Shown: positions 1 through 64,000 of the stretch, one piece after another | Layout of the letters: the number at the start of each line of letters is the position of its first letter | Position numbering within the stretch: the stretch's first letter is position 1 | Virus record (IMG/VR): IMGVR_UViG_3300029812_000326 | Span: 44,871 to 108,870 of that record | Origin: a virus | Length of the DNA stretch: 64,000 nucleotides | Reading direction: 5' to 3' (one strand) | Program-made: the position numbers and the translations under genes | Notes under the pieces: generated by a model | What the model was told of the DNA's origin: nothing | Databases searched by the model: none | What the model saw: only the letters and a program-made list of their open reading frames with translations

Positions 1-1
1 T

Positions 2-3000
2 GAATATAATAATGAAAATAGAGAAATAGCTATACGTCTTCAAACTGCCAGTTGTCCTGAAAAATATGGGCATCCAATGAAAATTTTTGCATATCCATAT
101 AAAGGAATGTTAACTCCAATAGAAGGATTAAGATCGATTACTTGGGTTGATGCCGTTCTTCGTAAAGATCTTGCAAAACGCGGCAGAATGTCAGTCATGT
201 TAGGCCAAATTCAAAGATTGACTAGGAATTTCCAAACCATTCATTCGAAATTAACTCCATCCCAAACATTTCAATTTTTTGAAACAGTTAAAATTTTTGT
301 GAATAAAATAAATTCAATGGGTGGTATTAAATTAGATTGGCAAGTCAATAAAGGTAAACTTCAATTTATAGACGAAATAACGGGAAAAGAATGGCAAAAA
401 TTGGATCTCGGAAAAATTGAAAAAAATTGGTTACAATTTTCCGAAGGCGAATGGGTTAGATTTATGAAAGAATATTCCCAAAAAATCCGACATATGATGA
501 TTTCATTTGGGATTAAATATTCCAGACATGATCCTCGCTTGCCTTATTGGACTCAAGGTCAACTTGAATCGATGCTATCAACTGAATGGGGTAGACGATA
601 TCCTAAAAAACTAGCATTTGCTGATTTGTCCCGAGCTGAACAAAATGTATTTCGGGAAAAAATAGAAGTAGAAATGCACGAACAATTATCAAAAAGTGAA
701 TTCTCCAAATTTTTTACAAAAGCAGAATTAGAACGTTGGAAATCCGGAACTTTAATGGAAGGCCATCTTTCTTTGATTCAACTATTCGGCGGTTCTTGGG
801 GAATATTAGAAGTTACTCCGGCATCTAGAGCATATGAAGCCGGAGAATTATATGCTAAAGGTGCCGATATAAAAATCCCCAGCTTGGATGAATTAGTTGT
901 GTCCGGACCAATAGCTCAAAGAATTGCTCGCACATTCACTGGCGAACAGCGCGATATGATGAATTATATGTCAAACATCCAGCCCCTTTTGAGATATGGA
1001 ATCTTGCCTGAATCTCATTATCCAATTATAAAAGCCTCAGAAATAAATCTTGATCCTATGACAACTCATTTAGGATTTAAAGAGGAAATTGGAATCATAG
1101 AAGATAAATCTTTCAGAATTAAATGCGTTGAAACTGGGGAAATTTTTAATTCTTTGGAAGAAGTTCCAGACCGCTATTTGAAGCAATATACATTAAGACC
1201 CATGGGTATGAATGCATATATGCACCCAAAAACCTTGGAATCGATGTATGGACAACAACCAACTATAGTTGAATTCAATATAGGGAAAAAGAAGGTTTAC
1301 CTTCCCAGACCGGCATTATCATTTATCAGAGGTGCGCCCGCCAGAGTCACGAAAAGCGGAGATCCTTATACCATCATTGGAAAAGAGATTCAAACATTTA
1401 AAAATCTATTGATTGCGGCATCAGATTACGAGAAAATTAAAGGGGACGAAGCAAAAGCCGCATTTGAAAGAAAGTTCTTTTCACGGGCTGAAGACTATAA
1501 AAATATGATATTAACGGATAAAAATGCATATATAAAAATGACCAAACCAACGATTCCTGGAGTTCAAGGAAAGATTTCCATGGCATTTGCCCCCGGAATG
1601 GCTAAAGCGTTGGGATTGCCGCAAGATATGTTTAGCCATATAACTACAGGATTTGGGATACAGGGAGTATCTGTAAAGTCGATGGGCGAAGAATATTTTA
1701 ATAAAGCCATGGATGTCCATCAAATAAAGGAAGGATCGAATGTTGGAAAATATAGAGGCGCCACAGGAATGGTTTATCCGAATAAAATGGCGTTTAGGGA
1801 AGCTCTTATTGAAGGTGAAGAATTACTTGCGGGAACTATTATCAGAACCCCCGCAGAAAACCGATTCGCATTTTTTGATACATTGATCACTGTTAAAAAA
1901 GATCAAGCAGCTGGAATGCGCCTCCAACTTAGAGAAGCATTAGCAACCCACTGTGATTATGATGGGGATATAGGGCGCCTAGTATTTGCCGAGTTTTCTC
2001 CCCAGGAGCAGGAGCAAGCTTTGAAAGATCTCATAAATAAGCAACACGTTGATAGAAAAGCACATGCAACATTAGCTGAAAGGATCAAAAAGCTTCAAGC
2101 AAATGTGCTTGAATATGAAACCGGCAAAGACGTCGCAACCAAAAAACAGATTGTCAAGGAAATTGAACAAATTCAAGAACTTGAAAAAACAATGAACGTT
2201 AATGTCTATGGTCAAGGTATTTGGGTAAGGGAAGCTAAACCAAAAGCGATTCCAAAAGAAATTAAATTAGGAATTGGCGATGAAATGAGATTTCGAAAAA
2301 TGAATTTGCATCAGTTTATGAAAGAATTGCCATCTATTGATCTTCCCGAAAGATTGATCAAATTACCGGGTGAAGAATTGGAACAACATCTTTCCAATAT
2401 GCTTACGAAAACTGCTACAGCCTACTCGTATAGAAAAGCAATGACCATGAGATCAGCAACTAAGCTATTTGGTGGAAAATTAACTGAACAATATTTGGAC
2501 TTATATAATGAATTGGCCGGAAAAGTTACTGCATTCAAAAAAGTTCCATATGAAAAAGCTGAGCAAATAACTAGAGCTCTATTGGAACCAGAAGCTGCAG
2601 AATCGAAAAAAATTATGGGAGAAGTATTAAATAGGGATGCGGAAGAACTTTGGCCACAATTTAAAGAATGGCATTCTGCACTAAATCGTGCCATGATGAG
2701 AAAGGAAGTTAATGAATTAATCAGTTCTGGAATGAAACGCGCCCCTATTACGGGTGGACAGTTGGCATTATGGGGTCCAAGTGCAGAAATCCCTGCTGCA
2801 GGAAAGACTCGCGCAATTTTAGACTTTTGGGGTAAAGAAAAGTTTCTTGATAGCTTTAAACGTCAAGGGAAAAAAGGCGGCATTGCAATTGCGTTGGCCG
2901 CGCTTGTCGCTCCGATTTTCCTGTCGCACGATAATATATATGATAAAAAAGGATATCCAATAATTCCAACGAATTTCAACGTTGCTCAGCCAATATTCCC

Positions 3001-3160
3001 AGCCCCTATTCACATAATACCAAACGATCCACCATCGCATCCTATAAGAACATTTAAACCTCAGATTATTGATCCTTTGCTTATTAATTTTGGTTCTGAC
3101 AACAACTTAACAACAAGAAGGAATAGTGGCCAATATCCAAATGAATTGAGAAATTACTAG
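2..3160 (+). CDS. Putative two-barrel (DxDGD) RNA polymerase, 5' end outside the window
   Basis: The reading frame is open from the first complete codon, so at least 1052 residues are present and the start lies upstream. The key signal is THCDYDGD (DYDGD at nt 1955-1969), preceded 37 codons earlier by RTPAENR (from nt 1844). In cellular RNA polymerase beta' the metal-binding NADFDGD loop follows the RAPTLHR motif at nearly the same distance. YonO-like and crAss-like phage polymerases and eukaryotic RNA-dependent polymerases carry a similar DxDGD loop. Further upstream, GKISMAFAPGMAKALGLP resembles the barrel strand leading to the active site. Near the C-terminus (nt 2877-2927) is a hydrophobic segment, then a Pro-rich tail. 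Its place before the tail genes would suit a polymerase packaged in the virion and injected with DNA. The role is inferred from one motif pair and context; another large virion protein with a chance DYDGD remains possible. Confidence 0.5.
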   Translation, partial: EYNNENREIAIRLQTASCPEKYGHPMKIFAYPYKGMLTPIEGLRSITWVDAVLRKDLAKRGRMSVMLGQIQRLTRNFQTIHSKLTPSQTFQFFETVKIFVNKINSMGGIKLDWQVNKGKLQFIDEITGKEWQKLDLGKIEKNWLQFSEGEWVRFMKEYSQKIRHMMISFGIKYSRHDPRLPYWTQGQLESMLSTEWGRRYPKKLAFADLSRAEQNVFREKIEVEMHEQLSKSEFSKFFTKAELERWKSGTLMEGHLSLIQLFGGSWGILEVTPASRAYEAGELYAKGADIKIPSLDELVVSGPIAQRIARTFTGEQRDMMNYMSNIQPLLRYGILPESHYPIIKASEINLDPMTTHLGFKEEIGIIEDKSFRIKCVETGEIFNSLEEVPDRYLKQYTLRPMGMNAYMHPKTLESMYGQQPTIVEFNIGKKKVYLPRPALSFIRGAPARVTKSGDPYTIIGKEIQTFKNLLIAASDYEKIKGDEAKAAFERKFFSRAEDYKNMILTDKNAYIKMTKPTIPGVQGKISMAFAPGMAKALGLPQDMFSHITTGFGIQGVSVKSMGEEYFNKAMDVHQIKEGSNVGKYRGATGMVYPNKMAFREALIEGEELLAGTIIRTPAENRFAFFDTLITVKKDQAAGMRLQLREALATHCDYDGDIGRLVFAEFSPQEQEQALKDLINKQHVDRKAHATLAERIKKLQANVLEYETGKDVATKKQIVKEIEQIQELEKTMNVNVYGQGIWVREAKPKAIPKEIKLGIGDEMRFRKMNLHQFMKELPSIDLPERLIKLPGEELEQHLSNMLTKTATAYSYRKAMTMRSATKLFGGKLTEQYLDLYNELAGKVTAFKKVPYEKAEQITRALLEPEAAESKKIMGEVLNRDAEELWPQFKEWHSALNRAMMRKEVNELISSGMKRAPITGGQLALWGPSAEIPAAGKTRAILDFWGKEKFLDSFKRQGKKGGIAIALAALVAPIFLSHDNIYDKKGYPIIPTNFNVAQPIFPAPIHIIPNDPPSHPIRTFKPQIIDPLLINFGSDNNLTTRRNSGQYPNELRNY

Positions 3161-3175
3161 AATTGAACTATAACA
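3146..3175 (+). promoter_or_regulatory. Candidate promoter with TTGAACTATAACA element
   Basis: The 13-mer TTGAACTATAACA sits at 3163-3175. It contains TATAAC (3169-3174), which lies 17 bases after TTGAGA (3146-3151), a good match to a sigma-70 -35/-10 pair. The -35 lies inside the end of the polymerase-like gene. It would serve the small gene and HNH gene that follow. The same 13-mer recurs at 17851, 54123 and, reversed, 54066-54078. Confidence 0.6.
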
Positions 3176-3230
3176 ATATTGAGATGATACATAGAAAAAC
3201 AAAAGGAAAAGAAATCATAGGAGAATAAAT

Positions 3231-3428
3231 ATTTTTTATCGTATACAAATTTCGGGGAAATTTACTAAACCCATTAATATTCAAGGACTTGAAAACAACC
3301 TCGAATCCTTATTTAAAAATCTAACTGGAGAAAATGTAACCATTTTTAATAACAGTTCTCCAACTCCTAAAAGAGATTGGAAAAATCCATCTTCCGTCGG
3401 GATACAATTGAATCCTTTAAGGAAATAA
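3231..3428 (+). CDS. Small protein of unknown function, probable ATT start
   Basis: A 65-codon frame has normal-looking protein composition (FYRIQISGKFTKPINIQGL near the start, QLNPLRK at the end) but no ATG, GTG or TTG at its head. An AGGAG at 3219-3223 is spaced seven bases from an ATT codon at 3231, which is the best start visible. ATA at 3225 is too close to the AGGAG. The frame ends three bases before the ATG of the HNH frame that follows. Function is not recognisable. It could instead be the remains of a longer gene that lost its start. Confidence 0.45.
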   Translation: MFYRIQISGKFTKPINIQGLENNLESLFKNLTGENVTIFNNSSPTPKRDWKNPSSVGIQLNPLRK

Positions 3429-3431
3429 ATT

Positions 3432-3593
3432 ATGCCATATAAAGATCCAAAAAAACGAAAAGAATATCAGTAGGAATATTTACAAAAGAATAAAGAAAAA
3501 TTAAAAATTCGCAGGCAGAAATATTATCAAGAAAATAAAGAAAAAATTAAAAAATATCTTCAAGAACATAAGGAAAGTGTTAAAAAACTTAAA
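3432..3593 (+). pseudogene. N-terminal part of HNH endonuclease, interrupted by an in-frame TAG
   Basis: An ATG with a good AAGGA site opens a frame MPYKDPKKRKEYQ that meets TAG at 3471-3473. It then continues in the same frame as EYLQKNKEKLKIRRQKYYQ and runs into the intact HNH domain. The Lys- and Tyr-rich helix (YQxEYxQKNKEK) is typical of the N-terminus of phage HNH endonucleases, so the stop breaks what was one protein of about 167 residues. A sense codon such as AGG or AAG turned to TAG would explain it. Suppression of the amber codon is an alternative. Confidence 0.6.
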
Positions 3594-3935
3594 TTGAAAT
3601 ATATACGAAATCATCCGCATCGTGTTTGGGCAACGCATACCTTTAATGGTCATAAACACCGAAGATTTATAATTAATATTTCTATCGACGAACTTGAAGA
3701 AATTGCTAAAAATATAACTCATTGCCCTATATGTAATAGTGAATTCAAATGGAAACAAGAAAAACAATGTGATAATACACCATCTTTGGATCGGATTAAT
3801 AATGGAAATAATATTGATAAAAATTCAGTTTGGATCATATGCAGTAAATGTAATCGAACAAAATCGAATAGGACTCTTAAAGAATTTATAAATTACTGTG
3901 AATTGGTTTCGAAAAAGGACTTTAATATCGAATAA
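3594..3935 (+). CDS. HNH homing endonuclease (SIDELEEIA family), C-terminal domain
   Basis: This 113-residue frame holds the whole nuclease core: ITHCPICNSEF, then SLDRINNG (the D-R-I/N core that replaces the canonical DHI), then VWIICSKCNRTKSNR, giving two CxxC zinc knuckles. It belongs to the same family as the genes at 54224 and 55848, which share ISIDELE and TLDRINN. HNH enzymes of this kind nick or cut DNA at a target site and spread their own gene. Translation of this part alone would start at the ATG at 3594, which has no clear Shine-Dalgarno site, so activity is doubtful given the upstream amber codon. The next gene starts two bases after its stop. Confidence 0.75.
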   Translation: MKYIRNHPHRVWATHTFNGHKHRRFIINISIDELEEIAKNITHCPICNSEFKWKQEKQCDNTPSLDRINNGNNIDKNSVWIICSKCNRTKSNRTLKEFINYCELVSKKDFNIE

Positions 3936-3937
3936 TT

Positions 3938-6900
3938 ATGAAAGTATATAATCCAATAGAGTGGAATATTGGTGTGCATGGTGGCTATGATAACCCCGAT
4001 GATGCTAGAAATATAGTGCAGCCTCTTTTTGATTTATTGAATTATTTAAATCGATGGTGTCAAGACCAGGGAATGAATCATATTATTATTACTTCTGGAA
4101 GACGGGAGGCAAAGTATAATGCTAGCATTGGAGGAAGCCCAACAAGCTATCATTTGACTGGGCATGCGGCAGATATTGCCATAATCGGGCGCTATAATAG
4201 ATGGGAACAAACTATGATTTACAATTGGTTGCACACTGTATTTGCTGATCAACTTGCTCAAGTTTTATATCATGGTACTGGAGGTAATTATCATTTACAT
4301 ATAGGAATTCGGAAAGGATCTGAAGGCATGGGGCCACTTTTGGAAACTGAAAGCAAAAGTGAAGGAATTATTGAAGAAAAAAAGCCCGGAACCAATTCTT
4401 GCAACATTATGAATGATAATATTATGGGATATAATGAAACAATTGCGACTCAGATACCGCTTGATATTTATAAAACGAGCTATGAATTACTTCAGGATGT
4501 TACTGAAGAAGAAAAAATTGATCCGTTGATTGCATTAGCTCAAAAACCAGGATCATTTAAATTTGGCGCATGTTGGCTAACCGTGCCTCCAACATCAATT
4601 GCTTTTACAGAACAAAACAATATTGTTGGAATTCCAACCCTTCGTACTAAAGGCAATGTATATTGGAGAACTGGCATCAATTCAATAAACATGGACCTTG
4701 AATTTTTGTTTCCAGGATTGATTCAAATTAATGACGAATTGAGACATATAATTGCTCAAATTAAAAGATGCCCATTTTTACCTTTCGAAAATTATTATTT
4801 GCATTCATTGATATTTCCGGAATTAAAATCTGCTAAGCCTCAACCTGATATCCCATATGAATTTACCACGGAAGAAAAAACGCAACATGAAAAACAAACT
4901 GGCACTCAGGATAGACTTCAACAGCAGCAATGGCGATTGAAAAACAAAAAGATTATGGATATAGTCAAATCCGGAGATGAAAAAAGCCTGAAAGAATTTA
5001 TTGAAAAAGGTAAAAAATATGGATATTTTATTCAAGACGCGGAATCTCAAGAAGATAGACGCGAAAGAACTGAACAGCTTGAAAAGCTTTATGAATGGAT
5101 GGGAAAATATAGACATATTGATGTGGATGATACTAGTGGATTAAGCTACCGAGATCAACAAATGGTAGCGGCAATACGATCAATATCGATTACATCTGTG
5201 CCCGGATTTCCCAAAACTCTTCAAATGAATTGTTCCTGTGATATTTTTAATTATTTTCCTTATACTTCTGCGTTTAGTTTCATAGAAAATGAAACAAAAA
5301 ACGAAGTTCCGGTTTTCAATATTTCCAAAAGTGCACTGTTTGGAAAATATTATAAAGGAATGCTCACTAGAAATAATGCCCAAGAATTTAAAGATGCATT
5401 TGAATCCACAACAAAATTGGAAGCCATTGGATCTGATGAACGTATGGATTATTTGCATCTGAGATATATTTATTCTAAAGAATCGAAAAACCGAGCAATA
5501 TTAGCTCAAAGAGCTATATTGGAATATATACAAGCGATCAAAGATTTTGGAGAAAGCTATGAAGCAGCGCCAGCTGCAGAATTATATCAAAATCTTTTCA
5601 TATTTCTTACGCATCCCAATTTTGGAGGTTGGCAAAATCTATTTGATGCGCCTGGAAACGTAATAGATGCCATAAAAGAATTGGGAAAAGATGCAGTAAT
5701 CGCAGGAAAAAGTATTATTGCTGTGGTGAAATTTTATCAAGATTCTTTTGGGGAATATTTACTTGGCATAAATGCAAATAATGAAATATATGTCATAGGT
5801 AATAGGAAAGGGCGGGAATATTTCCTTCCACTTAAAGATGCAATTAAAAATCCGGAATATCGGACAAGATTATTATTTTATATTAAAGATTATTCAGTTA
5901 AAATCCGATCGTTACAATATAATCAGCGGGATTTGAAACTTGGAGATCAGAATTCTCAAATAGTTGGAATTTCAGCATCAATGGAAACAAAACTTGTGCC
6001 AATGAATATATTAGCATTTACGAAACCAACTTTCCAACATCTTGGAAATTCAGAATGGGTTGTTACATTAACGGTTGAAACATCAGATCCAAATTTAATA
6101 AGAGATTTTCGCATGATGACTGAACGGCTCAATCAAACCGCCTTATCACAAATTGCAGTGTTACCGGAAATTCGGGATTATGCGGATCTTTCTGCGCAAA
6201 TTGTTGAAGGACCATTTTTTAAACTTTTAGGAATAGAAAATATAATTCCTGGTAATTTCAGATATTCTACCGTGGAAGGAAAACCCGGCATATTCCATAT
6301 TCAAATCGATTTTGTACAATCCGATTTAGAATTGAAAACATATGAAGCACTTCAAGCTCCTGCATATTTTCCGTCTGATTTTATCAAATCATTCATTAAA
6401 TTAATCCCAGTGTTATTGCTTGAAAATATTTCTTCTAAACTTGAAGCTGATTGGAATAATTATCACATTATTCATAAATATAAAATTGGAATGCAGCTTT
6501 TGCATCAAACATTAGAAAATTATCCGAAATGGTCAAAATTTCTATTTTATTTATGTAAACCAATTCCAAAATCTTTATGTTCAGAATCAATTCCAGTCTA
6601 TAAATTTATTCTTAATGACATAAGTTCCGAATTAATTGCAAAAAAGCAACAAAAAGATTTATTTAAATGGGATTGGAAAGATATCCTTATGTACGCCGGT
6701 GCATATTTTACTGCAAGATTGGGGGCGGGACCGGGTCCAGTTGGTGATGTAAGAGCCCATTCAGGTGCGATGGCAGCAAAATTTACATTTACGAATTTAC
6801 TTAACACTACAATATTTGCGGCATATAAAGGTGCCGTTGGACGACAATTGAAAGCAACGTTGAATGAAGCCATAAATAGGGAAAATGTTCCGTCCGAATT

Positions 6901-9900
6901 AAAGATTGATTCAACAGAAAATGGACGGAAACTTCTTGAACTTATAAGAGAAAATCAAAAATATCTCCATATCAGAAATTCGACGTATCCTGATTTGGAA
7001 CTTCCAATTATCGCAGATTCTCCTGATTTTTGGTTTTTCCGAGAACCATTATATAATGATAACATTCGAGAATTTGCCGATGTAATAGTCAGTGGGCATG
7101 AAGATATAGTTCTTAAATTGGCGAAACTTAATTCTATGAATAAACAAGGAAAAGCAACTACCCAATTGGCTAAATTAGATCAAATTGCTAAAGAAGCCAA
7201 AATTAAAGAAGTTTTGGTTTCAGAAGAACTCAATAAAAATTTATTGAGCTATTTAAGAGATGCAAATGAAGATTTACAATTCAATATAGAAAGATCTAAA
7301 GATCTTAAAGAAAATGCACATCTTATGATGGAAACAAAGCGAAATAAATCTCAAGAATATTCGGGGCGCGCAGATGAATCGACATTAAGAAGCAGATTAT
7401 CAAGGATTAAACATGATATGGAATATTATAACGATTCGTTGAAAATTATAAATTTAATAGAATTAAAAAACATGGATTTCCAAACTACGGGCGATCTGTT
7501 GGATATTGCATTAGTTTTAGCAAAAAATTGGGGAATTTGTACTCCGAGGGATGCGCAACTTGAAAAACAAATGCTTCAAGATGCTATGAATCTTGATGAA
7601 AATAAAACTTTAAGATTGGGTCGGGCATTTCCAACTTTTAAATTATATTTTATAGAAAAAGATAAAGAAGAATGGTTATTGTTTGATGATTTTTATGGAT
7701 ATGGCGCAGTAAAAGAAATTCAAATAAGGAAAATTAGAAAATCTCCGATTCATACTGCGGTAGTTACATTATCAAATATCACTAATGTACTTCAGGATAT
7801 TCATGCTCCAAAGAATGAAAATATTTCTAAATCAGAAACGGCAGAAGAGCAACCAAATATTGACACTATGCTTCTTCAAGAAGGTTGTGAAATAATGATT
7901 AAGATGGGCTATGAAAATGATTCCAATAAATTGAAAGTTGTATTTCAAGGATCGATTGTAAGTATACAGCCCGGACCAGAATTGCAATTTATTGCACAAG
8001 GGTGGGGAGCAGAGCTTGGCCAGCCAATTCAAGATTTTAGTGTTGGAAAATGGAGCACAATTCGGGATTTCGGAGATATAGCGACCGCAATTTTAAATAA
8101 AGTTTCTGGATTGAGGCATTTTGGAACAACATATAATTTAGCAGAAATGTTTGATGATCTACCAAATATTCAATACAGATCTGATCGTCGAGAAACATAT
8201 GTTGGTAGATTGAAAAATTGGTCGCTTCAAGGATTGGGGCTAAATCCACTGCTTGATCATAGAGACGACAACGTTTGGTTGCCATATCATAGTCCTCCCA
8301 GCATTTGGTCGCTAGCCCATATTATAGAAGGAAAAGGATTTGCATTTGATTGGAGAGTATATAATAAAACCGCGTGGGATGCACTTGATGAGGTATTGAA
8401 ATATATGCCGGGATATATTATGAAGATTTTGCCTTATAATGAAGATAATTTGCAGTCTGCTAGATGCACATTATATATAGGCCCAAGGGATGGATATTAT
8501 ATGGCTACGGATGATTCAGAAGTTGTCAACAGGACATCGGAACATGATAAATATCAAGAAAGAAGAAATAGATGGTACATGCGCGTTAAAGGCATAAAAG
8601 CACCAACGAAACAAGAATTGATAATTAAACTTAGAAATTTTAACATAGATTATGATAGCAATACAAGTATAATTTATAAAGAATTTATAAATCAAAACAT
8701 TATTTGTCAAAATGATGAATGCAGCTTAATGAAAGCAAGTCCATTTAATCCAACAGTAGTTCAATGGAGTGGACAATTATATACCATGGAAATTCTATTT
8801 GGAGGAAACGAAATATGTCATAAAATTAATAAAGAACATTGGAAAAGACAATATTTTAATGTTTTAAATGGTTCAGGTATGACACGGGCCATCATGATAT
8901 ATGATGTTTATGACAAACTTCATTTCAAAGATTTTGAAAGAGTCTACGGTAAAGCTAGCCTCTTTGAACGAGCAACTGAAGGAGTAGAAAGATTTACTTA
9001 TGGGAAAGACGATAATCCTAAAAGGCTGGCCGGAAAACGAGGATGGAAACGAGCATGTAAAACTCATTTTATTGATAGTTATCATCACATAATTGAAAAT
9101 AATATGAAAGCTTCGCGCGAAAATATGTATAATAAGGTTCACTTAATCTATCCAAAAGGCGAACCTCAAATGGCTGCAAATGAAACGCAACTTAAAACTG
9201 GAGATTTATCTGAATTTGAAATGCTTGCAGATGACAATATAAAACCTGATATGATAAGAACGCATAAATTATTTTTTACCAATATTGACGTTGATCGAAC
9301 AAGAAATTTTATAGATTCAATTGGAAATGTTCTTAAAGGTCTTGGGCAAACGATTGGACTTAATGATCGTGGGAATTTTCCCGATATTCCACCATACGCA
9401 ATAGTAGCGAATACGATACTCGCTGAAGATTTGAAAGATATGTATGATGGAGAAATTATTATTTTGCTCGATCCAAATATTGATATTCATGATGTAGTCT
9501 ATATATACGATGATGTAAATGAAATTTATGGGCCAGTTGGAGTAAAAGAAATTTATCATTATTTCTCTATGGCACATGGAGCTTATACAGTAATTGTGCC
9601 CGATCTTATGTCATATCCCAGTAATCTAGAACAAACTGTTGAATTGGGTTATGCTTCAGCATTATATGCAGCATTAATTAAAATAGTCCTTGGTGGCATT
9701 TTAATTGGTGGAGGCGGCGCGCTTTTGGCTGGGAATTTGCTTGGACCATGGACTGGAGTAGGAGTCGCGGGATTTAGTTTGGCATTTACGTATAAACTTG
9801 CTTCTTCTATAGGTTCTGGTGGAATAAATAAACTCATGGGAAGAGAGGGTTCTGAATTCGTGCCCATATGGAGAAAGGGTGCCCCATTTCTTGCTGGAAT

Positions 9901-10072
9901 GGATGGATATAGAAAAGATGATCTTATAGTTCATTATATGGATAAAATTACTCGAATAAGTGGAACGTTTAAACAACTGAGTGCAAGCCTAATTGGATTA
10001 AGAGATAAGCCAGAAGGTACACAAATGGCATTACCAATTCTTGGATATAAAAACGAAAATTTAATTTTTTAA
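3938..10072 (+). CDS. Giant tail protein with N-terminal M15 peptidase domain
   Basis: This 2044-residue protein begins with a D-Ala-D-Ala carboxypeptidase-like (M15) domain. SYHLTGHAADI at residues 70-80 supplies zinc ligands His72 and Asp79, and YHLHIGI at 118-124 supplies the second His pair. M15 domains cleave peptidoglycan stem peptides, so this is likely the tail-tip lysin that opens the wall during DNA entry. The remainder is long alpha/beta sequence of unknown fold with a charged coiled-coil-like stretch near residues 1060-1180. Near the C-terminus (about nt 9650-9800) are Gly-rich hydrophobic segments (LGGILIGGGGALLAG) that could cross or disrupt a membrane. Position before the baseplate genes supports a hub or tail-tip role. 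No tape-measure-like repeats were seen. The start ATG lies two bases after the previous stop and has no Shine-Dalgarno site. Confidence 0.8.
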   Translation: MKVYNPIEWNIGVHGGYDNPDDARNIVQPLFDLLNYLNRWCQDQGMNHIIITSGRREAKYNASIGGSPTSYHLTGHAADIAIIGRYNRWEQTMIYNWLHTVFADQLAQVLYHGTGGNYHLHIGIRKGSEGMGPLLETESKSEGIIEEKKPGTNSCNIMNDNIMGYNETIATQIPLDIYKTSYELLQDVTEEEKIDPLIALAQKPGSFKFGACWLTVPPTSIAFTEQNNIVGIPTLRTKGNVYWRTGINSINMDLEFLFPGLIQINDELRHIIAQIKRCPFLPFENYYLHSLIFPELKSAKPQPDIPYEFTTEEKTQHEKQTGTQDRLQQQQWRLKNKKIMDIVKSGDEKSLKEFIEKGKKYGYFIQDAESQEDRRERTEQLEKLYEWMGKYRHIDVDDTSGLSYRDQQMVAAIRSISITSVPGFPKTLQMNCSCDIFNYFPYTSAFSFIENETKNEVPVFNISKSALFGKYYKGMLTRNNAQEFKDAFESTTKLEAIGSDERMDYLHLRYIYSKESKNRAILAQRAILEYIQAIKDFGESYEAAPAAELYQNLFIFLTHPNFGGWQNLFDAPGNVIDAIKELGKDAVIAGKSIIAVVKFYQDSFGEYLLGINANNEIYVIGNRKGREYFLPLKDAIKNPEYRTRLLFYIKDYSVKIRSLQYNQRDLKLGDQNSQIVGISASMETKLVPMNILAFTKPTFQHLGNSEWVVTLTVETSDPNLIRDFRMMTERLNQTALSQIAVLPEIRDYADLSAQIVEGPFFKLLGIENIIPGNFRYSTVEGKPGIFHIQIDFVQSDLELKTYEALQAPAYFPSDFIKSFIKLIPVLLLENISSKLEADWNNYHIIHKYKIGMQLLHQTLENYPKWSKFLFYLCKPIPKSLCSESIPVYKFILNDISSELIAKKQQKDLFKWDWKDILMYAGAYFTARLGAGPGPVGDVRAHSGAMAAKFTFTNLLNTTIFAAYKGAVGRQLKATLNEAINRENVPSELKIDSTENGRKLLELIRENQKYLHIRNSTYPDLELPIIADSPDFWFFREPLYNDNIREFADVIVSGHEDIVLKLAKLNSMNKQGKATTQLAKLDQIAKEAKIKEVLVSEELNKNLLSYLRDANEDLQFNIERSKDLKENAHLMMETKRNKSQEYSGRADESTLRSRLSRIKHDMEYYNDSLKIINLIELKNMDFQTTGDLLDIALVLAKNWGICTPRDAQLEKQMLQDAMNLDENKTLRLGRAFPTFKLYFIEKDKEEWLLFDDFYGYGAVKEIQIRKIRKSPIHTAVVTLSNITNVLQDIHAPKNENISKSETAEEQPNIDTMLLQEGCEIMIKMGYENDSNKLKVVFQGSIVSIQPGPELQFIAQGWGAELGQPIQDFSVGKWSTIRDFGDIATAILNKVSGLRHFGTTYNLAEMFDDLPNIQYRSDRRETYVGRLKNWSLQGLGLNPLLDHRDDNVWLPYHSPPSIWSLAHIIEGKGFAFDWRVYNKTAWDALDEVLKYMPGYIMKILPYNEDNLQSARCTLYIGPRDGYYMATDDSEVVNRTSEHDKYQERRNRWYMRVKGIKAPTKQELIIKLRNFNIDYDSNTSIIYKEFINQNIICQNDECSLMKASPFNPTVVQWSGQLYTMEILFGGNEICHKINKEHWKRQYFNVLNGSGMTRAIMIYDVYDKLHFKDFERVYGKASLFERATEGVERFTYGKDDNPKRLAGKRGWKRACKTHFIDSYHHIIENNMKASRENMYNKVHLIYPKGEPQMAANETQLKTGDLSEFEMLADDNIKPDMIRTHKLFFTNIDVDRTRNFIDSIGNVLKGLGQTIGLNDRGNFPDIPPYAIVANTILAEDLKDMYDGEIIILLDPNIDIHDVVYIYDDVNEIYGPVGVKEIYHYFSMAHGAYTVIVPDLMSYPSNLEQTVELGYASALYAALIKIVLGGILIGGGGALLAGNLLGPWTGVGVAGFSLAFTYKLASSIGSGGINKLMGREGSEFVPIWRKGAPFLAGMDGYRKDDLIVHYMDKITRISGTFKQLSASLIGLRDKPEGTQMALPILGYKNENLIF

Positions 10073-10082
10073 AGGAGAAATT

Positions 10083-10661
10083 TTGATCAAGTTCTTTTCG
10101 CACATAGAGGAATACGACGGAAAAACCAATCAAATTAAAGTCAAAGATGATGGAGGCATTGTTTATGTGGTGCCTCTTGCATTTGATGGTAGTATGATAA
10201 GAATAGATAAATATACTCCTGTAATTGTCATAATGTCAGATCAAGCAATGGGCGATATTGATTTCGATAGTGAACAAAGAATCAGAATTGACGCAGTTGC
10301 AATTCCAATTTATAATAAGGAAAGATTGAATCCAGATGAAGTTACTAATACTAGGAAACAAATTGGAAAAATAGCTAATAAGAAAATTGAATCTTATATA
10401 GAAACAGGAAATTCGGTTTGTATACATTCTGGCCATGCCGGAAAACAAACATTGACAGTTACTGGTAATCAAACTATAGTTGAAGATGCTAAATTTATGA
10501 ATCCGGATTTTTCATATGGCGATTTTGCATCTCCTGAAAATTTTCTATTAAGATTCCGTCCCGATTTTCCATATATATTACCTGAATTATTACCAAATGC
10601 AGATATATTTAAAAAAGCGGCGAAATTGGGCAAGGCATTGATTAAATTGATGAGGAATTAA
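10083..10661 (+). CDS. Probable baseplate or spike-associated protein
   Basis: The TTG start is fixed by AAAGGAG a few bases upstream. The 192-residue product opens with short beta strands (KTNQIKVKDDGGIVYVVPL), has ETGNSVCIHSGHAGKQTLTVTGNQTIV in the middle, which reads as regular beta structure, and ends in a basic helix. In many contractile-tail clusters a small OB-fold or spike protein sits between the hub and the gp25-like gene, and this gene occupies that slot. The family itself was not recognised, so the role comes from position. Confidence 0.75.
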   Translation: MIKFFSHIEEYDGKTNQIKVKDDGGIVYVVPLAFDGSMIRIDKYTPVIVIMSDQAMGDIDFDSEQRIRIDAVAIPIYNKERLNPDEVTNTRKQIGKIANKKIESYIETGNSVCIHSGHAGKQTLTVTGNQTIVEDAKFMNPDFSYGDFASPENFLLRFRPDFPYILPELLPNADIFKKAAKLGKALIKLMRN

Positions 10662-10708
10662 AATGGCTAAAAAGATAAATCGATGGTCAATGAAATGGAG
10701 AATATTAC

Positions 10709-11182
10709 ATGAGCGAAACCGATTTAATGTTATCTTATGAAGGTGGAGGAATTATCACAGACGACGGAGATTTAAAGTTGGTGCAAGATTTAGATGCTTT
10801 ATCAAGAGAAGTTAGCAGAATAGTGCGAACAGTTAATCCTGCATGGAAAATATATTCTAATATTGGGGCTGGAATAGGAGAATTCGTTGGGGAACCAAAT
10901 ACTCGTGGAACGGCTTTAGAAATCACAAAACGCCTGAATTATGTGTTAAATCAAAATCAAATAGCTTATCCCGGACGCCTATTTGCCCGAGTGGTCCCAT
11001 CTGGAGATGAATCATTATTGATTTTTATTTTCTTAAAAGATAGTCGGGGGACGCGGCTTCTCGATAAGGAAGTGTTTAATTTTATAGATGGCATAGCCGG
11101 ACATATTTATGATCCCGCTGAAGTTAAAGAAATTGTACCTAATATTCGACATTCAGAACCAACGAATCCATATCTTAGGTAA
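10709..11182 (+). CDS. gp25-like baseplate wedge protein
   Basis: The 157-residue product has the features of the gp25/XkdS lysozyme-like baseplate family: an N-terminal GDLKLVQDLDALSREVSRIV block, then NPAWKIYSNIGAGIGEFVG and a helix ALEITKRLNYVLN. In this family the protein forms part of the inner wedge and binds the sheath initiator. It lies directly upstream of the baseplate J-like gene, as in many myophages. The start ATG is in AATATTACATG with only a weak upstream GGAGA. Confidence 0.75.
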   Translation: MSETDLMLSYEGGGIITDDGDLKLVQDLDALSREVSRIVRTVNPAWKIYSNIGAGIGEFVGEPNTRGTALEITKRLNYVLNQNQIAYPGRLFARVVPSGDESLLIFIFLKDSRGTRLLDKEVFNFIDGIAGHIYDPAEVKEIVPNIRHSEPTNPYLR

Positions 11183-11186
11183 TATT

Positions 11187-11259
11187 GCGGAATTCAATAG
11201 CGAATGTCTAACCATTATGTGTGCATTGTAATTGTTCGAAAAATAACAAAGTTTTATAG
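11187..11259 (+). pseudogene. Fossil 3' end of an HNH endonuclease gene
   Basis: Between two baseplate genes lies non-coding DNA whose reading, L-C-V-H-C-N-C-S-K-N-N then stop, matches the second zinc knuckle of the HNH family found at 17891 (PLCMHCNSIKHN) and 29314 (LCKSCNSSKHN). The match continues at DNA level: GCGGAATTCA, then AATGTC, then a stop codon where the intact gene has a Gln codon, then TGTGTGCATTGTAATT against TGTATGCATTGTAATT in the intact copy. About four bases are missing after GGAATTCA. The rest of the gene is gone. Confidence 0.7.
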
Positions 11260-11274
11260 AAAGGAGTGATCACT

Positions 11275-12510
11275 TTGAGATTCTTAAGCAAAAGCAAAGA
11301 CCAATTGATGCAAGAATCCAAAAATTATTTGATTGAAAATACCGAACTTAGAAATTTCAAACCGGGCAGTGTAATTCGATCAATTTTGGAAACTATAAAT
11401 GGTCATATTGCGGAACAATATGAAATTATGACAATGAATTTATTGCAAACATATGTAACGACTGCAGTTGGAGATGCACTTGATGAAATTGGAACTCTAT
11501 TTGGATTAGTTAGAAATGAATCTCAACGGGCGATTGACACCTCTCATGCTAATTTTAGGTTTTATATTGATACATTGACTGGATACACCGCACAAACATT
11601 AGCTTCTGAACAATATATTGCAAATCAAAATTCTGAGATTCCAGAAGTGTATGTTCATGAAAATAGTTTCACGATTCCAGCAGGAACTACAATATTTGCT
11701 GGTGATATTACTTACAAAACTACTGAAGATGCGACGTTTTCCATGTCAACTACCGAAGTATATGTGCCCATTGTGGCGTCTGGATATGGACCATCTTTTA
11801 ATATTCCGGCTTATCAATTGAAATCCTATACATTGGGCGCCGAATTTTCCATAATTTCAAAATATTTTCATTGCGAAAATAGTCAAACTATAAGCTCTGG
11901 CAAATTCCAAGAAAGTGATGATGAACTTAGATATAGGATAATTCATGCCCATGTGGATAGTGCTAAAGCCAATGAAATAAGTATACGTTTGGCAGCCTTA
12001 TCTATTCCGGGTGTGATTGATATTGTCCTTCGAGAATATGCCGCTGGCATTGGAACATTTGCTGTTCATGTTATTGCGGAATCTCCTATTCCAAATGCTG
12101 GTTTGTTAAGCGCAGTCCAACAAGCAGTTGATTCCACAAGAGCATTTGGAATTAAAGCTTTGGTTCAATATCCCGATTATAAAGGATTCGAAGGAACATT
12201 CAAATTGAGATTTATTCTTGAAACAACTGCGGATGAAAAAGTTTTAATTATGCAACAAGTTAAGATTGCCGCCGAATTATATATAAATAATTTGGGATTC
12301 GGCGGAGAATTTGTAGCTAACGAATTGATCCAAAGAATCATGGAAATCAATAATAAAATCAAAGATGTTTCTATTGTTACGTTTGGGGCTGGGAACTACA
12401 ATCCCATAACTGGAATTAACGAAGATTACAATCCGTTGATTTTTATGAACCAGCAAGTCGCGCAGGACGAAATGTGCATCGCTACCCCCGGAGGTATAGT
12501 AATTTGTTAA
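11275..12510 (+). CDS. Baseplate J-like protein
   Basis: The product (411 residues) matches the Mu gp47 / P2 J family that builds the baseplate wedge. The N-terminal helix NFKPGSVIRSILETINGHIAEQYE and AVGDALDEIGTLFGLVR are family hallmarks, as is the middle block ESDDELRYRI. The C-terminal part contains paired alpha/beta repeats (AVQQAVDS, EKVLIMQQVKIAAELY). I chose TTG at 11275 because AAGGAG at 11261-11266 lies eight bases upstream. A GTG at 11266 overlaps the Shine-Dalgarno site itself and cannot be the main start. It follows gp25 with a 92-base gap that holds an HNH fossil. Confidence 0.85.
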   Translation: MRFLSKSKDQLMQESKNYLIENTELRNFKPGSVIRSILETINGHIAEQYEIMTMNLLQTYVTTAVGDALDEIGTLFGLVRNESQRAIDTSHANFRFYIDTLTGYTAQTLASEQYIANQNSEIPEVYVHENSFTIPAGTTIFAGDITYKTTEDATFSMSTTEVYVPIVASGYGPSFNIPAYQLKSYTLGAEFSIISKYFHCENSQTISSGKFQESDDELRYRIIHAHVDSAKANEISIRLAALSIPGVIDIVLREYAAGIGTFAVHVIAESPIPNAGLLSAVQQAVDSTRAFGIKALVQYPDYKGFEGTFKLRFILETTADEKVLIMQQVKIAAELYINNLGFGGEFVANELIQRIMEINNKIKDVSIVTFGAGNYNPITGINEDYNPLIFMNQQVAQDEMCIATPGGIVIC

Positions 12511-12519
12511 AGTTCAAAA

Positions 12520-14319
12520 ATGTTTGAAATTTATAAAATATTACTTGATAAACATCTCGAATATCCACGATGGATGGATGTGGCAAATAATCCTAGGGAT
12601 CCAATCTATCAGGCTATAGATATACATAAAAATCTACCTCTTCATATGACATCGCAGGTGCAGCCGCTGCTTGATGTATTTCATTGGAACGAACTTGAAT
12701 TCCATACTATTATTAATGAATCTGGGAATTTTTTTGGAGACGGATGGGAAATTAAAAATGTAATAGATTATTCCGATTATGAAACGGACATTCCTACGAG
12801 TTTAGAATATATATTGACATTTTCTGGAGAATTTCCTCCTGGTATCTATGAAAATTTATATTCAATTTGTTATGTGGATGATCTATCTGGATTTTTTTAT
12901 GTTGCGGGAACCAGTGGGATTTATTCTATGGACTTGACTGGTTCAATATATGAATCATACTATTATAATTCGCGCCCCGTTGAAACGAAATTGAATATAT
13001 TAAATGGGATGGCAACGTTGGATTGTTCCCCAATATTTGGTTCTTTCCATTTGTATAATATTTATAATCTTGATGCATTTGATAATGCAATTGAAATAGA
13101 TGAAGACCAATATATTTTATCGGGTAATTATATTTATATTCCAAATATTAGCGGCGTTTATTTGGCTGAATATAATTGCTGTTTATATCAGCCTCCTATA
13201 AATTTAAAAACAAAGAAAAAACCATGGTGCCATTATTCAGATAGTGGATTCTTAATATTTGGAAATTCATATGAATATGATGGCACACATATACATCTTG
13301 AAGATTGTGACATAGAATCCAGCGCGGATCGAACATTTTCTATTACTCCATTTAATTGCAGACCTTGGAAGTCATTAGAAATCTGCTATGAATATATAAG
13401 GCAATATCACATATTCTGGGATTCCTCTTCGCAATTGACAATATATCCTGTTTCGGGGGAAAATTTTTATCCGAAGCCTTCGGCATTTTCTCAAACATTA
13501 GAAAGTGATATAAATGCGTATTATTATGATGGAAAATTATATGGAGAATATGTTCCTGGAAGTTCGGCATATTATAAATTCGAAATCAGTGGCGATTATT
13601 CTGAAGAATTATTAGATATTTATCCCGTAAATGCGGGAATTTTAGATATTTTTTATTGGACACATGCCGCGATTTGTTATCCAATATCCGGACATAGTGC
13701 TTTAGAATATTCTGAATCAGGAGATATAAATGACTACGTAATGGCTGGAAATCATTATGTTCCATCTACAATTGTTGATTTTTATGGGGATTCCGAATTT
13801 AGAGAACAAATTCGATCTGCCCCCATTAGTCGATTTTCTGCGAAAAAATTCATATATTGCAAAGGTATGACTAAATATTTTGATAAAACATTTTTCTTAA
13901 CTGATGAATTGGTAATATATGATGATCATGGGAATCGTTATTATATATTGACAAAAACGCCAGAAGTATATTATATAGTTGACGGAACTGGCAATATTTA
14001 TAGTCGTTCATATATGCATTTAGAATATAATCCAGAAATTAAAGTAGTTGGATTGACATCCGTTGGGGACTACTTAGTTATTGGTTTATATTATAAAAGA
14101 TTTATATTGATTTATTATAATCCGAGGACTGGGAAAAAAATTGGTTACGAATTCCAATTTGAATTGAAAGATCCGAAAGATTTTACCATTGGATATGATC
14201 GATTATATATTTTAGACGACAATAAAATACACGAAATTAAATTGAGACATGATTATAGTATATATGTCAATAATATGACATATCTACGAGAAAATTATGA
14301 CAGAATTTGGAAAATCTGA
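12520..14319 (+). CDS. Baseplate/tail protein, beta-propeller-like, Ser-Gly rich
   Basis: This 599-residue protein opens with ILLDKHLEYPRWMDV and PRDPIYQAID, a head also seen at 15978 (ILLEKYPNWM, GDPIRRIFESLG), so the two are paralogues. The body is rich in aromatic beta strands with repeated SG dipeptides (SGIYSMDLTGS, ISGDYSEEL, YPVSGENFYP). The end, RLYILDDNKIHEIKL, reads like a propeller blade and aligns with the ends of the 14323 and 16850 products. This suggests a peripheral baseplate or host-contact protein, but no named family was recognised. No Shine-Dalgarno site precedes the ATG. Confidence 0.8.
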   Translation: MFEIYKILLDKHLEYPRWMDVANNPRDPIYQAIDIHKNLPLHMTSQVQPLLDVFHWNELEFHTIINESGNFFGDGWEIKNVIDYSDYETDIPTSLEYILTFSGEFPPGIYENLYSICYVDDLSGFFYVAGTSGIYSMDLTGSIYESYYYNSRPVETKLNILNGMATLDCSPIFGSFHLYNIYNLDAFDNAIEIDEDQYILSGNYIYIPNISGVYLAEYNCCLYQPPINLKTKKKPWCHYSDSGFLIFGNSYEYDGTHIHLEDCDIESSADRTFSITPFNCRPWKSLEICYEYIRQYHIFWDSSSQLTIYPVSGENFYPKPSAFSQTLESDINAYYYDGKLYGEYVPGSSAYYKFEISGDYSEELLDIYPVNAGILDIFYWTHAAICYPISGHSALEYSESGDINDYVMAGNHYVPSTIVDFYGDSEFREQIRSAPISRFSAKKFIYCKGMTKYFDKTFFLTDELVIYDDHGNRYYILTKTPEVYYIVDGTGNIYSRSYMHLEYNPEIKVVGLTSVGDYLVIGLYYKRFILIYYNPRTGKKIGYEFQFELKDPKDFTIGYDRLYILDDNKIHEIKLRHDYSIYVNNMTYLRENYDRIWKI

Positions 14320-14322
14320 ATT

Positions 14323-14745
14323 ATGAGCGAATCCGTTAAAAATTTCAACTGGTATTACAACAACAATAATGGTGACTATGAATTGTCTTGGGAGCATATG
14401 TCTGAAGCCGGCGCATTATTTATTGGCATATCTGATATTCGGTTTTTGGATTTTGGGGATTGTGACAATATTGGGAATGCAATTTCCCATACATTTGGTG
14501 GCAATTTGAATGCATACTATGTTGCAATTTATAAACCAACTGCCGATGTGGCAACGAAAATTAAAATTTATCCTCCTGGATTGTTGATGCGCGGTTATCA
14601 AGATGCTACTATAGGGAAAGATAATATCTTATATATTGCAGATGGGATGGATTTATTAAAAATACAATTGTTTTTCGATTTTTGTAAAATTGTTGGTGGA
14701 AAGATATATACAAAAGAATTATATAATCGTCTGAGGATATTCTAA
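14323..14745 (+). CDS. Short paralogue of the preceding tail protein's C-terminal region
   Basis: The 140-residue product aligns with the last 110 or so residues of the 12520 protein: AIYKPTADVATKIKIYPP against LIYYNPRTGKKIGYEFQF, NILYIADGMDLLKIQL against RLYILDDNKIHEIKL, and ELYNRLRIF against ENYDRIWKI. It is therefore likely a tandem duplicate that kept only the C-terminal beta region, or a partner subunit with the same fold. The gene starts three bases after the previous stop (TGA-ATT-ATG) in the same frame, so a nonsense split of a longer protein is also conceivable. Confidence 0.75.
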   Translation: MSESVKNFNWYYNNNNGDYELSWEHMSEAGALFIGISDIRFLDFGDCDNIGNAISHTFGGNLNAYYVAIYKPTADVATKIKIYPPGLLMRGYQDATIGKDNILYIADGMDLLKIQLFFDFCKIVGGKIYTKELYNRLRIF

Positions 14746-14752
14746 TTTTATT

Positions 14753-15499
14753 ATGAAGATGAAAAAATGGTCTCAAAAGTATGGTGATTGTTGTATTGAA
14801 TGTGGAACTACAGAAATTCCCCATAAAGGGCATGGATTGTGTAAAAAATACTGGGAAAAAAATTATCACAAAAAATATGATATTGAACATAAAGATGCTC
14901 TGCAAAAATATAGACACAATTATTATAAACGAAACAGAAATAAAATTCTTATACGAAATAAACTTCGAGAAGCAAAAAATAAAGCTGCGCTTAAAATATA
15001 TAACAAGATATATAAAAAAAAGTATTATCAAAATAATAAAACTAAATGTGAAAAATATCGTCGAAAATATTATCAGGAACATAAAAGAAAAATCATAGAA
15101 AATACTTTGCAGTATTATAATGATAACAAGAATCAAATGGATATAAAAAGAAAAAAATACCGACAATCATTAAATGGCAAAAGTATTTGTAAAATAACCA
15201 AACGAAAGTATAGGGCCCGGAAAAAGGGTGTTGATTTTTGGACCAAAGAGATGACTATTCGTTGGTGGTGGATGTTGGACGCAACTGAGGGATATTGTCC
15301 AATGTGTGGGAATCCATTTGATAATGGGGAACATAAATTTACAATGGATCATATATTACCATTGAATTTAGTAGATAAATTAGGAAAAACTGAAGCAATT
15401 AAATTAGGCGCAATTCATCACATAGATAATGTTCAAGTATTATGCATGAAATGCAATAGCAAAAAACATACGAAAATTCCAATATCAAAAAAGCAATGA
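14753..15499 (+). CDS. HNH homing endonuclease (KKWSxKY family), long form
   Basis: This 248-residue enzyme has three parts. The N-terminal zinc knuckle is KKWSQKYGDCCIECG followed by HKGHGLCKKYW. A very basic Lys/Tyr-rich linker (residues about 30-150) probably binds DNA. The C-terminal HNH nuclease reads GYCPMCGNPFDNGEHKFTMDHILPL, then HHIDNVQVLCMKCNSKKH, with DH as catalytic core and two CxxC knuckles. Relatives are at 17891 and 29314, with remnants at 11187 and 41299. It is inserted between two complete structural genes and overlaps the next start by four bases (ATGA). Such enzymes cut an unoccupied site and are copied in by repair. Confidence 0.9.
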   Translation: MKMKKWSQKYGDCCIECGTTEIPHKGHGLCKKYWEKNYHKKYDIEHKDALQKYRHNYYKRNRNKILIRNKLREAKNKAALKIYNKIYKKKYYQNNKTKCEKYRRKYYQEHKRKIIENTLQYYNDNKNQMDIKRKKYRQSLNGKSICKITKRKYRARKKGVDFWTKEMTIRWWWMLDATEGYCPMCGNPFDNGEHKFTMDHILPLNLVDKLGKTEAIKLGAIHHIDNVQVLCMKCNSKKHTKIPISKKQ

Positions 15500-15978
15500 T
15501 GAATTTTTATCATCCAAGCACTGGAAATCCCATATTTGTTTCCGGAATTGTATTCAGTGGCATAGAAGGAATAGATTGTCAAATACCAATTGATGAATTC
15601 CAATCAAGGACTTATGATGGGATGGGATCAGAATTAAATAATACGAAATATATAAATAAATATTTTGCCGAATCCAATAGATCAGTAAATAGGAAGCTAT
15701 CTGAATTTGAAACAGAATATACAACGATTAAAATTACTGGCTTAGATGGCGACGAATATATTACTGCTTATGGGGAAACTCAGATAGAGCCGCCTGGTGG
15801 AAGCGGTAATGCATTGATATATGCATTTTGCCCAGGATATGAAGAATGGTACGAATTGGATAACTGTGCTGGAAAATCTATGAAATTAGATGTTGATGCC
15901 GGAATAACTTATATAGGCTTATCTGTAAAATTAATAAAAGCCACGGATGGTCCTATAATTAATTTTTTGATTTATTAA
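15496..15978 (+). CDS. Small structural protein of unknown function
   Basis: The 160-residue product is acidic and beta-rich. It opens with NFYHPSTGNPIFVSGIVFSG, has a Gly-rich loop PPGGSGNALIYAF in the middle, and ends with DVDAGITYIGLSVKLIKA. No family was recognised. It sits among large tail proteins with one-base and four-base overlaps to its neighbours, so translation is probably coupled. A minor baseplate or tail-decoration role is a guess from context only. Confidence 0.75.
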   Translation: MMNFYHPSTGNPIFVSGIVFSGIEGIDCQIPIDEFQSRTYDGMGSELNNTKYINKYFAESNRSVNRKLSEFETEYTTIKITGLDGDEYITAYGETQIEPPGGSGNALIYAFCPGYEEWYELDNCAGKSMKLDVDAGITYIGLSVKLIKATDGPIINFLIY

Positions 15979-16805
15979 TGAATACGACTCTCAATATATT
16001 GCTTGAAAAATATCCCAATTGGATGAGATTGCGAAAAGTGGGAGATCCCATTCGAAGAATTTTCGAGTCTCTAGGAATTCAATTGCTTAACCTTGAAAGA
16101 GGGAATAGGCGGTCGTATTATAGCAGTTTTTTAGTCACAAGCGACGTAGATGCGGATTCCAACTATAATATGTATTATGTTCTTTCGGGAGATATTAATG
16201 AATTGAATACAATTTCTGGCTATTGTGATACCATGGACGCTACTGGTGAAATAAATCTTATAAAATTAAATGAAGACGAAACTGAAAATTATTATCCAAC
16301 TCGCGGATTCGCAATAGAAAAGATTTCACTGCCAGCATCCGGATATGTCACTGGACTTTGCTATCTGGACGAAATTGTATCGGGCGAGTTATTAATTAGC
16401 TATGACCAATGCTATTCGATATATTCTTTGGATGAAAATTATAATTCTTCAAATGGTATTTCGTATTGTTTAGCCACGGCTGATTTTTACTTAGAATTTG
16501 AACCACTTTCTGGAGATTTATATAGGGCTGATTTATTTCATAAACCATTAACTTATGAATTCAAGGATATATATGACGAAGATGTTCCAATTAGTGGTAT
16601 TTTCGTAGAAGATCAATATGCATTTGCTTTTGAAAATAATTTACAAAATTTTGGTAGAATTTTAGCTCACATGACATATGAATTATGCGCATGTCCTTAT
16701 CGAATTAAAACTGATATGTATCGGTGGCAGTATTTTTATGAATCAGAAATGCCAGATATATTGTTGGCTAATTATGTAGTGCTTTCGGGATCGGAATTAT
16801 GCTAA
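15978..16805 (+). CDS. Tail/baseplate protein, paralogue of the 12520 product
   Basis: The 275-residue product starts with LNILLEKYPNWMRL and GDPIRRIFESLGIQLLNLERG, matching the head of the 12520 protein. Similar helical heads attach peripheral tail proteins to a baseplate. The rest has SG-containing strands (YVLSGDINEL, PASGYVTGL, ELLISYDQCYSIYSLDENY) as in its neighbours. The C-terminal block ILAHMTYELCACPYRI may be a second helix. The start is in TAATG with the previous stop, and no Shine-Dalgarno site is present. Confidence 0.75.
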   Translation: MNTTLNILLEKYPNWMRLRKVGDPIRRIFESLGIQLLNLERGNRRSYYSSFLVTSDVDADSNYNMYYVLSGDINELNTISGYCDTMDATGEINLIKLNEDETENYYPTRGFAIEKISLPASGYVTGLCYLDEIVSGELLISYDQCYSIYSLDENYNSSNGISYCLATADFYLEFEPLSGDLYRADLFHKPLTYEFKDIYDEDVPISGIFVEDQYAFAFENNLQNFGRILAHMTYELCACPYRIKTDMYRWQYFYESEMPDILLANYVVLSGSELC

Positions 16806-16849
16806 GAATATACGCTTCAAATAAATTAAATAAAAAAATGAGATAAATT

Positions 16850-17821
16850 ATGTTAGAAAGCGGCGTGTATTTAACGTGGAATAGGATATCATTTGAATTT
16901 TCAAATACCATTTCGGGGGATTACGTTTATTTGAAATGTGATCCATATGATGTCTTGCCGGGAGAAGTTACAAAAGTGGAATTTGATTATCAAACATTCC
17001 ACTGTGAGCAACATATTGGCGATGAGGTTCATATTTTTGCTGATAATCTTCTCGAAGATTCCGTAAGATGTTTTATTCCAAATCCAAATGACAATAATCC
17101 GATTTTTTATCAACCCAGCCTTAATTTTGTATATGATTCTGATGTTTCCGGATCGATTCCACTATATCCAATTGAATTTTCTGGGAATTATTATCCAGAT
17201 GATATGTATTTATATTTGCCATGTGCTGATACATATTACATTACATATTATACCCAAGATTCCAAAACGTATTATCCCAGAGGGAAGCCGTCACATAAAA
17301 TGTGGCCGGATGTTGATTATACTTGGAATGCAGATTATGAACTAAGGAATGGAATTGTATGTCCATCAACGGTTTTGACTTTATGTGATCCAGACAAACA
17401 TATAAATCGGGCGCTCACTTCAAGTCCGCAAAGTGCATTTACGGTCTATCAGCAAATTTATTTCTGCGGATCCGCATTTGATATTAGAAATAGTAAATTC
17501 TTATTTATTAATCATAAAGGCTTTTTGGCAAGCGAGAGCGGAGAAAAATGGTACGTCAGGTATCCGGAAGAAAGGACAAAAACGGCTATTTTGAATCCTC
17601 AATCCAAACAAACAATAAATGGAAACGCCGCGGAGCTTAAAGAATTGCAGTGCTTTGAACCAAATTGGGATATCACTTTCCGGAGCATGGTTAATTATCA
17701 AAATTATATTTTATTGATTGGCGATTACGATGGAAAATTATTTTTATTCATATTGGACCCGGTCCGGCTCCCGAAAATTATTAAGCACATAGAAATCAAC
17801 AACTTAGATGATGTTATATAA
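16850..17821 (+). CDS. Tail/baseplate protein with Ser-Gly strands
   Basis: The 323-residue product continues the series of SG-rich beta proteins (ISGDYVYLKCDPYD, VSGSIPLYPIEFSGNYYPDD). Its last segment, NYILLIGDYDGKLFLFILDP, aligns with the propeller-like ends of the 12520 and 14323 products. It may be the C-terminal half of the 15978 protein's functional unit, since that protein carries the helical head and this one does not. No named family was recognised. The gap before it (44 bases) holds nothing notable. Confidence 0.75.
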   Translation: MLESGVYLTWNRISFEFSNTISGDYVYLKCDPYDVLPGEVTKVEFDYQTFHCEQHIGDEVHIFADNLLEDSVRCFIPNPNDNNPIFYQPSLNFVYDSDVSGSIPLYPIEFSGNYYPDDMYLYLPCADTYYITYYTQDSKTYYPRGKPSHKMWPDVDYTWNADYELRNGIVCPSTVLTLCDPDKHINRALTSSPQSAFTVYQQIYFCGSAFDIRNSKFLFINHKGFLASESGEKWYVRYPEERTKTAILNPQSKQTINGNAAELKELQCFEPNWDITFRSMVNYQNYILLIGDYDGKLFLFILDPVRLPKIIKHIEINNLDDVI

Positions 17822-17833
17822 AACGAAATTTGG

Positions 17834-17863
17834 TTGGGGAAAATTGGGATTTGAACTATAACA
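17834..17863 (+). promoter_or_regulatory. Candidate promoter with TTGAACTATAACA element
   Basis: TTGAACTATAACA lies at 17851-17863, with TATAAC at 17857-17862. TTGGGG (17834-17839) is exactly 17 bases upstream of TATAAC. The element sits just before the mini-HNH gene, so the initiation point would be a few bases before its reading frame. It would also read into the tail genes downstream. Confidence 0.55.
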
Positions 17864-17890
17864 ATAGCGAAAATGCAAGAAATCAATACT

Positions 17891-18064
17891 ATGAAGAAAT
17901 GGTCTAAAAAATATGATTGTTGCCAAAAATGTGGAGAATATGTTGGAATTAATAAACTTACGATGGATCATATAATTCCTATTTCGAAAGGCGGAATTCA
18001 TCATATAAATAACGTTCAGCCTTTGTGTATGCATTGTAATTCAATAAAGCATAATTCAATTTAA
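17891..18064 (+). CDS. Miniature HNH endonuclease (57 residues)
   Basis: This is the shortest HNH protein here. It joins the N-terminal knuckle of its family (MKKWSKKYDCCQKCG) almost directly to the catalytic core (LTMDHIIPISKGGIHH) and second knuckle (PLCMHCNSIKHN). It lacks the basic linker and about 130 residues present at 14753 and 29314. All zinc cysteines and the DH catalytic pair remain, so it could be a minimal active nuclease, or an internal deletion product with its ends preserved. I chose the ATG at 17891 because paralogues start at the same point; an ATG at 17873 adds six residues but lies only ten bases from the promoter element. It overlaps the next gene by one base. Confidence 0.75.
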   Translation: MKKWSKKYDCCQKCGEYVGINKLTMDHIIPISKGGIHHINNVQPLCMHCNSIKHNSI

Positions 18065-19746
18065 TGGTTACTGAAATAAAACAATTCATTCGTGTACCGA
18101 TCTGGAATTCTTTCGACGAATTCGGTCTTCTTTTAGGCTTAGAGCGTTTGCCCGGAGAAACTAATCGGGAATTCAGGCTCAGAATCTATAATGCGGGCAA
18201 ATATTTTGGATCTGCAACGAAGCAAGGATTGGTTAACGCACTAAGTATTGAACTTGGATGTTGCCAATATAATGCAACTAATAAAACATTTTTCTTTCTT
18301 TCATATCAACCAGTGCTTCGTGATCCTGGAACTAATGATCAGCTTTCATTTAGAGTTTGGGTGAACAATGAAGAATGGCAAAATTTTGATCTTCATCCTG
18401 ATGCCGAAAATTATTTTAAATTATGGAAATTGGAAAATGGGGCAACAACCCGAATATTAGAAATTAGTGACACATTCAATAATGGCGAACCATTAAAAAT
18501 CATCTATTATAGAATTGAAGATAATGAACCGGAAAGATGGGTTGATGAATATGAATATCCGAATGAAAGATTTATGGCATATAAGAAGGAAACTCCAGTT
18601 TCTGGGCAAATTGAATTCTTTGAATTAAATGATCCCGATTTTAAAAATGAATATCTTTTGGATGGGGACGGAAATCCAAAGCAAATTTATAAATCTTTTG
18701 TTGAAGAAATTCATCGGATTTATCCAATATTATGGAATAAATTCATTTGGGATTACACCGCATTTGATTGTGGTGATGAAAAGATAACTGGACTCGAACA
18801 TTTGCCATCAAGATTTGATGCATCGAGAACATATATAACATCTGGAGATTTTATTTCCGGAGTAGGATATGGAACTGATTGTGCAGTCCATGATGGCATT
18901 ACACATATTAATTATGAGCAAAAAGTTTTAATTCATCCTGGATATTTTACGTTGTGTGATTACGAATTTTATTTATTTGGACATAAATGTAGAGAACTGC
19001 CCCCTGCCAGTGGAAGCGTTGAATTATTTGAATTTAATGATCCAATAATCATAACTAATATATCTGGACAATGTTATTGGGACGATAATTTTGCTGAACC
19101 TTGGACTGATTATAATATTGATACTCACTATTTGCACGTTCAAGATTTGTCAGGATGCATCAGCGGCGATTGGGATCCCAATGTGTGGGATGTGCCTTGG
19201 TTTACAATCGATAATTCTGGGGCTATTGAAATAAGTGGAGAAAAACCATACGAAGAACATTATATTGAATATGGGTGCTTGAGTGGAAATTATGAATGTG
19301 ACATTGATTTTAATCCTTGCCATTTTGCAAATTTTACTGATAATTTTCTTGTAATTAGATTGGGACCGTTGGTCCCTGATACAATTGAAGTAACCTATGT
19401 TGATTGGTACATAAAGCGAAAATCTAACGAATATGATGCAAATACTAGTGGATGCTATCCAGATAATGATATTACTATCAGAGTTGATATATATGATAAA
19501 TGGAGAGCCCCAATCAATGATCCATCTTATTCGGCAGAATTTTCTATATATTATAATGAACTGGAAATTGCCAGCGCCATTGAAAATTTATCAGATGATG
19601 GAAGTTGTTGGCATACATTTCACGATTTAACAGAACGAAATTTAGTGGATCCTCATGATTTCTTGGTAACTGTGACATTATTGAAAGATGTAATTGCTAC
19701 AAATCTTAAGGGATATTTAACTATTCCATTTGGAATTGAGGCATAA
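18064..19746 (+). CDS. Tail/baseplate protein with gpI-like N-terminal region
   Basis: The 560-residue product begins with a helical domain (FDEFGLLLGLERLPGETNREFRLRI, then ATKQGLVNALSIELG) like the N-terminal attachment region of P2 gpI-type proteins, which link fibres to the baseplate. Then come beta domains repeating a VSGQIEFFELNDPDF / ASGSVELFEFNDPII pattern at about residues 178 and 315. This suggests a duplicated beta-sandwich. The C-terminal part (VDIYDKWRAPINDPSYSAEF) looks like an immunoglobulin-like domain. The family assignment is tentative. The ATG shares a base with the HNH stop codon. Confidence 0.75.
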   Translation: MVTEIKQFIRVPIWNSFDEFGLLLGLERLPGETNREFRLRIYNAGKYFGSATKQGLVNALSIELGCCQYNATNKTFFFLSYQPVLRDPGTNDQLSFRVWVNNEEWQNFDLHPDAENYFKLWKLENGATTRILEISDTFNNGEPLKIIYYRIEDNEPERWVDEYEYPNERFMAYKKETPVSGQIEFFELNDPDFKNEYLLDGDGNPKQIYKSFVEEIHRIYPILWNKFIWDYTAFDCGDEKITGLEHLPSRFDASRTYITSGDFISGVGYGTDCAVHDGITHINYEQKVLIHPGYFTLCDYEFYLFGHKCRELPPASGSVELFEFNDPIIITNISGQCYWDDNFAEPWTDYNIDTHYLHVQDLSGCISGDWDPNVWDVPWFTIDNSGAIEISGEKPYEEHYIEYGCLSGNYECDIDFNPCHFANFTDNFLVIRLGPLVPDTIEVTYVDWYIKRKSNEYDANTSGCYPDNDITIRVDIYDKWRAPINDPSYSAEFSIYYNELEIASAIENLSDDGSCWHTFHDLTERNLVDPHDFLVTVTLLKDVIATNLKGYLTIPFGIEA

Positions 19747-20892
19747 ATGCCAAATAGTTGTTCGTTAATCACCGTTCAAGAAAAAGTTGAGAGAAAGTGC
19801 ATGGTTCCATTGGCATTTGTCTCTGGGGGCGAAGCAGTTCCTGGAACGGCTTCATTCGGAATGGATCATTCCAATGAAATATTTCAAAATGTTTCAGAAA
19901 AAACTGGATTTTTTACTCTCGAAGCCATATTAGGGCAATATATGGAATTGCCGTATGATCAATATGGAGATCTACTGGGCAAAAATTATCTCAATATGTT
20001 TATATTTACTCCATATTCCATATTTGAAGGAATAGAATATTCCGATGAATATAACAAAATGATGCTTCCATATAAGTATGAACTGCGGTATGATCATTTG
20101 GCTCGGAGTAAAAGTCCGGCCGCCCATATTCGCATTTTCGATCATAACGGCAAGGAAATACCAAAAGAATACTACATGATTTTAGTATTTGGTTCTCAAC
20201 ATTTTTCAATATTGCCGGGTTCATTGGATCCGCGAGCTTATGGTCCATTTATAACAGAAAAATCCCAAGTTGATTGTGCCAAGGCGCGAGCATGTCAAGG
20301 CAAAAATATTTGGGGTGAAGATTGGAGCACAAGTTTATATAGAGAGCGCAGACTTTGGGAATATGCACATCCGGAACTTGAAAGACCTCCCATAAGCGGA
20401 AATTTTCCTGTGGATGAAACTGAAGGTTATTGGAATAGAACGGATGATGGCCGCTATTCTGAAGAGGAATTTGAAAACATGTATGTTTCCGAAGATGGCT
20501 ATTGGGGACAAACCTTGTCTGGAGGACACGTTATATATGATGATATATATGATCGTGGACCAGCAATTTTTCCCGGTCTTTCGGGCCAGATTGGATATTT
20601 AACTTCATACAAATATCTTAGTGGAGATGATTACTACGAAGATAGTACACCATATCGGGTAGTTTTGCTATTACCAGAATTTTTGTGTTTCCAAGATGGT
20701 TTGACCATATGGGTTGAATATAATAAATTTGTAAAATATAATGATGATGAAGAATTTATTGAATTTTTTCATCCAGGATATAGAGAAATTGTCAATCCGG
20801 AATTAATTATTAAGCATGGTGTGGATTATACTTTTGCAATTGTTGATGGAAAACTAAGTGTTGTTTGGATTAATACAGATTTTATAATATAA
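19747..20892 (+). CDS. Structural protein of unknown function
   Basis: The 381-residue product opens with a short head (SCSLITVQEKVERKCMVPLAF) and continues as an aromatic, acidic beta-rich protein with SG turns (PPISGNFPVDETEGYW, TLSGGHVIYDDIYDRG). No family was recognised. It starts directly after the previous stop (TAAATG) with GAGG upstream. Its size and composition match the neighbouring baseplate and spike proteins. Confidence 0.75.
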   Translation: MPNSCSLITVQEKVERKCMVPLAFVSGGEAVPGTASFGMDHSNEIFQNVSEKTGFFTLEAILGQYMELPYDQYGDLLGKNYLNMFIFTPYSIFEGIEYSDEYNKMMLPYKYELRYDHLARSKSPAAHIRIFDHNGKEIPKEYYMILVFGSQHFSILPGSLDPRAYGPFITEKSQVDCAKARACQGKNIWGEDWSTSLYRERRLWEYAHPELERPPISGNFPVDETEGYWNRTDDGRYSEEEFENMYVSEDGYWGQTLSGGHVIYDDIYDRGPAIFPGLSGQIGYLTSYKYLSGDDYYEDSTPYRVVLLLPEFLCFQDGLTIWVEYNKFVKYNDDEEFIEFFHPGYREIVNPELIIKHGVDYTFAIVDGKLSVVWINTDFII

Positions 20893-20902
20893 TGGGAATC
20901 TA

Positions 20903-22993
20903 ATGGGTAATACTTATTATATAAGACACTTCGCAGGATCTGATGCCAACACTGGATTATCTGCTGACCAAGCGTGGAGAACACTAAATCGCGCACGAAT
21001 CTCCGTTGCTCCCGGTGATACCGCCTACGTAGGAGCTGGAGATTATACCCTATCTGGCGAATCCAAAGATTTTCTTGGATTTCGAGAAGGATCATCTCTC
21101 AGTCCGATTCATTATATTGGAGATTATGATGGATCTCATACGGGAGATGCCGGTGAAGTAAAAACTTCATATGCTGCGGTGGAACGCGGATGGGGAATTA
21201 TTGAAAATTTTGATTTTTGCGGTTATTTTCAACAAGGTGCGTCGTATTTCGGTACAATAATTATTGATGCTGCAGCAAGAGATCCAGATGAATGTAGAGT
21301 GAAATTCGAAAGATGTAAGATAGCTGAAAGATGTTGGATCGATTCAGTTAGCACAATATTTGAAAATTGCTATATGAATTACAAGGAAAATGCTGGAACG
21401 GAATGCATATATGTGTTAAACAATACAACTTTCCATCATGCTATAACATTAACTTTAAGGCATTGCACGGTAATTCAAACCAACACGAACGAACCAAATA
21501 TATTCTTTGCTGTAACTGATCTAGCATATTTTTATTCAAAAAATAATTTATTTATTAATTTTAATATGAATCCAGTTCCTTGGAGTAAAGGGATATATCA
21601 GTCAAATACTGTCACTGCACTCATTACCTATTCCGATTATAATCATTTTGAACATTATAGGGCGCTCCATTATTGGGTAGGGGCGACTGGTTGGTATTAT
21701 TCAGATCTGGTACATTGGCAAGATTCTACAGGGCGTGATACTCATAGCACCGAAGGTTGGGCACATTTGATGTCATTCACCACATTCTTTGATGGATATA
21801 AATTGAAAGACATTTCTCCTTGTATTGGGACTGCAGCAGGTGGACAATACGATGACATAGAAGGAAATGTTCGGGATGGCAGCGCTCCAGACAAAGGATG
21901 TTATGAATGGCAAGGTGATCCAATCAGCCTTATCAAAACATATTTTGTGCGGAAATCTGGCAATGATGCAAATGACGGACTCTCCAAAGAAAATGCATTT
22001 CTGACATTGAGAGCAGCCACTGATGTCATCAGCCAATACGAAACTTGCTACATTGGAGCGGGCACTTATGACGAAGTTCTTTATATGCCAAATTCGGGCG
22101 ATTATACTCAATATATCGGAGATTTAGATGGGAATTATACAGGCGACGAAGGTGAAGTACATATTGAAGCGATGATGAATGTATGCAGTAAAGAGCCATA
22201 TCAATTATCTATCATAAATCATCACGTTTGTTTGGAAAATTTACATTTCTTTGATGAATATTTTGCTAGTCCATTTTGGCGGGCGAGTGTATTAACTCCC
22301 GGCACCCATGGATGCATTTTTTCGAAAGTTAGAGCAGATAAAAGCTTTGCTATGGGAAATACACATTGTTCGAAAATAGTAAATTGTGTAGCATGGCCAA
22401 TGGCATCGTCAGAACCCGGATTTACGGCGATTGCATTTGCTATAGGTCAAACAAATTGGATTTATCATAATACATTCATTCATAATACTGGACAAGGTCC
22501 CGCAGCAGGTTCGGCGGCTGCTATTGGTAAATACGGTATAATAAAGAATAATATTTTTGTATCACTTAGTGAAAATACCCCAGCATTGGATACTGGAGTG
22601 GGCGATGTTATGAATATTGATTATAATTTCTATCAATATAATCCCACTATTGGCGCCGACATGCATAGTAATTATGCTGATTTGGAAACATGGCAGGCAG
22701 TTGAAGGACATGATGAAAATGCTCTTGAAGGAGATCCACTATTTGAGGCAGATGGATATCATATTAAACCTATCTCTCCCTGTGTGGATATGGCAAATGG
22801 TGCTCTCCTTTTTGGAATGGCGGCTCCAATTGACGAAGATATAGACGAAGATTTTCGACCTCTTGGTGCAGGTTCGGACATTGGCGCGGATGAAGTTGAT
22901 TTTCCCCCGCTATTTGAGGAAAATCTTTATGTTAAAGTACCAATGGCAAATATAATCCGATTTATAACTCCAGATTATGCGAATAGGCGATAA
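20903..22993 (+). CDS. Tailspike-like protein with two parallel beta-helix units
   Basis: This 696-residue protein is an internal duplication. The first unit opens with YYIRHFAGSDANTGLSADQA and AYVGAGDYTLSG. The second, from about residue 345, opens with YFVRKSGNDANDGLSKENAF and CYIGAGTYDEV. Each is followed by YIGDxDGxxTGDxGEV. The opening matches the start of pectate-lyase-like right-handed beta-helix domains (DUF1565 type, GxDxNxGxS...AW/AF). Repeated short Asn-containing turns (IENFDF, KNNIFV, VNCVAW) fit helix coils. In phages such proteins bind or cut surface polysaccharide. No catalytic residues could be assigned. Confidence 0.8.
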   Translation: MGNTYYIRHFAGSDANTGLSADQAWRTLNRARISVAPGDTAYVGAGDYTLSGESKDFLGFREGSSLSPIHYIGDYDGSHTGDAGEVKTSYAAVERGWGIIENFDFCGYFQQGASYFGTIIIDAAARDPDECRVKFERCKIAERCWIDSVSTIFENCYMNYKENAGTECIYVLNNTTFHHAITLTLRHCTVIQTNTNEPNIFFAVTDLAYFYSKNNLFINFNMNPVPWSKGIYQSNTVTALITYSDYNHFEHYRALHYWVGATGWYYSDLVHWQDSTGRDTHSTEGWAHLMSFTTFFDGYKLKDISPCIGTAAGGQYDDIEGNVRDGSAPDKGCYEWQGDPISLIKTYFVRKSGNDANDGLSKENAFLTLRAATDVISQYETCYIGAGTYDEVLYMPNSGDYTQYIGDLDGNYTGDEGEVHIEAMMNVCSKEPYQLSIINHHVCLENLHFFDEYFASPFWRASVLTPGTHGCIFSKVRADKSFAMGNTHCSKIVNCVAWPMASSEPGFTAIAFAIGQTNWIYHNTFIHNTGQGPAAGSAAAIGKYGIIKNNIFVSLSENTPALDTGVGDVMNIDYNFYQYNPTIGADMHSNYADLETWQAVEGHDENALEGDPLFEADGYHIKPISPCVDMANGALLFGMAAPIDEDIDEDFRPLGAGSDIGADEVDFPPLFEENLYVKVPMANIIRFITPDYANRR

Positions 22994-22996
22994 TAT

Positions 22997-23716
22997 ATGA
23001 ATCAGAAAGAATTTTGGTTTCCTGAAATATCAAAAGGATTTTTTAAATACAACCGGAAATTCTATTCAACATTTTCTATGATAGCAGCTTTAGGTCACGC
23101 TGTCGATTGGCATAAGGATCCTGTAGTTCCAATTAAAACTGAACGTGGGCATTATTGTGGAAAAATTTCGAAAGAAAGAGTGAAAATAATTGATCCTTAT
23201 ACTGTTCAAGTTCAGCATAAACCATTATATTTTTGGGATGGTCCCCGCGATCCGGAATTATTTAACGAATATTATGGCTATTCAAAAAACATTGATGGTC
23301 CGGATCAAGGAAGCATATTTGATACTGACCATGATATAAGTCCGAGCGGTGAAATCATTGCAAATAATCCATGGCCAAGATATATACCTCCACATCTATT
23401 GGATGCGCCCGTTTGCGATGAAGATTATGGTTTTTGGCCAGAAAATGATGCGTTGGCTGAGAGCGAACCAGCATATTCCCATGGAATTGATATCTACATA
23501 AATAGAATATTAATAGGCAATGAAATTATTGAAACATATGATTTTTGGAATGGGTTGATAATTTTTAAATATCCAATAAATCCGGAGGATGTTATTGAGG
23601 TAACATATTTATATGAACAAGTTAAAGCGGTTATTCCTGATGTAAATCTCAATCCTATATATCCGGAAATGCCCTGTAGTGGGGAAACAGAATTCATTGA
23701 GTGTATAAAAGTTTAG
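22997..23716 (+). CDS. Structural protein of unknown function
   Basis: The 239-residue product starts with FWFPEISKGFFKYNRKFYST. Its C-terminal domain (GIDIYINRILIGNEIIETYDFWNGLIIFKYPINPEDVIEVTYLYEQ) reads as a small beta domain like those that end other tail proteins. It ends in TAG, and the next ATG lies three bases later in the same frame, so an amber readthrough product with the following gene is formally possible. No family was recognised. Confidence 0.75.
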   Translation: MNQKEFWFPEISKGFFKYNRKFYSTFSMIAALGHAVDWHKDPVVPIKTERGHYCGKISKERVKIIDPYTVQVQHKPLYFWDGPRDPELFNEYYGYSKNIDGPDQGSIFDTDHDISPSGEIIANNPWPRYIPPHLLDAPVCDEDYGFWPENDALAESEPAYSHGIDIYINRILIGNEIIETYDFWNGLIIFKYPINPEDVIEVTYLYEQVKAVIPDVNLNPIYPEMPCSGETEFIECIKV

Positions 23717-23719
23717 AAT

Positions 23720-24355
23720 ATGATATATTATCCGCGCGAAAATTTATACAGATTTTGGATTATTGAAGATGATCTGGTTGAAAGATCTTCGGTTATCAAT
23801 GTTCGGAAACTTAATGCGAAAACTGGTGACATTTCTAATGTTGGAGAAGATGAACTTTTGGTTGGAGACGAATCCGTTGCCAGTATCGTTAAACGCAAAT
23901 TGTCCATTGTTGATGTTCGTAATCGTCCAGAATTAATAGATCCGAAAACTGCAATATATAAACAGCCAGAAGTTGATTATTATACGGATATTGGCTATGC
24001 AGATGGATTGCCATATCAAGGCGATGCAGTCATAATTATTAATATTCCATTCTCCAAATTGAAACAATTGGCAAAAAAAATTCATGATCAGTCATATAAT
24101 TCATTGGGCATCAATTCTGATATTCAACATATTATATATGAAAATTATTCACAGGAATTTGGTGACTGTGGAATATCGAATATTTTGGAATTGAAAGAAC
24201 TTTATGCTTGGGATGATACTGACATGGATGATGTTAATAAATATATGGATTTTATAAATAATTGCTATGAAGACGCTAAAGCATTGGTTAAAAAAATTAT
24301 AAAAAAATATTTAGCCTTTGGAATTTTACCTATTGTACAATATATCAATACATGA
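23720..24355 (+). CDS. Structural protein of unknown function
   Basis: The 211-residue product has an N-terminal beta region (ENLYRFWIIEDDLVERSSVINVRKL) and a C-terminal half of helices (FSKLKQLAKKIHDQSYNSLG, NCYEDAKALVKKIIKKYLA). No family was recognised. It starts three bases after a TAG stop with no Shine-Dalgarno site and overlaps the next gene by four bases, so it is probably translated by coupling within the tail operon. Confidence 0.7.
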   Translation: MIYYPRENLYRFWIIEDDLVERSSVINVRKLNAKTGDISNVGEDELLVGDESVASIVKRKLSIVDVRNRPELIDPKTAIYKQPEVDYYTDIGYADGLPYQGDAVIIINIPFSKLKQLAKKIHDQSYNSLGINSDIQHIIYENYSQEFGDCGISNILELKELYAWDDTDMDDVNKYMDFINNCYEDAKALVKKIIKKYLAFGILPIVQYINT

Positions 24356-27027
24356 AATATTTAACTTCGTATCGTAATATTATTCCAATTTCGCAACGAT
24401 TAGAATTCGAAAAGCATTTGCGACAACAAGTTGATAAAGGCAGAATTCGTAGCGAAATGGAATTTGCAGATCAACTTAAAGATGCAGTCGGTCAAATTGA
24501 TCCAAGCAATAAACCGATTTTCATAGTTAGTTTGGCAAATCTGTGGTCTAAAACAAATAGTAAAGTTTATAATGGAATGATGGACAACGCAAAAATTGAT
24601 TTATTTGCACTATTTAAAGAAAACAATTTATCAAATTATATTTTGGGCTTGCAAGAAAATATTAGCAAAGATTTCAATGACAACGTTTATGATGCAATTG
24701 TAAATTTGCAGGGAGAAATTGCTTCGCAGAAAATTAAATTCGAAAATAAACAGGGACAAAAAGCAACAATATATGAATCATTCACAGACATTACTGGAAG
24801 AACGTTAGCAGATGTTATTGTACGACATGGAGCACTCACACTAGATAATTATTCTGCTGAAGTTCATATCTATACTTTGGAAAATGCTGAAGTGTATCGG
24901 TATCCCAGTGCGGGTATAAATTTATTTGTTTCCGCCGGGAATGATGTAGAACTTAATCCGTCAATCCTACAGCCAGGACTATCTCAAGGATATTGGTCGG
25001 AAGCAATTTTAAGCGATGCAGTGCCATCATTACTCTTTCAAGATGATGATATTGTTCCATGGAACAAACTATTTCGCGGGATTTTAGTAATTTTGCGATT
25101 GACATTTGCAACGCCCATATCAATGAATGCGCTGGATATTGATCCTTTTACCATATTTGACGTCCGAATACCATGGCTCCGCTATAAATTGGAAGATTCA
25201 GAAAATTGGAATTATGTCATAAAAGATGATACGCGAATCAATGGAATGGGCCGCGAAATAATAAATTTCCGGAATTTTGACAGAGTAAATCATGTTAAAA
25301 TATTGGAAATTCCGTTTTGGCAAATTAATGCATATGCAAATAGATACACAATTTCTGCTGGAACGAAAGAGGAATTGGATCTTTGGCAAGACATTTTAAA
25401 TGGAAAATATAAAAATTTGGAAGCAAGTAAACATGAAGCATTATATAATCCTATTGAAGAAACTAATTATGACGAAGCTATATATAAATTATTCGAACAA
25501 AAAAATCTGTCTAAAAGTTTGGAAAATATAGCAAAGTTTTTAGGAATTGAAAATAAAAAATTTAGGCGGGTGGGTTCCAAAATTGTTTTAGAAAATTTAA
25601 AAATTGAAAATCCATTTTTCACACAAAGCGAAAAATACGAATATGTGTATGGAGCATATTCAATATTACCAATGGATATAAAATATAAACCATTTGGTGT
25701 GTTTTCGTCTTCTCCAATTAATATTGTGGAACAACCGATTAATTCGTTTTCAATAAGTGCCGCGGAGGAAGAACCAGCAATCTGTAGTATAAATTATTTT
25801 ATAAAATTGGATTCAGGACAAAAGTATGGATTGGTTCCCAAAGGTAAAATAAAAATTCGTGAACATTTGTCAATTACATCCGACGAAAAATCGTTTCCAA
25901 GAGCATATTACACGGATGGTTTATGTTCTGAAGAATATACTATTCAAACTGATTGTGAAATTAAACAATTAAATAAATTTATTCCAACATTTTATATTGA
26001 CAATGATAAAGATATCAACGTTTATAGAAATGGAACCCAATTGTCGGGCGTTGTAGTTGATCCAAAAGAACGGTATGCATATATTGATGTAACGGGAACT
26101 CTTACTGATTATAGAGAAATAGTTGCATCAGATGTCATTATGATAGAATATGATATGGATCCCTTGTATCAACCGCCAGGAAAAAAACAATTTAATCCAT
26201 TTTATTCGGAAACGGAAGGAATTGTTGATACATATATATTATCTTTAGAAGGCGGCGCCCCATTAGATATTTACCGGGGTTATGATTTATATGTTGGATT
26301 CCCTGATACTCAATGGTTTTTGATGAGCGGAGGCACATTTGTAGTAACTGAAAATACAATATTAGTATCAGGTATGGCAGTTCAATCCTTGGTAGACGAA
26401 TGTGAAATTAATGTTATGGGAATAAAATTTATGTTTGAATATTATTCCACAATTGATGATTTTAATGGAAATTTAGGACGGCGAGATTTTGCTGGAAGTC
26501 CTTATATTGTGGATTTGATCCAAGCTCATACATGTAGATCAAAAATTGATCCAGCAGGATCTATGCCAGAATTAGAAATTGTGCCTATAAAAACATTATC
26601 ATTGCAGCGTTTTTCTGGTAAATTTAAATTGACAAATTATATAATTGAATTGCCTGTTAGACCCATAATTAATTTTAGGCTTTATAATTATAATGGCACA
26701 TGGAAAGATGAACCAGGCACAGAAGAAACATATTCACCTATAGAAGTTAAAATTGGGGATATTATAGCTATTGATAGAACGAATTATTTTGAAAAACATC
26801 AAAGTTTGCATCCATATAGCGAAATTGGACAATACGAATTTTATTTAAAGGGAAATAAATTATATTTTAATGCCGAATCTGCAAACGCCGATATAACGAT
26901 ATCTTTTAGATATATTGGGAAAATTGCCAATTTATTGATAGAATATAACACGAATGTTATGCACATTTCATCATATACACCAATTATTCAAAATTACATA
27001 TTAAATTTGGGAATGATAAATGTATAG
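24352..27027 (+). CDS. Large tail protein, paralogue of the 29874 product
   Basis: The 891-residue product has a helical N-terminal region (about residues 1-130), then beta domains. The segment ILVILRLTFATPISMNALDI with VKILEIPFW resembles galactose-binding-like (discoidin-type) domains, and a comparable stretch occurs in the 29874 protein (VEINRIYISLMSPKITNVNV, LRFILSKIEPDS). The later part contains YIDVTGTLTDYREIVASDVI and ITISFRYIGKI, typical of small beta-sandwiches. A carbohydrate-contact or baseplate-arm role is inferred. It overlaps the next gene by eight bases. Confidence 0.75.
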   Translation: MKYLTSYRNIIPISQRLEFEKHLRQQVDKGRIRSEMEFADQLKDAVGQIDPSNKPIFIVSLANLWSKTNSKVYNGMMDNAKIDLFALFKENNLSNYILGLQENISKDFNDNVYDAIVNLQGEIASQKIKFENKQGQKATIYESFTDITGRTLADVIVRHGALTLDNYSAEVHIYTLENAEVYRYPSAGINLFVSAGNDVELNPSILQPGLSQGYWSEAILSDAVPSLLFQDDDIVPWNKLFRGILVILRLTFATPISMNALDIDPFTIFDVRIPWLRYKLEDSENWNYVIKDDTRINGMGREIINFRNFDRVNHVKILEIPFWQINAYANRYTISAGTKEELDLWQDILNGKYKNLEASKHEALYNPIEETNYDEAIYKLFEQKNLSKSLENIAKFLGIENKKFRRVGSKIVLENLKIENPFFTQSEKYEYVYGAYSILPMDIKYKPFGVFSSSPINIVEQPINSFSISAAEEEPAICSINYFIKLDSGQKYGLVPKGKIKIREHLSITSDEKSFPRAYYTDGLCSEEYTIQTDCEIKQLNKFIPTFYIDNDKDINVYRNGTQLSGVVVDPKERYAYIDVTGTLTDYREIVASDVIMIEYDMDPLYQPPGKKQFNPFYSETEGIVDTYILSLEGGAPLDIYRGYDLYVGFPDTQWFLMSGGTFVVTENTILVSGMAVQSLVDECEINVMGIKFMFEYYSTIDDFNGNLGRRDFAGSPYIVDLIQAHTCRSKIDPAGSMPELEIVPIKTLSLQRFSGKFKLTNYIIELPVRPIINFRLYNYNGTWKDEPGTEETYSPIEVKIGDIIAIDRTNYFEKHQSLHPYSEIGQYEFYLKGNKLYFNAESANADITISFRYIGKIANLLIEYNTNVMHISSYTPIIQNYILNLGMINV

Positions 27028-27985
27028 ATATTTAGTAGTTTCGCCATATACAATCAATAGAAGTAAAGCGAAACAATATTTTGATGAATTTTTAATTCAT
27101 CTCAATGCGCCTGGAATTAAAGGAACTTATACATTTTTTGAAGAATTAATGAAGCTTACCGCACAATTTTATTCTTCAATATCGAAACCCACATTTGGAC
27201 ATCAATTTATGGTTGACAAACGGGAGAGTCCATCATCAGGAAAAATGAATGAAACATGGACAATATTCAATGAGGATTTATATATTATATTTGACCAACA
27301 AAATGTTATTGATAATTGTTTAATAACAAATTTTAATTATTTTCAAACCAAAAAGGAAAATATATTAAATAGGATTAAAATATGTAGTGAAAAATTGAAT
27401 ATAGCTTCTGCTATAACACAATCAAAAGATTCTCCCATTTTTGAAATTAAAGAAAATTTTGATACGATAAGCAATATTGATTTTGAATTAATACCCGAAC
27501 AAGATGTGGCGACATATGATCAATTTCTTGGTGGTATAACATTGAGAAGTTCAATAGGAAATAAGGCAAATAAAAAAGATATATCGAAATTTGAAGTTAA
27601 AATTTATTGGAATGGCAAAGAAATAGTTGAAGAAGAATTGTTGAATTCTCCGGACATAAATGATGGGAAACTTTATGGAGTTAATGCTGACCGTGGAGAA
27701 AATGGCATAAGAATAGGTTTAACATCTTTATCAAAAGCGCCACAATATATTGAACCGCCGGAAGAATTGGAAGAAGAGCCGATAGAAGAAGAAGTCAAGG
27801 GTCCAAAGGAAGGCGATACTAGAACATTGACAAAAAGTAAAAAAATAAGAGTTGGTTTATCAGATAAAACTATGACCATAACATTATTTCAAATATATAA
27901 AAATGGGCAATGGGTTAGGATAGGCGTAGAAATTTGTATTGATGGTAAATGCAGCACATCGTCCGATTTTAGTGCGTGGGATTAA
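27020..27985 (+). CDS. Tail protein of unknown function
   Basis: The 321-residue product has a helical front, an acidic Glu/Pro-rich hinge (PPEELEEEPIEEEVKG, about residues 250-266) and a compact C-terminal beta domain (KKIRVGLSDKTMTITLFQIY, WVRIGVEICIDGKC). The hinge suggests two independently folding parts. No family was recognised. It starts inside the previous gene. Confidence 0.75.
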   Translation: MYRYLVVSPYTINRSKAKQYFDEFLIHLNAPGIKGTYTFFEELMKLTAQFYSSISKPTFGHQFMVDKRESPSSGKMNETWTIFNEDLYIIFDQQNVIDNCLITNFNYFQTKKENILNRIKICSEKLNIASAITQSKDSPIFEIKENFDTISNIDFELIPEQDVATYDQFLGGITLRSSIGNKANKKDISKFEVKIYWNGKEIVEEELLNSPDINDGKLYGVNADRGENGIRIGLTSLSKAPQYIEPPEELEEEPIEEEVKGPKEGDTRTLTKSKKIRVGLSDKTMTITLFQIYKNGQWVRIGVEICIDGKCSTSSDFSAWD

Positions 27986-27999
27986 ATGGTGAATTAATT

Positions 28000-29313
28000 A
28001 TGGCATTAACTGAATTATACATAAATAAAATTTTTGACGTAGAAACTGACCAAGCTAATGTGGAAAGTTTTGCGGAAATAGAACGAATAATTTTGCTTGA
28101 TCAAGAAGTTCCCGCAATTGAACGAGCTAAAAATGAAATTGCACATAAAATTGGAACTAAGAAAACAACTGCAATGTTTCATCAACCATTTTCATCTAAA
28201 ACAGATTTGAAAAATAATAAATTAACAGCTCAATATATTATTTCTTTAAAACAAGCAAAACCTGTGAATCAAATAACACTTACAAGTCATAATTTTGGAG
28301 AAAATTGTTATTTGAAAGTGAATGAATTAAAAATTTTTGATGGCACATTAAAGGAAATTCCAACATTTAAGCGGGGAGCCGCAATTGTTCAAGAAGTATC
28401 AACAAAGATGGCTGATAATCAATATGCGCGCACCATCCGATGGTTATTTCCTGCAACTAATGTGTCACAAATTATACTTGAATTAGAACAAACAAATTAT
28501 TATCCTGTGCGATATTCATTGGCGTGTTATTGTCCTTATTACCTCGTGGCAGGAAAGATTGATACTTCAGCAAATCCTAGCGAAGCTAAATTAATTGATA
28601 TTTCTTGCAAAGCACTGTTTAATGATATAGTAAAAAGTTTCGGACCAGAAGCATTAACAAATATTGAAGCAGTTAATTCAGCATTAGATTTTTCTGTTGC
28701 TGAATTAGCAAAATATTACGATTTTTATATGAATTATGGACCGGGATTGCCTCCTGGCGCCCTTGGAAAGTTGGCTCCTTTGCCAGAATTTAAATTGAAC
28801 ACGGACGTTGGTCAAAACGGAATTTTCACAGTTCCTCGAGAGGAATCAAATCGATATAGATATGCAATAGGAATAGCTGATATTAGTCTTGGATTGATGA
28901 ACTATGACATCGCGTCCATATTTGTTTCGAAACCTCATAGAATTAAACAATTGAGCGAAATTTCATTGGAAGTCAATGATTTTATACCAATAGAATTTGG
29001 GGTTGGCGAATGGATGAAATATTATATATCATTTGATAATGGTGTGTCATATATAAGAATAAATCCAATAAATTACAATGATATTAAATTTGCAGATAAT
29101 CTTGTAATCCCGAAAACAATATATTGCAATTCAGATATTTCTGATGAATATAAAAATAGAAATCCAAGTGGGATTCATGCTTATTATGATTCCGATTCGA
29201 AAATTGAAAATGTCCGACTCAAAGTTGAACTATTTCGTCCATCCGAACTTGAATATAAAAATTTTACTCCAATACTTTATTCATACACATTAAAAATTAA
29301 ATTAACGAGATAA
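28000..29313 (+). CDS. Tail protein with galactose-binding-like domain
   Basis: I start this 437-residue protein at the ATG at 28000, which has GGTGAA upstream. A GTG at 27976 in the same frame lies inside the previous gene and has no site. After a helical head comes PVNQITLTSHNFGENCYLKVNELKIF, followed by TIRWLFPATNVSQIILELEQTNY. This layout fits discoidin-type (F5/8 C) jelly rolls that often bind sugars. The C-terminal part repeats a similar pattern (IKQLSEISLEVNDFIPIEFG, NVRLKVELFRPSELE). It is related in architecture to the 24352 and 29874 proteins. Confidence 0.7.
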   Translation: MALTELYINKIFDVETDQANVESFAEIERIILLDQEVPAIERAKNEIAHKIGTKKTTAMFHQPFSSKTDLKNNKLTAQYIISLKQAKPVNQITLTSHNFGENCYLKVNELKIFDGTLKEIPTFKRGAAIVQEVSTKMADNQYARTIRWLFPATNVSQIILELEQTNYYPVRYSLACYCPYYLVAGKIDTSANPSEAKLIDISCKALFNDIVKSFGPEALTNIEAVNSALDFSVAELAKYYDFYMNYGPGLPPGALGKLAPLPEFKLNTDVGQNGIFTVPREESNRYRYAIGIADISLGLMNYDIASIFVSKPHRIKQLSEISLEVNDFIPIEFGVGEWMKYYISFDNGVSYIRINPINYNDIKFADNLVIPKTIYCNSDISDEYKNRNPSGIHAYYDSDSKIENVRLKVELFRPSELEYKNFTPILYSYTLKIKLTR

Positions 29314-29877
29314 ATGAATAAAAAATGGTCCAAAAAATATGATCGTTGTCAAAAATGTGGAACCACGGGAAGTCCGCATGCCGGGCATGGATTATGTAGA
29401 AAATGCCATGAAATATGGTATTATAATAATCCAAAAGGAAATAAAATTAAACAAAAAGTTGCAAAAAAATATCATAGTTCAGAAAAAGGCAAACTTGTAT
29501 TTCGAAATGCAACTAAAAAATGGAGGTTGTTGCATCAAGAAGAAATAAGAATTTATTCTAAAGAATATAATCAACGCCCAGAAATAAAGAAGAATAACAT
29601 AATAAAAACAAATATTCGTCGGGCGCGGAAAAAATCCGTAGATTTTTGGTCTGAAGAAATGTCTGAACGATGGGAATGGATAATAGATGCAACAGAGGGA
29701 TATTGTCCATGTTGTGGAGAACCATTTGATAATGGAAAACATAAACTTACAATGGATCATATAATTCCATTAACTCCAAAATCAGGAGATCCACAAGGAA
29801 TTCATCATATTGATAATGTTCAAGTATTATGTAAAAGTTGTAATAGTTCAAAACATAATAGGTTGGAACCGAAATGA
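29314..29877 (+). CDS. HNH homing endonuclease (KKWSxKY family)
   Basis: The 187-residue enzyme has the family's three parts: N-terminal knuckle KKWSKKYDRCQKCG with HAGHGLCRKCHE (four cysteines), a basic linker, and the nuclease GYCPCCGEPFDNGKHKLTMDHIIPL followed by GIHHIDNVQVLCKSCNSSKH. The catalytic DH pair and all zinc ligands are intact, so it is likely active. It lies directly between two tail genes, starting right after one stop and overlapping the next start by four bases. The insertion leaves both neighbours complete. Confidence 0.9.
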   Translation: MNKKWSKKYDRCQKCGTTGSPHAGHGLCRKCHEIWYYNNPKGNKIKQKVAKKYHSSEKGKLVFRNATKKWRLLHQEEIRIYSKEYNQRPEIKKNNIIKTNIRRARKKSVDFWSEEMSERWEWIIDATEGYCPCCGEPFDNGKHKLTMDHIIPLTPKSGDPQGIHHIDNVQVLCKSCNSSKHNRLEPK

Positions 29878-32408
29878 GTATAAGCAAAGAACAAATCTTA
29901 GCATTTACGAATGCAACTATAAAATATTTTATTTTTGACAAGGGTGTAATGCCCAGTCCATGGAAAATATTTAGTTATCTTGATAATTATTTAAAAGAAA
30001 ATGATATCATATTGGGTTTTCCAATTTTCAAAGCCTATCATCAGCCAGAAAATGGGCAATCGAATTTGAAAGAATATAATAGAAATATTAAAGATTTAAC
30101 TTTTGATTTGACAATATTTTATAATGAGCTTATAAATCAAGGCGCAAGGATTCTAGATTTTTTCAGCTCATCAGAAATACAATATAGATCATTATTACAA
30201 AATTTGAAAAAATTAGTATTTGATTTTGAAAATTTGTTAAATTACGAATCGGCTAATTATGTTGTAGGAGACAATTTTTCTGATTATTCTAAAGTTGATT
30301 TGCGTAATACTACCGCAAAAATTGATACGGCGGCGGGAAAAATTGTTATTGGTGATGGACAGTCAAACAAATTAGATTTGTCATTTTATCAGGATATATC
30401 TGAACCACCAAATTTGGAAATTTTAGTGCCTTATATTTCGAGAACTAAATTACCAGAAAATGCATTTTCAAATATTTTGATATCTACGAATAACATTTGG
30501 ACTGAAATATTGTTAACGGAAAGTCCTAAAGGCTGCTCATTGCGATTTGAATTGCCGCTGACAAAGACGGGGAAAAATGTTGAAATAAATCGAATTTATA
30601 TTAGTTTGATGTCTCCCAAAATAACCAACGTAAACGTTGAATATTTACGAGATGGGAATTGGAAACAAATTTTTGATGAAAATATTGATGATATAGATGT
30701 TATATCATTCCGACCAATAATGACAAATAAGTTGCGCTTTATTTTGTCAAAAATTGAACCGGATTCGAATTATGGGAGCAAATATTTTTATCATTTCGGA
30801 ATTAAACAAATTGAACTTTATAAATTCAATGCCGGACAAATGGCTCAATTTAGGTCAAAGCCATTAAATATAGATGCTAACGAACAAGAGGATATAGGAA
30901 TAGGAGAAATAACGTTAGAAGCCGATGAAAATATTCCAGAAGATACCTCAATCGAATATTATATTGCAGAAAATCCTTATTTAACGGGATCATTTGTTCT
31001 TGATTCAGATCATGATGTTATTGTTGATGATCAATATGGAGAAGATTCAGTATTTATTGTCGGCAACACTGGCTTTACTCGTTGGTGGGAAATTGCTGAT
31101 TCTGGAATTTCTATTTTATCGGGAGAATTACCTAGCGGGGAATTTAGATGGATACAAATTGAACCTATAAATCGTTCAGGAGCAACGAAAACAGCAATTA
31201 ATTTTGATTATTTAACAGAAGCAAATAATAATGAATTCTCCGATGGTTATATATTGAAAATTGATAATTTTGCAGAAACTTTCAGTATTGGGGATCTTAA
31301 ATTATATAAAATTTATGAATGGTTTGATCCCATTGATGCGGGAAAGCAAGTTGTCCCATTGAAAATAAAAGTATATGCGGGAAAAAATTGTTGGCTATTC
31401 GAAGAAAAATTTTATGAACATACACAATATTTTGAAACAAATGGAATTTTGGAAGATGGGGAATGTGTAATGAATGGCTCATATAAAAAACGCATTCTTC
31501 ATAATTCAATAATATCTGTAAGATCCGCGGGTTCACTGGAAAAATATGAACCAATTGAAGATTATGTTGTCATATACGGCACACCAGAATTTGGCGCAAC
31601 AATTAGATCCAATGTTGGTAATATGATAGCGGAAGCAGATGAAACTCTACCAATAACATATATTTATGGTGTTAATTTCTTAACTTCGAGATATATATAC
31701 AAATGCTATATTAATTTGCCAAAAAATGTTTATGAAAATGTGCAAGAATCGAATGCGGAAATCCCTAAAATTAAATTTATTTGGTGGAATACTGATATTG
31801 GAAAAATTAAAACAATTTCAATAACAAATTTCGATGATGATATGGTTGAATTAAGTAAGCATGTTGAATATGAATATGAACATAATATGAGTCGAACAAT
31901 TCAACTTATTGATATAGGAAGAGGATTTGGAACATTTGAGATAGAAATTGAATTCGATATTCCCGAAGATATACTTAACGCTGAAAGTGATATTGCACGT
32001 AAAATATTAGATGAATTTAATCCGATTTCGCGTGTAATATTGCCCCAATATCTTGAACCAAGTGCGTGGAATGAGCCCTTATATCAAATTGGTAGTGATA
32101 CCTTAAAATATATGACACATAAATATGATCATACGAAGTTTGCACTTTATCAGGAATCAAATGGAAGATACGTATTACTCACAAATAATATGGGACAATT
32201 TTTAGGCAGCACGAGATTGGTTTTTAAAAATGAAATTTTGGATTCGCAGACTGGATTCTTAGGTATAGACCCTTCAGAATTTTTTGATATTTCATTTAAA
32301 GTAGTAAATAAAATATGTGATTCACTATTATTTAGAGCAGTTTTAAAAAGTCAAATTGATACAACACCTGAAATTCGTTCATATAAATTGATAATCAAAA
32401 ATGAATAA
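29874..32408 (+). CDS. Large tail protein, paralogue of the 24352 product
   Basis: The 844-residue product has a helical head (ITAs about residues 1-125: SNLKEYNRNIKDLTFDLTIF, LQNLKKLVFDFENLLNYES). Then comes NFSDYSKVDLRNTTAKIDTA, a pattern common before discoidin-like domains in phage tail proteins. The next region, VEINRIYISLMSPKITNVNV with LRFILSKIEP, fits a galactose-binding fold. Several further beta domains follow. Likely a peripheral baseplate or adhesion protein; exact role unknown. Confidence 0.75.
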   Translation: MSISKEQILAFTNATIKYFIFDKGVMPSPWKIFSYLDNYLKENDIILGFPIFKAYHQPENGQSNLKEYNRNIKDLTFDLTIFYNELINQGARILDFFSSSEIQYRSLLQNLKKLVFDFENLLNYESANYVVGDNFSDYSKVDLRNTTAKIDTAAGKIVIGDGQSNKLDLSFYQDISEPPNLEILVPYISRTKLPENAFSNILISTNNIWTEILLTESPKGCSLRFELPLTKTGKNVEINRIYISLMSPKITNVNVEYLRDGNWKQIFDENIDDIDVISFRPIMTNKLRFILSKIEPDSNYGSKYFYHFGIKQIELYKFNAGQMAQFRSKPLNIDANEQEDIGIGEITLEADENIPEDTSIEYYIAENPYLTGSFVLDSDHDVIVDDQYGEDSVFIVGNTGFTRWWEIADSGISILSGELPSGEFRWIQIEPINRSGATKTAINFDYLTEANNNEFSDGYILKIDNFAETFSIGDLKLYKIYEWFDPIDAGKQVVPLKIKVYAGKNCWLFEEKFYEHTQYFETNGILEDGECVMNGSYKKRILHNSIISVRSAGSLEKYEPIEDYVVIYGTPEFGATIRSNVGNMIAEADETLPITYIYGVNFLTSRYIYKCYINLPKNVYENVQESNAEIPKIKFIWWNTDIGKIKTISITNFDDDMVELSKHVEYEYEHNMSRTIQLIDIGRGFGTFEIEIEFDIPEDILNAESDIARKILDEFNPISRVILPQYLEPSAWNEPLYQIGSDTLKYMTHKYDHTKFALYQESNGRYVLLTNNMGQFLGSTRLVFKNEILDSQTGFLGIDPSEFFDISFKVVNKICDSLLFRAVLKSQIDTTPEIRSYKLIIKNE

Positions 32409-32411
32409 ATT

Positions 32412-32687
32412 ATGATCAACAAATTTCGATATAGCAGAAGAATTTTTCGTTCGAATTATCCACTGTCTTCAAGAACGTGGGGAGCAATATTAGAAGAAAT
32501 ACAATCAATTTTTTGTCAATATTTCGGAAATACGATAAATAAAGAAAAAATTGCAACTGGAATTGTTGGCGAATTAATTGATGAATTATCAACGTTCTAT
32601 ACTGAGACATGGGGGAATTCTGACGAAACAAATGCGAATTTTATGAATTTATTGACAAATATAAAACATTCATTGTCGAAGAAATAA
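32412..32687 (+). CDS. Small helical structural protein
   Basis: The 91-residue product is largely helical (SRTWGAILEEIQSIFCQYFG, ATGIVGELIDELSTFYTETWG). It resembles in character the helical head of the next gene's product and may be an adaptor. It starts three bases after the previous stop (TAA-ATT-ATG) without a Shine-Dalgarno site. No family was recognised. Confidence 0.65.
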   Translation: MINKFRYSRRIFRSNYPLSSRTWGAILEEIQSIFCQYFGNTINKEKIATGIVGELIDELSTFYTETWGNSDETNANFMNLLTNIKHSLSKK

Positions 32688-32703
32688 ACGTTGGAGGTGA
32701 GAA

Positions 32704-33834
32704 ATGAATTTGACCCGGTGGCATCAAGCATTTCGCGGACCATTATCTAGCGAACTGCTAAATCGCGCATTTGAAGAAATTTATGAGGAATTAGGCAAAG
32801 CAATCGAATATGTACAGCATCTATCGGAAAATAAGCAAACATTAACTGATGCCCTATCATATCAATTGAATGCAATTGCTGGGATTTACGGAGCAGAAAA
32901 TACAGCTGTAGGCAATATGAATACTACTCGAGGAATTCTGCATAGGAATATGTACATTGATACAGGAATAACTAATGCCGCGGGCACGGTTCAAGCTACG
33001 ATAAATGCGATGTATGGCATTGCGCATTTGCCGATTGGTCGCAAATTATCGATGGTTCCACAAGAAAAAAATGTTTATGGGGAAAGCGTTGCTGATTCCC
33101 TAATTAAAATTTATTTGGATGATGATTTGCAACCATCGGATGCAAATATCTACGAAATGTTACATAGAAAAGTGAACGCAATATGGTTTGGAAAAAATGT
33201 TGGCGCTGCGCTTAAAGTTATAAGAATAAATTTTCCGAAAGCGCCTAATACTAAATTGAATTATATTGAATTTCAACCGGCGCCGATACTCAATGAAACT
33301 ATTGATAATATTCAAATAAGAAATTATAATAATTTATATCAATCGCCATATGACGGATGTCCCGCGGTAAATAATAATACTATGCTGTGTTTCGAAAATA
33401 ATTCATTTAATGATTCTATTCAATTTGAATTGATGCCATGGAATATCGATGGTGGAATTTGTGGGATGAAATATTTTGATTGTGGTTATGCAGATTATAT
33501 TGGGGCGGCCAATATTAGATTTATTATGTCAACTGCGGCACCTGGAACGATTAATACAATTACTCATATTTTTCATGAACCAAACAATTTGAATTTTGTC
33601 CATCCTGGACCCAATTATTTAGGATTTTTAGATAATCCACCTGTAAAAATTAGTCTTCGGAAAAATAGCCATGCGGGAACTTTATTATGGGATAACGTTA
33701 ATTATGCTTATCCGCAAGATAGCGGCATTCCCATAACTGCGGGGGGAATTACAGATATTTATATCGAAATTGAATTTATAAAGATGAATGACAGTACACC
33801 GATCTTCCAAAATATTACAATTTATTATGATTAA
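32704..33834 (+). CDS. Tail protein, possible fibre-attachment subunit
   Basis: The 376-residue product has a clear GGAGGTGA site before its ATG. A helical head (NRAFEEIYEELGKAIEYVQH, QTLTDALSYQLNAIAGIYGA) is followed by beta-rich sequence ending in DIYIEIEFIKMNDSTPIFQNITIYYD. That last pattern (target sequence ending in ITIYYD) is shared in style with other tail proteins here. It opens the group of spike genes that follow, so an attachment role is plausible. No named family. Confidence 0.75.
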   Translation: MNLTRWHQAFRGPLSSELLNRAFEEIYEELGKAIEYVQHLSENKQTLTDALSYQLNAIAGIYGAENTAVGNMNTTRGILHRNMYIDTGITNAAGTVQATINAMYGIAHLPIGRKLSMVPQEKNVYGESVADSLIKIYLDDDLQPSDANIYEMLHRKVNAIWFGKNVGAALKVIRINFPKAPNTKLNYIEFQPAPILNETIDNIQIRNYNNLYQSPYDGCPAVNNNTMLCFENNSFNDSIQFELMPWNIDGGICGMKYFDCGYADYIGAANIRFIMSTAAPGTINTITHIFHEPNNLNFVHPGPNYLGFLDNPPVKISLRKNSHAGTLLWDNVNYAYPQDSGIPITAGGITDIYIEIEFIKMNDSTPIFQNITIYYD

Positions 33835-33849
33835 GAGGTTATAAATAAA

Positions 33850-34812
33850 ATGGGACAAATATTTGCCGATACTGATAAATTTACTGCTGGCGAAATACCT
33901 AAAGTTACTAAATTCCAGCGCATTGTTAATTATTTGAATCGTCATATAATGCATCGGAAAAATAAAATAAAAAGTCCGGGCAATTATGAACATTGGTCAG
34001 AATGTCTTAAATATGATGATGGCAATAGTGGCATATCTGTTTATGACAAATTAAAACAGCAACTTAATCCAAATGTTGATGATAGAAAATGTGCAACAGT
34101 ATGTTTATCAAGGAATCCTGATATTAATGCAAGCTCAATATTATATAGGACTTCTTATAATTTTACGTGCAATGGGTCCCGAGATGAGGAAGAATTCCAA
34201 AAAGCATGGACGCTAATTAGCCAACGGGGACTAGGAAAAATATTTTTTAGAAAAGGCATATATGAATTTGAAAAGACTTCTTATTTGCAATTTCCCGCGC
34301 ATGAACAAGAAAATAAGCCATTTTGTATAGTAATTGAAGGAGAACAGGGTGCACAATTGCATCATAAAATTCCATTTACAGCAGAAGATAATGCCATGTT
34401 TGTTCTTCAAACGGAAAATGGATATGTATATCAACCAACATTAATATTTAAAAATTTAGTATTTTTAGGCGGATTAAATACTTCGAGATTTATGAAACTA
34501 AATGAAAATGCAACTTTGCCTTACACTATTATATTTGATCGTTGTGCATTTTGGATTCGAGATGAATCAATGGAACGGGATTGGTCATCATTAGATTTAT
34601 CTGGAAATAATAAAATTGGACATATTTATTTTAATGAATGTTATTTTCGCAGAATATATTTATCTAAAACTTATCCATCTGGATTTGTGGGACATTTGGG
34701 ACATATAATTAAAGCTGATAAGTTGGCATTGATTAAAACTGAAAATTGCATATTTGAAGATCGAGGAAATCGGCACGATTGGGATAAATTCAAATATGTG
34801 CATCCGGTATAA
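33850..34812 (+). CDS. Beta-helix spike protein of the NYEHW family, N-terminal part
   Basis: The 320-residue product begins with a helical head (FQRIVNYLNRHIMHRKNKI) and SPGNYEHWSECLKYDD. The same NYEHW or QYEHW signature follows a similar head in the products of 35418 and 36654. After it come strand-turn repeats with stacked Asn/Cys positions (IIFDRCAFWI, IYFNECYFRRIYL, IKTENCIFED), typical of a right-handed beta-helix. The frame ends in TAA, and the next gene resumes three bases later in the same frame with further beta-helix sequence. The two may be halves of one spike of about 520 residues. Confidence 0.75.
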   Translation: MGQIFADTDKFTAGEIPKVTKFQRIVNYLNRHIMHRKNKIKSPGNYEHWSECLKYDDGNSGISVYDKLKQQLNPNVDDRKCATVCLSRNPDINASSILYRTSYNFTCNGSRDEEEFQKAWTLISQRGLGKIFFRKGIYEFEKTSYLQFPAHEQENKPFCIVIEGEQGAQLHHKIPFTAEDNAMFVLQTENGYVYQPTLIFKNLVFLGGLNTSRFMKLNENATLPYTIIFDRCAFWIRDESMERDWSSLDLSGNNKIGHIYFNECYFRRIYLSKTYPSGFVGHLGHIIKADKLALIKTENCIFEDRGNRHDWDKFKYVHPV

Positions 34813-34815
34813 AAT

Positions 34816-35418
34816 ATGATAGCAAAATGTATTTGTGAAGACGGAAGAATAATTGTATGTCCATTTGGTTATTTTCCGGGTAGCATAATACCAAATGAAG
34901 TTTGTGATTTTTGGGAAGGACACGATCCTGATGATCCAGTCGGAGGAGATCCTGGAGATCAAGATTTAAGTTTGCCCGCAATTCATATTACAGATTGTGG
35001 TCAAACATCAATAAAATTTTGTGATTTCCAAGGACAAAATTGTATTATAGCAGTTAAATCAACTTCTGCACAACCCCAAAATCTTATATTTCATGGAAAT
35101 AAAATTTTATTATTTGGATATAATATGTTGGATTCAGTTTATTTTAATTCGATATTTTATACGTATAATGTAAAAGGTTCATTGACCGATAATATATTTA
35201 TTGGATTGTTGACGGAAACTCCAGGTGGTGGAATTATTTATGCAACAAGATTTGCTGGAACGTTTAAACCAGAGCCGCTATTTAATATATTGACATTCCC
35301 GCAAGTGGGTGCCCAAAATTATAGTCAAACCCCCGCATATTGGTTTTGGGGATGCGATCCTCGGGGTGCTAATCTTTGGTTTGGAAGGCATTTTGCAAAT
35401 ATCTATGAGGTGGAATAA
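34816..35418 (+). CDS. Beta-helix spike protein, probable continuation of the preceding gene
   Basis: The 200-residue product starts with MIAKCICEDGRIIVCPFG, passes a Pro/Asp/Gly-rich loop (DDPVGGDPGDQD) and then resumes beta-helix coils (IHITDCGQTSIKFCDFQG, NLIFHGNKILLFG, LTDNIFIG). It lacks the NYEHW head of its relatives. No Shine-Dalgarno site precedes its ATG, and it is in frame with the previous gene, parted only by TAA-AAT. It is either a nonsense-split C-terminal half or a coupled partner subunit. Confidence 0.7.
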   Translation: MIAKCICEDGRIIVCPFGYFPGSIIPNEVCDFWEGHDPDDPVGGDPGDQDLSLPAIHITDCGQTSIKFCDFQGQNCIIAVKSTSAQPQNLIFHGNKILLFGYNMLDSVYFNSIFYTYNVKGSLTDNIFIGLLTETPGGGIIYATRFAGTFKPEPLFNILTFPQVGAQNYSQTPAYWFWGCDPRGANLWFGRHFANIYEVE

Positions 35419-36644
35419 TGAAATTTGAAACCCAATTGTGGAAACGTTGGGAATTTCCTTCATATGAAAAATTAAATTCCTTGATAGAAGGCATAAATAA
35501 ACATATTAAACACAGAAAAACGCTGACTGGAATTTTCGAATATACCGATCCTGATGGCAATTATGAACATTGGGCATCAGTGGTTCGTTGTCTTGCATTT
35601 CCTGATGTTCAATGGGCATTAGATAATGAGCCTTCAGGAACATTTGATACTTATAATTCGGCAATTATAGTTGCTCCTGAATCTAGAAGAGCATATGTAT
35701 CCGCTGATTATTATGTTGATAATCCGTCTGCAGATTTGCCGGCAATTCTGGATGCAGCGGCCGGAGCAACTGTATTTTTCCTTGCTGGTGATTATCTTTT
35801 TACAACGGATTTTACGATAAATAATCCGGCGACTCTAATTGGTGAATCTTCTGCTACTACGAGGTTCATATTTTCAAATGGAATGCGATTACTATATTCT
35901 GGCAATGCGGATTCTGCTGCAGCACCAGTAAGATTTAAAAATTTATTATTTCAAGGTAGCTATGAGGAATTCATTGCAGGGATTGGTATGACATTTGATA
36001 AATGTATTTTTTATTATCAAAGTGCTTCGCATGAGATTGCGGCTGTTACGGGTTTAATAGAAACATCCGCTGGAGATTATCCAGGAGAATTACGAATTGA
36101 TAATTGTCAATTTATAATTCATGGACCAGGAATGGCATTTGGTTCTAGCGATGCTATAATTTATGAAAATCTTATTGCAATAAAGCATGATTATGGCAAA
36201 TTATATGTTGTAGATTCTGTAATTGACTATTATTTTGGTCCATCAGTATATTTTCAATATGGAATTTATGCTACAAAATATTTGAAAATTTCTAATTCAA
36301 GAATTGTAACATATGATGAGACTATATTTTTTGATGGTGCAACCGAAAATTTAATAATTAAAAATTGCGAATTAGGCAGAAAGCGATTTGAAGATTCGTC
36401 AGGAGTTGTTCTTATTAGCGATGCTATCCATACTTGTGTAACTCGGACTAAAATACAATATACTACTGGTCCTGCATCAGCAACAAAATTTGCAATTTAT
36501 CAATTGGGCACATTTAATGGATTTATTGGTATGAATGTATTTAATACCAATATTGATGTCAATGGTAATACGATTTCTAATTATAATGGATTTAATTCCA
36601 TTGTAGAAAAAGATTTGGTATTTAACTTTTTACAGTATCCATAA
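35418..36644 (+). CDS. Beta-helix spike protein of the NYEHW family
   Basis: The 408-residue product has a GAGGTGGA site just upstream of an ATG that overlaps the previous stop (TAATG). Its head (SYEKLNSLIEGINKHIKHRK) and GNYEHWASVVRCLAF match the 33850 and 36654 products. The body is a beta-helix: ILDAAAGATVFFLAGDYLFT is the usual first coil of pectate-lyase-like spikes, followed by ATLIGESSATTRF, IKNCELGRKRF and further coils. Such proteins form trimers that bind or degrade surface glycans. Confidence 0.8.
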   Translation: MKFETQLWKRWEFPSYEKLNSLIEGINKHIKHRKTLTGIFEYTDPDGNYEHWASVVRCLAFPDVQWALDNEPSGTFDTYNSAIIVAPESRRAYVSADYYVDNPSADLPAILDAAAGATVFFLAGDYLFTTDFTINNPATLIGESSATTRFIFSNGMRLLYSGNADSAAAPVRFKNLLFQGSYEEFIAGIGMTFDKCIFYYQSASHEIAAVTGLIETSAGDYPGELRIDNCQFIIHGPGMAFGSSDAIIYENLIAIKHDYGKLYVVDSVIDYYFGPSVYFQYGIYATKYLKISNSRIVTYDETIFFDGATENLIIKNCELGRKRFEDSSGVVLISDAIHTCVTRTKIQYTTGPASATKFAIYQLGTFNGFIGMNVFNTNIDVNGNTISNYNGFNSIVEKDLVFNFLQYP

Positions 36645-36653
36645 GGAGTATTT

Positions 36654-37979
36654 GTGGGTGAATTATTTCTTAAATTTGGACGTTTTAAAAAGCTTGCTGC
36701 GAAAATCCTTAATAAATTGACGCACAAGTTGAACGACCATACTAATGCGTGTGGACACATCCCATCATATCCCGGCGATCAATATGAGCATTGGGCTTCT
36801 GCATTTAAATTTGATGATATTTCATTAGAAGAAGCACTTAATAATAGAGAAACAAGTGCCATATTAGATTCTAAATGCGGATCTCTCATAATAGCACAAT
36901 CTGCTGATCGGGCAGATCAAGGATTTGTGGCTGATGTTGATCATTTCCAAGATACTTTACATTCTGCTATTGATGCTGTCCATGATTTTGACGGAGCATC
37001 TATTCTTGTTTTAAGTGGAACATATTATTTTGATGATTCATTTAGATGCCATGCAGATGTTGAAATTATTGGGGAATCAAAAGATTGTGTAAAATTTGTT
37101 ACTAATTTTTCCGATAATGAAATTCTCCATCTTTCAAAAGGAACATTTAGAAATATAACATTTATTTCTGAAACAGGTAAATATTTTATTGGTGGAGTAG
37201 TAAGCGTTGGGGCATCTGATTATTATTATACTGAAAGTAGTTATCCGGTAGATTTGATATTTGATAATTGTAATTTTGAATTTAGATCTGATGATCTTAG
37301 TTCTACGTTGCAATTTGATTTTAATCGCTCTGTTCCATATACATATTGTCGCGTAGTTTTTAATGAATGTGATTTTATAAATTATAGAACTGCTTCTCCA
37401 CCTGTTTTGCGGGCCGTGATATGTGTTCAATTGCTGCATTGTTTAAATGCACCGCCCAAATTTATATTTAACAAGTGCAATTTTTATTACGGCGATGAAG
37501 CAACTGCCAATTATGAACGTTGGTTATATATGTATTCAGAATTTCGTCCCTCAACCGGGCATGGGGAAAATACTTCGGAAGAGCAAGTTACTAAAGCAAC
37601 ATTTTATCGATGTAATATCTATAATAGTCCTTCTGCTGCTGTAATAAACTATCATAATCCAATTTGTGGTAGCAATTTTGGTTTGGAAATGTATCATTGT
37701 AATCTTGAAACTAAAACTCCCCATGCCATATATGCAACGCTTGGTGGGTTAATATTCATGCGATTATTTTTCAATAATTTTACCACTACAGGATTATGTT
37801 TCTATCAATATGATAATGAAAATTATGACTATAATTTGAATACTTTAGCATTTATATATAATATAACAGATCAATTGTTTCCAACCACCATCAATAATAA
37901 TTTGATACTTTACTGGAATACAAATATTGTGAGAACTGGTAATACAAATCCTTTGTATCAAGGAGATGTGGTATTCTGA
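36654..37979 (+). CDS. Beta-helix spike protein of the NYEHW family
   Basis: The GTG start follows AAGGAG by five bases. The 441-residue product has the family head (LAAKILNKLTHKLNDHTN), then DQYEHWASAFKFDD. Beta-helix coils begin with ILVLSGTYYFDDSFRCHADVEIIG and include LIFDNCNFEFRS, VVFNECDFINY, FIFNKCNFYYGD and FYRCNIYNSP, each with a Cys or Asn at the same place in the turn. It is the third tandem copy of this architecture. Different C-terminal halves suggest different receptors. Confidence 0.8.
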   Translation: MGELFLKFGRFKKLAAKILNKLTHKLNDHTNACGHIPSYPGDQYEHWASAFKFDDISLEEALNNRETSAILDSKCGSLIIAQSADRADQGFVADVDHFQDTLHSAIDAVHDFDGASILVLSGTYYFDDSFRCHADVEIIGESKDCVKFVTNFSDNEILHLSKGTFRNITFISETGKYFIGGVVSVGASDYYYTESSYPVDLIFDNCNFEFRSDDLSSTLQFDFNRSVPYTYCRVVFNECDFINYRTASPPVLRAVICVQLLHCLNAPPKFIFNKCNFYYGDEATANYERWLYMYSEFRPSTGHGENTSEEQVTKATFYRCNIYNSPSAAVINYHNPICGSNFGLEMYHCNLETKTPHAIYATLGGLIFMRLFFNNFTTTGLCFYQYDNENYDYNLNTLAFIYNITDQLFPTTINNNLILYWNTNIVRTGNTNPLYQGDVVF

Positions 37980-38010
37980 TAAATAAGTGGTTTCAAAATA
38001 AGGAGTTAAT

Positions 38011-38406
38011 ATGGGAACCCATCCTGTATCTTTTAATCAATTAACTATTGCCATAGAAATAATAGAAAAGAATCTTGAAGCTTTGACATTAACTGTTACT
38101 AATATGGTTCAACATATTTCCACGGGTATTCCTTCAAAACGCGATTTAGATAGAATTCGTCAAGAAATAGTGTTGATGAAAGAATCCGGAGATTATTCTG
38201 GAAATCAAATTGGAAATATCAATGATGCAGATTTGCGAGCAATGTTAGAACTGAAACCTACATTGGATAATCTTATTGCTATGATGGAATCTTTTGATGA
38301 TTGGAAAACATCTACAAATAGTACTATAAATCAAATTAGTAGCCAATTGCAAGCAGTTCAATTACAATTATCGGCATTGGAAAGAAGAGTAGTAGCATTG
38401 GAGTAA
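38011..38406 (+). CDS. Small coiled-coil structural protein
   Basis: The 131-residue product is nearly all helix with heptad-like runs (IEIIEKNLEALTLTVTNMVQ near the start; TINQISSQLQAVQLQLSALE at the end). AAGGAG precedes the ATG. Trimeric coiled coils of this kind act as fibre stalks or connectors, and it lies directly before the fibre genes. No named family. Confidence 0.75.
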   Translation: MGTHPVSFNQLTIAIEIIEKNLEALTLTVTNMVQHISTGIPSKRDLDRIRQEIVLMKESGDYSGNQIGNINDADLRAMLELKPTLDNLIAMMESFDDWKTSTNSTINQISSQLQAVQLQLSALERRVVALE

Positions 38407-38409
38407 TAT

Positions 38410-38796
38410 ATGAGCGGCTATAAAAAAGCTTCATATGTAAAAGGTCCACTTCGGCGCATTTCTAGCTTTTTGTTTGTAAGAAAAAATGGATCTATTGATG
38501 TTAATGTATTGGCATTAGGTAGTGTAAAATCTACTGTGATTGAATTCACTACTAATGAATCTGTCAAGTTGCCTGGGGTAGCTTATCCAAAACGCAAATC
38601 ATTAACATTATGTCCTATTATTGATTCTTCCGGAATGTTTTATATTGGTGGTTCTGATGTTACAGTTGATAATGGATTACCATTAAGTTCTTTGGAATAT
38701 TATTCTATAGATATTGGTGAAAATGCTGATTTATGGGGTGTTGCCGATACGTCGGGTGAAGTGAGAATTTTAGAACTTGCTGAATATGATAATTAA
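38410..38796 (+). CDS. Small beta-rich structural protein
   Basis: The 128-residue product looks like a single beta domain ([60 protein letters not shown]). The final strands resemble the phage domains that end in a Trp/Val-containing [10 protein letters not shown] motif. TTGGAG lies inside the last codons of the previous gene and gives a Shine-Dalgarno site. A fibre-tip or decoration role is possible; no family recognised. Confidence 0.7.
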
Positions 38797-38816
38797 TTTA
38801 TTTCAAAGAAGATATT

Positions 38817-40127
38817 ATGTCTAATCCAATTATGCCAAGTAGTGGTGGAGAATCGAAAGACAAAACTCCTCCAATAATTGGTGGAGATGAATGTGAACAA
38901 GGATCTACTTGTGATGTAGATACCACACCTCCAGTTATATCTCCTCCTTCTTGTGGATGGGGGGTTGCTGGAGCCCGAGGGTATCCAGGATTGCCAGGAC
39001 CGCAAGGTCCACAAGGAGAGCAAGGAATTCCTGGGATCAGTGGTGAACCCGGGGAAGCTGGACTTCAAGGAGATCCTGGTATGAGCGGTGAACCGGGAGA
39101 GCAAGGCCCACAGGGACCAGAAGGCCCAGAAGGCCCAGAGGGGCCTCCAGGATCAGGAGGATGGCAGACTTTAGATGATATTTGCGCGGTTGGAAATGAA
39201 ACAGATTATGATATTCATACATCTGGGGATTTGATTGTAGACCATTCGGGAATGTTTGGGAAAGATATATTTCTTAATTGGGATGGACCAGATGATGATA
39301 GTTATTTATATTTTTATGACGGAGCATCTCCTACTGGGCGACATTTAAAATGGAACAATGCGTCCAGTAGATTTGAATTTAATGAAGATGTCCGTTGTGC
39401 AGAATTAGAGGGCGGGAAAAATATTCATATAAATATCTATCATAATGATGTTGACGCAGTCATGCATTTTTATAAACCCGGTGCAGGATATGAATTTTTT
39501 AAATGGGATAAAACTAATAATAAATTTGTTCTTAGTGATAAAATAGAAATCGGCGGAAATACAACTGTTTTGGGGAGTATTTATGGACATTCAAATATTG
39601 TGGCTTATGGAGATTTATTAGTTAATTATGATTATGGAGATGTCGATGCGCAAATAAGATTTTTCAAATCCGATTCAAACGAAGAATATCTTAAATGGAA
39701 TAAAACCCACAATTGGTTTGAATTCTCAGATGATCTCCATGTGGGCGGCGGAATATCTGGTTCTTTCTTTATAATAGGGGATCTTGCACTTCCTGGTAGT
39801 CCAGTTGAAGGAACTATAGCATATGATTCAACTTCTGGGGAATTCTTCGGATGGGATGGGAGTGTATGGGATCCATTTAGTGGTGAAGTTGGAATAAGTG
39901 GAGAGCCTGGACAACAGGGAATATCAGGAGAACCGGGAGAACAAGGATCTCCAGGAGATATCAGTCAAGCAACTTTAGATTTCGTATGTGATAATTCGAA
40001 TGAAACAGATCAGGATATTCACACATCGGGAGATTTGATTGCAGATGAAACTCTCGAAGCCAGAAGAATTGAATTGAATAAAAATATGAATTACGAAGAC
40101 GTTGTTATTTATTTTTACTTTCCCTAA
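38817..40127 (+). CDS. Tail fibre with collagen-like repeats, first of three fragments
   Basis: The 436-residue product carries about 25 Gly-X-Y triplets near residues 50-115 ([16 protein letters not shown] and onward) and a second short set near residue 360 ([16 protein letters not shown]). Between them are stalk units: [20 protein letters not shown] followed by about 40-residue blocks ending in FYxPGxxxExxKWDKTxxxFxxSD. The protein stops inside such a unit, after DVVIYFYFP. The missing half (FKYSVARGRFEF) opens the gene at 40716, beyond an HNH gene. So this is the N-terminal piece of a fibre gene interrupted by insertion. Confidence 0.85.
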
Positions 40128-40149
40128 TCCATAATGGAGGAAATATTGA

Positions 40150-40695
40150 ATGGGTAGAAAATTACTTAATTTAACTGGGCAAAGATTTGGAAGATTAATT
40201 GTTTTAAAATTTGCTGGTAGGAATAAATTTAGTCAAACCCGCTGGCTATGTAAATGTGATTGTGGAATGGAAAACATTGTTTCCAGTGTGAATTTAAGAA
40301 ATGGAAATACAAAAAGTTGTGGATGCTTGAGGAACGAAACTGCATCTCAAACATGTAAGAAACGCTTGGAATCTAATCATCCTCGATGGAAAGGCTTTAC
40401 ATACGATAGTAATGGATATGTTTTAATTCATCTTGGAAGAAAAAAATATATACGTGAGCATATTCTTGTAATGGAACAACATTTAGGAAGAAAATTATTA
40501 AAAGATGAAAATATTCATCATAAGAACGGAATCAGGGATGATAACCATTTGGAGAATTTGGAATTATGGACACATGCCCATCCTTGTGGTCAAAGAGTTT
40601 CAGATATGATTAAATTCTGTGAAGAATATTTAATTCAATATAATCCGTCTAGAATAAAAAAATTAAAGTATAATGATTTAATCAATTATAACTAA
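40150..40695 (+). CDS. HNH homing endonuclease with N-terminal zinc domain, inserted in fibre gene
   Basis: The 181-residue enzyme differs from the other HNH families here. Its N-terminus (GQRFGRLIVLKFAGRN, then WLCKCDCG and NTKSCGCLRNE) is a Cys4 zinc module seen in many free-standing phage endonucleases. The nuclease is of HNH_3 type: REHILVMEQHLGRKL followed by NIHHKNGIRDDNHLENLELW, where HH and N are catalytic. GGAGG lies nine bases before the ATG. With only 22 bases before it and 20 after it, it fills the break in the fibre gene. Confidence 0.9.
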   Translation: MGRKLLNLTGQRFGRLIVLKFAGRNKFSQTRWLCKCDCGMENIVSSVNLRNGNTKSCGCLRNETASQTCKKRLESNHPRWKGFTYDSNGYVLIHLGRKKYIREHILVMEQHLGRKLLKDENIHHKNGIRDDNHLENLELWTHAHPCGQRVSDMIKFCEEYLIQYNPSRIKKLKYNDLINYN

Positions 40696-40715
40696 GAGAA
40701 AGGAGGTGAAATCGC

Positions 40716-41249
40716 TTGAGTTTCACTACATTTAAATACAGCGTTGCTCGAGGTCGGTTTGAATTCACGGCTCCAGCTCAGATTTCAGGAGAATTATATG
40801 TTGATGGCTCTGGAATGTTCGAAGATGATATTTATTTACATTATAAGGGTCCAGATGGAGATCAATATATATTCTTCTATGATGATAGTGCGCCTGATAA
40901 CGAATGGCTGAAATGGGACGAAGCGGATGATCGTTTTGAATTCAGCAATGATCTTTATGTCGAAGGTGCTGGACTCATTTCAGAAATATCCGGACATGCA
41001 TATGCTGCTGAAGGCGATACATTGGATGTTGTATGCGGCAGAGGGCATGAAACGCAATATGATATCCATAGTTCTGGAACGATTACCGCCGATGTAGATC
41101 TGGATGCTGGAGTGGACGTGAATGCCGGCGGTGATATAAATGCTGGTGCGGATGTGACTGCAGGTGGAGATGCAAAAATCGATGGAAATGTCCATGTCAA
41201 TTTTGATGCAGGTGCCGGCGATCCAACGGTTTTCTTTTATTATTCCTGA
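40716..41249 (+). CDS. Tail fibre, second fragment
   Basis: TTG is the start, set by a near-perfect AAAGGAGGTGA upstream. The 177-residue product begins in mid-repeat (FTTFKYSVARGRFEF) and then has a full unit (QYIFFYDDSAPDNEWLKWDE, DDRFEFSNDL) and the stalk signature TLDVVCGRGHETQYDIHSSG. A run of short DVNAGGDINAGADVTAGGDA repeats follows. It again stops inside a unit, after DPTVFFYYS. It is the middle piece of the split fibre and is in the same frame as the pieces on either side. Confidence 0.8.
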   Translation: MSFTTFKYSVARGRFEFTAPAQISGELYVDGSGMFEDDIYLHYKGPDGDQYIFFYDDSAPDNEWLKWDEADDRFEFSNDLYVEGAGLISEISGHAYAAEGDTLDVVCGRGHETQYDIHSSGTITADVDLDAGVDVNAGGDINAGADVTAGGDAKIDGNVHVNFDAGAGDPTVFFYYS

Positions 41250-41251
41250 TT

Positions 41252-41285
41252 AAGAATAGCAAATGGGACTTGCTTTCTTATTCTT
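41252..41285 (+). other. Stem-loop at the second fibre break
   Basis: AAGAATA (41252-41258) pairs with TATTCTT (41279-41285), and the adjoining GCAA pairs with TTGC (41270-41273), with a seven-base loop and a five-base bulge. It lies just after the stop of the second fibre piece. It could weaken transcription or be left from the inserted element. There is no long T run, so it is not a convincing terminator. Confidence 0.35.
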
Positions 41286-41298
41286 TTCTGGAGGAAAT

Positions 41299-41400
41299 AT
41301 GTTTGAATATTTTAAATGGTCTAGGAAATTTGATTGTTGTATTGAATATGGAACCGTAGAAAGACCGTATTATGCTAAAGGATTTGGAGCGATAAAATGA
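41299..41400 (+). pseudogene. Remnant 5' end of an HNH endonuclease gene
   Basis: A 33-codon frame with a good GGAGGAA site reads FKWSRKFDCCIEYGTVERP then AKGFG. This matches the start of the 14753 HNH protein (KKWSQKYGDCCIECGTTEIP, then HKGHG). The second Cys of the knuckle has become Tyr, the GHG histidine is lost, and the frame ends in TGA before any nuclease domain. It lies in the second break of the fibre gene and overlaps the next fibre start (ATGA). It is a decayed homing gene, kept perhaps because its ribosome site feeds the fibre fragment downstream. Confidence 0.7.
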
Positions 41401-43070
41401 GTTTGGAATATCTGAAATTTAACATTTCTAATGACAGATTTGAATTCAGTGATGATATACATATTTCTGGATGCGGATCTTTCTGTGAATTATCTGGGTC
41501 TTACTATGGATTATCTGGAGATTATATCTCTCATCGTGATGATACATCTAATCCTCACGAAGTAACATTTGATCAAGCCAGAGATCAACAGGGAGGCTCT
41601 GACGTAACATTGGCAGAACTTGAAGAATTGACCGATGGCTCTGTAACTGTATTGCATGCTCATGCTGGCGGCGGAGCAGATACTTTGGATAATGTTTGTG
41701 ATCGGGGAAATGAGACAAACCAAGATATACATAGCTCGGGCACGGTGTATGCTGATCGTTCCCTAATGACCGATGGTGATGTAGAAATCGCCGATGATTT
41801 GAATGTTGGTGATGATGCATCCATATCGGGCGATTTACATGTTGTGGGCACTTTCTATACGGATGGTGAAATTCATGCTGGTAATTCTATTTTTGCGACA
41901 GGCGATTTAAAAGCAACTAATAATCTTTATTTAAATAGCAATAATGATAATCAAGATGCTGTTGTTCATTTTTACAAACCCACTGCAGGCGAAGAAACTC
42001 TGAGATGGGATAAAACAGATCTTCGTTTTGAATTTAGTGATGATTTACAAGTTCAAGGCAAATTATTAGTTGATAATTCAGGAACATTTGAAACGGGATT
42101 ATTTTCAAAAGATGATGTTTATTTTTCTCGCGATCTTTACATTGAAGAGGATATTCTCTGTGAATGGGATGCTTATATAAAAAGTTTAATTCTTAATAAA
42201 AACTTTCACAATACTACTGCGCAAATTATTTTCAGAAAACCTACTTCTGGATTTGAATCTTTAACATGGAATAAAGGTACAAATAGATTTTTATTGAGTA
42301 ATGATTTACAAATTCAAGGTGATCTTTATATAGATGAATCCGGAACATTCGGCGATCAAGTAGTAGTTGACGCATCAGGAATTTATTATGAAGCGAATGA
42401 TCAACATACTCACATATCTGATTTCCTTGCTGGATTGCCTGGGCTTATGTTTAATACATCATCGGAGAAGTGGCAATATTGTAATGATGGCTCTACTTGG
42501 GCGGATATTGGGAGTGGTGGTGCCGGTGCTGGAAGCATACTTCTTCCTGTTGAAGGCGCCGCTCTTGGTGATGGAACAGTTGGTTCAGCTGCGCCGGCTC
42601 TAAGTCTTGTTACAACTTCGGATGCCGATGATCCTCAGTGCAGAACATTTTGCCTACGATTTGATGCCAGCACGGATGAACATTGCTTCTGGCAATTCCG
42701 ACTACCTGCTGATTATAGTTCTGGCGGAAGACTTAAAGTTCAATTTTATAATGTTAGTGCTCAATTAAATGATATAAAAACTGCACAATTTGAAGGATGT
42801 CTCCAAGCTGTAACTCCTGGTGATGCAACAATTATGACTGCTCTTGATCTGACAACGGATGGTGGTGGTTGGGTTGGAACACTTAAGACCTTGACATCGG
42901 GCACAACAGCTGGAAGATTATATGAATCATCTATTGATATGGCTTCCAATCTCGATGGAATGGTTGCTGGAGATTTTATACAATTTGGATTAAGAAGAGA
43001 TGTTAGTGATGACGATGCTACAGGAGATATGGCAGTGATTGCAGTAACATTCGAATATAACTATGCATAA
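41397..43070 (+). CDS. Tail fibre, third fragment with receptor-binding end
   Basis: The 557-residue product begins in mid-repeat (SLEYLKFNISNDRFEFSDDI), continuing the unit broken at 41249. Further units follow: TLDNVCDRGNETNQDIHSSG, AVVHFYKPTAGEETLRWDKT and AQIIFRKPTSGFESLTWNKG. From about residue 330 a new domain starts (LAGLPGLMFNTSSEKWQYCNDGSTW) and leads to a beta-sandwich end (FCLRFDASTDEHCFWQFRLP, VIAVTFEYNYA), probably the receptor-binding tip. Together with the two preceding pieces the original fibre would be about 1170 residues. Confidence 0.85.
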   Translation: MSLEYLKFNISNDRFEFSDDIHISGCGSFCELSGSYYGLSGDYISHRDDTSNPHEVTFDQARDQQGGSDVTLAELEELTDGSVTVLHAHAGGGADTLDNVCDRGNETNQDIHSSGTVYADRSLMTDGDVEIADDLNVGDDASISGDLHVVGTFYTDGEIHAGNSIFATGDLKATNNLYLNSNNDNQDAVVHFYKPTAGEETLRWDKTDLRFEFSDDLQVQGKLLVDNSGTFETGLFSKDDVYFSRDLYIEEDILCEWDAYIKSLILNKNFHNTTAQIIFRKPTSGFESLTWNKGTNRFLLSNDLQIQGDLYIDESGTFGDQVVVDASGIYYEANDQHTHISDFLAGLPGLMFNTSSEKWQYCNDGSTWADIGSGGAGAGSILLPVEGAALGDGTVGSAAPALSLVTTSDADDPQCRTFCLRFDASTDEHCFWQFRLPADYSSGGRLKVQFYNVSAQLNDIKTAQFEGCLQAVTPGDATIMTALDLTTDGGGWVGTLKTLTSGTTAGRLYESSIDMASNLDGMVAGDFIQFGLRRDVSDDDATGDMAVIAVTFEYNYA

Positions 43071-43097
43071 ACAATGGCTATTTGAATAGGAAAATCT

Positions 43098-43784
43098 ATG
43101 AGTATAGAATTTACAAATGCAGCTTCAAAATATGCGTGGGTTGATAGAACACCATTTGAAATAAATGGACCTTTGACTGTGTCTCTTTGGCTTTACGTAA
43201 AAACTCTTACGGCCTGGAATGGAATTTATACTATGGGACTAAATTCAGGTATAAATCTCTTTATGACAGATGGTATTAAATTGCGATCATTTGTAAGAGA
43301 AAAAACACCCATTCGATGGCAATTCAATGATTCAACAAATAATATTAATGCAAATCAATGGTATCACGTTTGCCAAGTTGTAACAGCAGATAATATGCAT
43401 CTTTATATAGATGGAGTTGATCAAGAAGCAATCAGTCCTGGAGGATATGGAGGGGATATAAATTATCCAGATGTTTATGATTGGCGCATCAGTGGATATA
43501 ATGATCAAGAATTTGATGGTATGATAGAAGATTTAGCTTATTGGAATAAGGAGCTTAGTATAGCACAAATTCTTTTATTGGCTAAATCTTATAAGAAAAG
43601 AATACCATTACAAATTCAACCTGCTAATTTGATGCTTTATCTTCCATTTGATGAAGCAAATATTGGAGCTGCATATGGAACAGCGTATGATTGGAGTGGT
43701 AATGGACGGAATGCAACACCAAGCGGTCCTCCAATAGGAGCAAAAGGAATTTTATCTTATCCGTCAAAGATCGTTATGGTATAA
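43098..43784 (+). CDS. LamG-like lectin domain protein
   Basis: The 228-residue product is a single concanavalin A-like jelly roll: LTVSLWLYVKTLTAWNGIYT, ANQWYHVCQVVTADNMHLYI, DGVDQE, ISGYNDQEFDGMIEDLAYWN and ELSIAQILLLAKS are the usual LamG_3 strands and closing helix. The later LMLYLPFDE and YDWSGNGRNATPSG resemble the opening strands of a second copy. Such domains bind carbohydrate, and the place right after the fibre suggests a host-surface ligand. Confidence 0.85.
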   Translation: MSIEFTNAASKYAWVDRTPFEINGPLTVSLWLYVKTLTAWNGIYTMGLNSGINLFMTDGIKLRSFVREKTPIRWQFNDSTNNINANQWYHVCQVVTADNMHLYIDGVDQEAISPGGYGGDINYPDVYDWRISGYNDQEFDGMIEDLAYWNKELSIAQILLLAKSYKKRIPLQIQPANLMLYLPFDEANIGAAYGTAYDWSGNGRNATPSGPPIGAKGILSYPSKIVMV

Positions 43785-43787
43785 AAT

Positions 43788-44354
43788 ATGATTGATCATA
43801 TTGTAGGCATAGATGAAGTTGGAAGAGGCTGTTTAGCCGGTCCAGTCGTTGCATGTGCAATTATGACCAACTATTCTGCAATTCCCCTATGTTGTCGGGA
43901 TTCTAAGAAATTTACTGAAACCCGCAGGAAATTCGTGGCCCGCATATGTCTTCCCTACGTAAATAAAATAGCATTTGGAACGATTTCAAATGAAATTATA
44001 GATGAATTTGGCATTAAAAATGCTACGAAGTTAGCTATGACCAGAGCATATGAAAAACTTAATCCCAATCATGATATTGTATACATCGATGGCATAGATG
44101 GAATAGGAATCAAAGATGAAATTGTTGTGCCTCATGGAGATGACCTAATTCCCTGGATATCATTGGCTTCCATATATGGCAAAATCTATAGAGATTTCAT
44201 AATGATTCAGTATTCTGAGATGGAAGAATACAAAATGTACAATTTGGATAGGAACAAAGGCTATCTTACGCATGAGCACAAAGTGGCGATTGATAGGTAC
44301 GGATTGTCGAATATTCACCGACAATCATTCAGTTGGGAGAATTCTTGGAAATAA
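43788..44354 (+). CDS. rnhB: Ribonuclease HII
   Basis: The 188-residue enzyme removes ribonucleotides and RNA primers from RNA/DNA hybrids. Motifs are complete: GIDEVGRGCLAGPVVACA at residues 7-24 with the catalytic Asp-Glu, DSKKFTETRR, VYIDGIDGIG with a metal-binding Asp, ASIYGKIYRDFIM, and NKGYLTHEH with HRQSF at the end. At this length it is a compact, complete form. It is odd in being the last gene of the structural operon, on the opposite strand from the replication genes it would assist. It starts three bases after the lectin stop. Confidence 0.95.
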   Translation: MIDHIVGIDEVGRGCLAGPVVACAIMTNYSAIPLCCRDSKKFTETRRKFVARICLPYVNKIAFGTISNEIIDEFGIKNATKLAMTRAYEKLNPNHDIVYIDGIDGIGIKDEIVVPHGDDLIPWISLASIYGKIYRDFIMIQYSEMEEYKMYNLDRNKGYLTHEHKVAIDRYGLSNIHRQSFSWENSWK

Positions 44355-44464
44355 CGCGGATTTACATTGCAAAAGTCCCAGAATTGATCGAGCGTGGAAA
44401 TAAGGATGGAAGATGGCTTTCAAAGAAAAGGGGAATCTGGCATCCTATGCCATGTATTTTTTAA
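44345..44464 (+). CDS. Possible small protein overlapping rnhB
   Basis: A 39-codon frame starts with TTG at 44345, seven bases after GGGAG, inside the last codons of rnhB. The product (EITRIYIAKVPELIERGNKD, then GRWLSKKRGIWHPMPCIF) has normal composition. Nothing else explains the DNA here. It is the last plus-strand frame before the convergent minus-strand genes. Function is unknown, and it could be the stub of a larger lost gene. Confidence 0.4.
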   Translation: MEITRIYIAKVPELIERGNKDGRWLSKKRGIWHPMPCIF

Positions 44465-44509
44465 TGCTTTAATATCACAATTTTAATTACTTTGTAGTCA
44501 TATAAAAAT

Positions 44510-45577
44510 TCAATCCGATTCATAATACGAGCTCCGCGGGGATTTGACCAATAATTCATTAAAAAATTTGATGAATTCAACGGCAATTTTTTCTGGGGAA
44601 TATTTTTTTGCATATTGAATCATTTTTTGTTGCACGGTTTGAGATTTTTCTTTATCATGAAAAAGTTCAATTAATAATTGATGTAAATTATTTACATTTT
44701 GATATTTAATTACTTCATCGGAAAATAAATGGAAAAAATCCGATCCATCTGGTACCAATATTGGACATCCCGCTCCAATTATTTGAAATGCTGTAGATGA
44801 AACAACGCCATAATCTTTTTTTATGAATTTATGCAATACAATAGCATCTGAAGCGGATATGTAATCATCAAATCTTCGATGAGACAATATTTCTTGTCGA
44901 ATAATCATCCAGGATGACATATTTGATTTTTCAAAAAATTTCTTATCAGGTGAAGCAAGAATAAGCAAAATTGATTCATCTTTCAAATTATCGGATAAAT
45001 ATCGAAGATATAGTTCATATCCTCTTTGACAAAATGAAAGAATTATCCGTTTATCTTGAGGCAAATTTAATTTTTTCCTGGCATCTTGTTTATTTCTTTT
45101 TCTTATTGGAAAACAAGGAAAAGGAATTAATTGAGCATTTGAATAAATTTTCTTTAGAAATTCCTGACGTTCAGTAAAATATATTACGCCATCCCAAAGG
45201 AATTGATAAAAATTAGGATTATTTGGCAGTTGATTTTCATGAACAATTTGAATTATAATTTTGCTACGTCTATAAATATTGGGAATAATTTTTATTAATT
45301 TTTCCATTGGAAATATCATAATATCTTGAATTATGAAAACATCGAATTCTTGAGATAAAATGGGTGCTGGATCAAGAAAATTGGTTTGTTGGGTGCCTAT
45401 GCAACGGATTACATAATTTTCATCTTTGTTAGTAATATGGGTACCATGAAAATCATTTTTAATAAAGGTAAAGATGGTAAGTTCATGCCCCATTTCAATC
45501 CAGCTTTTTCCAATTGATTCTGCATGAATAGCAACTCCGCTATCTGTGTTCCAAGCGGACAGCATGCCTATTTTCAT
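44510..45577 (-). CDS. Glycosyltransferase (GT4-like)
   Basis: The 355-residue product has a two-Rossmann GT-B layout. The N-terminus, MKIGMLSAWNTDSGVAIHAES, has the same nucleotide-sugar enzyme start as the second half of the 45880 product (VGVMTTWNERCGIARYS). The C-terminal donor site reads SDAIVLHKFIKKDYGVVSSTAFQIIGAGCPILVP, in which the usual E-x7-E has been altered. The protein probably moves a sugar onto DNA bases, a virion protein or a host glycan. It ends the minus-strand operon. Confidence 0.75.
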   Translation of the reverse strand: MKIGMLSAWNTDSGVAIHAESIGKSWIEMGHELTIFTFIKNDFHGTHITNKDENYVIRCIGTQQTNFLDPAPILSQEFDVFIIQDIMIFPMEKLIKIIPNIYRRSKIIIQIVHENQLPNNPNFYQFLWDGVIYFTERQEFLKKIYSNAQLIPFPCFPIRKRNKQDARKKLNLPQDKRIILSFCQRGYELYLRYLSDNLKDESILLILASPDKKFFEKSNMSSWMIIRQEILSHRRFDDYISASDAIVLHKFIKKDYGVVSSTAFQIIGAGCPILVPDGSDFFHLFSDEVIKYQNVNNLHQLLIELFHDKEKSQTVQQKMIQYAKKYSPEKIAVEFIKFFNELLVKSPRSSYYESD

Positions 45578-45589
45578 CTGTTTCGCCTT

Positions 45590-45910
45590 TTACTTTTGAT
45601 GTAATATTAATCGCCGTTTTAACCAAGATATTACGGCGCTTCTGAAGCTTCTCAATATCTTTTTCTCATTAGTATGTTTTTTATCAGATTCAATAAGAAC
45701 TTTTTTCATAATATTTTCAAGATCTAAACTGATATCTCGGGACGAACAGTAATCAAGCATTACAGAAATATCAATGCATTCTTCTTCAAGTTGCCTTATG
45801 AATAATGTAGTATCGGCGCTTGTATCTGGGAGCATTCCGCCAAGGAGTCTGACATATTTATGAATGTATTCGTTATATTTTAAGATTGGCTCGCCCGCTT
45901 CTTTACACAT
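45590..45910 (-). CDS. Small helical protein of unknown function
   Basis: The 106-residue product is mostly charged helix (TLFIRQLEEECIDISVMLDY, LENIMKKVLIESDKKHTNEK, AVISWLKRRLI). It lies between the two glycosyltransferase genes and its start overlaps the end of the longer one by 31 bases. This suggests coupled expression and perhaps an accessory role. No family was recognised. Confidence 0.7.
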   Translation of the reverse strand: MCKEAGEPILKYNEYIHKYVRLLGGMLPDTSADTTLFIRQLEEECIDISVMLDYCSSRDISLDLENIMKKVLIESDKKHTNEKKILRSFRSAVISWLKRRLILHQK

Positions 45911-48219
45911 TCTTCGTGTGCTTTTTTATAGATCTCTGAATATTTCCGTCCTAAAATTTTCCAAGATCTAGTTTTTTGATATTCTTTAACTTTATCCAAT
46001 TCTTTATTGTAAATTTGTTGGTTTTCGTATAATTTTGTTATCTCTTCTGCCAAAGCTATAGAATTAAAATTACCATGAGGGAAATTCTTAACATCATAAA
46101 ATGCTGGTGAACTGCTTGTTATTATTGGAGTTCCTGCGCCCAGACATGTGCATGCTGCGCCAGAAACTCCTTGACATTTCATAATGGCATACATAAATAA
46201 ACCAATATGAGATCTGGCACATAATTCTGATACTTCTTGATCAGATAGGAAATTTTCGATAAGTTTTACATTTGTATTCTTTGACATTGATCTTATATGT
46301 TCCAAATATTTTTGTTGCGTTCCCGATTTATCTCCTGGATGAACTGAAGTTTGAAGAATAATTTCATGTGGGAATTTTAAATATTTATCGCAATCAACGA
46401 CCAATTCAAATCCTTTTGATGGATGAGCAAATCCTGAGCTAATGATTGTGAACTTGGAAAATCTTTCTTTGTCAGATTTATATGAATCGCAACCATGTGG
46501 GATCACCATCACCTTCTTTCTAAATGAAGGCCATTGTTCTAATATATCGGCAAAGAATTGATTATGCACAATTGGAATAGAGTGTTTAGACCATTCTATT
46601 ATCTCTTCAAAATATTGGATATTTTGGCTGTCAGTTGAAGTTGGACATGTGTGATGAGTAATAAAAATCGGTATTCCCATATCGTGCATTGCAGATATAA
46701 ATGCTCTAAATCTAGGTTTATTCGCCCAATATAATGCCCATTCATTCTGGATGTGAATTACATTGATTCCTTCTTTTCGAATTATTTCATACGTATTTAT
46801 AAGTTCGCTGGGATTTTTGGACCAACATGGAATGGCTTTAAGTGTACTCTGTTCTTTTGGATCCATTGTATCAGCCGCTAATATGATAGGATTAGGTTCG
46901 ACGTGTTGATATGAATTTCTACTATAGCGTGCGATTCCACATCGCTCATTCCATGTTGTCATCACTCCGACCTTAAGTTCTTCAGGAACTTTGTATTTGG
47001 GGAATTTTTTCTTTTCAAGAATCATAGGAGAAACAAAGGCAGTATTTTTCGAAGTATCAATTTGTTCTAAAAATTCATCCCAACGTTCATATTGTTTTTC
47101 CCAAGTATGATTTTTGGCGAATTCAATTCCACTCTTTGAATACTGGTTTCTCAATTTTTCATTTTTGTATAATTTATATAATTTTTTCGCAGCATATTGG
47201 ACATCGGGTATTTGCATCAATTGTCCTGTTATTATCTCGGGATACTTCGCTTTAACCTTGACAGGTTCACCAAATTGATATGCATATTCTTTAAACGAAT
47301 TAGCATTTGTAAATACCATTGGCACACCACATGCTGCACTTTCTAAAGCAGTGATACCGAATCCTTCTCGTGAAGACAGCAAAATTTGAACGTCGGCAGC
47401 ATTATAGATTAAATTTACCTGTTCGGGCGTAATACCATGACCAACTTTAAGATTTGATAATACAGCTTTATCGTTTAAATCATATCGATTAACAAATTCT
47501 TTCAAATCATATCCGCGAGCTTCGTGGAAATTACAATGAAAATATATTTTTGAGTTTGGAATATTTGCCAATTTGAATGCTTCCATTGCTCCACATGGGT
47601 TTTTTCTCATCCCATTTCGACTGATAAATAACACAACAAATGCATTTTCGTCACCAACCAATTGTTTTTTGAGTTGTTTCTTCGTTATTTCGCCCAATGG
47701 CTTAAATATATCTGGTTCATATCCCGGATAGATTACGGTTTTCACCAGATCATGACCACAAAGTTTTCGAATTTCGTCTTTACAGAATTTTGTTTGACCA
47801 ACAACGTGATTGAATTCTTCCATTGTTCGAATCCAATCAATAGTTTCGAATGGGGTTCGCATTATTTTGGGAGATCCTTCACTATCTATTGGACTATACC
47901 ATATTGATTGAAATGAATTTCTCCCTTTGAATTTTGAAATATAATAAACCATCCAAAGATCTCCAGTTGTCCACACAATATCAGGTCTGAATTCTTCAAT
48001 CACTTTTGGAAACAGTTTAAGACCCCATTTATCTCTTTGATCGGTGGCATTATAAACCTTAAATGGCATTTTTTCCATGTCTCCTCGGGCCCACCAACCC
48101 ATGTATTGAATCTCATGTCCTTGTTCATGCCAATGAGTAGCTAGATGTCGTCCAATGGTACCATATCCACTGGTGAGCTGTGGTGCGTCTGTTATCATTA
48201 AAATTTTATGTTTTTTCAT
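45880..48219 (-). CDS. Fused double glycosyltransferase
   Basis: The 779-residue protein joins two GT-B enzymes. The first half starts ILMITDAPQLTSGYGTIGRH and has the donor-site motif SREGFGITALESAACGVP near residue 285, with both glutamates of the E-x7-E of GT4 retained. The second half starts near residue 415 (LKVGVMTTWNERCGIARYSR) and ends with CQGVSGAACTCLGAGTPIIT, where the motif is degenerate. VIPHGCDS and SGFAHPSKGFELVV are further GT4 hallmarks. One half may be catalytic and the other regulatory, or each may add a different sugar. GGGG precedes the ATG. Confidence 0.85.
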   Translation of the reverse strand: MKKHKILMITDAPQLTSGYGTIGRHLATHWHEQGHEIQYMGWWARGDMEKMPFKVYNATDQRDKWGLKLFPKVIEEFRPDIVWTTGDLWMVYYISKFKGRNSFQSIWYSPIDSEGSPKIMRTPFETIDWIRTMEEFNHVVGQTKFCKDEIRKLCGHDLVKTVIYPGYEPDIFKPLGEITKKQLKKQLVGDENAFVVLFISRNGMRKNPCGAMEAFKLANIPNSKIYFHCNFHEARGYDLKEFVNRYDLNDKAVLSNLKVGHGITPEQVNLIYNAADVQILLSSREGFGITALESAACGVPMVFTNANSFKEYAYQFGEPVKVKAKYPEIITGQLMQIPDVQYAAKKLYKLYKNEKLRNQYSKSGIEFAKNHTWEKQYERWDEFLEQIDTSKNTAFVSPMILEKKKFPKYKVPEELKVGVMTTWNERCGIARYSRNSYQHVEPNPIILAADTMDPKEQSTLKAIPCWSKNPSELINTYEIIRKEGINVIHIQNEWALYWANKPRFRAFISAMHDMGIPIFITHHTCPTSTDSQNIQYFEEIIEWSKHSIPIVHNQFFADILEQWPSFRKKVMVIPHGCDSYKSDKERFSKFTIISSGFAHPSKGFELVVDCDKYLKFPHEIILQTSVHPGDKSGTQQKYLEHIRSMSKNTNVKLIENFLSDQEVSELCARSHIGLFMYAIMKCQGVSGAACTCLGAGTPIITSSSPAFYDVKNFPHGNFNSIALAEEITKLYENQQIYNKELDKVKEYQKTRSWKILGRKYSEIYKKAHEECVKKRASQS

Positions 48220-48228
48220 GAAATTCCC

Positions 48229-48513
48229 CTATTTGTACAAACGCTTTTTAATTGATAACTTAAATTTACTAAACCAGGTTAATTTTTTCAATTTGAAAAA
48301 TTTTATATCTTTTGTTACAATAACTACTGGGCGATTCATAACTCCGGATAATTGGGATCCCAAATCAGTTGTTTCATTATCGATATCATTAGTATTCATT
48401 TGCACTATAAGCACATCATTGATATCATTTAATTCTGACAGATCATACACTTTATATTTTCCTTTAGCCGAGAAAATCTCAATTGGGTTTAATTTAAGCA
48501 TTACTTCTCGCAT
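48229..48513 (-). CDS. Small protein of unknown function
   Basis: The 94-residue product has alternating strands and helices (KYKVYDLSELNDINDVLIVQM, GVMNRPVVIVTKDIKFFKLK) and a basic tail. A strong AAAGGTGG precedes the ATG. It ends in TAG, and the glycosyltransferase ATG follows nine bases later in the same frame. No family was recognised. Confidence 0.7.
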   Translation of the reverse strand: MREVMLKLNPIEIFSAKGKYKVYDLSELNDINDVLIVQMNTNDIDNETTDLGSQLSGVMNRPVVIVTKDIKFFKLKKLTWFSKFKLSIKKRLYK

Positions 48514-48692
48514 ATGCCACCTTTAAGCTTTTTTATAGCATAAATGAAGTGCCGGCGAACCCATTCTCCACTCCATCCTATTTTTTTACCAACACTATCA
48601 AAAGATGATTTATTTGTTATTTTGTCCCATAATATAATTAAGCACGGCAATGGGATCTTATTTAATATTTTTGCAAAGATCAAATGATTCAT
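48501..48692 (-). CDS. Small helix-turn-helix protein resembling sigma region 4
   Basis: The 63-residue product has IILWDKITNKSSFDSVGKKIG followed by WSGEWVRRHFIYAIKKLKGG. This matches the layout of sigma-70 region 4.2 (EVGKRFGVTRERVRQIEAKALRKLR): a short helix, turn, and a recognition helix rich in Arg and Lys. No region 2 is present, so it cannot act alone as a sigma factor. It may bind the -35 region or the polymerase flap, as small phage regulators do. It overlaps its neighbours on both sides. Confidence 0.6.
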   Translation of the reverse strand: MNHLIFAKILNKIPLPCLIILWDKITNKSSFDSVGKKIGWSGEWVRRHFIYAIKKLKGGICEK

Positions 48693-48810
48693 GCTGATCT
48701 AGGTCTTTCCTTCTTTTTTCTTTTCCATTTTCCAGGATTTCGAACACTTTATTTCCGCGGAGAATAAATTTGACTTTCCCAGATTTGTCTTTAATTTTTA
48801 TTAGATCCAT
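48658..48810 (-). CDS. Possible small protein (50 residues)
   Basis: An ATG at 48810 opens a frame reading MDLIKIKDKSGKVKFILRGN, then KVFEILENGKEKRRKDLDQ, and ending FDLCKNIK. It fills the otherwise empty 98 bases between the sigma-like gene and the Cas4-like gene, overlapping each by a few codons. Composition is protein-like (a small beta hairpin with a basic tail). No strong Shine-Dalgarno site is visible, so it may be coupled to the preceding gene. Confidence 0.45.
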   Translation of the reverse strand: MDLIKIKDKSGKVKFILRGNKVFEILENGKEKRRKDLDQHESFDLCKNIK

Positions 48811-49663
48811 GTCTATTTATTATATTGAAAAATGTTTGTTTTGAACACTTCCATTTTTCCAAAATATCTATTACACGAATGGTGGCATATTCTTTACAAA
48901 TTTGTTTCTCTTCTTCATAAGTAAACTTTTGCCTGCGCCATTTTATATGACAATGTTTATTGAATGGACACCAATTAAAGCACCGATGATGTTTTGTTTT
49001 CTGCAGAATGGAATCTGAATTTTGTATGAATTTGCCATATTTATGTACATAGCTTGCGAATGCTTTGTGACTAGGTTCCCCATAATATTCTCGCTGGAAA
49101 ATCATATTTTTAAACGAATAAACCATATATGTTATCATTGGTACATCATATAATGATTTGTAATACTGATTCAATGCCAATGGTGCAAATTGGGCAAATC
49201 TTCTTTCAATTTTGGAACTGTCAGGAAATGGAAAGCATTTGATAAATATCAATGATCTATCCGATCTCACAAATATTAAATCTGTCCAAATCTCTACAGT
49301 TGCATCATTCAATTTTTCAAGAGTAATTTTTACCGATGGACCAACTTCATAATCATCATTGTGCCCGTCGGCAAATTTAGAAATAATATTATATAAGGTC
49401 ATAGCCATGACATCTGCATATTTTTTATATCCTGTTGGAAGATTCGGAATTTTGGTTATGTTTAATCCGGCAATGAATTCATATATTCTGTTTTTTTCCA
49501 CTGCAATATTTGATAGAAAGAGTGGTTCAGCTTGTTTCAAATATTTCCATAGATCTTCTTGTATTATCTTTTTTATATTTAATTCTGGATTCTCGTTGGC
49601 AAATATAAAATAATTTGGGCAGTACATAAAATTTCGGAGATCCCATTCATCATGTAATTGCAT
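48791..49663 (-). CDS. Cas4/RecB-like protein with altered active site and C-terminal helix-turn-helix
   Basis: The 290-residue product has the outline of a PD-(D/E)XK nuclease with an iron-sulphur cluster: an N-terminal Cys in LRNFMYCPNYFIF (Cys15), a core strand pair VEIWTDLIFVRSDRSLIFIK (Asp128, Lys142), a Gln-Tyr helix ALNQYYKSLY, and a Cys trio RCFNWCPFNKHC. But the acidic residue two before Lys142 is Phe, so nuclease activity is probably lost. The last 45 residues (IRVIDILEKWKCSKQTFFNI) read as a helix-turn-helix. It may bind DNA rather than cut it. A clear GGAGGAA precedes the ATG. Confidence 0.65.
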   Translation of the reverse strand: MQLHDEWDLRNFMYCPNYFIFANENPELNIKKIIQEDLWKYLKQAEPLFLSNIAVEKNRIYEFIAGLNITKIPNLPTGYKKYADVMAMTLYNIISKFADGHNDDYEVGPSVKITLEKLNDATVEIWTDLIFVRSDRSLIFIKCFPFPDSSKIERRFAQFAPLALNQYYKSLYDVPMITYMVYSFKNMIFQREYYGEPSHKAFASYVHKYGKFIQNSDSILQKTKHHRCFNWCPFNKHCHIKWRRQKFTYEEEKQICKEYATIRVIDILEKWKCSKQTFFNIINRHGSNKN

Positions 49664-49698
49664 TTGTTCCTCCGATGTAAATTTTATTTGCTCCCAAT

Positions 49699-52227
49699 TT
49701 AAAACGATTCATGCCGCTTTTCCCTATTTTTGAATCCTCCAATATTTGGACCGCTAATTGACTGGTATTGTGATTCTTCATCTTCTTGCAGTTCATAAAA
49801 TTGTCCCATATAGTCTCTGAATTTGAAATAAATATTGCCTTTATAATCTGTCTCTTTGTTCTTTGCTATTATCAATTTTAGAATTGGGCGTTTTTTCGAT
49901 ATGCCAGATAATATATCTCGTGAAGATTCCGCTGGATCATCCCAAGTCCATTTACTATCTTTATTCAAATGAAGATCATTATGCATTAACCAAACATAAT
50001 CAGTATCATATGAGATTTGAACTGTATCTTTTAAATCCAAAATTGTTGGCTCGTCATATATGGATTGGGATTTTCTCAATTCCACCGTCATAAATAGTGG
50101 CACGTCGTATTTGATTGCTATATATTTTAATCTTTCCGAACATATAGTGTTCTTGATTCTCGGATCATGACTCAGATAATCGGTTAATTTATGAAAATTA
50201 TCCAAAATAACTATTATCTTTTTGCCCGGATAATTAGTCTGGCTCTGCCTAATATAGTGTTCAAGATGATCTGTTGTCGTTCCGTCTACAGCATCGAAAA
50301 CTATGAATCTATGTCGCATTTCCCGTATTAGATCCCAACCGTAGCTCCATCTATACATTTCCTGTTCATTTAAACGTCGCGGCTTTCGAACTTTTGCCAA
50401 TGGTAAATCTTGTGTAACGCTTATAATCCCCTGAAGAATTTTGCTTTTACTATCATCTATAGACATAAAGATTATTCTTACATCTGGATTGGCAATTGCA
50501 ACATTAAACATCAAATAACGAAGGAAGCTGGTCTTGCCAGCGCCAGGACTGGCCCCAATTGATATAAGGGATCCATATGTCGGTAATCCATCCAGAACTC
50601 TATGTAGCTTAGGAAATATATCAACATTTTGTTTTGCTGGATTAATAGTGGTACCAAATTTGAAGCCAAGCTCCGTTGGCTGGGTCAATAATTTTTCTTT
50701 CAAAAGAACTATATTCTGCTCGTAATTTAGCAATGGGTCTCTCTTCGCATGAAATGAGATTTCAATCTCTTCGATTTTATTCAAAGAATCAGCTATTACC
50801 AGCTTTGCGTTCTCTCCCTTTTGAATTCTGTTTCTCATTCCATCTACTACATAATTTATTTTGACGGATTTGGCAGAGTCCTTAAGTAATTTCCTCCGAT
50901 CAATTTCATTCATTATAACTTGCAATGGTATATCGACTTTTCCCGACAAGATCTTAGCGAAAAGATATTGATGAACATTATCAACATCTGAAACTATTTT
51001 ATCTACCATCGCATCCATGAACTTTGTTTTGTCTTCGATATCTGAATGATCTAATACCCATTCAAATGCTGTGAATTGTTTCAATTTCAGAAAATTTTCC
51101 AAATTATATTGTCGAATATATTCATCGCCATCCATCCCATCAGGAATGAATACAAATCGCATGGTCAAATCTGCTCCGCCCCGGCAAAATTGATCTATAA
51201 CTCTATCAGCGGCAGAAATTCCTGCATCATCACCATCCATAATCAATACATAGTTACCGGCGCTTGTCCCTATCAGTAAATCTAAATGATGTTTTGTAAA
51301 TGCTGTAGCACCTATCGCACAGCAATTTTTCAAGCCAGCTTGCCATGCGGTAACGCAGTCTCCGTAGCCTTCAAAAATATATATTGGACCAAGCCCACAA
51401 TTAGTTCTACAATTGTGAAAATTATATAAGACGTCACCTTTTTTATAAATTTGGGATGTATGCGAGTTGTAAAACTTTTGAGAATCTTCTTTTGCTTTGT
51501 CATATTTCAAATTCCTTGCTACAAATGCTATTGGGTTACCTTTTGCATTGCAAATAGTAAAGATTAAATTATTTGGATTAAATAATTTGAAATTTAATAG
51601 TTCTATGCTCGTCAAATATTCCTCGTCCCACTTCTCCAACATCTGCGATTTATATGTATTGAATGATTCTATTGCGCCAATCCCTAATTCTTTTGCAGTT
51701 TCCAATGTCCAAACTTCAAGGCGTTCCGCTTCCCCGCTGACAGTTAAAAGAGGGCTAGGCGGCTCGAGAACAAAATTTTGTTTGAGTGCCGAAAATTCAT
51801 GAAGTCTCTGCTGAATAATTTTATCATTGGATGTAATGATTTTTGCCGCATCTGCATATGCTCGCATCATTTTATATCGTTCTTCGGTATCTTTATCCAG
51901 CTTTTCTTTTTGATATTCAATTCCGAAGTATCCTGCCAAAGCGGGAAGCACATCATTGAAAAACGACGCACCATCCAATGAAAGATTTTTTTCTAAAGCA
52001 TACAAATGAAATATATCTGCAGTTTGTCCAGATGTGAAACAATGAACTAATGTCTCATCTGTGCCAGGTACAAAGCCTGCCGAAGGTGTACGATCATTGT
52101 TTTTGTGAACGCATCCGGGAATGGGACACTTGAAGTTTCCATTGATTGGTATATTTATACCCTTTTCAACAAGATATTCTTTTAACTTCCGCTTTATCAG
52201 TTCTTTAGCTTCATCTTGCGTTAACAT
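49699..52227 (-). CDS. Bifunctional DNA primase-helicase
   Basis: The 842-residue enzyme makes RNA primers and unwinds the fork. In order: a zinc-binding domain (KCPIPGCVHKNNDRTPSA with Cys34 and Cys39, then VHCFTSG with Cys63); a TOPRIM catalytic domain at about residues 277-345 (IYIFEGYGDCVTAWQAGL, then VLIMDGDDAG); and a DnaB-like RecA-fold helicase with Walker A GASPGAGKTS near residue 558, IIFMSIDD, and Walker B KIIVILDNFHKL. The domain order is that of T7 gp4. The final residues are charged and Gln-rich. AAAGGGG precedes the ATG. Confidence 0.92.
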   Translation of the reverse strand: MLTQDEAKELIKRKLKEYLVEKGINIPINGNFKCPIPGCVHKNNDRTPSAGFVPGTDETLVHCFTSGQTADIFHLYALEKNLSLDGASFFNDVLPALAGYFGIEYQKEKLDKDTEERYKMMRAYADAAKIITSNDKIIQQRLHEFSALKQNFVLEPPSPLLTVSGEAERLEVWTLETAKELGIGAIESFNTYKSQMLEKWDEEYLTSIELLNFKLFNPNNLIFTICNAKGNPIAFVARNLKYDKAKEDSQKFYNSHTSQIYKKGDVLYNFHNCRTNCGLGPIYIFEGYGDCVTAWQAGLKNCCAIGATAFTKHHLDLLIGTSAGNYVLIMDGDDAGISAADRVIDQFCRGGADLTMRFVFIPDGMDGDEYIRQYNLENFLKLKQFTAFEWVLDHSDIEDKTKFMDAMVDKIVSDVDNVHQYLFAKILSGKVDIPLQVIMNEIDRRKLLKDSAKSVKINYVVDGMRNRIQKGENAKLVIADSLNKIEEIEISFHAKRDPLLNYEQNIVLLKEKLLTQPTELGFKFGTTINPAKQNVDIFPKLHRVLDGLPTYGSLISIGASPGAGKTSFLRYLMFNVAIANPDVRIIFMSIDDSKSKILQGIISVTQDLPLAKVRKPRRLNEQEMYRWSYGWDLIREMRHRFIVFDAVDGTTTDHLEHYIRQSQTNYPGKKIIVILDNFHKLTDYLSHDPRIKNTICSERLKYIAIKYDVPLFMTVELRKSQSIYDEPTILDLKDTVQISYDTDYVWLMHNDLHLNKDSKWTWDDPAESSRDILSGISKKRPILKLIIAKNKETDYKGNIYFKFRDYMGQFYELQEDEESQYQSISGPNIGGFKNREKRHESF

Positions 52228-52239
52228 TCTGATTCCCCT

Positions 52240-52497
52240 TTATAATTCAACTATATTATTTAAATCGCTATATCGGAAAGCCAATTTGAAATCTGCTATT
52301 TCAAGAATTTCATCTTTTTCCAAGGCTCCAATTATAGAATCAAAATCATATGTGCGGATTTCCATTCCGGCCTTAAATATTTTTCGAGATTTTTCTTCCA
52401 AACTTTCAATAATTTTCTCATATTTTTCGGGATCGCGATTTAAAATATCCCAAAATTTTCTTTCATAAGAATTTCTGAACAATCTAACAAATTTCAT
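52240..52497 (-). CDS. Small protein of unknown function
   Basis: The 85-residue product is charged and helical (EKFWDILNRDPEKYEKIIESLEE with FKAGMEIRTYDF following). It sits 12 bases before the primase-helicase start in the same operon and has GAAGGA before its ATG. No family was recognised. Confidence 0.7.
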   Translation of the reverse strand: MKFVRLFRNSYERKFWDILNRDPEKYEKIIESLEEKSRKIFKAGMEIRTYDFDSIIGALEKDEILEIADFKLAFRYSDLNNIVEL

Positions 52498-52507
52498 TTT
52501 TCCTTCT

Positions 52508-52720
52508 TTAATTAAATTCGAAAGTTCTTTTTACATGACCTATTTTGATCATTTGTGAACCATTACTTACCTTCCGACAATAACCTGCTTCAAAATCAGT
52601 ATACAGATAATCTTCTGTTGCAGATCGTTTTATTATTTCAATAGTTGGAAGTTCCGCATCAGCATATTTAACTGCAACAACGTCTCCGGGTTTCAATCCC
52701 ATCATTTCTTCTCGATTCAT
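52508..52720 (-). CDS. Small protein of unknown function, beta-barrel-like
   Basis: The 70-residue product begins EEMMGLKPGDVVAVKYADAE, a phrase typical of small SH3- or OB-like barrels (KPGDxVxV), followed by YTDFEAGYCRKVSNGSQMIK. It may bind nucleic acid, but this is a guess from fold appearance. Its start overlaps the preceding stop by four bases. Confidence 0.7.
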   Translation of the reverse strand: MNREEMMGLKPGDVVAVKYADAELPTIEIIKRSATEDYLYTDFEAGYCRKVSNGSQMIKIGHVKRTFEFN

Positions 52721-53040
52721 TTTGGCTTTCTCCTAAATGTTCTTTTCTTATAAAATCTTTTGGTTTTTCTTGGTTCAATATTTTCCTCTGTTTTCTTTTG
52801 AGCGCTTATTCTTTTAATTATAAGCTCCTTCCAATCTATTTGATGATCTTTTCTTTCACCAATGTACGAACCTTTAGATCCTCGTATTGTGACAAAGCTT
52901 TTCCCATCATAAGATATGTGTATATCATCAATGGCATCAATCATATCTGATAGTTCATCTTTGGTAAGTCGCTTTATTTTCAAATAATGCTTAGCTATTT
53001 TACTGTATTGCTTAGGAATTCTTAATTTTTCAGCATTCAT
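52717..53040 (-). CDS. Small basic protein of unknown function
   Basis: The 107-residue product has helices (KQYSKIAKHYLKIKRLTKDE), a short beta region (DIHISYDGKSFVTIRGSKGS) and a highly basic tail (PRKTKRFYKKRTFRRKPK) that would bind nucleic acid. It lies in the early replication operon. No family was recognised. Confidence 0.7.
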   Translation of the reverse strand: MNAEKLRIPKQYSKIAKHYLKIKRLTKDELSDMIDAIDDIHISYDGKSFVTIRGSKGSYIGERKDHQIDWKELIIKRISAQKKTEENIEPRKTKRFYKKRTFRRKPK

Positions 53041-53042
53041 TT

Positions 53043-53291
53043 TTATGTCTCGGTATATATTTCAACGTATACTGCGTAAATTCCGTTTGGGTTAAGAAAA
53101 GCATCACTGCCTGCTTCGTAAGGTCTGCCAACTTCAAATGGATCATCACCATCATCAAATAGGCGAAAAGTATCGCCCATCTTGATTTCGGAAAATGGGA
53201 TAGGCTTCCATTTATTACCTTCCAGGCGTTCAGTCCGACGTTCTTTCATAGCCGGGTCTAATGCCATCCCTGTATCATATTTTCTGTTCAT
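53043..53291 (-). CDS. Small acidic protein of unknown function
   Basis: The 82-residue product reads ERLEGNKWKPIPFSEIKMGD then TFRLFDDGDDPFEVG. The PFSEIKxGDxFRLF phrase is common in short phage proteins of unknown role. It overlaps the annealing-protein gene by four bases and is probably translated with it. Confidence 0.7.
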   Translation of the reverse strand: MNRKYDTGMALDPAMKERRTERLEGNKWKPIPFSEIKMGDTFRLFDDGDDPFEVGRPYEAGSDAFLNPNGIYAVYVEIYTET

Positions 53292-54025
53292 TTTTCCTGA
53301 TTCCGTTTTGCATATTCTGCTCTCATAAATTCCCTGAATTTTGCGACGTTTGCATTATTTATTGGAGTTTGAATCCCAGCCTTGTTGCACCATTCTATGA
53401 GATCTGCACGGCTCATTTCGAAGAGATGAATTATATTCGCCATTTTATCTCCTAGAATTCCAAGCTGTTGATAATCAACAAGTTCAGAATATTTCTTTTC
53501 GAAAACTATTGCGGGCCCACAAACTTTCTCTCCATTTAAAACGACACTTCCATCTGGAGCTTTGCTATATTTATTGTCGTTATCTGATGGCCAATAGACC
53601 TCTTCGCAGATACCGAAGTAACCAAGTGCTTTCTTCGTCCCATCTACCGCGGCCTTTTTGTACATGTCACAGGACTGTCCGGATTGCAAATCATGATCTT
53701 CTAATTGAGATAGTGATTTTTTTATTCCTTTTCCATAGACATGGTCTCTAAAAGACGCCCCCCCAATACATTCCCTCCATCCTAAACCAGGCACCGTTAC
53801 TCGAACCAAAGCAAAAAATACAATATCATAGTCCAACAATTTTTCGGACCACGCTTTGATTACTTCGCATGACCATCTATTCAATTTCGTATTTGCTTCT
53901 TTGATAGTCAATGATGCTGGCACATAGTTCTGATTTTTATAGTTTTTCTTGATAAACCTTTGATCAACAGGTTTTTCTAAGTTGTTAGTAGATACCTGAA
54001 CATCCCAAAAACATGAATTATCCAT
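53288..54025 (-). CDS. Rad52-like single-strand annealing protein
   Basis: The 245-residue product matches the Rad52/Sak fold. VPASLTIKEANTKLNRWSCE corresponds to the opening helix and FGxxGWS region, FFALVRVTVPGLGWRECIGG to the core strands with a conserved basic and Gly pair, and MYKKAAVDGTKKALGYFG (residues 121-138) to the signature helix of the family (KAxTDxxKRAxxxFG). The last 45 residues (MSRADLIEWCNKAGIQTPI) resemble a small SAP/HeH DNA-binding motif. It would pair complementary strands during recombination-dependent replication. AAGGAG precedes the ATG, and the reverse TTGAACTATAACA element lies about 40 bases upstream. Confidence 0.85.
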   Translation of the reverse strand: MDNSCFWDVQVSTNNLEKPVDQRFIKKNYKNQNYVPASLTIKEANTKLNRWSCEVIKAWSEKLLDYDIVFFALVRVTVPGLGWRECIGGASFRDHVYGKGIKKSLSQLEDHDLQSGQSCDMYKKAAVDGTKKALGYFGICEEVYWPSDNDNKYSKAPDGSVVLNGEKVCGPAIVFEKKYSELVDYQQLGILGDKMANIIHLFEMSRADLIEWCNKAGIQTPINNANVAKFREFMRAEYAKRNQEK

Positions 54026-54065
54026 GATTTCTCCTTAACTTTAATAGGTTTCCATTCTCTATGTA

Positions 54066-54078
54066 TGTTATAGTTCAA
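54066..54078 (-). promoter_or_regulatory. Reverse-strand TTGAACTATAACA element, candidate promoter for the minus operon
   Basis: The reverse complement of TGTTATAGTTCAA is the 13-mer found also at 3163, 17851 and 54123. It points into the minus-strand operon that begins with the annealing protein. No good -35 lies 16-18 bases upstream, so recognition may rest on the 13-mer itself. Confidence 0.6.
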
Positions 54079-54122
54079 ATTATCTAAAATCGACGAAAAA
54101 AATTAAGGATTTTTTTTTGATT

Positions 54123-54135
54123 TTGAACTATAACA
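54123..54135 (+). promoter_or_regulatory. Forward TTGAACTATAACA element, candidate promoter for the plus island
   Basis: The 13-mer points toward the HNH and nuclease genes starting at 54224. It is preceded by a run of nine T and lacks a -35 match. Together with the reversed copy it makes the 198-base gap 54026-54223 a divergent control region. The rest of the gap holds a second AAAGGAG (about 54169) with no start codon at the right distance. Confidence 0.6.
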
Positions 54136-54223
54136 TAGGTAGAATGAGAAAGACAGTTTTTTATGCGAAAGGAGTAAAAATCTATCAATAGAAATAAGAA
54201 CGACAATAAGTAAGGAGATTAAT

Positions 54224-54682
54224 TTGAAAAAATGTTTTAAATGTAAAAGGTTTTTGGAAGAATCTGAATTTTACAAAGATTCCACAAGAAAAGATGGTCT
54301 CCGTCATACATGCAAATGGTGTGATCAGAAATATATGAAAAATTATTATAAAGATTCAAATCCAAGAAAATTATGGTGTATGGAAACAATTTATAGTCAC
54401 CGACAACGCGATTTTGATATTCAAATAACAACCAATGAATTGTTTAAAATTGCGAATTCTGTGGACAATTGTCCTTTGTGCGGAACAAAACTTAATTGGT
54501 CTCGAGGTAAAAAACATCTTTCTGGTAATAGCCCAACTATGGATAGAATAGACAATGGGAAAGTGATATCAAAAGATACAGTTTGGATTGTATGCCATAA
54601 ATGCAATTCGACTAAACAAAATAGAACTTTAAATGAATTTATAGAATATTGTAGATTAATATATTTCAAATTTAATAGTTAG
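54224..54682 (+). CDS. HNH homing endonuclease (SIDELE-type family)
   Basis: TTG start, fixed by AAGGAG six bases upstream. The 152-residue product opens with a zinc knuckle (KKCFKCKRFLEESEFYKDST, then HTCKWC) common to this family. The nuclease follows: VDNCPLCGTKLNW, SPTMDRIDNGKVI, VWIVCHKCNSTKQNRTLNEF. All CxxC pairs are intact. Its relatives are at 3594 (which lacks the N-terminal knuckle) and 55848. Confidence 0.9.
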   Translation: MKKCFKCKRFLEESEFYKDSTRKDGLRHTCKWCDQKYMKNYYKDSNPRKLWCMETIYSHRQRDFDIQITTNELFKIANSVDNCPLCGTKLNWSRGKKHLSGNSPTMDRIDNGKVISKDTVWIVCHKCNSTKQNRTLNEFIEYCRLIYFKFNS

Positions 54683-54692
54683 GAAATAAACT

Positions 54693-54944
54693 ATGGAAAA
54701 TGCAAAACAATATAATAAATTGCGAGAACTAATCACGTATGTCGAATCCTGTTTGATCGAATATGAAAAATTAAGTAATAAGTTAATTGAAATTCAGGTG
54801 CAAAGAGATTTACATGCGGCTCAAGAAGAACCTGATACTGATCAAATAAAAGAACTTATTGGATTAGAAGAAATGATAGGAAAACAATTATCACTTGTTC
54901 TATGCACTGCACTCGGGAATATCAATGAATTTAAAAAGGAATGA
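54693..54944 (+). CDS. Small coiled-coil protein of unknown function
   Basis: The 83-residue product is all helix (LITYVESCLIEYEKLSNKLI, DQIKELIGLEEMIGKQLSLV). Its last codons (INEFKKE) are repeated as the first codons of the next gene (MNEFKKED), so a short tandem duplication lies at the junction. A partner of the nuclease that follows is plausible from the tight coupling. No family was recognised. Confidence 0.7.
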   Translation: MENAKQYNKLRELITYVESCLIEYEKLSNKLIEIQVQRDLHAAQEEPDTDQIKELIGLEEMIGKQLSLVLCTALGNINEFKKE

Positions 54945-55855
54945 ATGAATTCAAAAAGGAGGATATTATCAATTTCACAAACATTATAGATTCTGCGATA
55001 TATGATCGAATTGTGAATAGAGAATCTAAACCCAGAGATGCTCATAATTATTGGCCCAGTGAAGCTTCAATAGTATTGCCGGATAAATTAGGAAATCCAT
55101 TTGTCCATGGGAAATGTCTCCGCGCGTGCTTCTATGGAATTAAGCAGTACAAAGTTACTAATCACATGACTCCTAATCAAATGCGCAAAATTGAAACTGG
55201 TAGAATAATTGAGCAGCAAGAACATGAATATGCCCGTGAAGCTGATATTTTAATCGGACACAATATCAAGAAAAAGAAACAATTTGGAACCATCTGGATT
55301 AGTGCTGAAATTGATGCTTTATATAAGGATAATGGGGATGAAATCATTATCGATATCAAATCCTATTATGGCTATTTGGCTAAAAGAGATCTTGAAGGAA
55401 ACATGAGAAATGTTGGACGCCCCAAATTGAATCATACCCTTCAACTCATGTTATATTTGGATATTTTCGATAATGTTCCATATTCAAAAATTCGATATAT
55501 TGATCGCGGAGACATGAACATTGTTGAACATAGAATCGAACTCAAATCCTATAGAACAAATCGGAACAATCAATATACCGATGATAAAATCGCAATAATT
55601 AATGGCGAATCTGATATAAATATTTCAATTTCAAGAATTATGCAAAGATATAATCAGCTTGATCAGTATGTAGAATCAAATACTCTTCCTCCCAGGGATT
55701 ACCGCCCTGTATATAGTAAAGATCATATTAAATATTTAGATCAACTTGGTAAGCTATCAAAGACTGCCAAACACCGGATAAAATCTGGAAAGTCATTAAG
55801 CGATTGGAATTGTAATTACTGTTTATTTCGTAACTTATGCCAAAAAGATGGATAA
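54941..55855 (+). CDS. Cas4-like exonuclease (PD-(D/E)XK, iron-sulphur)
   Basis: The 304-residue enzyme has all parts of the Cas4/RecB family. An N-terminal Cys lies in KCLRACFYG (Cys59, Cys63). The catalytic core is SAEIDALYKD (Asp125) and IIIDIKSYYG (Asp138-Ile-Lys140). A QLMLYLDIF helix (Gln168) follows. The C-terminal cluster CNYCLFRNLC (Cys291, Cys294, Cys300) completes the Fe-S ligands. In phages this enzyme resects DNA ends for recombination. No Cas1, Cas2 or repeat array is near, so a CRISPR role is not indicated. The last 15 bases recur after the HNH gene that follows. Confidence 0.85.
   Translation: MNEFKKEDIINFTNIIDSAIYDRIVNRESKPRDAHNYWPSEASIVLPDKLGNPFVHGKCLRACFYGIKQYKVTNHMTPNQMRKIETGRIIEQQEHEYAREADILIGHNIKKKKQFGTIWISAEIDALYKDNGDEIIIDIKSYYGYLAKRDLEGNMRNVGRPKLNHTLQLMLYLDIFDNVPYSKIRYIDRGDMNIVEHRIELKSYRTNRNNQYTDDKIAIINGESDINISISRIMQRYNQLDQYVESNTLPPRDYRPVYSKDHIKYLDQLGKLSKTAKHRIKSGKSLSDWNCNYCLFRNLCQKDG
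55837..55851 (+). repeat. Direct repeat flanking HNH gene, left copy
   Basis: ATGCCAAAAAGATGG encodes the end of the Cas4-like protein (CQKDG). It includes the HNH start codon (ATG at 55848). An exact copy is at 56348-56362. Confidence 0.75.
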
Positions 55856-56366
55856 TATAACCAAACAATGTAAAAAATGTGGTGAAATTAAATCCATTAC
55901 TGAGTTCCATAAAGCTAAAGGTTGCAAATATGGGGTTAGAAATATATGTAAATCATGTATAAACGCTCGAATGAAAATTTATAGAGCAAATCCAATGGTT
56001 AAACAGAAAAATCAACAATGGAGTTTGGATCATCCATATCGACGCTGGGCCATAAGTTCAATTTCTTCTCATAGATACCATAGATTTATAGTTAATATAT
56101 CAATTGACGAATTAGAAAATTTAGCCGAAAAAACTACCCATTGTCAATATTGTGGTAAATTACTAAATTGGGACCTCCAAAACAAGGGTCGACAACTTCA
56201 TGATTCCCCAACATTAGATAGGATTAATAATGAGCCGACCTTATCTCTTGATAATACTAAGATAATCTGTTATTTTTGCAACAGAGCAAAAATGAATTTA
56301 AATTTTAATGAATTTATTCAATGGATTTCTTCAATATACAAGAATCAATGCCAAAAAGATGGCTAA
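55848..56366 (+). CDS. HNH homing endonuclease (SIDELE family), inserted at the nuclease 3' end
   Basis: The 172-residue enzyme has an N-terminal knuckle (TKQCKKCGEIKSITEFHKAK, then ICKSC), a linker, and the nuclease: ISIDELENLAEKTTHCQYCG, SPTLDRINNEPT, IICYFCNRAKMN. Its start lies inside the last codons of the Cas4-like gene, and its own C-terminus ends in CQKDG, exactly as the Cas4-like protein does. A 15-bp direct repeat thus frames the insertion. The gene has taken its first codon from one copy and its last codons from the other. Confidence 0.9.
   Translation: MDNITKQCKKCGEIKSITEFHKAKGCKYGVRNICKSCINARMKIYRANPMVKQKNQQWSLDHPYRRWAISSISSHRYHRFIVNISIDELENLAEKTTHCQYCGKLLNWDLQNKGRQLHDSPTLDRINNEPTLSLDNTKIICYFCNRAKMNLNFNEFIQWISSIYKNQCQKDG
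56348..56362 (+). repeat. Direct repeat flanking HNH gene, right copy
   Basis: ATGCCAAAAAGATGG is identical to 55837-55851 and is read in the same frame, as CQKDG, at the end of the HNH protein. It is followed by CTAA rather than ATAA. Confidence 0.75.
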
Positions 56367-56386
56367 TTGATATCATATTTTCTTTC

Positions 56387-56746
56387 TTAATCTTCAAGCA
56401 CCGCAAAATTTAAATCCAAATTCTTAGTTAGATTCTCCAGCTGATCATCCCAGTAAAATTCCCACAATGTAACTTTCATACGTTCCGTCAATCTATTAAG
56501 CATTTCATAACCTAGCTCATCTTTGTCATTTTTGGCTAATCCATCAATTTGATTTAAAACACTATTTACGAATGTTTCAGCTTCTTGTCGATGCTTGCGC
56601 AATACTTCATTCATTGTATGAATTAGCGTTGTTCTCGGTTCCATTTGTTCGAATATTTTTTTGATTTTCTCCCAAATGTCTATAGCATAAGCCTCAACAT
56701 AAGTCCGGATTACCTTTTCTACAAAGTCGTCATAATTTTTAATCAT
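56387..56746 (-). CDS. Helical protein of unknown function
   Basis: The 119-residue product is almost all helix (DIWEKIKKIFEQMEPRTTLI, MNEVLRKHRQEAETFVNSVL, MLNRLTERMKVTLWEFYW). It is the last gene of the sigma-polymerase operon and lies 21 bases from the convergent HNH gene, with no hairpin between them. No family was recognised. Confidence 0.7.
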   Translation of the reverse strand: MIKNYDDFVEKVIRTYVEAYAIDIWEKIKKIFEQMEPRTTLIHTMNEVLRKHRQEAETFVNSVLNQIDGLAKNDKDELGYEMLNRLTERMKVTLWEFYWDDQLENLTKNLDLNFAVLED

Positions 56747-56756
56747 ATTTTTTTCC

Positions 56757-57782
56757 TCATCTTGGAAATTTTATTTCAGCACTTAGCTTCAATTTTCGTA
56801 GGGCATATTTGACTTGCTTGACCACATTTTTTGGCGAGATATTCAATTCAGCAGCAAGTTTATCTACCCCCACCGGAGGACCATCTAAACCAATTAGATT
56901 TGATAGTATATATTGATGATTTTTTCTCAAATTTTGCATTTTTCGTTTTATTATAGCTTTTAAAATCAAAATATATTCATTGCCAGTATTTCCATGATCA
57001 ATCATATCAAAAACCGGAACCATTTCACCTTCCTCATTTTCTATTTCAGAAATAAATGTTGGATGCTTGCAAGGATTCAGAATATTTCTGCATTCTTTTT
57101 GTTCTTTCCTATTCAGTTCCCGCTCATTTATACTATGTTCTTTATACTTATTAAATGGAATCTCAATAGTCACATCCCTTCTGGTATATTTTTGTAATTC
57201 ATGTCTTACCCACCAAGTGGCAAATGTGCCAAAATGAAAGCCCATAGCACTGGAATATTTTCCGCTTGCTTTAATCATTGCGAATATCATTGTCTGATAT
57301 ATATCTTCAAATGAAGTGTTTCCCACATATTGATAACAGATCGGAAGTAACTTTTTAACATTAGATTCTATAAGTTTATCCCTAGCATTGTAATATGATT
57401 TCAAAATTGATTTAACTTTTAGACTTTTGGATTCATTTTCTGCAATTTTTGATATATAAACATAATCAAACTCAATCTTGTTTGCCAATTGCAGACTTGG
57501 ATTATTAACATATCTCTTGATTAATCCAATTAACTCCTTAGTTTGCATAGTCTTTGCAGTAAATCCATCCAGTAATGTATACCTGGATTTCGGATGAATT
57601 TTTTTAATATCCTCTATAAGATTATCAATGAAATATCTTTTATCATAAATTCGTTTCAAAATTTTATTCCTGCAGTCTTCCATTGTTATTGCTAAGGTCA
57701 TCTCCTCTTCTAATGTTAAACTGGAAGATGCAAATTTTTCTATTTGTTTTTTGATATATTCTTCTATATGCATTTTATCCAC
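56757..57782 (-). CDS. Sigma-70 family RNA polymerase sigma factor
   Basis: The 341-residue protein would direct host RNA polymerase to phage promoters. Region 2 is clear at residues 132-203: NARDKLIESNVKKLLPICYQ, SFEDIYQTMIFAMIKASGKY and FHFGTFATWWVRHELQKYTR, matching the core-binding and -10 melting helices. Region 4 is at 275-335 (GVDKLAAELNISPKNVVKQV then KYALRKLKL). The N-terminal 130 residues are helical and not recognised. This is a natural candidate for reading the TTGAACTATAACA elements. AGGTGG precedes the ATG. Confidence 0.9.
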   Translation of the reverse strand: MDKMHIEEYIKKQIEKFASSSLTLEEEMTLAITMEDCRNKILKRIYDKRYFIDNLIEDIKKIHPKSRYTLLDGFTAKTMQTKELIGLIKRYVNNPSLQLANKIEFDYVYISKIAENESKSLKVKSILKSYYNARDKLIESNVKKLLPICYQYVGNTSFEDIYQTMIFAMIKASGKYSSAMGFHFGTFATWWVRHELQKYTRRDVTIEIPFNKYKEHSINERELNRKEQKECRNILNPCKHPTFISEIENEEGEMVPVFDMIDHGNTGNEYILILKAIIKRKMQNLRKNHQYILSNLIGLDGPPVGVDKLAAELNISPKNVVKQVKYALRKLKLSAEIKFPR

Positions 57783-57949
57783 CTGGAAATTGTAACGCCC
57801 ATTCCTGATTCTAGGTAAACTCGAACTCCATTTATTTCGACTATCATTGAGGATGAATTTCTTTCCTTAGTTTCCTGTACATACTGATCCATCATCTCTT
57901 CATATTGCTCATCTGTTGGTAAAGCTCCTTCTACAAAATTTTGATCCAT
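57764..57949 (-). CDS. Small protein of unknown function
   Basis: The 61-residue product has an acidic helix (TDEQYEEMMDQYVQETKERN) and a short beta hairpin (SMIVEINGVRVYLESGMGVT). It overlaps the DNA polymerase stop by one base and the sigma-factor start by 19, so the three are probably co-translated. No family was recognised. Confidence 0.65.
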   Translation of the reverse strand: MDQNFVEGALPTDEQYEEMMDQYVQETKERNSSSMIVEINGVRVYLESGMGVTISRWIKCI

Positions 57950-60900
57950 TATGACCCTCCAAATAAATCATTTTGATGAATTTCTTCTAATCCAAATAGT
58001 TTTAATGCTTTATATATTTCTTGAACGTAATATTTATGATCGATTTTAGCTTTATCAGTTACCAATGCGGATATGTTATAATTTTTTCCTTTCGTAACCA
58101 CATATTCGATCTGCATTCCCAAATAGGGTTCAATCTCAAGAGCTTTCCTGGCTTGCTCTGCCAATCTTCTTTGTAGGCAATTTTCATTTATATAATCAAA
58201 AATTGGCTTATTGATTCTTGTTGTCATAATAAAATAATTTAATGGATATTTTTCCAAATCCATATATTTTGATACTGCTTCCCAAATTATATCTTTGCCT
58301 TCTTCCTCCAAAATCATATCTGCAACCATGGTCAAGATCTTATCATATAACAAGCAATGTCGCGATGATTTGAAGGCAACGCCATGAAATATAATTCTAC
58401 CCTCTTTAAGTTCTCTATATAAATAATTTTTAGATAAATGAAAATATCCCGAACCATAAACTTCTCGGTCTAAATTCACTATAAGATCCTTCACAGAAGT
58501 AATTGGCCGAATCAAATTGTAGATAAACTTTTCTGCGTCTTTAACATTGATATCGGAATCAATGTACACGCCATCAGTATTGTGTAATACTATTCCACCG
58601 ATTCCGCATACAAATGTACCATCTTCTGTTGAAATATCATAAACTTCAGTTGATTCGGAAGTCAATTTTTTGATTTTTTTCACCAAATGTTGATTGACAG
58701 AAACATTGTGAGATCGAGACATTTTCTTTCTTAAGGTTAGAATATTAATTTTATCATCTCTTATTATAACACCACTTTCCTGACCTGCAGAATTTAGGAT
58801 GTATTGAATCCCAGCGAATAGTGTATGATGAATAGAATCTATTGATTCGATATGCTGTTTCTTTGTAATATTAATATATCCATCTCCATCCCACAATCCT
58901 TTCAAAAAAGCTTTTTTAATCTTTTCGGTACCATTTAAAACTGGCAAAGGAACCTTTTTCCAATTTCCTTTTGTGTAGCAAAGATGTTTCAATTCAGTAG
59001 CCGCAAACTTATGATCCTTCTCTAATTTGTAACAATTGGATGATTTCATAGTATCATATAAATGCATGTTAACCATGTACCGAGATTCGAATATTTTATT
59101 TATTCGATTCAAATATTCTAAGTTTTGGTTCGAAAATACGACTTGATATCTTGGGCGATTATCTATCGTTACAGATCCTTCTGCTAATAGAAATCCCAGA
59201 AACCACGCAAAATCTTCAGATATATCAGTATCGAGTTCAGATTTCGGCAACGCCTTAATTTCAATTTCATCTTGAGGAAATAAATTCTTCGGTGTTACTT
59301 CTTGTCCATTTCTATGAAAAAGCGAATGATCTTCCGTTGCTTCAACGTAACCATTGGTTGTATTAATCCTATATATCTGCTTTTGGACTTTATGTCTTTT
59401 CACATAGTTTATTCCCTTCCAGCCATTCCGAGTAAAAACTTCAATATTTTTTGGAATATTATAATATCTGTGATATCCTTTTGGAATCAGTTCTTCAATT
59501 GGAACGAAATCTACGTATTTCTGATCCCGTCTGATACATATTGGCGTTTGCCCTGTGACACTATCCACTTCAATAACTTTATCACGATATTTATCAACCA
59601 ATTGCTTGATAATCCATCGGCAAATCCCGACAATTGCAATAGCTGTGCTCAAATCTCCATATTCCGTACTACCAAGTCCCTGAATCCCGTAGATACTGTT
59701 TATTTGAACCTTGAGCGTATCAGTAATGGCTTTTATCTTGTTTGCCTCATCCAAAGAAGCATCTTTGATTTTTGCTTTCAATTTAAATCTGTTATCCATC
59801 AGTAATCGGAGCTCATCTGAAATTAATCCTGGCTTGGATTGATCAACCCGAATGATTAAATTTTTCTGAAGATTTTTATCTGGGATTTGTAGCCATAATT
59901 GATTATTTTTCAATTTGAATTTAAAATCATCTTCATTAGTAAATTTCATCATCTTAACTAATTTGGTTGTTTCCGGGCTGAGTCCAAAATTCACCATTGT
60001 AGATGGATAAAATCCTGAGAAATCTAATTTATAAACTTTACTTATGAATCCATGTTTCAAAATATCTACATATGCGGCCTGGTACTTACCTTCCAATTCA
60101 TGATATCTTTTGAAATTGGAATCCAATGGTATGTATCCAGCGCTTCTTAGTTTTCTCGCGGACATTATTTTTGGCACAAATGAAGGATAGTCATTTATAA
60201 TAAATTCAAGGGGAATTCCCATAATCTCTGCAGTACTTAAATGTAAAGGCATATAGATTTTATATAATTCCCATAGAAGATTCACATCCGATTTCTGATA
60301 TTCTCTAAGTTTTTCTGTTCCAATCAATTGTTCGGTATTGGTAAGTTCGTCATTAGTCAATTCTTCATGGGGGATTTTAAACCATTCAGCTACCGTTTTC
60401 AGTTTTTTATTTTTTATGCCCAGCATTGATTGATCTCTATCAGTATCAGTATTGAAAATATCATAATGTACATGACCTGGAATCCTAGATGTTTCTTTAT
60501 CTTCCCAATTCGATGGAATTCTTGAAAAATCTGACAAATTAATACCACAATATTGCGATCTAGTAATTAGAAATGGAATGTCAAATCTTCTGCCATTATA
60601 AGTTATCAAGATATCTGGATTCTTTTCCCTAAAATATTCTAAAAATTCTATTATGATCCTCTCATCAGGATATGGGCGCTTGAGATCTTTCAATGAAATC
60701 TCAAATACAACCTCCGGTTCATCCATATATTTTGCGCCAATACATATAATAGGATTATTATTTGGATTCGGAAAAATTCCGGAACCGTTGGTAAGAACTT
60801 CAATATCAAATGCCATAACATCTGGCATCCCATTCTCATACTTTCTAAAAAAATCTGGATGATCAACAAACATCGCCTCGAGAAACCTAAGATAACTCAC

Positions 60901-61146
60901 ATCATGTCCCAAATTCTTTAAACTGATAGCTTTTTCCGCTGCATCCGCATCACTCCTGAACTCGTATACATATACATTTTTCTCGGTTTTTGAACCCAGA
61001 TCAATAAGTTTCAAGTTCTTGGCCGCAGATTTTGATTTTTTCGTTGTTAAAATATATGGCATCATAGGTGCAGGAATCTTTGTAAGACGTTTCTTATGCA
61101 TTATTAAAAGTTGATGGGTATAATATGCGGTTAAAGGTACCTTCAT
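57949..61146 (-). CDS. polB: Family B DNA polymerase containing an intein
   Basis: The 1065-residue precursor holds a 737-residue replicative polymerase and a 328-residue intein. The 3'-5' exonuclease motifs are MAFDIEV (ExoI, near residue 110), ITYNGRRFDIPFL (ExoII) and YQKSDVNLLWELY (ExoIII). Polymerase motif A is LDFSGFYPSTM near residue 372, motif B is KVQINSIYGIQG near residue 480. Motif C (usually DTD) is split by the intein between VIEVD and TDGVYID. Removal of the intein is thus required for activity. AAAGGAA precedes the ATG. It is the core of the replication module. Confidence 0.93.
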   Translation of the reverse strand: MKVPLTAYYTHQLLIMHKKRLTKIPAPMMPYILTTKKSKSAAKNLKLIDLGSKTEKNVYVYEFRSDADAAEKAISLKNLGHDVSYLRFLEAMFVDHPDFFRKYENGMPDVMAFDIEVLTNGSGIFPNPNNNPIICIGAKYMDEPEVVFEISLKDLKRPYPDERIIIEFLEYFREKNPDILITYNGRRFDIPFLITRSQYCGINLSDFSRIPSNWEDKETSRIPGHVHYDIFNTDTDRDQSMLGIKNKKLKTVAEWFKIPHEELTNDELTNTEQLIGTEKLREYQKSDVNLLWELYKIYMPLHLSTAEIMGIPLEFIINDYPSFVPKIMSARKLRSAGYIPLDSNFKRYHELEGKYQAAYVDILKHGFISKVYKLDFSGFYPSTMVNFGLSPETTKLVKMMKFTNEDDFKFKLKNNQLWLQIPDKNLQKNLIIRVDQSKPGLISDELRLLMDNRFKLKAKIKDASLDEANKIKAITDTLKVQINSIYGIQGLGSTEYGDLSTAIAIVGICRWIIKQLVDKYRDKVIEVDSVTGQTPICIRRDQKYVDFVPIEELIPKGYHRYYNIPKNIEVFTRNGWKGINYVKRHKVQKQIYRINTTNGYVEATEDHSLFHRNGQEVTPKNLFPQDEIEIKALPKSELDTDISEDFAWFLGFLLAEGSVTIDNRPRYQVVFSNQNLEYLNRINKIFESRYMVNMHLYDTMKSSNCYKLEKDHKFAATELKHLCYTKGNWKKVPLPVLNGTEKIKKAFLKGLWDGDGYINITKKQHIESIDSIHHTLFAGIQYILNSAGQESGVIIRDDKINILTLRKKMSRSHNVSVNQHLVKKIKKLTSESTEVYDISTEDGTFVCGIGGIVLHNTDGVYIDSDINVKDAEKFIYNLIRPITSVKDLIVNLDREVYGSGYFHLSKNYLYRELKEGRIIFHGVAFKSSRHCLLYDKILTMVADMILEEEGKDIIWEAVSKYMDLEKYPLNYFIMTTRINKPIFDYINENCLQRRLAEQARKALEIEPYLGMQIEYVVTKGKNYNISALVTDKAKIDHKYYVQEIYKALKLFGLEEIHQNDLFGGS
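58579..59562 (-). mobile_element. Intein with LAGLIDADG endonuclease in polB motif C
   Basis: The element spans residues 529-856 of the precursor. It starts with Ser (SVTGQTPICIRR), which replaces the usual Cys1, has the block B-like TNGYVEATEDHSLF (Thr and His of the TxxH motif), and ends with GIVLHN followed by Thr as +1 residue, the normal His-Asn splice end. Two endonuclease helices are present: WFLGFLLAEGS and AFLKGLWDGDGY, each with an acidic residue, so homing activity is likely kept. The site splits the catalytic Asp-Thr-Asp. Confidence 0.9.
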
Positions 61147-61430
61147 TTAATTCCTTTCAAATTACCTATATCATCGATAGAAATATCATAAAATAAATCC
61201 AAATAACTTATAAATGCACCAAATCCTACAGATGGTGAAGAAAATATGGTGCATTTTGTTAGCACCAATTCATCACCAACTCTAAGAAATTCAAATTTAT
61301 TGCCTTGATCTGCTATTATCCAGGATTCCTCAGCAAATCCTGGCACCGCAAATCCGGGCGTCGCTACGTTAGGTGAACCTATTGATTGAATATTTCGAAA
61401 TGATCGTTGATGTTTAATTACTATTTCCAT
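61143..61430 (-). CDS. Small protein of unknown function
   Basis: The 95-residue product has alternating strands (IIADQGNKFEFLRVGDELVL) and ends in LDLFYDISIDDIGNLKGIK. Its stop overlaps the polymerase start by four bases. No Shine-Dalgarno site is visible, so it is probably coupled to the previous gene. No family was recognised. Confidence 0.65.
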   Translation of the reverse strand: MEIVIKHQRSFRNIQSIGSPNVATPGFAVPGFAEESWIIADQGNKFEFLRVGDELVLTKCTIFSSPSVGFGAFISYLDLFYDISIDDIGNLKGIK

Positions 61431-61647
61431 ATAATATCATAATATTATAATATTCTGGGCAATTTAGAAATTTGAACAGTTTAACTTCCTTCCGATGAAA
61501 CCATGTAATATGAGTTATTTTCCCAAATATGACACATTTATAAGTTCCCTTGAGATATTCGGGATGATGCCATAAATCAAATTTGGATATTATTTTCCCA
61601 AGTCCCATTTGACATCTGAACCACTGTCCTATATAGATATCTCTCAT
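61414..61647 (-). CDS. Small protein of unknown function
   Basis: I start this 77-residue protein at the ATG at 61647, whose ATGA overlaps the stop of the upstream gene. A GTG at 61680 is in frame but deep inside that gene. The product (GQWFRCQMGLGKIISKFDLW, ITHITWFHRKEVKLFKFLNC) is rich in aromatic residues and looks beta-structured. No family was recognised. Confidence 0.6.
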   Translation of the reverse strand: MRDIYIGQWFRCQMGLGKIISKFDLWHHPEYLKGTYKCVIFGKITHITWFHRKEVKLFKFLNCPEYYNIMILYGNSN

Positions 61648-61931
61648 AAAAATAGTTCCAAATATTCTACAGGTGGACACATCTTTATATTATATTTTCC
61701 CAAATAACATTGCAATTCTGTAAAATTAAATTGTCCATCCTCAAATGGAATTCTGAATTTAATTTCTGTTCCATTTTCAATGCAATGAAGATACATATAA
61801 TTCAAATATCCATAAAAATATGTTGAGGATCCGTAATTCGAACCATAATCCTCAATTGTATGAATTGATGCGCCCAGTTCCCTGGTAAACTCTATCCTAT
61901 TCAGATATAGTTTTCCAATCGAAATTTTCAT
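61644..61931 (-). CDS. Small protein of unknown function
   Basis: The ATG at 61931 (MKISIGKLYLNRIEFTRELG) is preferred to an adjacent TTG. The 95-residue product has beta strands (YLHCIENGTEIKFRIPFEDG) and a C-terminal PPVEYLELF. It overlaps both neighbours and shows no clear Shine-Dalgarno site. No family was recognised. Confidence 0.6.
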   Translation of the reverse strand: MKISIGKLYLNRIEFTRELGASIHTIEDYGSNYGSSTYFYGYLNYMYLHCIENGTEIKFRIPFEDGQFNFTELQCYLGKYNIKMCPPVEYLELFL

Positions 61932-62442
61932 CAAATGGAAGAGTAAATATATTTAAGTGCAATAAAAGGGAAATAATGGAATAATTGAACAGATCTATCC
62001 AACTGTCAATAAGAGATTCGTTCTGTGGATCATCTCCTCGGATATATAAATTCTGAAGCCGAGCAATTTTGTCATTGATCCTTACCAATACGCCAAATTC
62101 TCCGAACTTCATAATATTTCCATGCCCATAATCATGTTGTTTCTTAAACATTAATTCTAAAGCATTACATATGACGGCAGATCTTACTTCTTCAAAAGGC
62201 CTGGATTTGATCACCGATTGGGCTATCAGGCAATGAAGTGCCAATGTGGCCATTTTTGACCATCCAAAGAATCTTTGACGCTTGCCCGACTCATCATCTT
62301 CCATGTGTCTATGAATCTTTGATAAAATCGAATCCGCGGTACTTAAATAGTCCTTTGAGTTCAAAGAATTATTATATTCCACTGCTGATAGATATTTCTC
62401 TGCCGTAAATATGCATGCCTGTTGAAACGTGTTAGGCAGCAT
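61897..62442 (-). CDS. MazG-like / DUF1599-type nucleotide-associated protein
   Basis: The 181-residue all-helical product has the DUF1599 signature near residues 105-165: LMFKKQHDYGHGNIMKFGEF, VRINDKIARLQNLYI, then ESLIDSWIDLFNYSIISLLL. This family is placed with MazG-like all-alpha pyrophosphatases and is common in phages that alter nucleotide pools or bases. The conserved acidic and Lys residues (KxxDYG, VRxxDK, ESxxDxxxDL) are present. GGAGGCAAT precedes the ATG. Confidence 0.75.
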   Translation of the reverse strand: MLPNTFQQACIFTAEKYLSAVEYNNSLNSKDYLSTADSILSKIHRHMEDDESGKRQRFFGWSKMATLALHCLIAQSVIKSRPFEEVRSAVICNALELMFKKQHDYGHGNIMKFGEFGVLVRINDKIARLQNLYIRGDDPQNESLIDSWIDLFNYSIISLLLHLNIFTLPFDENFDWKTISE

Positions 62443-62509
62443 ATTGCCTCCAAAAACCAGATAATTTGATCTTAATTTATATTACCTGAAATTCATAAAT
62501 TTTTATTCA

Positions 62510-62911
62510 TCATCTTGCCAAGGCTGTATTATCTTTTCCTTCGGGTTTTGGACCTTTTTCATTGTCCGGAGCTGGCAAATCGGCTTTTAAATTGGCCAAT
62601 TCCTCCTGAGATACTATCTTTGGTCCTTCCGACTGACCTGGAACAACGATTTTATTTTGATTCTCTGTTTGTTTTTGTTGCTCTTCAATAACTTTCTTAA
62701 GCTTCTCCGCTTGCTCTTTTATTTCTTCATCAGTAAGTGCGCCCTTAGCTTTCAATGCTTCGACTACTGCTGCAATGCTGAAGGAAATTTGATTCAATGC
62801 TCCATAAATATTTTTTTCCATATTGGACAAATTTGGCATGAGCATATCTCTGAATTGCTCCAACTGCCGGAGCCTTTCTCTTTCTGACATAGTATTTGGA
62901 CCTGTTTGCAT
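62510..62911 (-). CDS. Coiled-coil protein with disordered tail
   Basis: The 133-residue product has a helical front (SERERLRQLEQFRDMLMPNL) and a coiled coil (TDEEIKEQAEKLKKVIEEQQ), then a Pro/Glu/Lys-rich tail (PAPDNEKGPKPEGKD) that is probably unstructured. AAGGAGG precedes the ATG. The 67 bases after it hold nothing notable. No family was recognised. Confidence 0.7.
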   Translation of the reverse strand: MQTGPNTMSERERLRQLEQFRDMLMPNLSNMEKNIYGALNQISFSIAAVVEALKAKGALTDEEIKEQAEKLKKVIEEQQKQTENQNKIVVPGQSEGPKIVSQEELANLKADLPAPDNEKGPKPEGKDNTALAR

Positions 62912-62946
62912 TTTACAATGCCTCCTTCTTTGTTAATGGTTATTTA

Positions 62947-63216
62947 TTATTCTTCTTTGATCCGCAAGTAAGTTCTCATATCCTCCTTGGTAAAGTTCTT
63001 AACAAGGCTCTCTGTGGCTTTAGCCTCTTCTACTGTTTGTTTTGATGGTTCTTCCTGTTTACGACCCCACCACGTTTCACGCTTTCTAACTGCCGAATCA
63101 AAAGCGTTAAGGCAATCATACAGATATTCCGCCAGAATGAAATCAGGTGTATCCGATTCATTCTCACATGAATACTTATTAATTAGGCGCTCAAGTTCTT
63201 CTCTAAACTCTTCCAT
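62947..63216 (-). CDS. Small helical protein of unknown function
   Basis: The 89-residue product is charged and helical (MEEFREELERLINKYSCENE, FILAEYLYDCLNAFDSAVRK), with a middle RETWWGRKQEEPSKQTVEE. The phrase LAEYLxxCLxAFDxAVRxRExW is familiar from many phage early proteins but has no known function. A perfect AAAGGAGGT precedes the ATG. Confidence 0.75.
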   Translation of the reverse strand: MEEFREELERLINKYSCENESDTPDFILAEYLYDCLNAFDSAVRKRETWWGRKQEEPSKQTVEEAKATESLVKNFTKEDMRTYLRIKEE

Positions 63217-63285
63217 TATTACCTCCTTTCTAATCTGTACTTGATGCAGAAATCAATTTTTTCTAATCTTTAGGACATTTCGTGT

Positions 63286-63600
63286 TCATTCCCCGATCCT
63301 TCGGGTCTCCAACACTTTATACGTTATCCCACTGCGCTTATTTCCACATTTTTCATCAATTTCTGCAAATGATCTAATAATTTTGCCAATAATCATAACT
63401 CTTTCGCCTGGCACGAAATGACCTAATCCATAACTGCCGGCGCACGTTTGCTCTTTCTCATGCGGATCCCAACTAATTATTACATTTCCACGGAGTTTTT
63501 GGACTTCTGATCTTGCCATAGAAAGCTGAGCATCCAATCGTTCTACTTTATTCACCAATCGTTCGATCTGTTTTTCAGGATCTTTAATCTTCTTTTTCAT
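63286..63600 (-). CDS. Small protein of unknown function following recA
   Basis: The 104-residue product has an N-terminal coiled coil (PEKQIERLVNKVERLDAQLS) and a compact C-terminal beta domain (GLGHFVPGERVMIIGKIIRS), which looks like a small OB or SH3 barrel. It overlaps the end of the RecA-like gene by 17 bases and has GGAGGTAA upstream. No family was recognised. Confidence 0.7.
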   Translation of the reverse strand: MKKKIKDPEKQIERLVNKVERLDAQLSMARSEVQKLRGNVIISWDPHEKEQTCAGSYGLGHFVPGERVMIIGKIIRSFAEIDEKCGNKRSGITYKVLETRRIGE

Positions 63601-64000
63601 CTGTTACCTCCAACAGTTTCTCAATATCTTTTTCGCTTAAAGAATCTAAAAATGCTTCGTATCCTTGAATTTTTCTATCACCATAGATATACCAACTGCC
63701 TTGCTTTTTAATGATTCCATTTGATACCGCCTCCTGAACGGCAAGTCTGGATACCGATATGCCTTCGCCATATATAAATGGAATTCTGAATTGAGCCATT
63801 TCATTTGCTCCCAATTTGGTCTTTTCCACTTTGATAACCATGCTGAATCCAATAGGATCTTTGCCCTTCATAGGCCAATCTGCTTTGGGACCTCGTCTCA
63901 TTCTGAGAGTCAATGAATTATAATGATGCAAAGCATTTCCTCCTTGAATCGTTTCAAATCCTCCGTATGATCCCAAATCTGCCCGCACTTGGGCTATTAA
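63584..64000 (-). CDS. RecA-like recombinase, 3' part (5' end outside the window)
   Basis: The frame is open to the window edge and gives the last 138 residues. QVRADLGSYGGFETIQGGNA with ALHHYNSLTLRMRR matches RecA loop 2 and the strand after it (GGNALKFYASVRLDIRR). VIKVEKTKLG and RIPFIYGEGIS match the following strands (VKVVKNK, FxIMYGEGIS). GIIKKQGSWYIYGDRKIQG matches the start of the RecA C-terminal domain. It would catalyse strand exchange, working with the annealing protein and the Cas4-like nuclease. The ATP-binding part lies outside the window. Confidence 0.88.
   Translation of the reverse strand, partial: LIAQVRADLGSYGGFETIQGGNALHHYNSLTLRMRRGPKADWPMKGKDPIGFSMVIKVEKTKLGANEMAQFRIPFIYGEGISVSRLAVQEAVSNGIIKKQGSWYIYGDRKIQGYEAFLDSLSEKDIEKLLEVTDEKED

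Follow-up and report, generated by a model that had tools for sequence, protein, structure and literature searches.

The closest described system is that of the Thermus phage P23-45, for which the accessible part of the published account (PMC10770324) describes gp96, a tape measure protein of 5,002 aa with a virion RNA polymerase fused at its N-terminus, proposes that this polymerase transcribes the pre-early genes during DNA translocation, and calls the fusion of tape measure and polymerase a previously unsuspected association. In Bacillus phage 0305phi8-36, according to the accessible part of its description (PMC2147016), the gene before the hub gene, orf146, is the tape measure, assigned from a correlation to tail length, and homologues of orf146 diverge beyond recognition; orf146 is described there as a tape measure only, and orf99, an RNAi-type RNA polymerase, is a separate gene. 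The RNA polymerase of the crAss-like phage phi14:2 (2,180 aa, motif DFDID) is a single-chain DxDxD enzyme encoded among structural genes and an MS-detected structural protein, and the polymerases of AR9 and phiKZ are split over several polypeptides.

We analysed a window of 64 kb, the right-hand part of the 108,870-bp virus record IMGVR_UViG_3300029812_000326, at the left edge of which lies the end of a gene for a giant protein of 2015 aa. This protein is probably a giant tail protein of the tape-measure slot that would carry a C-terminal, single-chain DPBB RNA polymerase borne in the virion and a DEDDh exonuclease in mid-chain. Like P23-45 gp96, it would join a DxDGD polymerase of the two-barrel type to a giant tail protein of the tape-measure slot, and in both systems some relatives are without the domain and some phages have a second, separate polymerase. 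The two differ in that the polymerase is N-terminal in gp96 (DFDGD at 779) and C-terminal in the 2,015-aa protein, an exonuclease domain is present in the same chain here but not in gp96, and the very long tail of P23-45 is non-contractile whereas that of the window phage has a sheath. The window protein had no match to gp96 (residues 1-1300) or gp64. The sequence-only reading had named crAss-like enzymes among the known single-chain members of this class; by sequence the protein is not crAss-like, as the comparison of the window family with the phi14:2 RNAP gave an hhalign E-value of 0.33, the same as a decoy, and its sister families likewise had no detectable relation to it. A duplication origin of the kind proposed for P23-45 is therefore not supported, given that no detectable relation was found to gp96 or gp64, to the phi14:2 RNAP or to the RNAi-type polymerase discussed below. 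The lack of detectable relation, the C-terminal position of the polymerase and the sheath together lead us to class this protein as a new variant among the virion two-barrel RNA polymerases and not as a member of the gp96 family. Unlike the AR9 and phiKZ enzymes, the polymerase here would be a single chain joined to a tail protein. With 0305phi8-36 the window phage shares the gene slot before the hub and, by hub and sheath homology, the same broad lineage. The open-licence literature as available to us contains no published account of this polymerase in this lineage, although the supplementary surveys of PMC10770324 may list it.

The giant protein and its gene neighbourhood

The window's first frame is open at its left end, and the expectation that it continues upstream was confirmed by recovery of the rest of the gene: an intact 2015-aa ORF (G000:C1:41983-48030) begins 2,888 bp before the window's left edge, and the part inside the window is residues 964-2015. 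The features to which we refer below are as follows, in window coordinates ("KLEB family" denotes the family of gp034 of Bacillus phage KLEB27-3).

2..3160, plus strand: C-terminal 1052 aa of the giant tail-cluster protein (open frame, upstream recovery)
1646..2329, plus strand: region homologous to KLEB27-3 gp034, with IQGV..GKY..G.VY, R-x-P, DYDGD and G..D..R.K (hhalign)
1844..1864, plus strand: RTPAENR, residues 1578-1584, corresponding to RAPTLHR and, in the KLEB family, to NRYPTI
1955..1969, plus strand: DYDGD metal-binding loop, residues 1615-1619, kept in relatives and syntenic genes
2270..2299, plus strand: G-I-G-D-E-M-R-F-R-K, aligned with the conserved IG..DN.R of the KLEB family
2876..2932, plus strand: hydrophobic segment, residues 1922-1940, hydropathy 1.63
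3938..10072, plus strand: baseplate hub / tail lysin, 2044 aa, with an N-terminal M15 peptidase (Pfam, PHROG)

The initial observations on this protein held at the level of the letters: RTPAENR and DYDGD are 37 residues apart (R1578 to D1615), and the reported hydrophobic C-terminal segment is present, beyond the polymerase domain. DYDGD is the sole DxDGD among ORFs of at least 80 aa in the whole record. Five sister genes have a similar hydrophobic segment 91-125 aa from the C-terminus, and the sisters also conserve G..(D)N..R and SQ..IS.KK downstream of the DxDxD motif; by inference from the alignment, G-I-G-D-E-M-R-F-R-K is possibly the bridge-helix region. The second barrel and the catalytic lysines were not located. 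The middle of the 2015-aa protein matches exonucleases (Pfam Rv2179c-like, 4.6e-5; PHROG exonuclease, 7.7e-6), and D507, E509, D609, H713 and D718, invariant in three relatives, are the candidate DEDDh residues, their roles assigned by motif.

Two relatives of the protein in IMG/VR, L005 (88% identical) and L006 (84%), conserve the metal-binding motif (DYDGD and DFDGD, respectively) together with the Arg and Pro of R-x-P (RTPAENR, RIPPESK). In L006 the stretch around both motifs is less conserved than the remainder of the protein, and the whole-gene dN/dS of about 0.07 indicates purifying selection.

Terminase, portal, capsid and sheath genes precede the gene of the giant protein on the left, from which we take the phage to be contractile-tailed, and these are followed by a gene for a 3615-aa protein (L004:1133-11980, equivalent to G000:C1:31133-41980) with several inteins and a match to a Cas4/PD-(D/E)XK-like nuclease. 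By eye there are about four inteins in this protein (LAGLIDADG_3 in five stretches, intein splicing in two), and their content varies among close relatives, since L005 has apparently one and the L006 part none. In L006 the two giant tail genes are separated by a ribonucleotide-reductase-like gene (752 aa, L006:4841-7099), which is absent from that place in the window phage and in L005. On the right, as had been read from the sequence, the polymerase-motif gene adjoins a lysin, the 2044-aa hub protein (Pfam M15_3, 6.9e-10; endolysin PHROG, 8.6e-59). A free-standing HNH-like ORF lies between the two (3474-3935, plus strand), at a site where L005 and L006 have just about 220 bp. The phage sigma factor was also found, as a sigma-70 region 2 protein at 56757-57782 on the minus strand. 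Elsewhere in the window are a family B DNA polymerase that contains an intein and a homing endonuclease domain (57949-61146, minus strand) and glycosyltransferase genes (Glycos_transf_1, Glyco_trans_1_2; 44510-48219, minus strand) at the point where the coding strand switches.

The gene slot before the hub

Searched directly, the window protein matched no phage record, PDB sequence, Pfam RNA polymerase or genome contig. The family was found through its neighbour: the hub protein matched proteins of Bacillus phage KLEB27-3, Moorella phage MTATph1 and Acinetobacter phage ME3 (those of KLEB27-3 and ME3 being baseplate/hub proteins), and the annotation of ME3 rests on homology to Bacillus phage 0305phi8-36. 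In KLEB27-3 the gene directly before the hub, gp034 (2434 aa), reads NRYPTIN...ADYDGD and is annotated as 'structural protein'. The hub alignment led to 40 IMG/VR loci, and among the genes that immediately precede the hub we counted 32 distinct ones. Members of the same family are also encoded in plasmid records of Cytobacillus oceanisediminis and Bacillus velezensis, the Cytobacillus member being named 'hypothetical protein' and lying directly upstream of a large 'nuclease'-annotated protein in the hub position; a scan of genome contigs with the KLEB-family profile found nothing.

The polymerase-bearing gene occupies the hub-upstream slot in every lineage found, and the gene order matches orf145 - orf146 (tape measure) - orf147 (hub) of 0305phi8-36 as given in the accessible part of its description. 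Lying between the sheath and tube genes and the hub, the gene of the 2015-aa protein occupies the tape-measure slot; by that slot the protein is a putative tape measure, with the qualification that two giant proteins precede the hub. Three of the loci (L044, L045 and L047) have a separate RNAi-type polymerase (ADHDGD) elsewhere in the genome, and in the window phage no second DxDGD protein was seen in a record that is possibly incomplete. Such separate RNAi-type (PF05183) RNA polymerases with ADHDGD, seen in three sister phages (loci L071, L072 and L073), resemble what the available text says of 0305phi8-36 orf99, and comparison of the RNAi-type polymerase of the sister phages with the present polymerase family gave no detectable relation.

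Packaging in the virion is suggested by gene position, by precedent and by the label of KLEB27-3 gp034. It is unlikely, to our reading, that the polymerase domain is present but not packaged, either as an enzyme made late or as a non-virion enzyme encoded in the tail operon. That account gains from the fact that the tape-measure role derives from the literature assignment of the 0305phi8-36 slot by tail length, as far as the available text goes, but it leaves unexplained why every lineage with the domain has it as part of a giant protein encoded immediately ahead of the hub and why the KLEB27-3 counterpart is annotated as structural; moreover, in L044, L045 and L047 the RNAi-type enzyme means that a non-virion role is already filled.

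The polymerase motif recurs in this slot far beyond chance expectation, with DxDxD in 30 of the 32 distinct genes (8.1 expected from shuffles) and DxDGD in 21 (0.78 expected), as compared with 11 and 1, respectively, in the hubs themselves, which served as a control. For the few genes with more than one DxDxD, the motif at the common position was counted; its distance to the C-terminus is 376-561 residues in all motif-bearing genes except L046, which has a broken frame, and 400 residues in L014 and L015, relatives within the window family. In pairwise comparison most of these genes do not recognise one another, the window family matching its two close relatives only. Divergence extends to the motifs, with DHDQD, DQDKD and DHDKD among the DxDxD variants and R-x-P, invariant in A9, absent in L018, L022 and L026. 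L020 and L021 have no DxDxD polymerase motif in the slot, nor does the MTATph1 counterpart, whose remaining pieces hold the exonuclease and the C-terminal segment; judged by these genes, the polymerase domain is optional in the lineage. An IS21-like transposase pair is inserted in this MTATph1 gene (L010:10836-14275).

Such variants, the loss of R-x-P and the lineages that show no domain are what would be expected if the DxDxD barrel were a dead or repurposed relic with a structural or DNA-binding task in the tail only. We give this account a slightly lower probability still than that of an unpackaged enzyme: all three aspartates are kept at 30 of 32 loci whose sequences are otherwise mostly beyond pairwise recognition, and in the window family DYDGD is intact under strong purifying selection.

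Profile and fold links to RNA polymerase

Comparison of family profiles ties these divergent genes together and, through the KLEB family, to RNA polymerase beta'. DxDxD falls in register in the best local alignment of 20 of 136 family-profile pairs, against 0.19 expected (maximum of 2 in 2000 placements), a count that overstates the case somewhat because the shared motif itself attracts such alignments. The window family and the KLEB family align (hhalign) over 207 collinear columns with a score of 42.7 (E 5.6e-4), as compared with 27.0 for the best of 60 column shuffles, and masking of DYDGD left this diagonal in first place (score 29.2). The order of elements along this alignment is the IQGV block, GKY..G.VY, R-x-P, DYDGD and G..D..R.K. 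The KLEB family in turn matches Pfam RNA_pol_Rpb1_2 (PF00623) at 3e-6 to 4e-4, which is below the curated cut-off but is the sole match in each of four whole records in a six-frame search, and it matches beta'-like proteins of other viral contigs in profile comparison (5e-6 to 7e-6). The beta'-like pieces on three other uncultured viral contigs (L064, L065 and L066) read NRNPSLLQGS...ADFDGD and probably belong to multisubunit RNA polymerases. A search of PDB sequences with the KLEB-family profile gave a chance match only, and the window family compared directly with beta' gave no match, its link running through the KLEB family only.

Structure prediction, which had been proposed as a check, answered in part. 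The AlphaFold2 model of the window half, built with 12 sequences, has a pLDDT of 36 and is uninformative, and a fold search with that poor model matched nothing. The model of the sister protein L038 (pLDDT 45.5 overall, mostly 55-85 around the motif) did retrieve RNA polymerases, the top match being the AR9 non-virion RNAP core (E 1e-4) and nearly all of the first 50 being RNA polymerases. TM-scores are low and the model can be trusted near the motif only, so that the L038 match supports an active-site barrel and not a whole enzyme.

The Pfam, profile-comparison and predicted-fold tests identify the KLEB family as an RNA polymerase, and the region at 1646..2329, being homologous to KLEB27-3 gp034, would thereby be homologous to the active-site barrel of RNA polymerase beta'. 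The central proposal of the sequence-only reading, a DxDGD-class polymerase beside the tail genes, is in this way supported by some 30 divergent loci, the KLEB profile match and the sister-family fold search. That the motif arose by chance in a tail protein unrelated to polymerases, a very improbable account for which the uninformative model of the window protein and its direct comparison with beta' leave some room, was set aside on the syntenic conservation (30 of 32), the in-register profile pairs across many families and a window-KLEB match that exceeds the shuffles and extends well beyond the motif.

Proposed mechanism and significance

On our best reading, a tail protein with a virion polymerase would work like P23-45 gp96, though the two are not detectably related. 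The giant protein would sit in or at the tail and be delivered into the cell envelope by tail contraction, the hydrophobic segment would anchor it there, and the polymerase would transcribe the first phage genes during DNA entry, before or without the host RNA polymerase. Presence in the virion, ejection, polymerase activity and a role in early gene expression are each inferred.

On balance we favour the view that a virion RNA polymerase fused C-terminally to the protein of the tape-measure slot is an ancestral and largely unrecognised feature of the 0305phi8-36-like large contractile-tailed phages, in which case transcription coupled to injection by a tail-borne polymerase arose separately from the P23-45 fusion and is far commoner. 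Public annotation names these genes 'hypothetical' or 'structural' only. The proposal is directly testable in an isolated phage, Bacillus phage KLEB27-3, and in the phage-like plasmids of Cytobacillus and Bacillus. Within the open-licence literature as available to us, one tape-measure-fused virion polymerase, that of P23-45, had previously been described. The present findings suggest that about 30 very different related phages would deliver a polymerase along with their DNA and so begin transcription of their own genes, and the same design, found at the opposite end of the protein with no detectable homology at some 30 divergent loci, suggests that entry-coupled transcription may be a general strategy.

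Follow-up and report, generated by a model that had tools for sequence, protein, structure and literature searches.

In the analysed window, a stretch of 64 000 nt of viral DNA, we found a fibre gene divided into three consecutive pieces, and its most probable origin is a single ancestral gene that was invaded twice by HNH genes of two families and became a gene in pieces like nrdA of Aeromonas phage Aeh1. The first piece, p1 (38817..40127, + strand, 436 aa), comprises a collagen-like region (Collagen PF01391, 51 bits), three complete stalk units and, of a fourth one, the left half (its first strand), and ends with ...DVVIYFYFP-stop. The second, p2 (40716..41249, +, 177 aa), begins at a TTG codon with the right half of the fourth unit, continues with one complete unit and a TLDVVC motif and ends with the left half of the sixth unit (...PTVFFYYS-stop). 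The third, p3 (41397..43070, +, 557 aa), carries the right half that belongs to this sixth unit, a further two units in full and a C-terminal domain (approximately residues 378–557) which is common to locus L036 and other loci. The pieces add up to 1170 aa and are separated by insert 1 (40128..40715, +, 588 nt or 196 × 3, G+C 30.8%) and insert 2 (41250..41396, +, 147 nt or 49 × 3, G+C 31.3%); the fibre pieces flanking insert 1 have a G+C content of 40–43%. A LamG-like (concanavalin-like) gene is located 3′ of the fibre (43098..43784, +; PF13385, 1.3e-18).

The initial annotation had claimed that stalk motifs are common to all three pieces and that each break separates the FYxP half of a unit from its KW...RFEF half. 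For neither p1 nor p3 as a whole were direct homologues found in IMG/VR or among GenBank phages, and for the stalk unit none in GTDB genomes, so that profile queries were needed. We used a stalk-unit HMM of 49 positions, made from the units of other phages alone. Applying this profile we detected complete units in p1 (residues 150–192, 202–248 and 265–312), p2 (37–84) and p3 (175–223 and 266–310) with i-E values from 1e-13 to 6e-23, which places the shared motifs well above chance. Half units were observed at exactly the four broken ends, and they are complementary: HMM positions 2–19 (p1 residues 417–434) and 28–48 (p2 residues 6–26) at break 1, and positions 1–19 (p2 residues 157–175) and 25–47 (p3 residues 3–25) at break 2. 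At break 1, p1 stops at unit position 19 and p2 begins at 27–28, while at break 2 p2 stops at position 19 and p3 begins at 25; both breaks are therefore at the same place of the unit and, as annotated, between its two halves, with the FYxP strand on one side and the LKW strand on the other. Joining the flanks in silico yielded one whole unit per break (20.7 and 36.8 bits). We roughly estimate the chance of a second break at most 2 residues from the same unit position at ~3%.

An AlphaFold model of the stalk unit (pLDDT 90) shows beta strands at 26–31 (AVVHFY) and 37–43 (EETLRWD), so that the break falls in the turn 32–36, which the model predicts to lie between two paired strands. Across 29 intact units, the variation in length of the unit core is almost wholly limited to this turn. 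A near-invariant tryptophan, kept in 28 of these 29 units, is gone from both split units (FKY and LKF) and the right half unit at break 1 is badly eroded; for this reason the split unit may now fail to form in its original way. A fold search with the unit model against the PDB returned no confident match. Searching a viral fold library with the unit listed tail-fibre-like proteins with weak E-values, and a poor AlphaFold model of the C-terminal domain (pLDDT 57) was left unused. A common DNA target at the two sites was also considered, but the break flanks are 43% (left) and 50% (right) alike, no more than intact units, and a shared recognition site is thus unsupported.

The two inserts hold HNH genes in different states. 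Insert 1 contains the intact gene that had been annotated there (40150..40695, +, 181 aa), with an N-terminal zinc/CapR-like DNA-binding region and an HNH_3 domain that scores above its cut-off (PF13392, 34.8 versus 24.8 bits; 1.3e-08). It matches phrog_20891 (1e-24) and phrog_374 (2e-22) in PHROGs and is predicted to encode an HNH_3 homing endonuclease. In insert 2 a decayed HNH gene of another family had been proposed, and this assignment also held. An ORF of 33 codons (41299..41400, +) retains the N-terminal zinc finger alone, which scores 34.7 bits with an HMM of the zinc fingers of intact HNH proteins versus 7.3 bits for the best of 1000 shuffles, and the family differs from HNH_3. The finger pattern WSxKYDxCxxCGTxxxxHxxxGLCxxC of the family is still recognisable; intact members lie at 14753 and 29314 of the same 64 kb, and a further family member is in contig L026. 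Three of the expected zinc ligands are gone; the finger shows a Cys-to-Tyr and a His-to-Tyr change and no longer has its last cysteines. We call this ORF a relic because the C-terminal HNH nuclease domain has been deleted and the reading frame is over after 33 codons. Its DNA alignments to 14753, L026 and L047 were each better than all of 500 shuffles. A conserved leader of insert 2 shared with L047 and L048 was discarded, as the leader alone was not significant (61 of 1000 shuffles equally good). The relic start MFEYFKW resembles FEWLKW of the fibre, a likeness that we leave unproven because the W is accounted for by the HNH family.

Regarding translation, it had been noted that both inserts begin with GGAGGAAATAT just before their start. 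This element is the strong Shine-Dalgarno site of both HNH ORFs, but it is not at the beginning of either insert: it lies ~9 nt 3′ of the stop codon in insert 1 and ~41 nt in insert 2. The copy of the intact gene (40136..40146, +) has a duplex energy of -9.3 and rank 4 of 36, and that of the relic (41290..41300, +), which takes in the A and T of the start codon, has the same energy and rank 5 of 36. These are the only two copies in the 64 kb. Copying of one insert from the other was rejected, since only a 12-base ribosome site is common to them. The 3′ end of insert 1 provides the Shine-Dalgarno site and TTG start of p2 in AGGAGGTGA (40701..40718, +; duplex energy -17.5), and the TGA stop of the relic overlaps the ATG of p3 (ATGA). 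In Shine-Dalgarno strength the p2 and p3 starts are at rank 1 and rank 10 of 36, completing the four insert-made starts. Both lengths being multiples of 3, the pieces stay in one frame as had been stated; the chance of this is 1 in 9, and it has no functional weight because each piece has its own start.

From these observations we derived a probable history. The ancestor would have been a single fibre gene of an uncultured myovirus, with a collagen-like base, eight stalk units and a C-terminal domain. Two free-standing HNH homing endonuclease genes of unrelated families would have entered once each, both in the codons for one and the same turn, that between the unit's paired strands. Each insertion would have given the upstream piece a stop, the HNH gene a strong ribosome site and the downstream piece a ribosome site and start codon, and the fibre gene would thus have become three independently translated pieces. 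Later the second HNH gene probably shrank by deletion to 33 codons, with its remnant now acting as a leader whose coding sequence contributes to the p3 Shine-Dalgarno region. The three chains might co-assemble in the fibre, as the split NrdA chains of Aeh1 do, with the strands of the two half units pairing where one chain ends and the next begins. A more extended proposal, towards which we lean less than away, is that the virion fibre consists of three separately made chains held by beta-hairpin complementation at the two split units, that HNH genes favour the turn as a safe entry site, where the phage survives their insertion in a structural gene, and that the distal parts can thereby be exchanged as separate cassettes.

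A dead end appears rather unlikely to us. It would mean that the insertions truncated the fibre, that p1 works alone or with another fibre and that p2 and p3 are useless leftovers on their way to loss. It agrees with the eroded half unit and lost tryptophans described above, and the genome indeed has a second collagen-stalk fibre gene (L009, 3568-4485). However, p2 and p3 remain open reading frames of 177 and 557 codons with normal codon bias (codon-usage score 0.43 for p2 versus 0.46 for p1), they keep complete units, the C-terminal domain and good ribosome sites, and the decay of the second HNH gene indicates that time has passed while p3 is still undecayed.

The relatives bear on whether the pieces were always separate genes arising by domain shuffling, with HNH genes merely settling between them, a reading that was already disfavoured and which we regard as quite improbable. 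Fibre genes are modular, and in most other contigs found the C-terminal domain is a stand-alone gene of ~173 aa. But neither break is at the border of this domain, and each splits a unit into complementary halves. Two IMG/VR fibres, one of 624 aa in L036 and one of 679 aa in L064, run through such units as uninterrupted single ORFs, and in seven other contigs 0 of ~27 units are cut. Like the split fibre, the L036 and L064 fibres have the stalk unit, the TLDxVC motif, the C-terminal domain and a LamG gene that comes next (9321-10022 by alignment in L036, 8520-9281 in L064), but they are without the collagen-like N-terminus and the HNH inserts. L036–L040 were fetched with alignment A2, in which one Trp of a unit in a query row was changed to Arg and which had no other use, and then judged by natural sequences. 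Uninterrupted homologues thus exist, although none that is closely related to this exact fibre was found; in G001 and G002, which are ~90% alike in the tail sheath, no fibre match was detected, G002 ending before the locus. Complementary half units, rejoined flanks and these intact genes support the initial claim of one ancestral gene broken twice at the same repeat point by two HNH families.

If the inserts were introns, one bearing an HNH gene and one without, the mRNA would be joined. This is the case for the tape-measure gene of ICP1, a virion structural gene that HNH_3 genes in spliced introns likewise break at more than one position, with removal of the apparent start and stop codons (PMC10448857). 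The kept frame would fit splicing as well. We consider it very unlikely, as the fibre inserts hold no detectable intron: at relaxed thresholds (E up to 10), Rfam searches of the region and of each insert alone found no group I or II catalytic RNA core, whereas the T4 nrdD intron scored 105 bits in the same mode and Aeh1 nrdA/mobE, the negative control, gave no match. Insert 1 has only 42 nt outside the HNH ORF, insert 2 with 147 nt is under the usual size of group I introns, and the strong p2 and p3 starts would be pointless. Ribosome bypassing of the inserts, known from T4 gene 60, a neighbour of mobA, or stop read-through into one chain would also suit the kept frame and the HNH neighbour, but both are extremely improbable given the many in-frame stops in both inserts, the separate strong starts and RNA hairpins at the stops, which bypassing or terminator models would call for, no stronger than shuffles (z from -0.84 to 0.05), and nothing in the fibre points to bypassing.

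The twice-invaded fibre gene most resembles nrdA-A/mobE/nrdA-B of Aeh1, where a coding gene harbours a free-standing HNH gene, the upstream part ends at a new stop and the downstream part has its own start, with no intron, and the split ribonucleotide reductase retains its function (review PMC2988022). There the target is an enzyme, hit once and at a site critical for function, whereas the fibre is structural, with two insertions of two HNH families in a repeat-unit turn and one HNH gene decayed, and is known here from its sequence. Also similar are the T4 topoisomerase genes 39/60 with mobA, where an HNH gene splits one gene into separately encoded subunits, and the 43A/43B DNA polymerase of Aeromonas phage 25, whose halves, with the homing endonuclease gene seg43 between them, co-purify and are active (PMC2988022). 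The latter differs in its GIY-YIG (seg-like) endonuclease, its enzyme target and its one split. While splits of phage enzymes were already known, we found no published case of a tail-fibre gene split by a homing endonuclease. To our knowledge, the known genes in pieces of this kind are enzymes with one split.

If correct, the twice-cut stalk would mean that a structural gene can lastingly harbour selfish genes at any repeat with a turn that tolerates them, and the break sites would indicate where fibres can naturally be split. The remnant in insert 2 would represent a later stage, in which the selfish gene is gone while the split and a start signal partly made from HNH coding sequence remain. 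Movement of HNH genes was observed elsewhere in this lineage: the gene at 29314-29877 separates two genes that abut in the relative G002, and both G000 and G001 lack a counterpart of the one in L026 (7351-7986) at the corresponding spot.

We observed that the tail-fibre locus is best read as a single ancestral gene split twice by HNH endonuclease genes at the same turn of its repeated stalk unit. The coordinates of the initial annotation were all correct: the pieces p1 (38817-40127), p2 (40716-41249) and p3 (41397-43070) encode 436, 177 and 557 residues, and the inserts between them (31% G+C compared to 38-43% in the pieces) measure 588 and 147 bases from stop to start, both divisible by three. 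Uninterrupted homologues, which it had proposed to look for, were found as single ORFs in two loci from other virus records. In L036 a 624-aa ORF has the NPHxxTxDQ/TLDxVC motif, the units and the C-terminal domain in common with the split fibre and is followed by a LamG gene similar to that at 43098, and in L064 a 679-aa version precedes a LamG-like gene of its own. None of the ORF ends among ~27 units in seven other contigs cuts a unit. Judged by these sequences, the three pieces appear to have been one gene. The C-terminal domain of the fibre is a module, present as a free-standing gene of ~173 codons in most of the 18 loci having it, and its border coincides with neither break. In several of these loci (L050-L067) the free-standing gene lies near a gene with a lectin-like start (MARxFDG...); the one such protein tested (L052) matched no Pfam family. 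Other mobile endonucleases occur near the uninterrupted fibre genes (L064 5191-6123, NUMOD3 plus DUF559; L036 4229-4885, LAGLIDADG_2).

To locate the breaks within the repeat, the pieces were scanned with a unit HMM of 49 positions, built exclusively from other phages (ten units, L036-L040). The scan bears out the claim that both breaks fall at one point: p1 holds three complete units and terminal positions 2-19, p2 starts with positions 28-48, continues with one complete unit and ends with 1-19, and p3 starts with positions 25-47 followed by two complete units. Joining the flanks of each break by script gave one whole unit each (20.7 and 36.8 bits). In an AlphaFold2 model of the unit (input, one intact p3 unit and 28 other natural units; pLDDT 90) with the three strands AVVHFY, EETLRWD and RFEF, the predicted break position is in KPTAG, the turn that links the first and second strands. 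Across the 29 aligned units, the unit core varies in length almost only at this turn, which is absent from some L038 units, and both insertions are therefore at the point where the unit is most tolerant. As a rough estimate, chance alone would place a second break no more than two residues from the unit position of the first in about 3% of cases.

The first insert (40128-40715) is nearly filled by an intact HNH gene (40150-40695; PF13392, 34.8 bits), the N-terminal region of which is of the phrog_374 type. In the second (41250-41396), a 33-codon frame (41299-41400) is indeed the relic of an HNH gene of another family, scoring 34.7 bits against a zinc-finger HMM built from six intact endonucleases (maximum over 1000 shuffles, 7.3). 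The relic has lost its nuclease domain by deletion, and in the finger CxxC became CxxY, a His became Tyr and the last cysteines were lost. The motif GGAGGAAATAT does occur in both inserts (two copies in 64 kb, one per insert). It lies ~9 and ~41 bases in, not at the start of each insert as annotated, and provides the ribosome site for the respective HNH reading frame. The relic DNA aligns with the HNH gene of L026, a locus of the related record G002, via GCTAAAGGATT..GCGA..AAA, and since this alignment reaches the p3 start codon, part of the p3 Shine-Dalgarno region is former HNH coding sequence. The relic TGA and the p3 ATG overlap (ATGA), an arrangement that would suit translational coupling.

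Alternatively, the pieces could be joined by splicing, as structural genes bearing HNH_3 can be in ICP1 (PMC10448857). Searches at relaxed thresholds, covering the region and each insert, detected no group I or group II intron; in the same search mode the T4 nrdD intron scored 105 bits and Aeh1 nrdA/mobE, a proven genes-in-pieces case, gave nothing. Ranked by Shine-Dalgarno strength among 36 genes, p2 is 1st, the HNH gene 4th, the relic 5th, p3 10th and p1 27th, and codon usage scores are 0.43 (p2) and 0.34 (p3) compared to 0.46 bits per codon for p1. These values are consistent with three separately translated chains that may still be useful.

The DNA itself shows that HNH-family genes inserted twice at a single turn, that the pieces have starts of their own and that one HNH has decayed. 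The three chains would then co-assemble, strand 1 of the upstream piece pairing with strand 2 of the downstream piece across the gap, for which Aeh1 NrdA, phage 25 gp43 and T4 gp39/60 are precedents (PMC2988022). A strand 2 tryptophan present in 28 of the 29 intact units is Tyr or Phe in both split units (40716-40775 and 41397-41456, with FKY and LKF replacing LKW), and the right half-unit at the first break is eroded; the junctions thus evolve unlike intact units, through either relaxed constraint or adaptation to free chain ends. Splitting of a gene into functional pieces by a homing endonuclease is known for enzymes. Our literature search, which covered few subscription papers, found neither a tail-fibre case nor a gene that unrelated HNH families had split twice at one and the same position of a repeat.

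The 108,870-base IMG/VR record (window, bases 44871-108870) has genes for a major capsid-like protein and for a tail sheath of 905 aa upstream (L009), so the virus is a myovirus. Sheaths of the related records G001 and G002 are ~90% identical to this sheath; no fibre match was found in either, and the G002 record stops within the orthologue of gene 36654, just short of the fibre position. A six-frame scan of the window detected further zinc-finger family members at 14753-15499, 29314-29877 and, tiny, 17891-18064. The second of these (187 aa) sits precisely at the junction of two genes that adjoin each other in G002 (L035 ~1226), forming a clean occupied/empty site pair, and G002 has an HNH gene between two genes (L026 7351-7986) where G000 and G001 have none. 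Such comparisons show that HNH genes move in this lineage; both of these insertions are free-standing and intergenic, and the fibre carries an element of the same kind within a gene.

The tiny member is a 57-residue ORF between two structural genes with a complete minimal HNH domain (PF01844, 52 bits), the middle of the protein missing. A strongly folded ~120-nt leader, conserved between two different contigs (L047 ~2885-3020, L048 ~2880-3020) and without an Rfam match, follows a TATAATA box and precedes a zinc-finger endonuclease-like gene. In the tail-fibre region, a ribonuclease HII gene (43788-44354; PF01351, 97 bits) comes directly after the LamG gene, and the same genome has a second collagen-plus-stalk fibre gene (L009 3568-4485, 305 aa), absent from that spot in the relatives L025 and L026.
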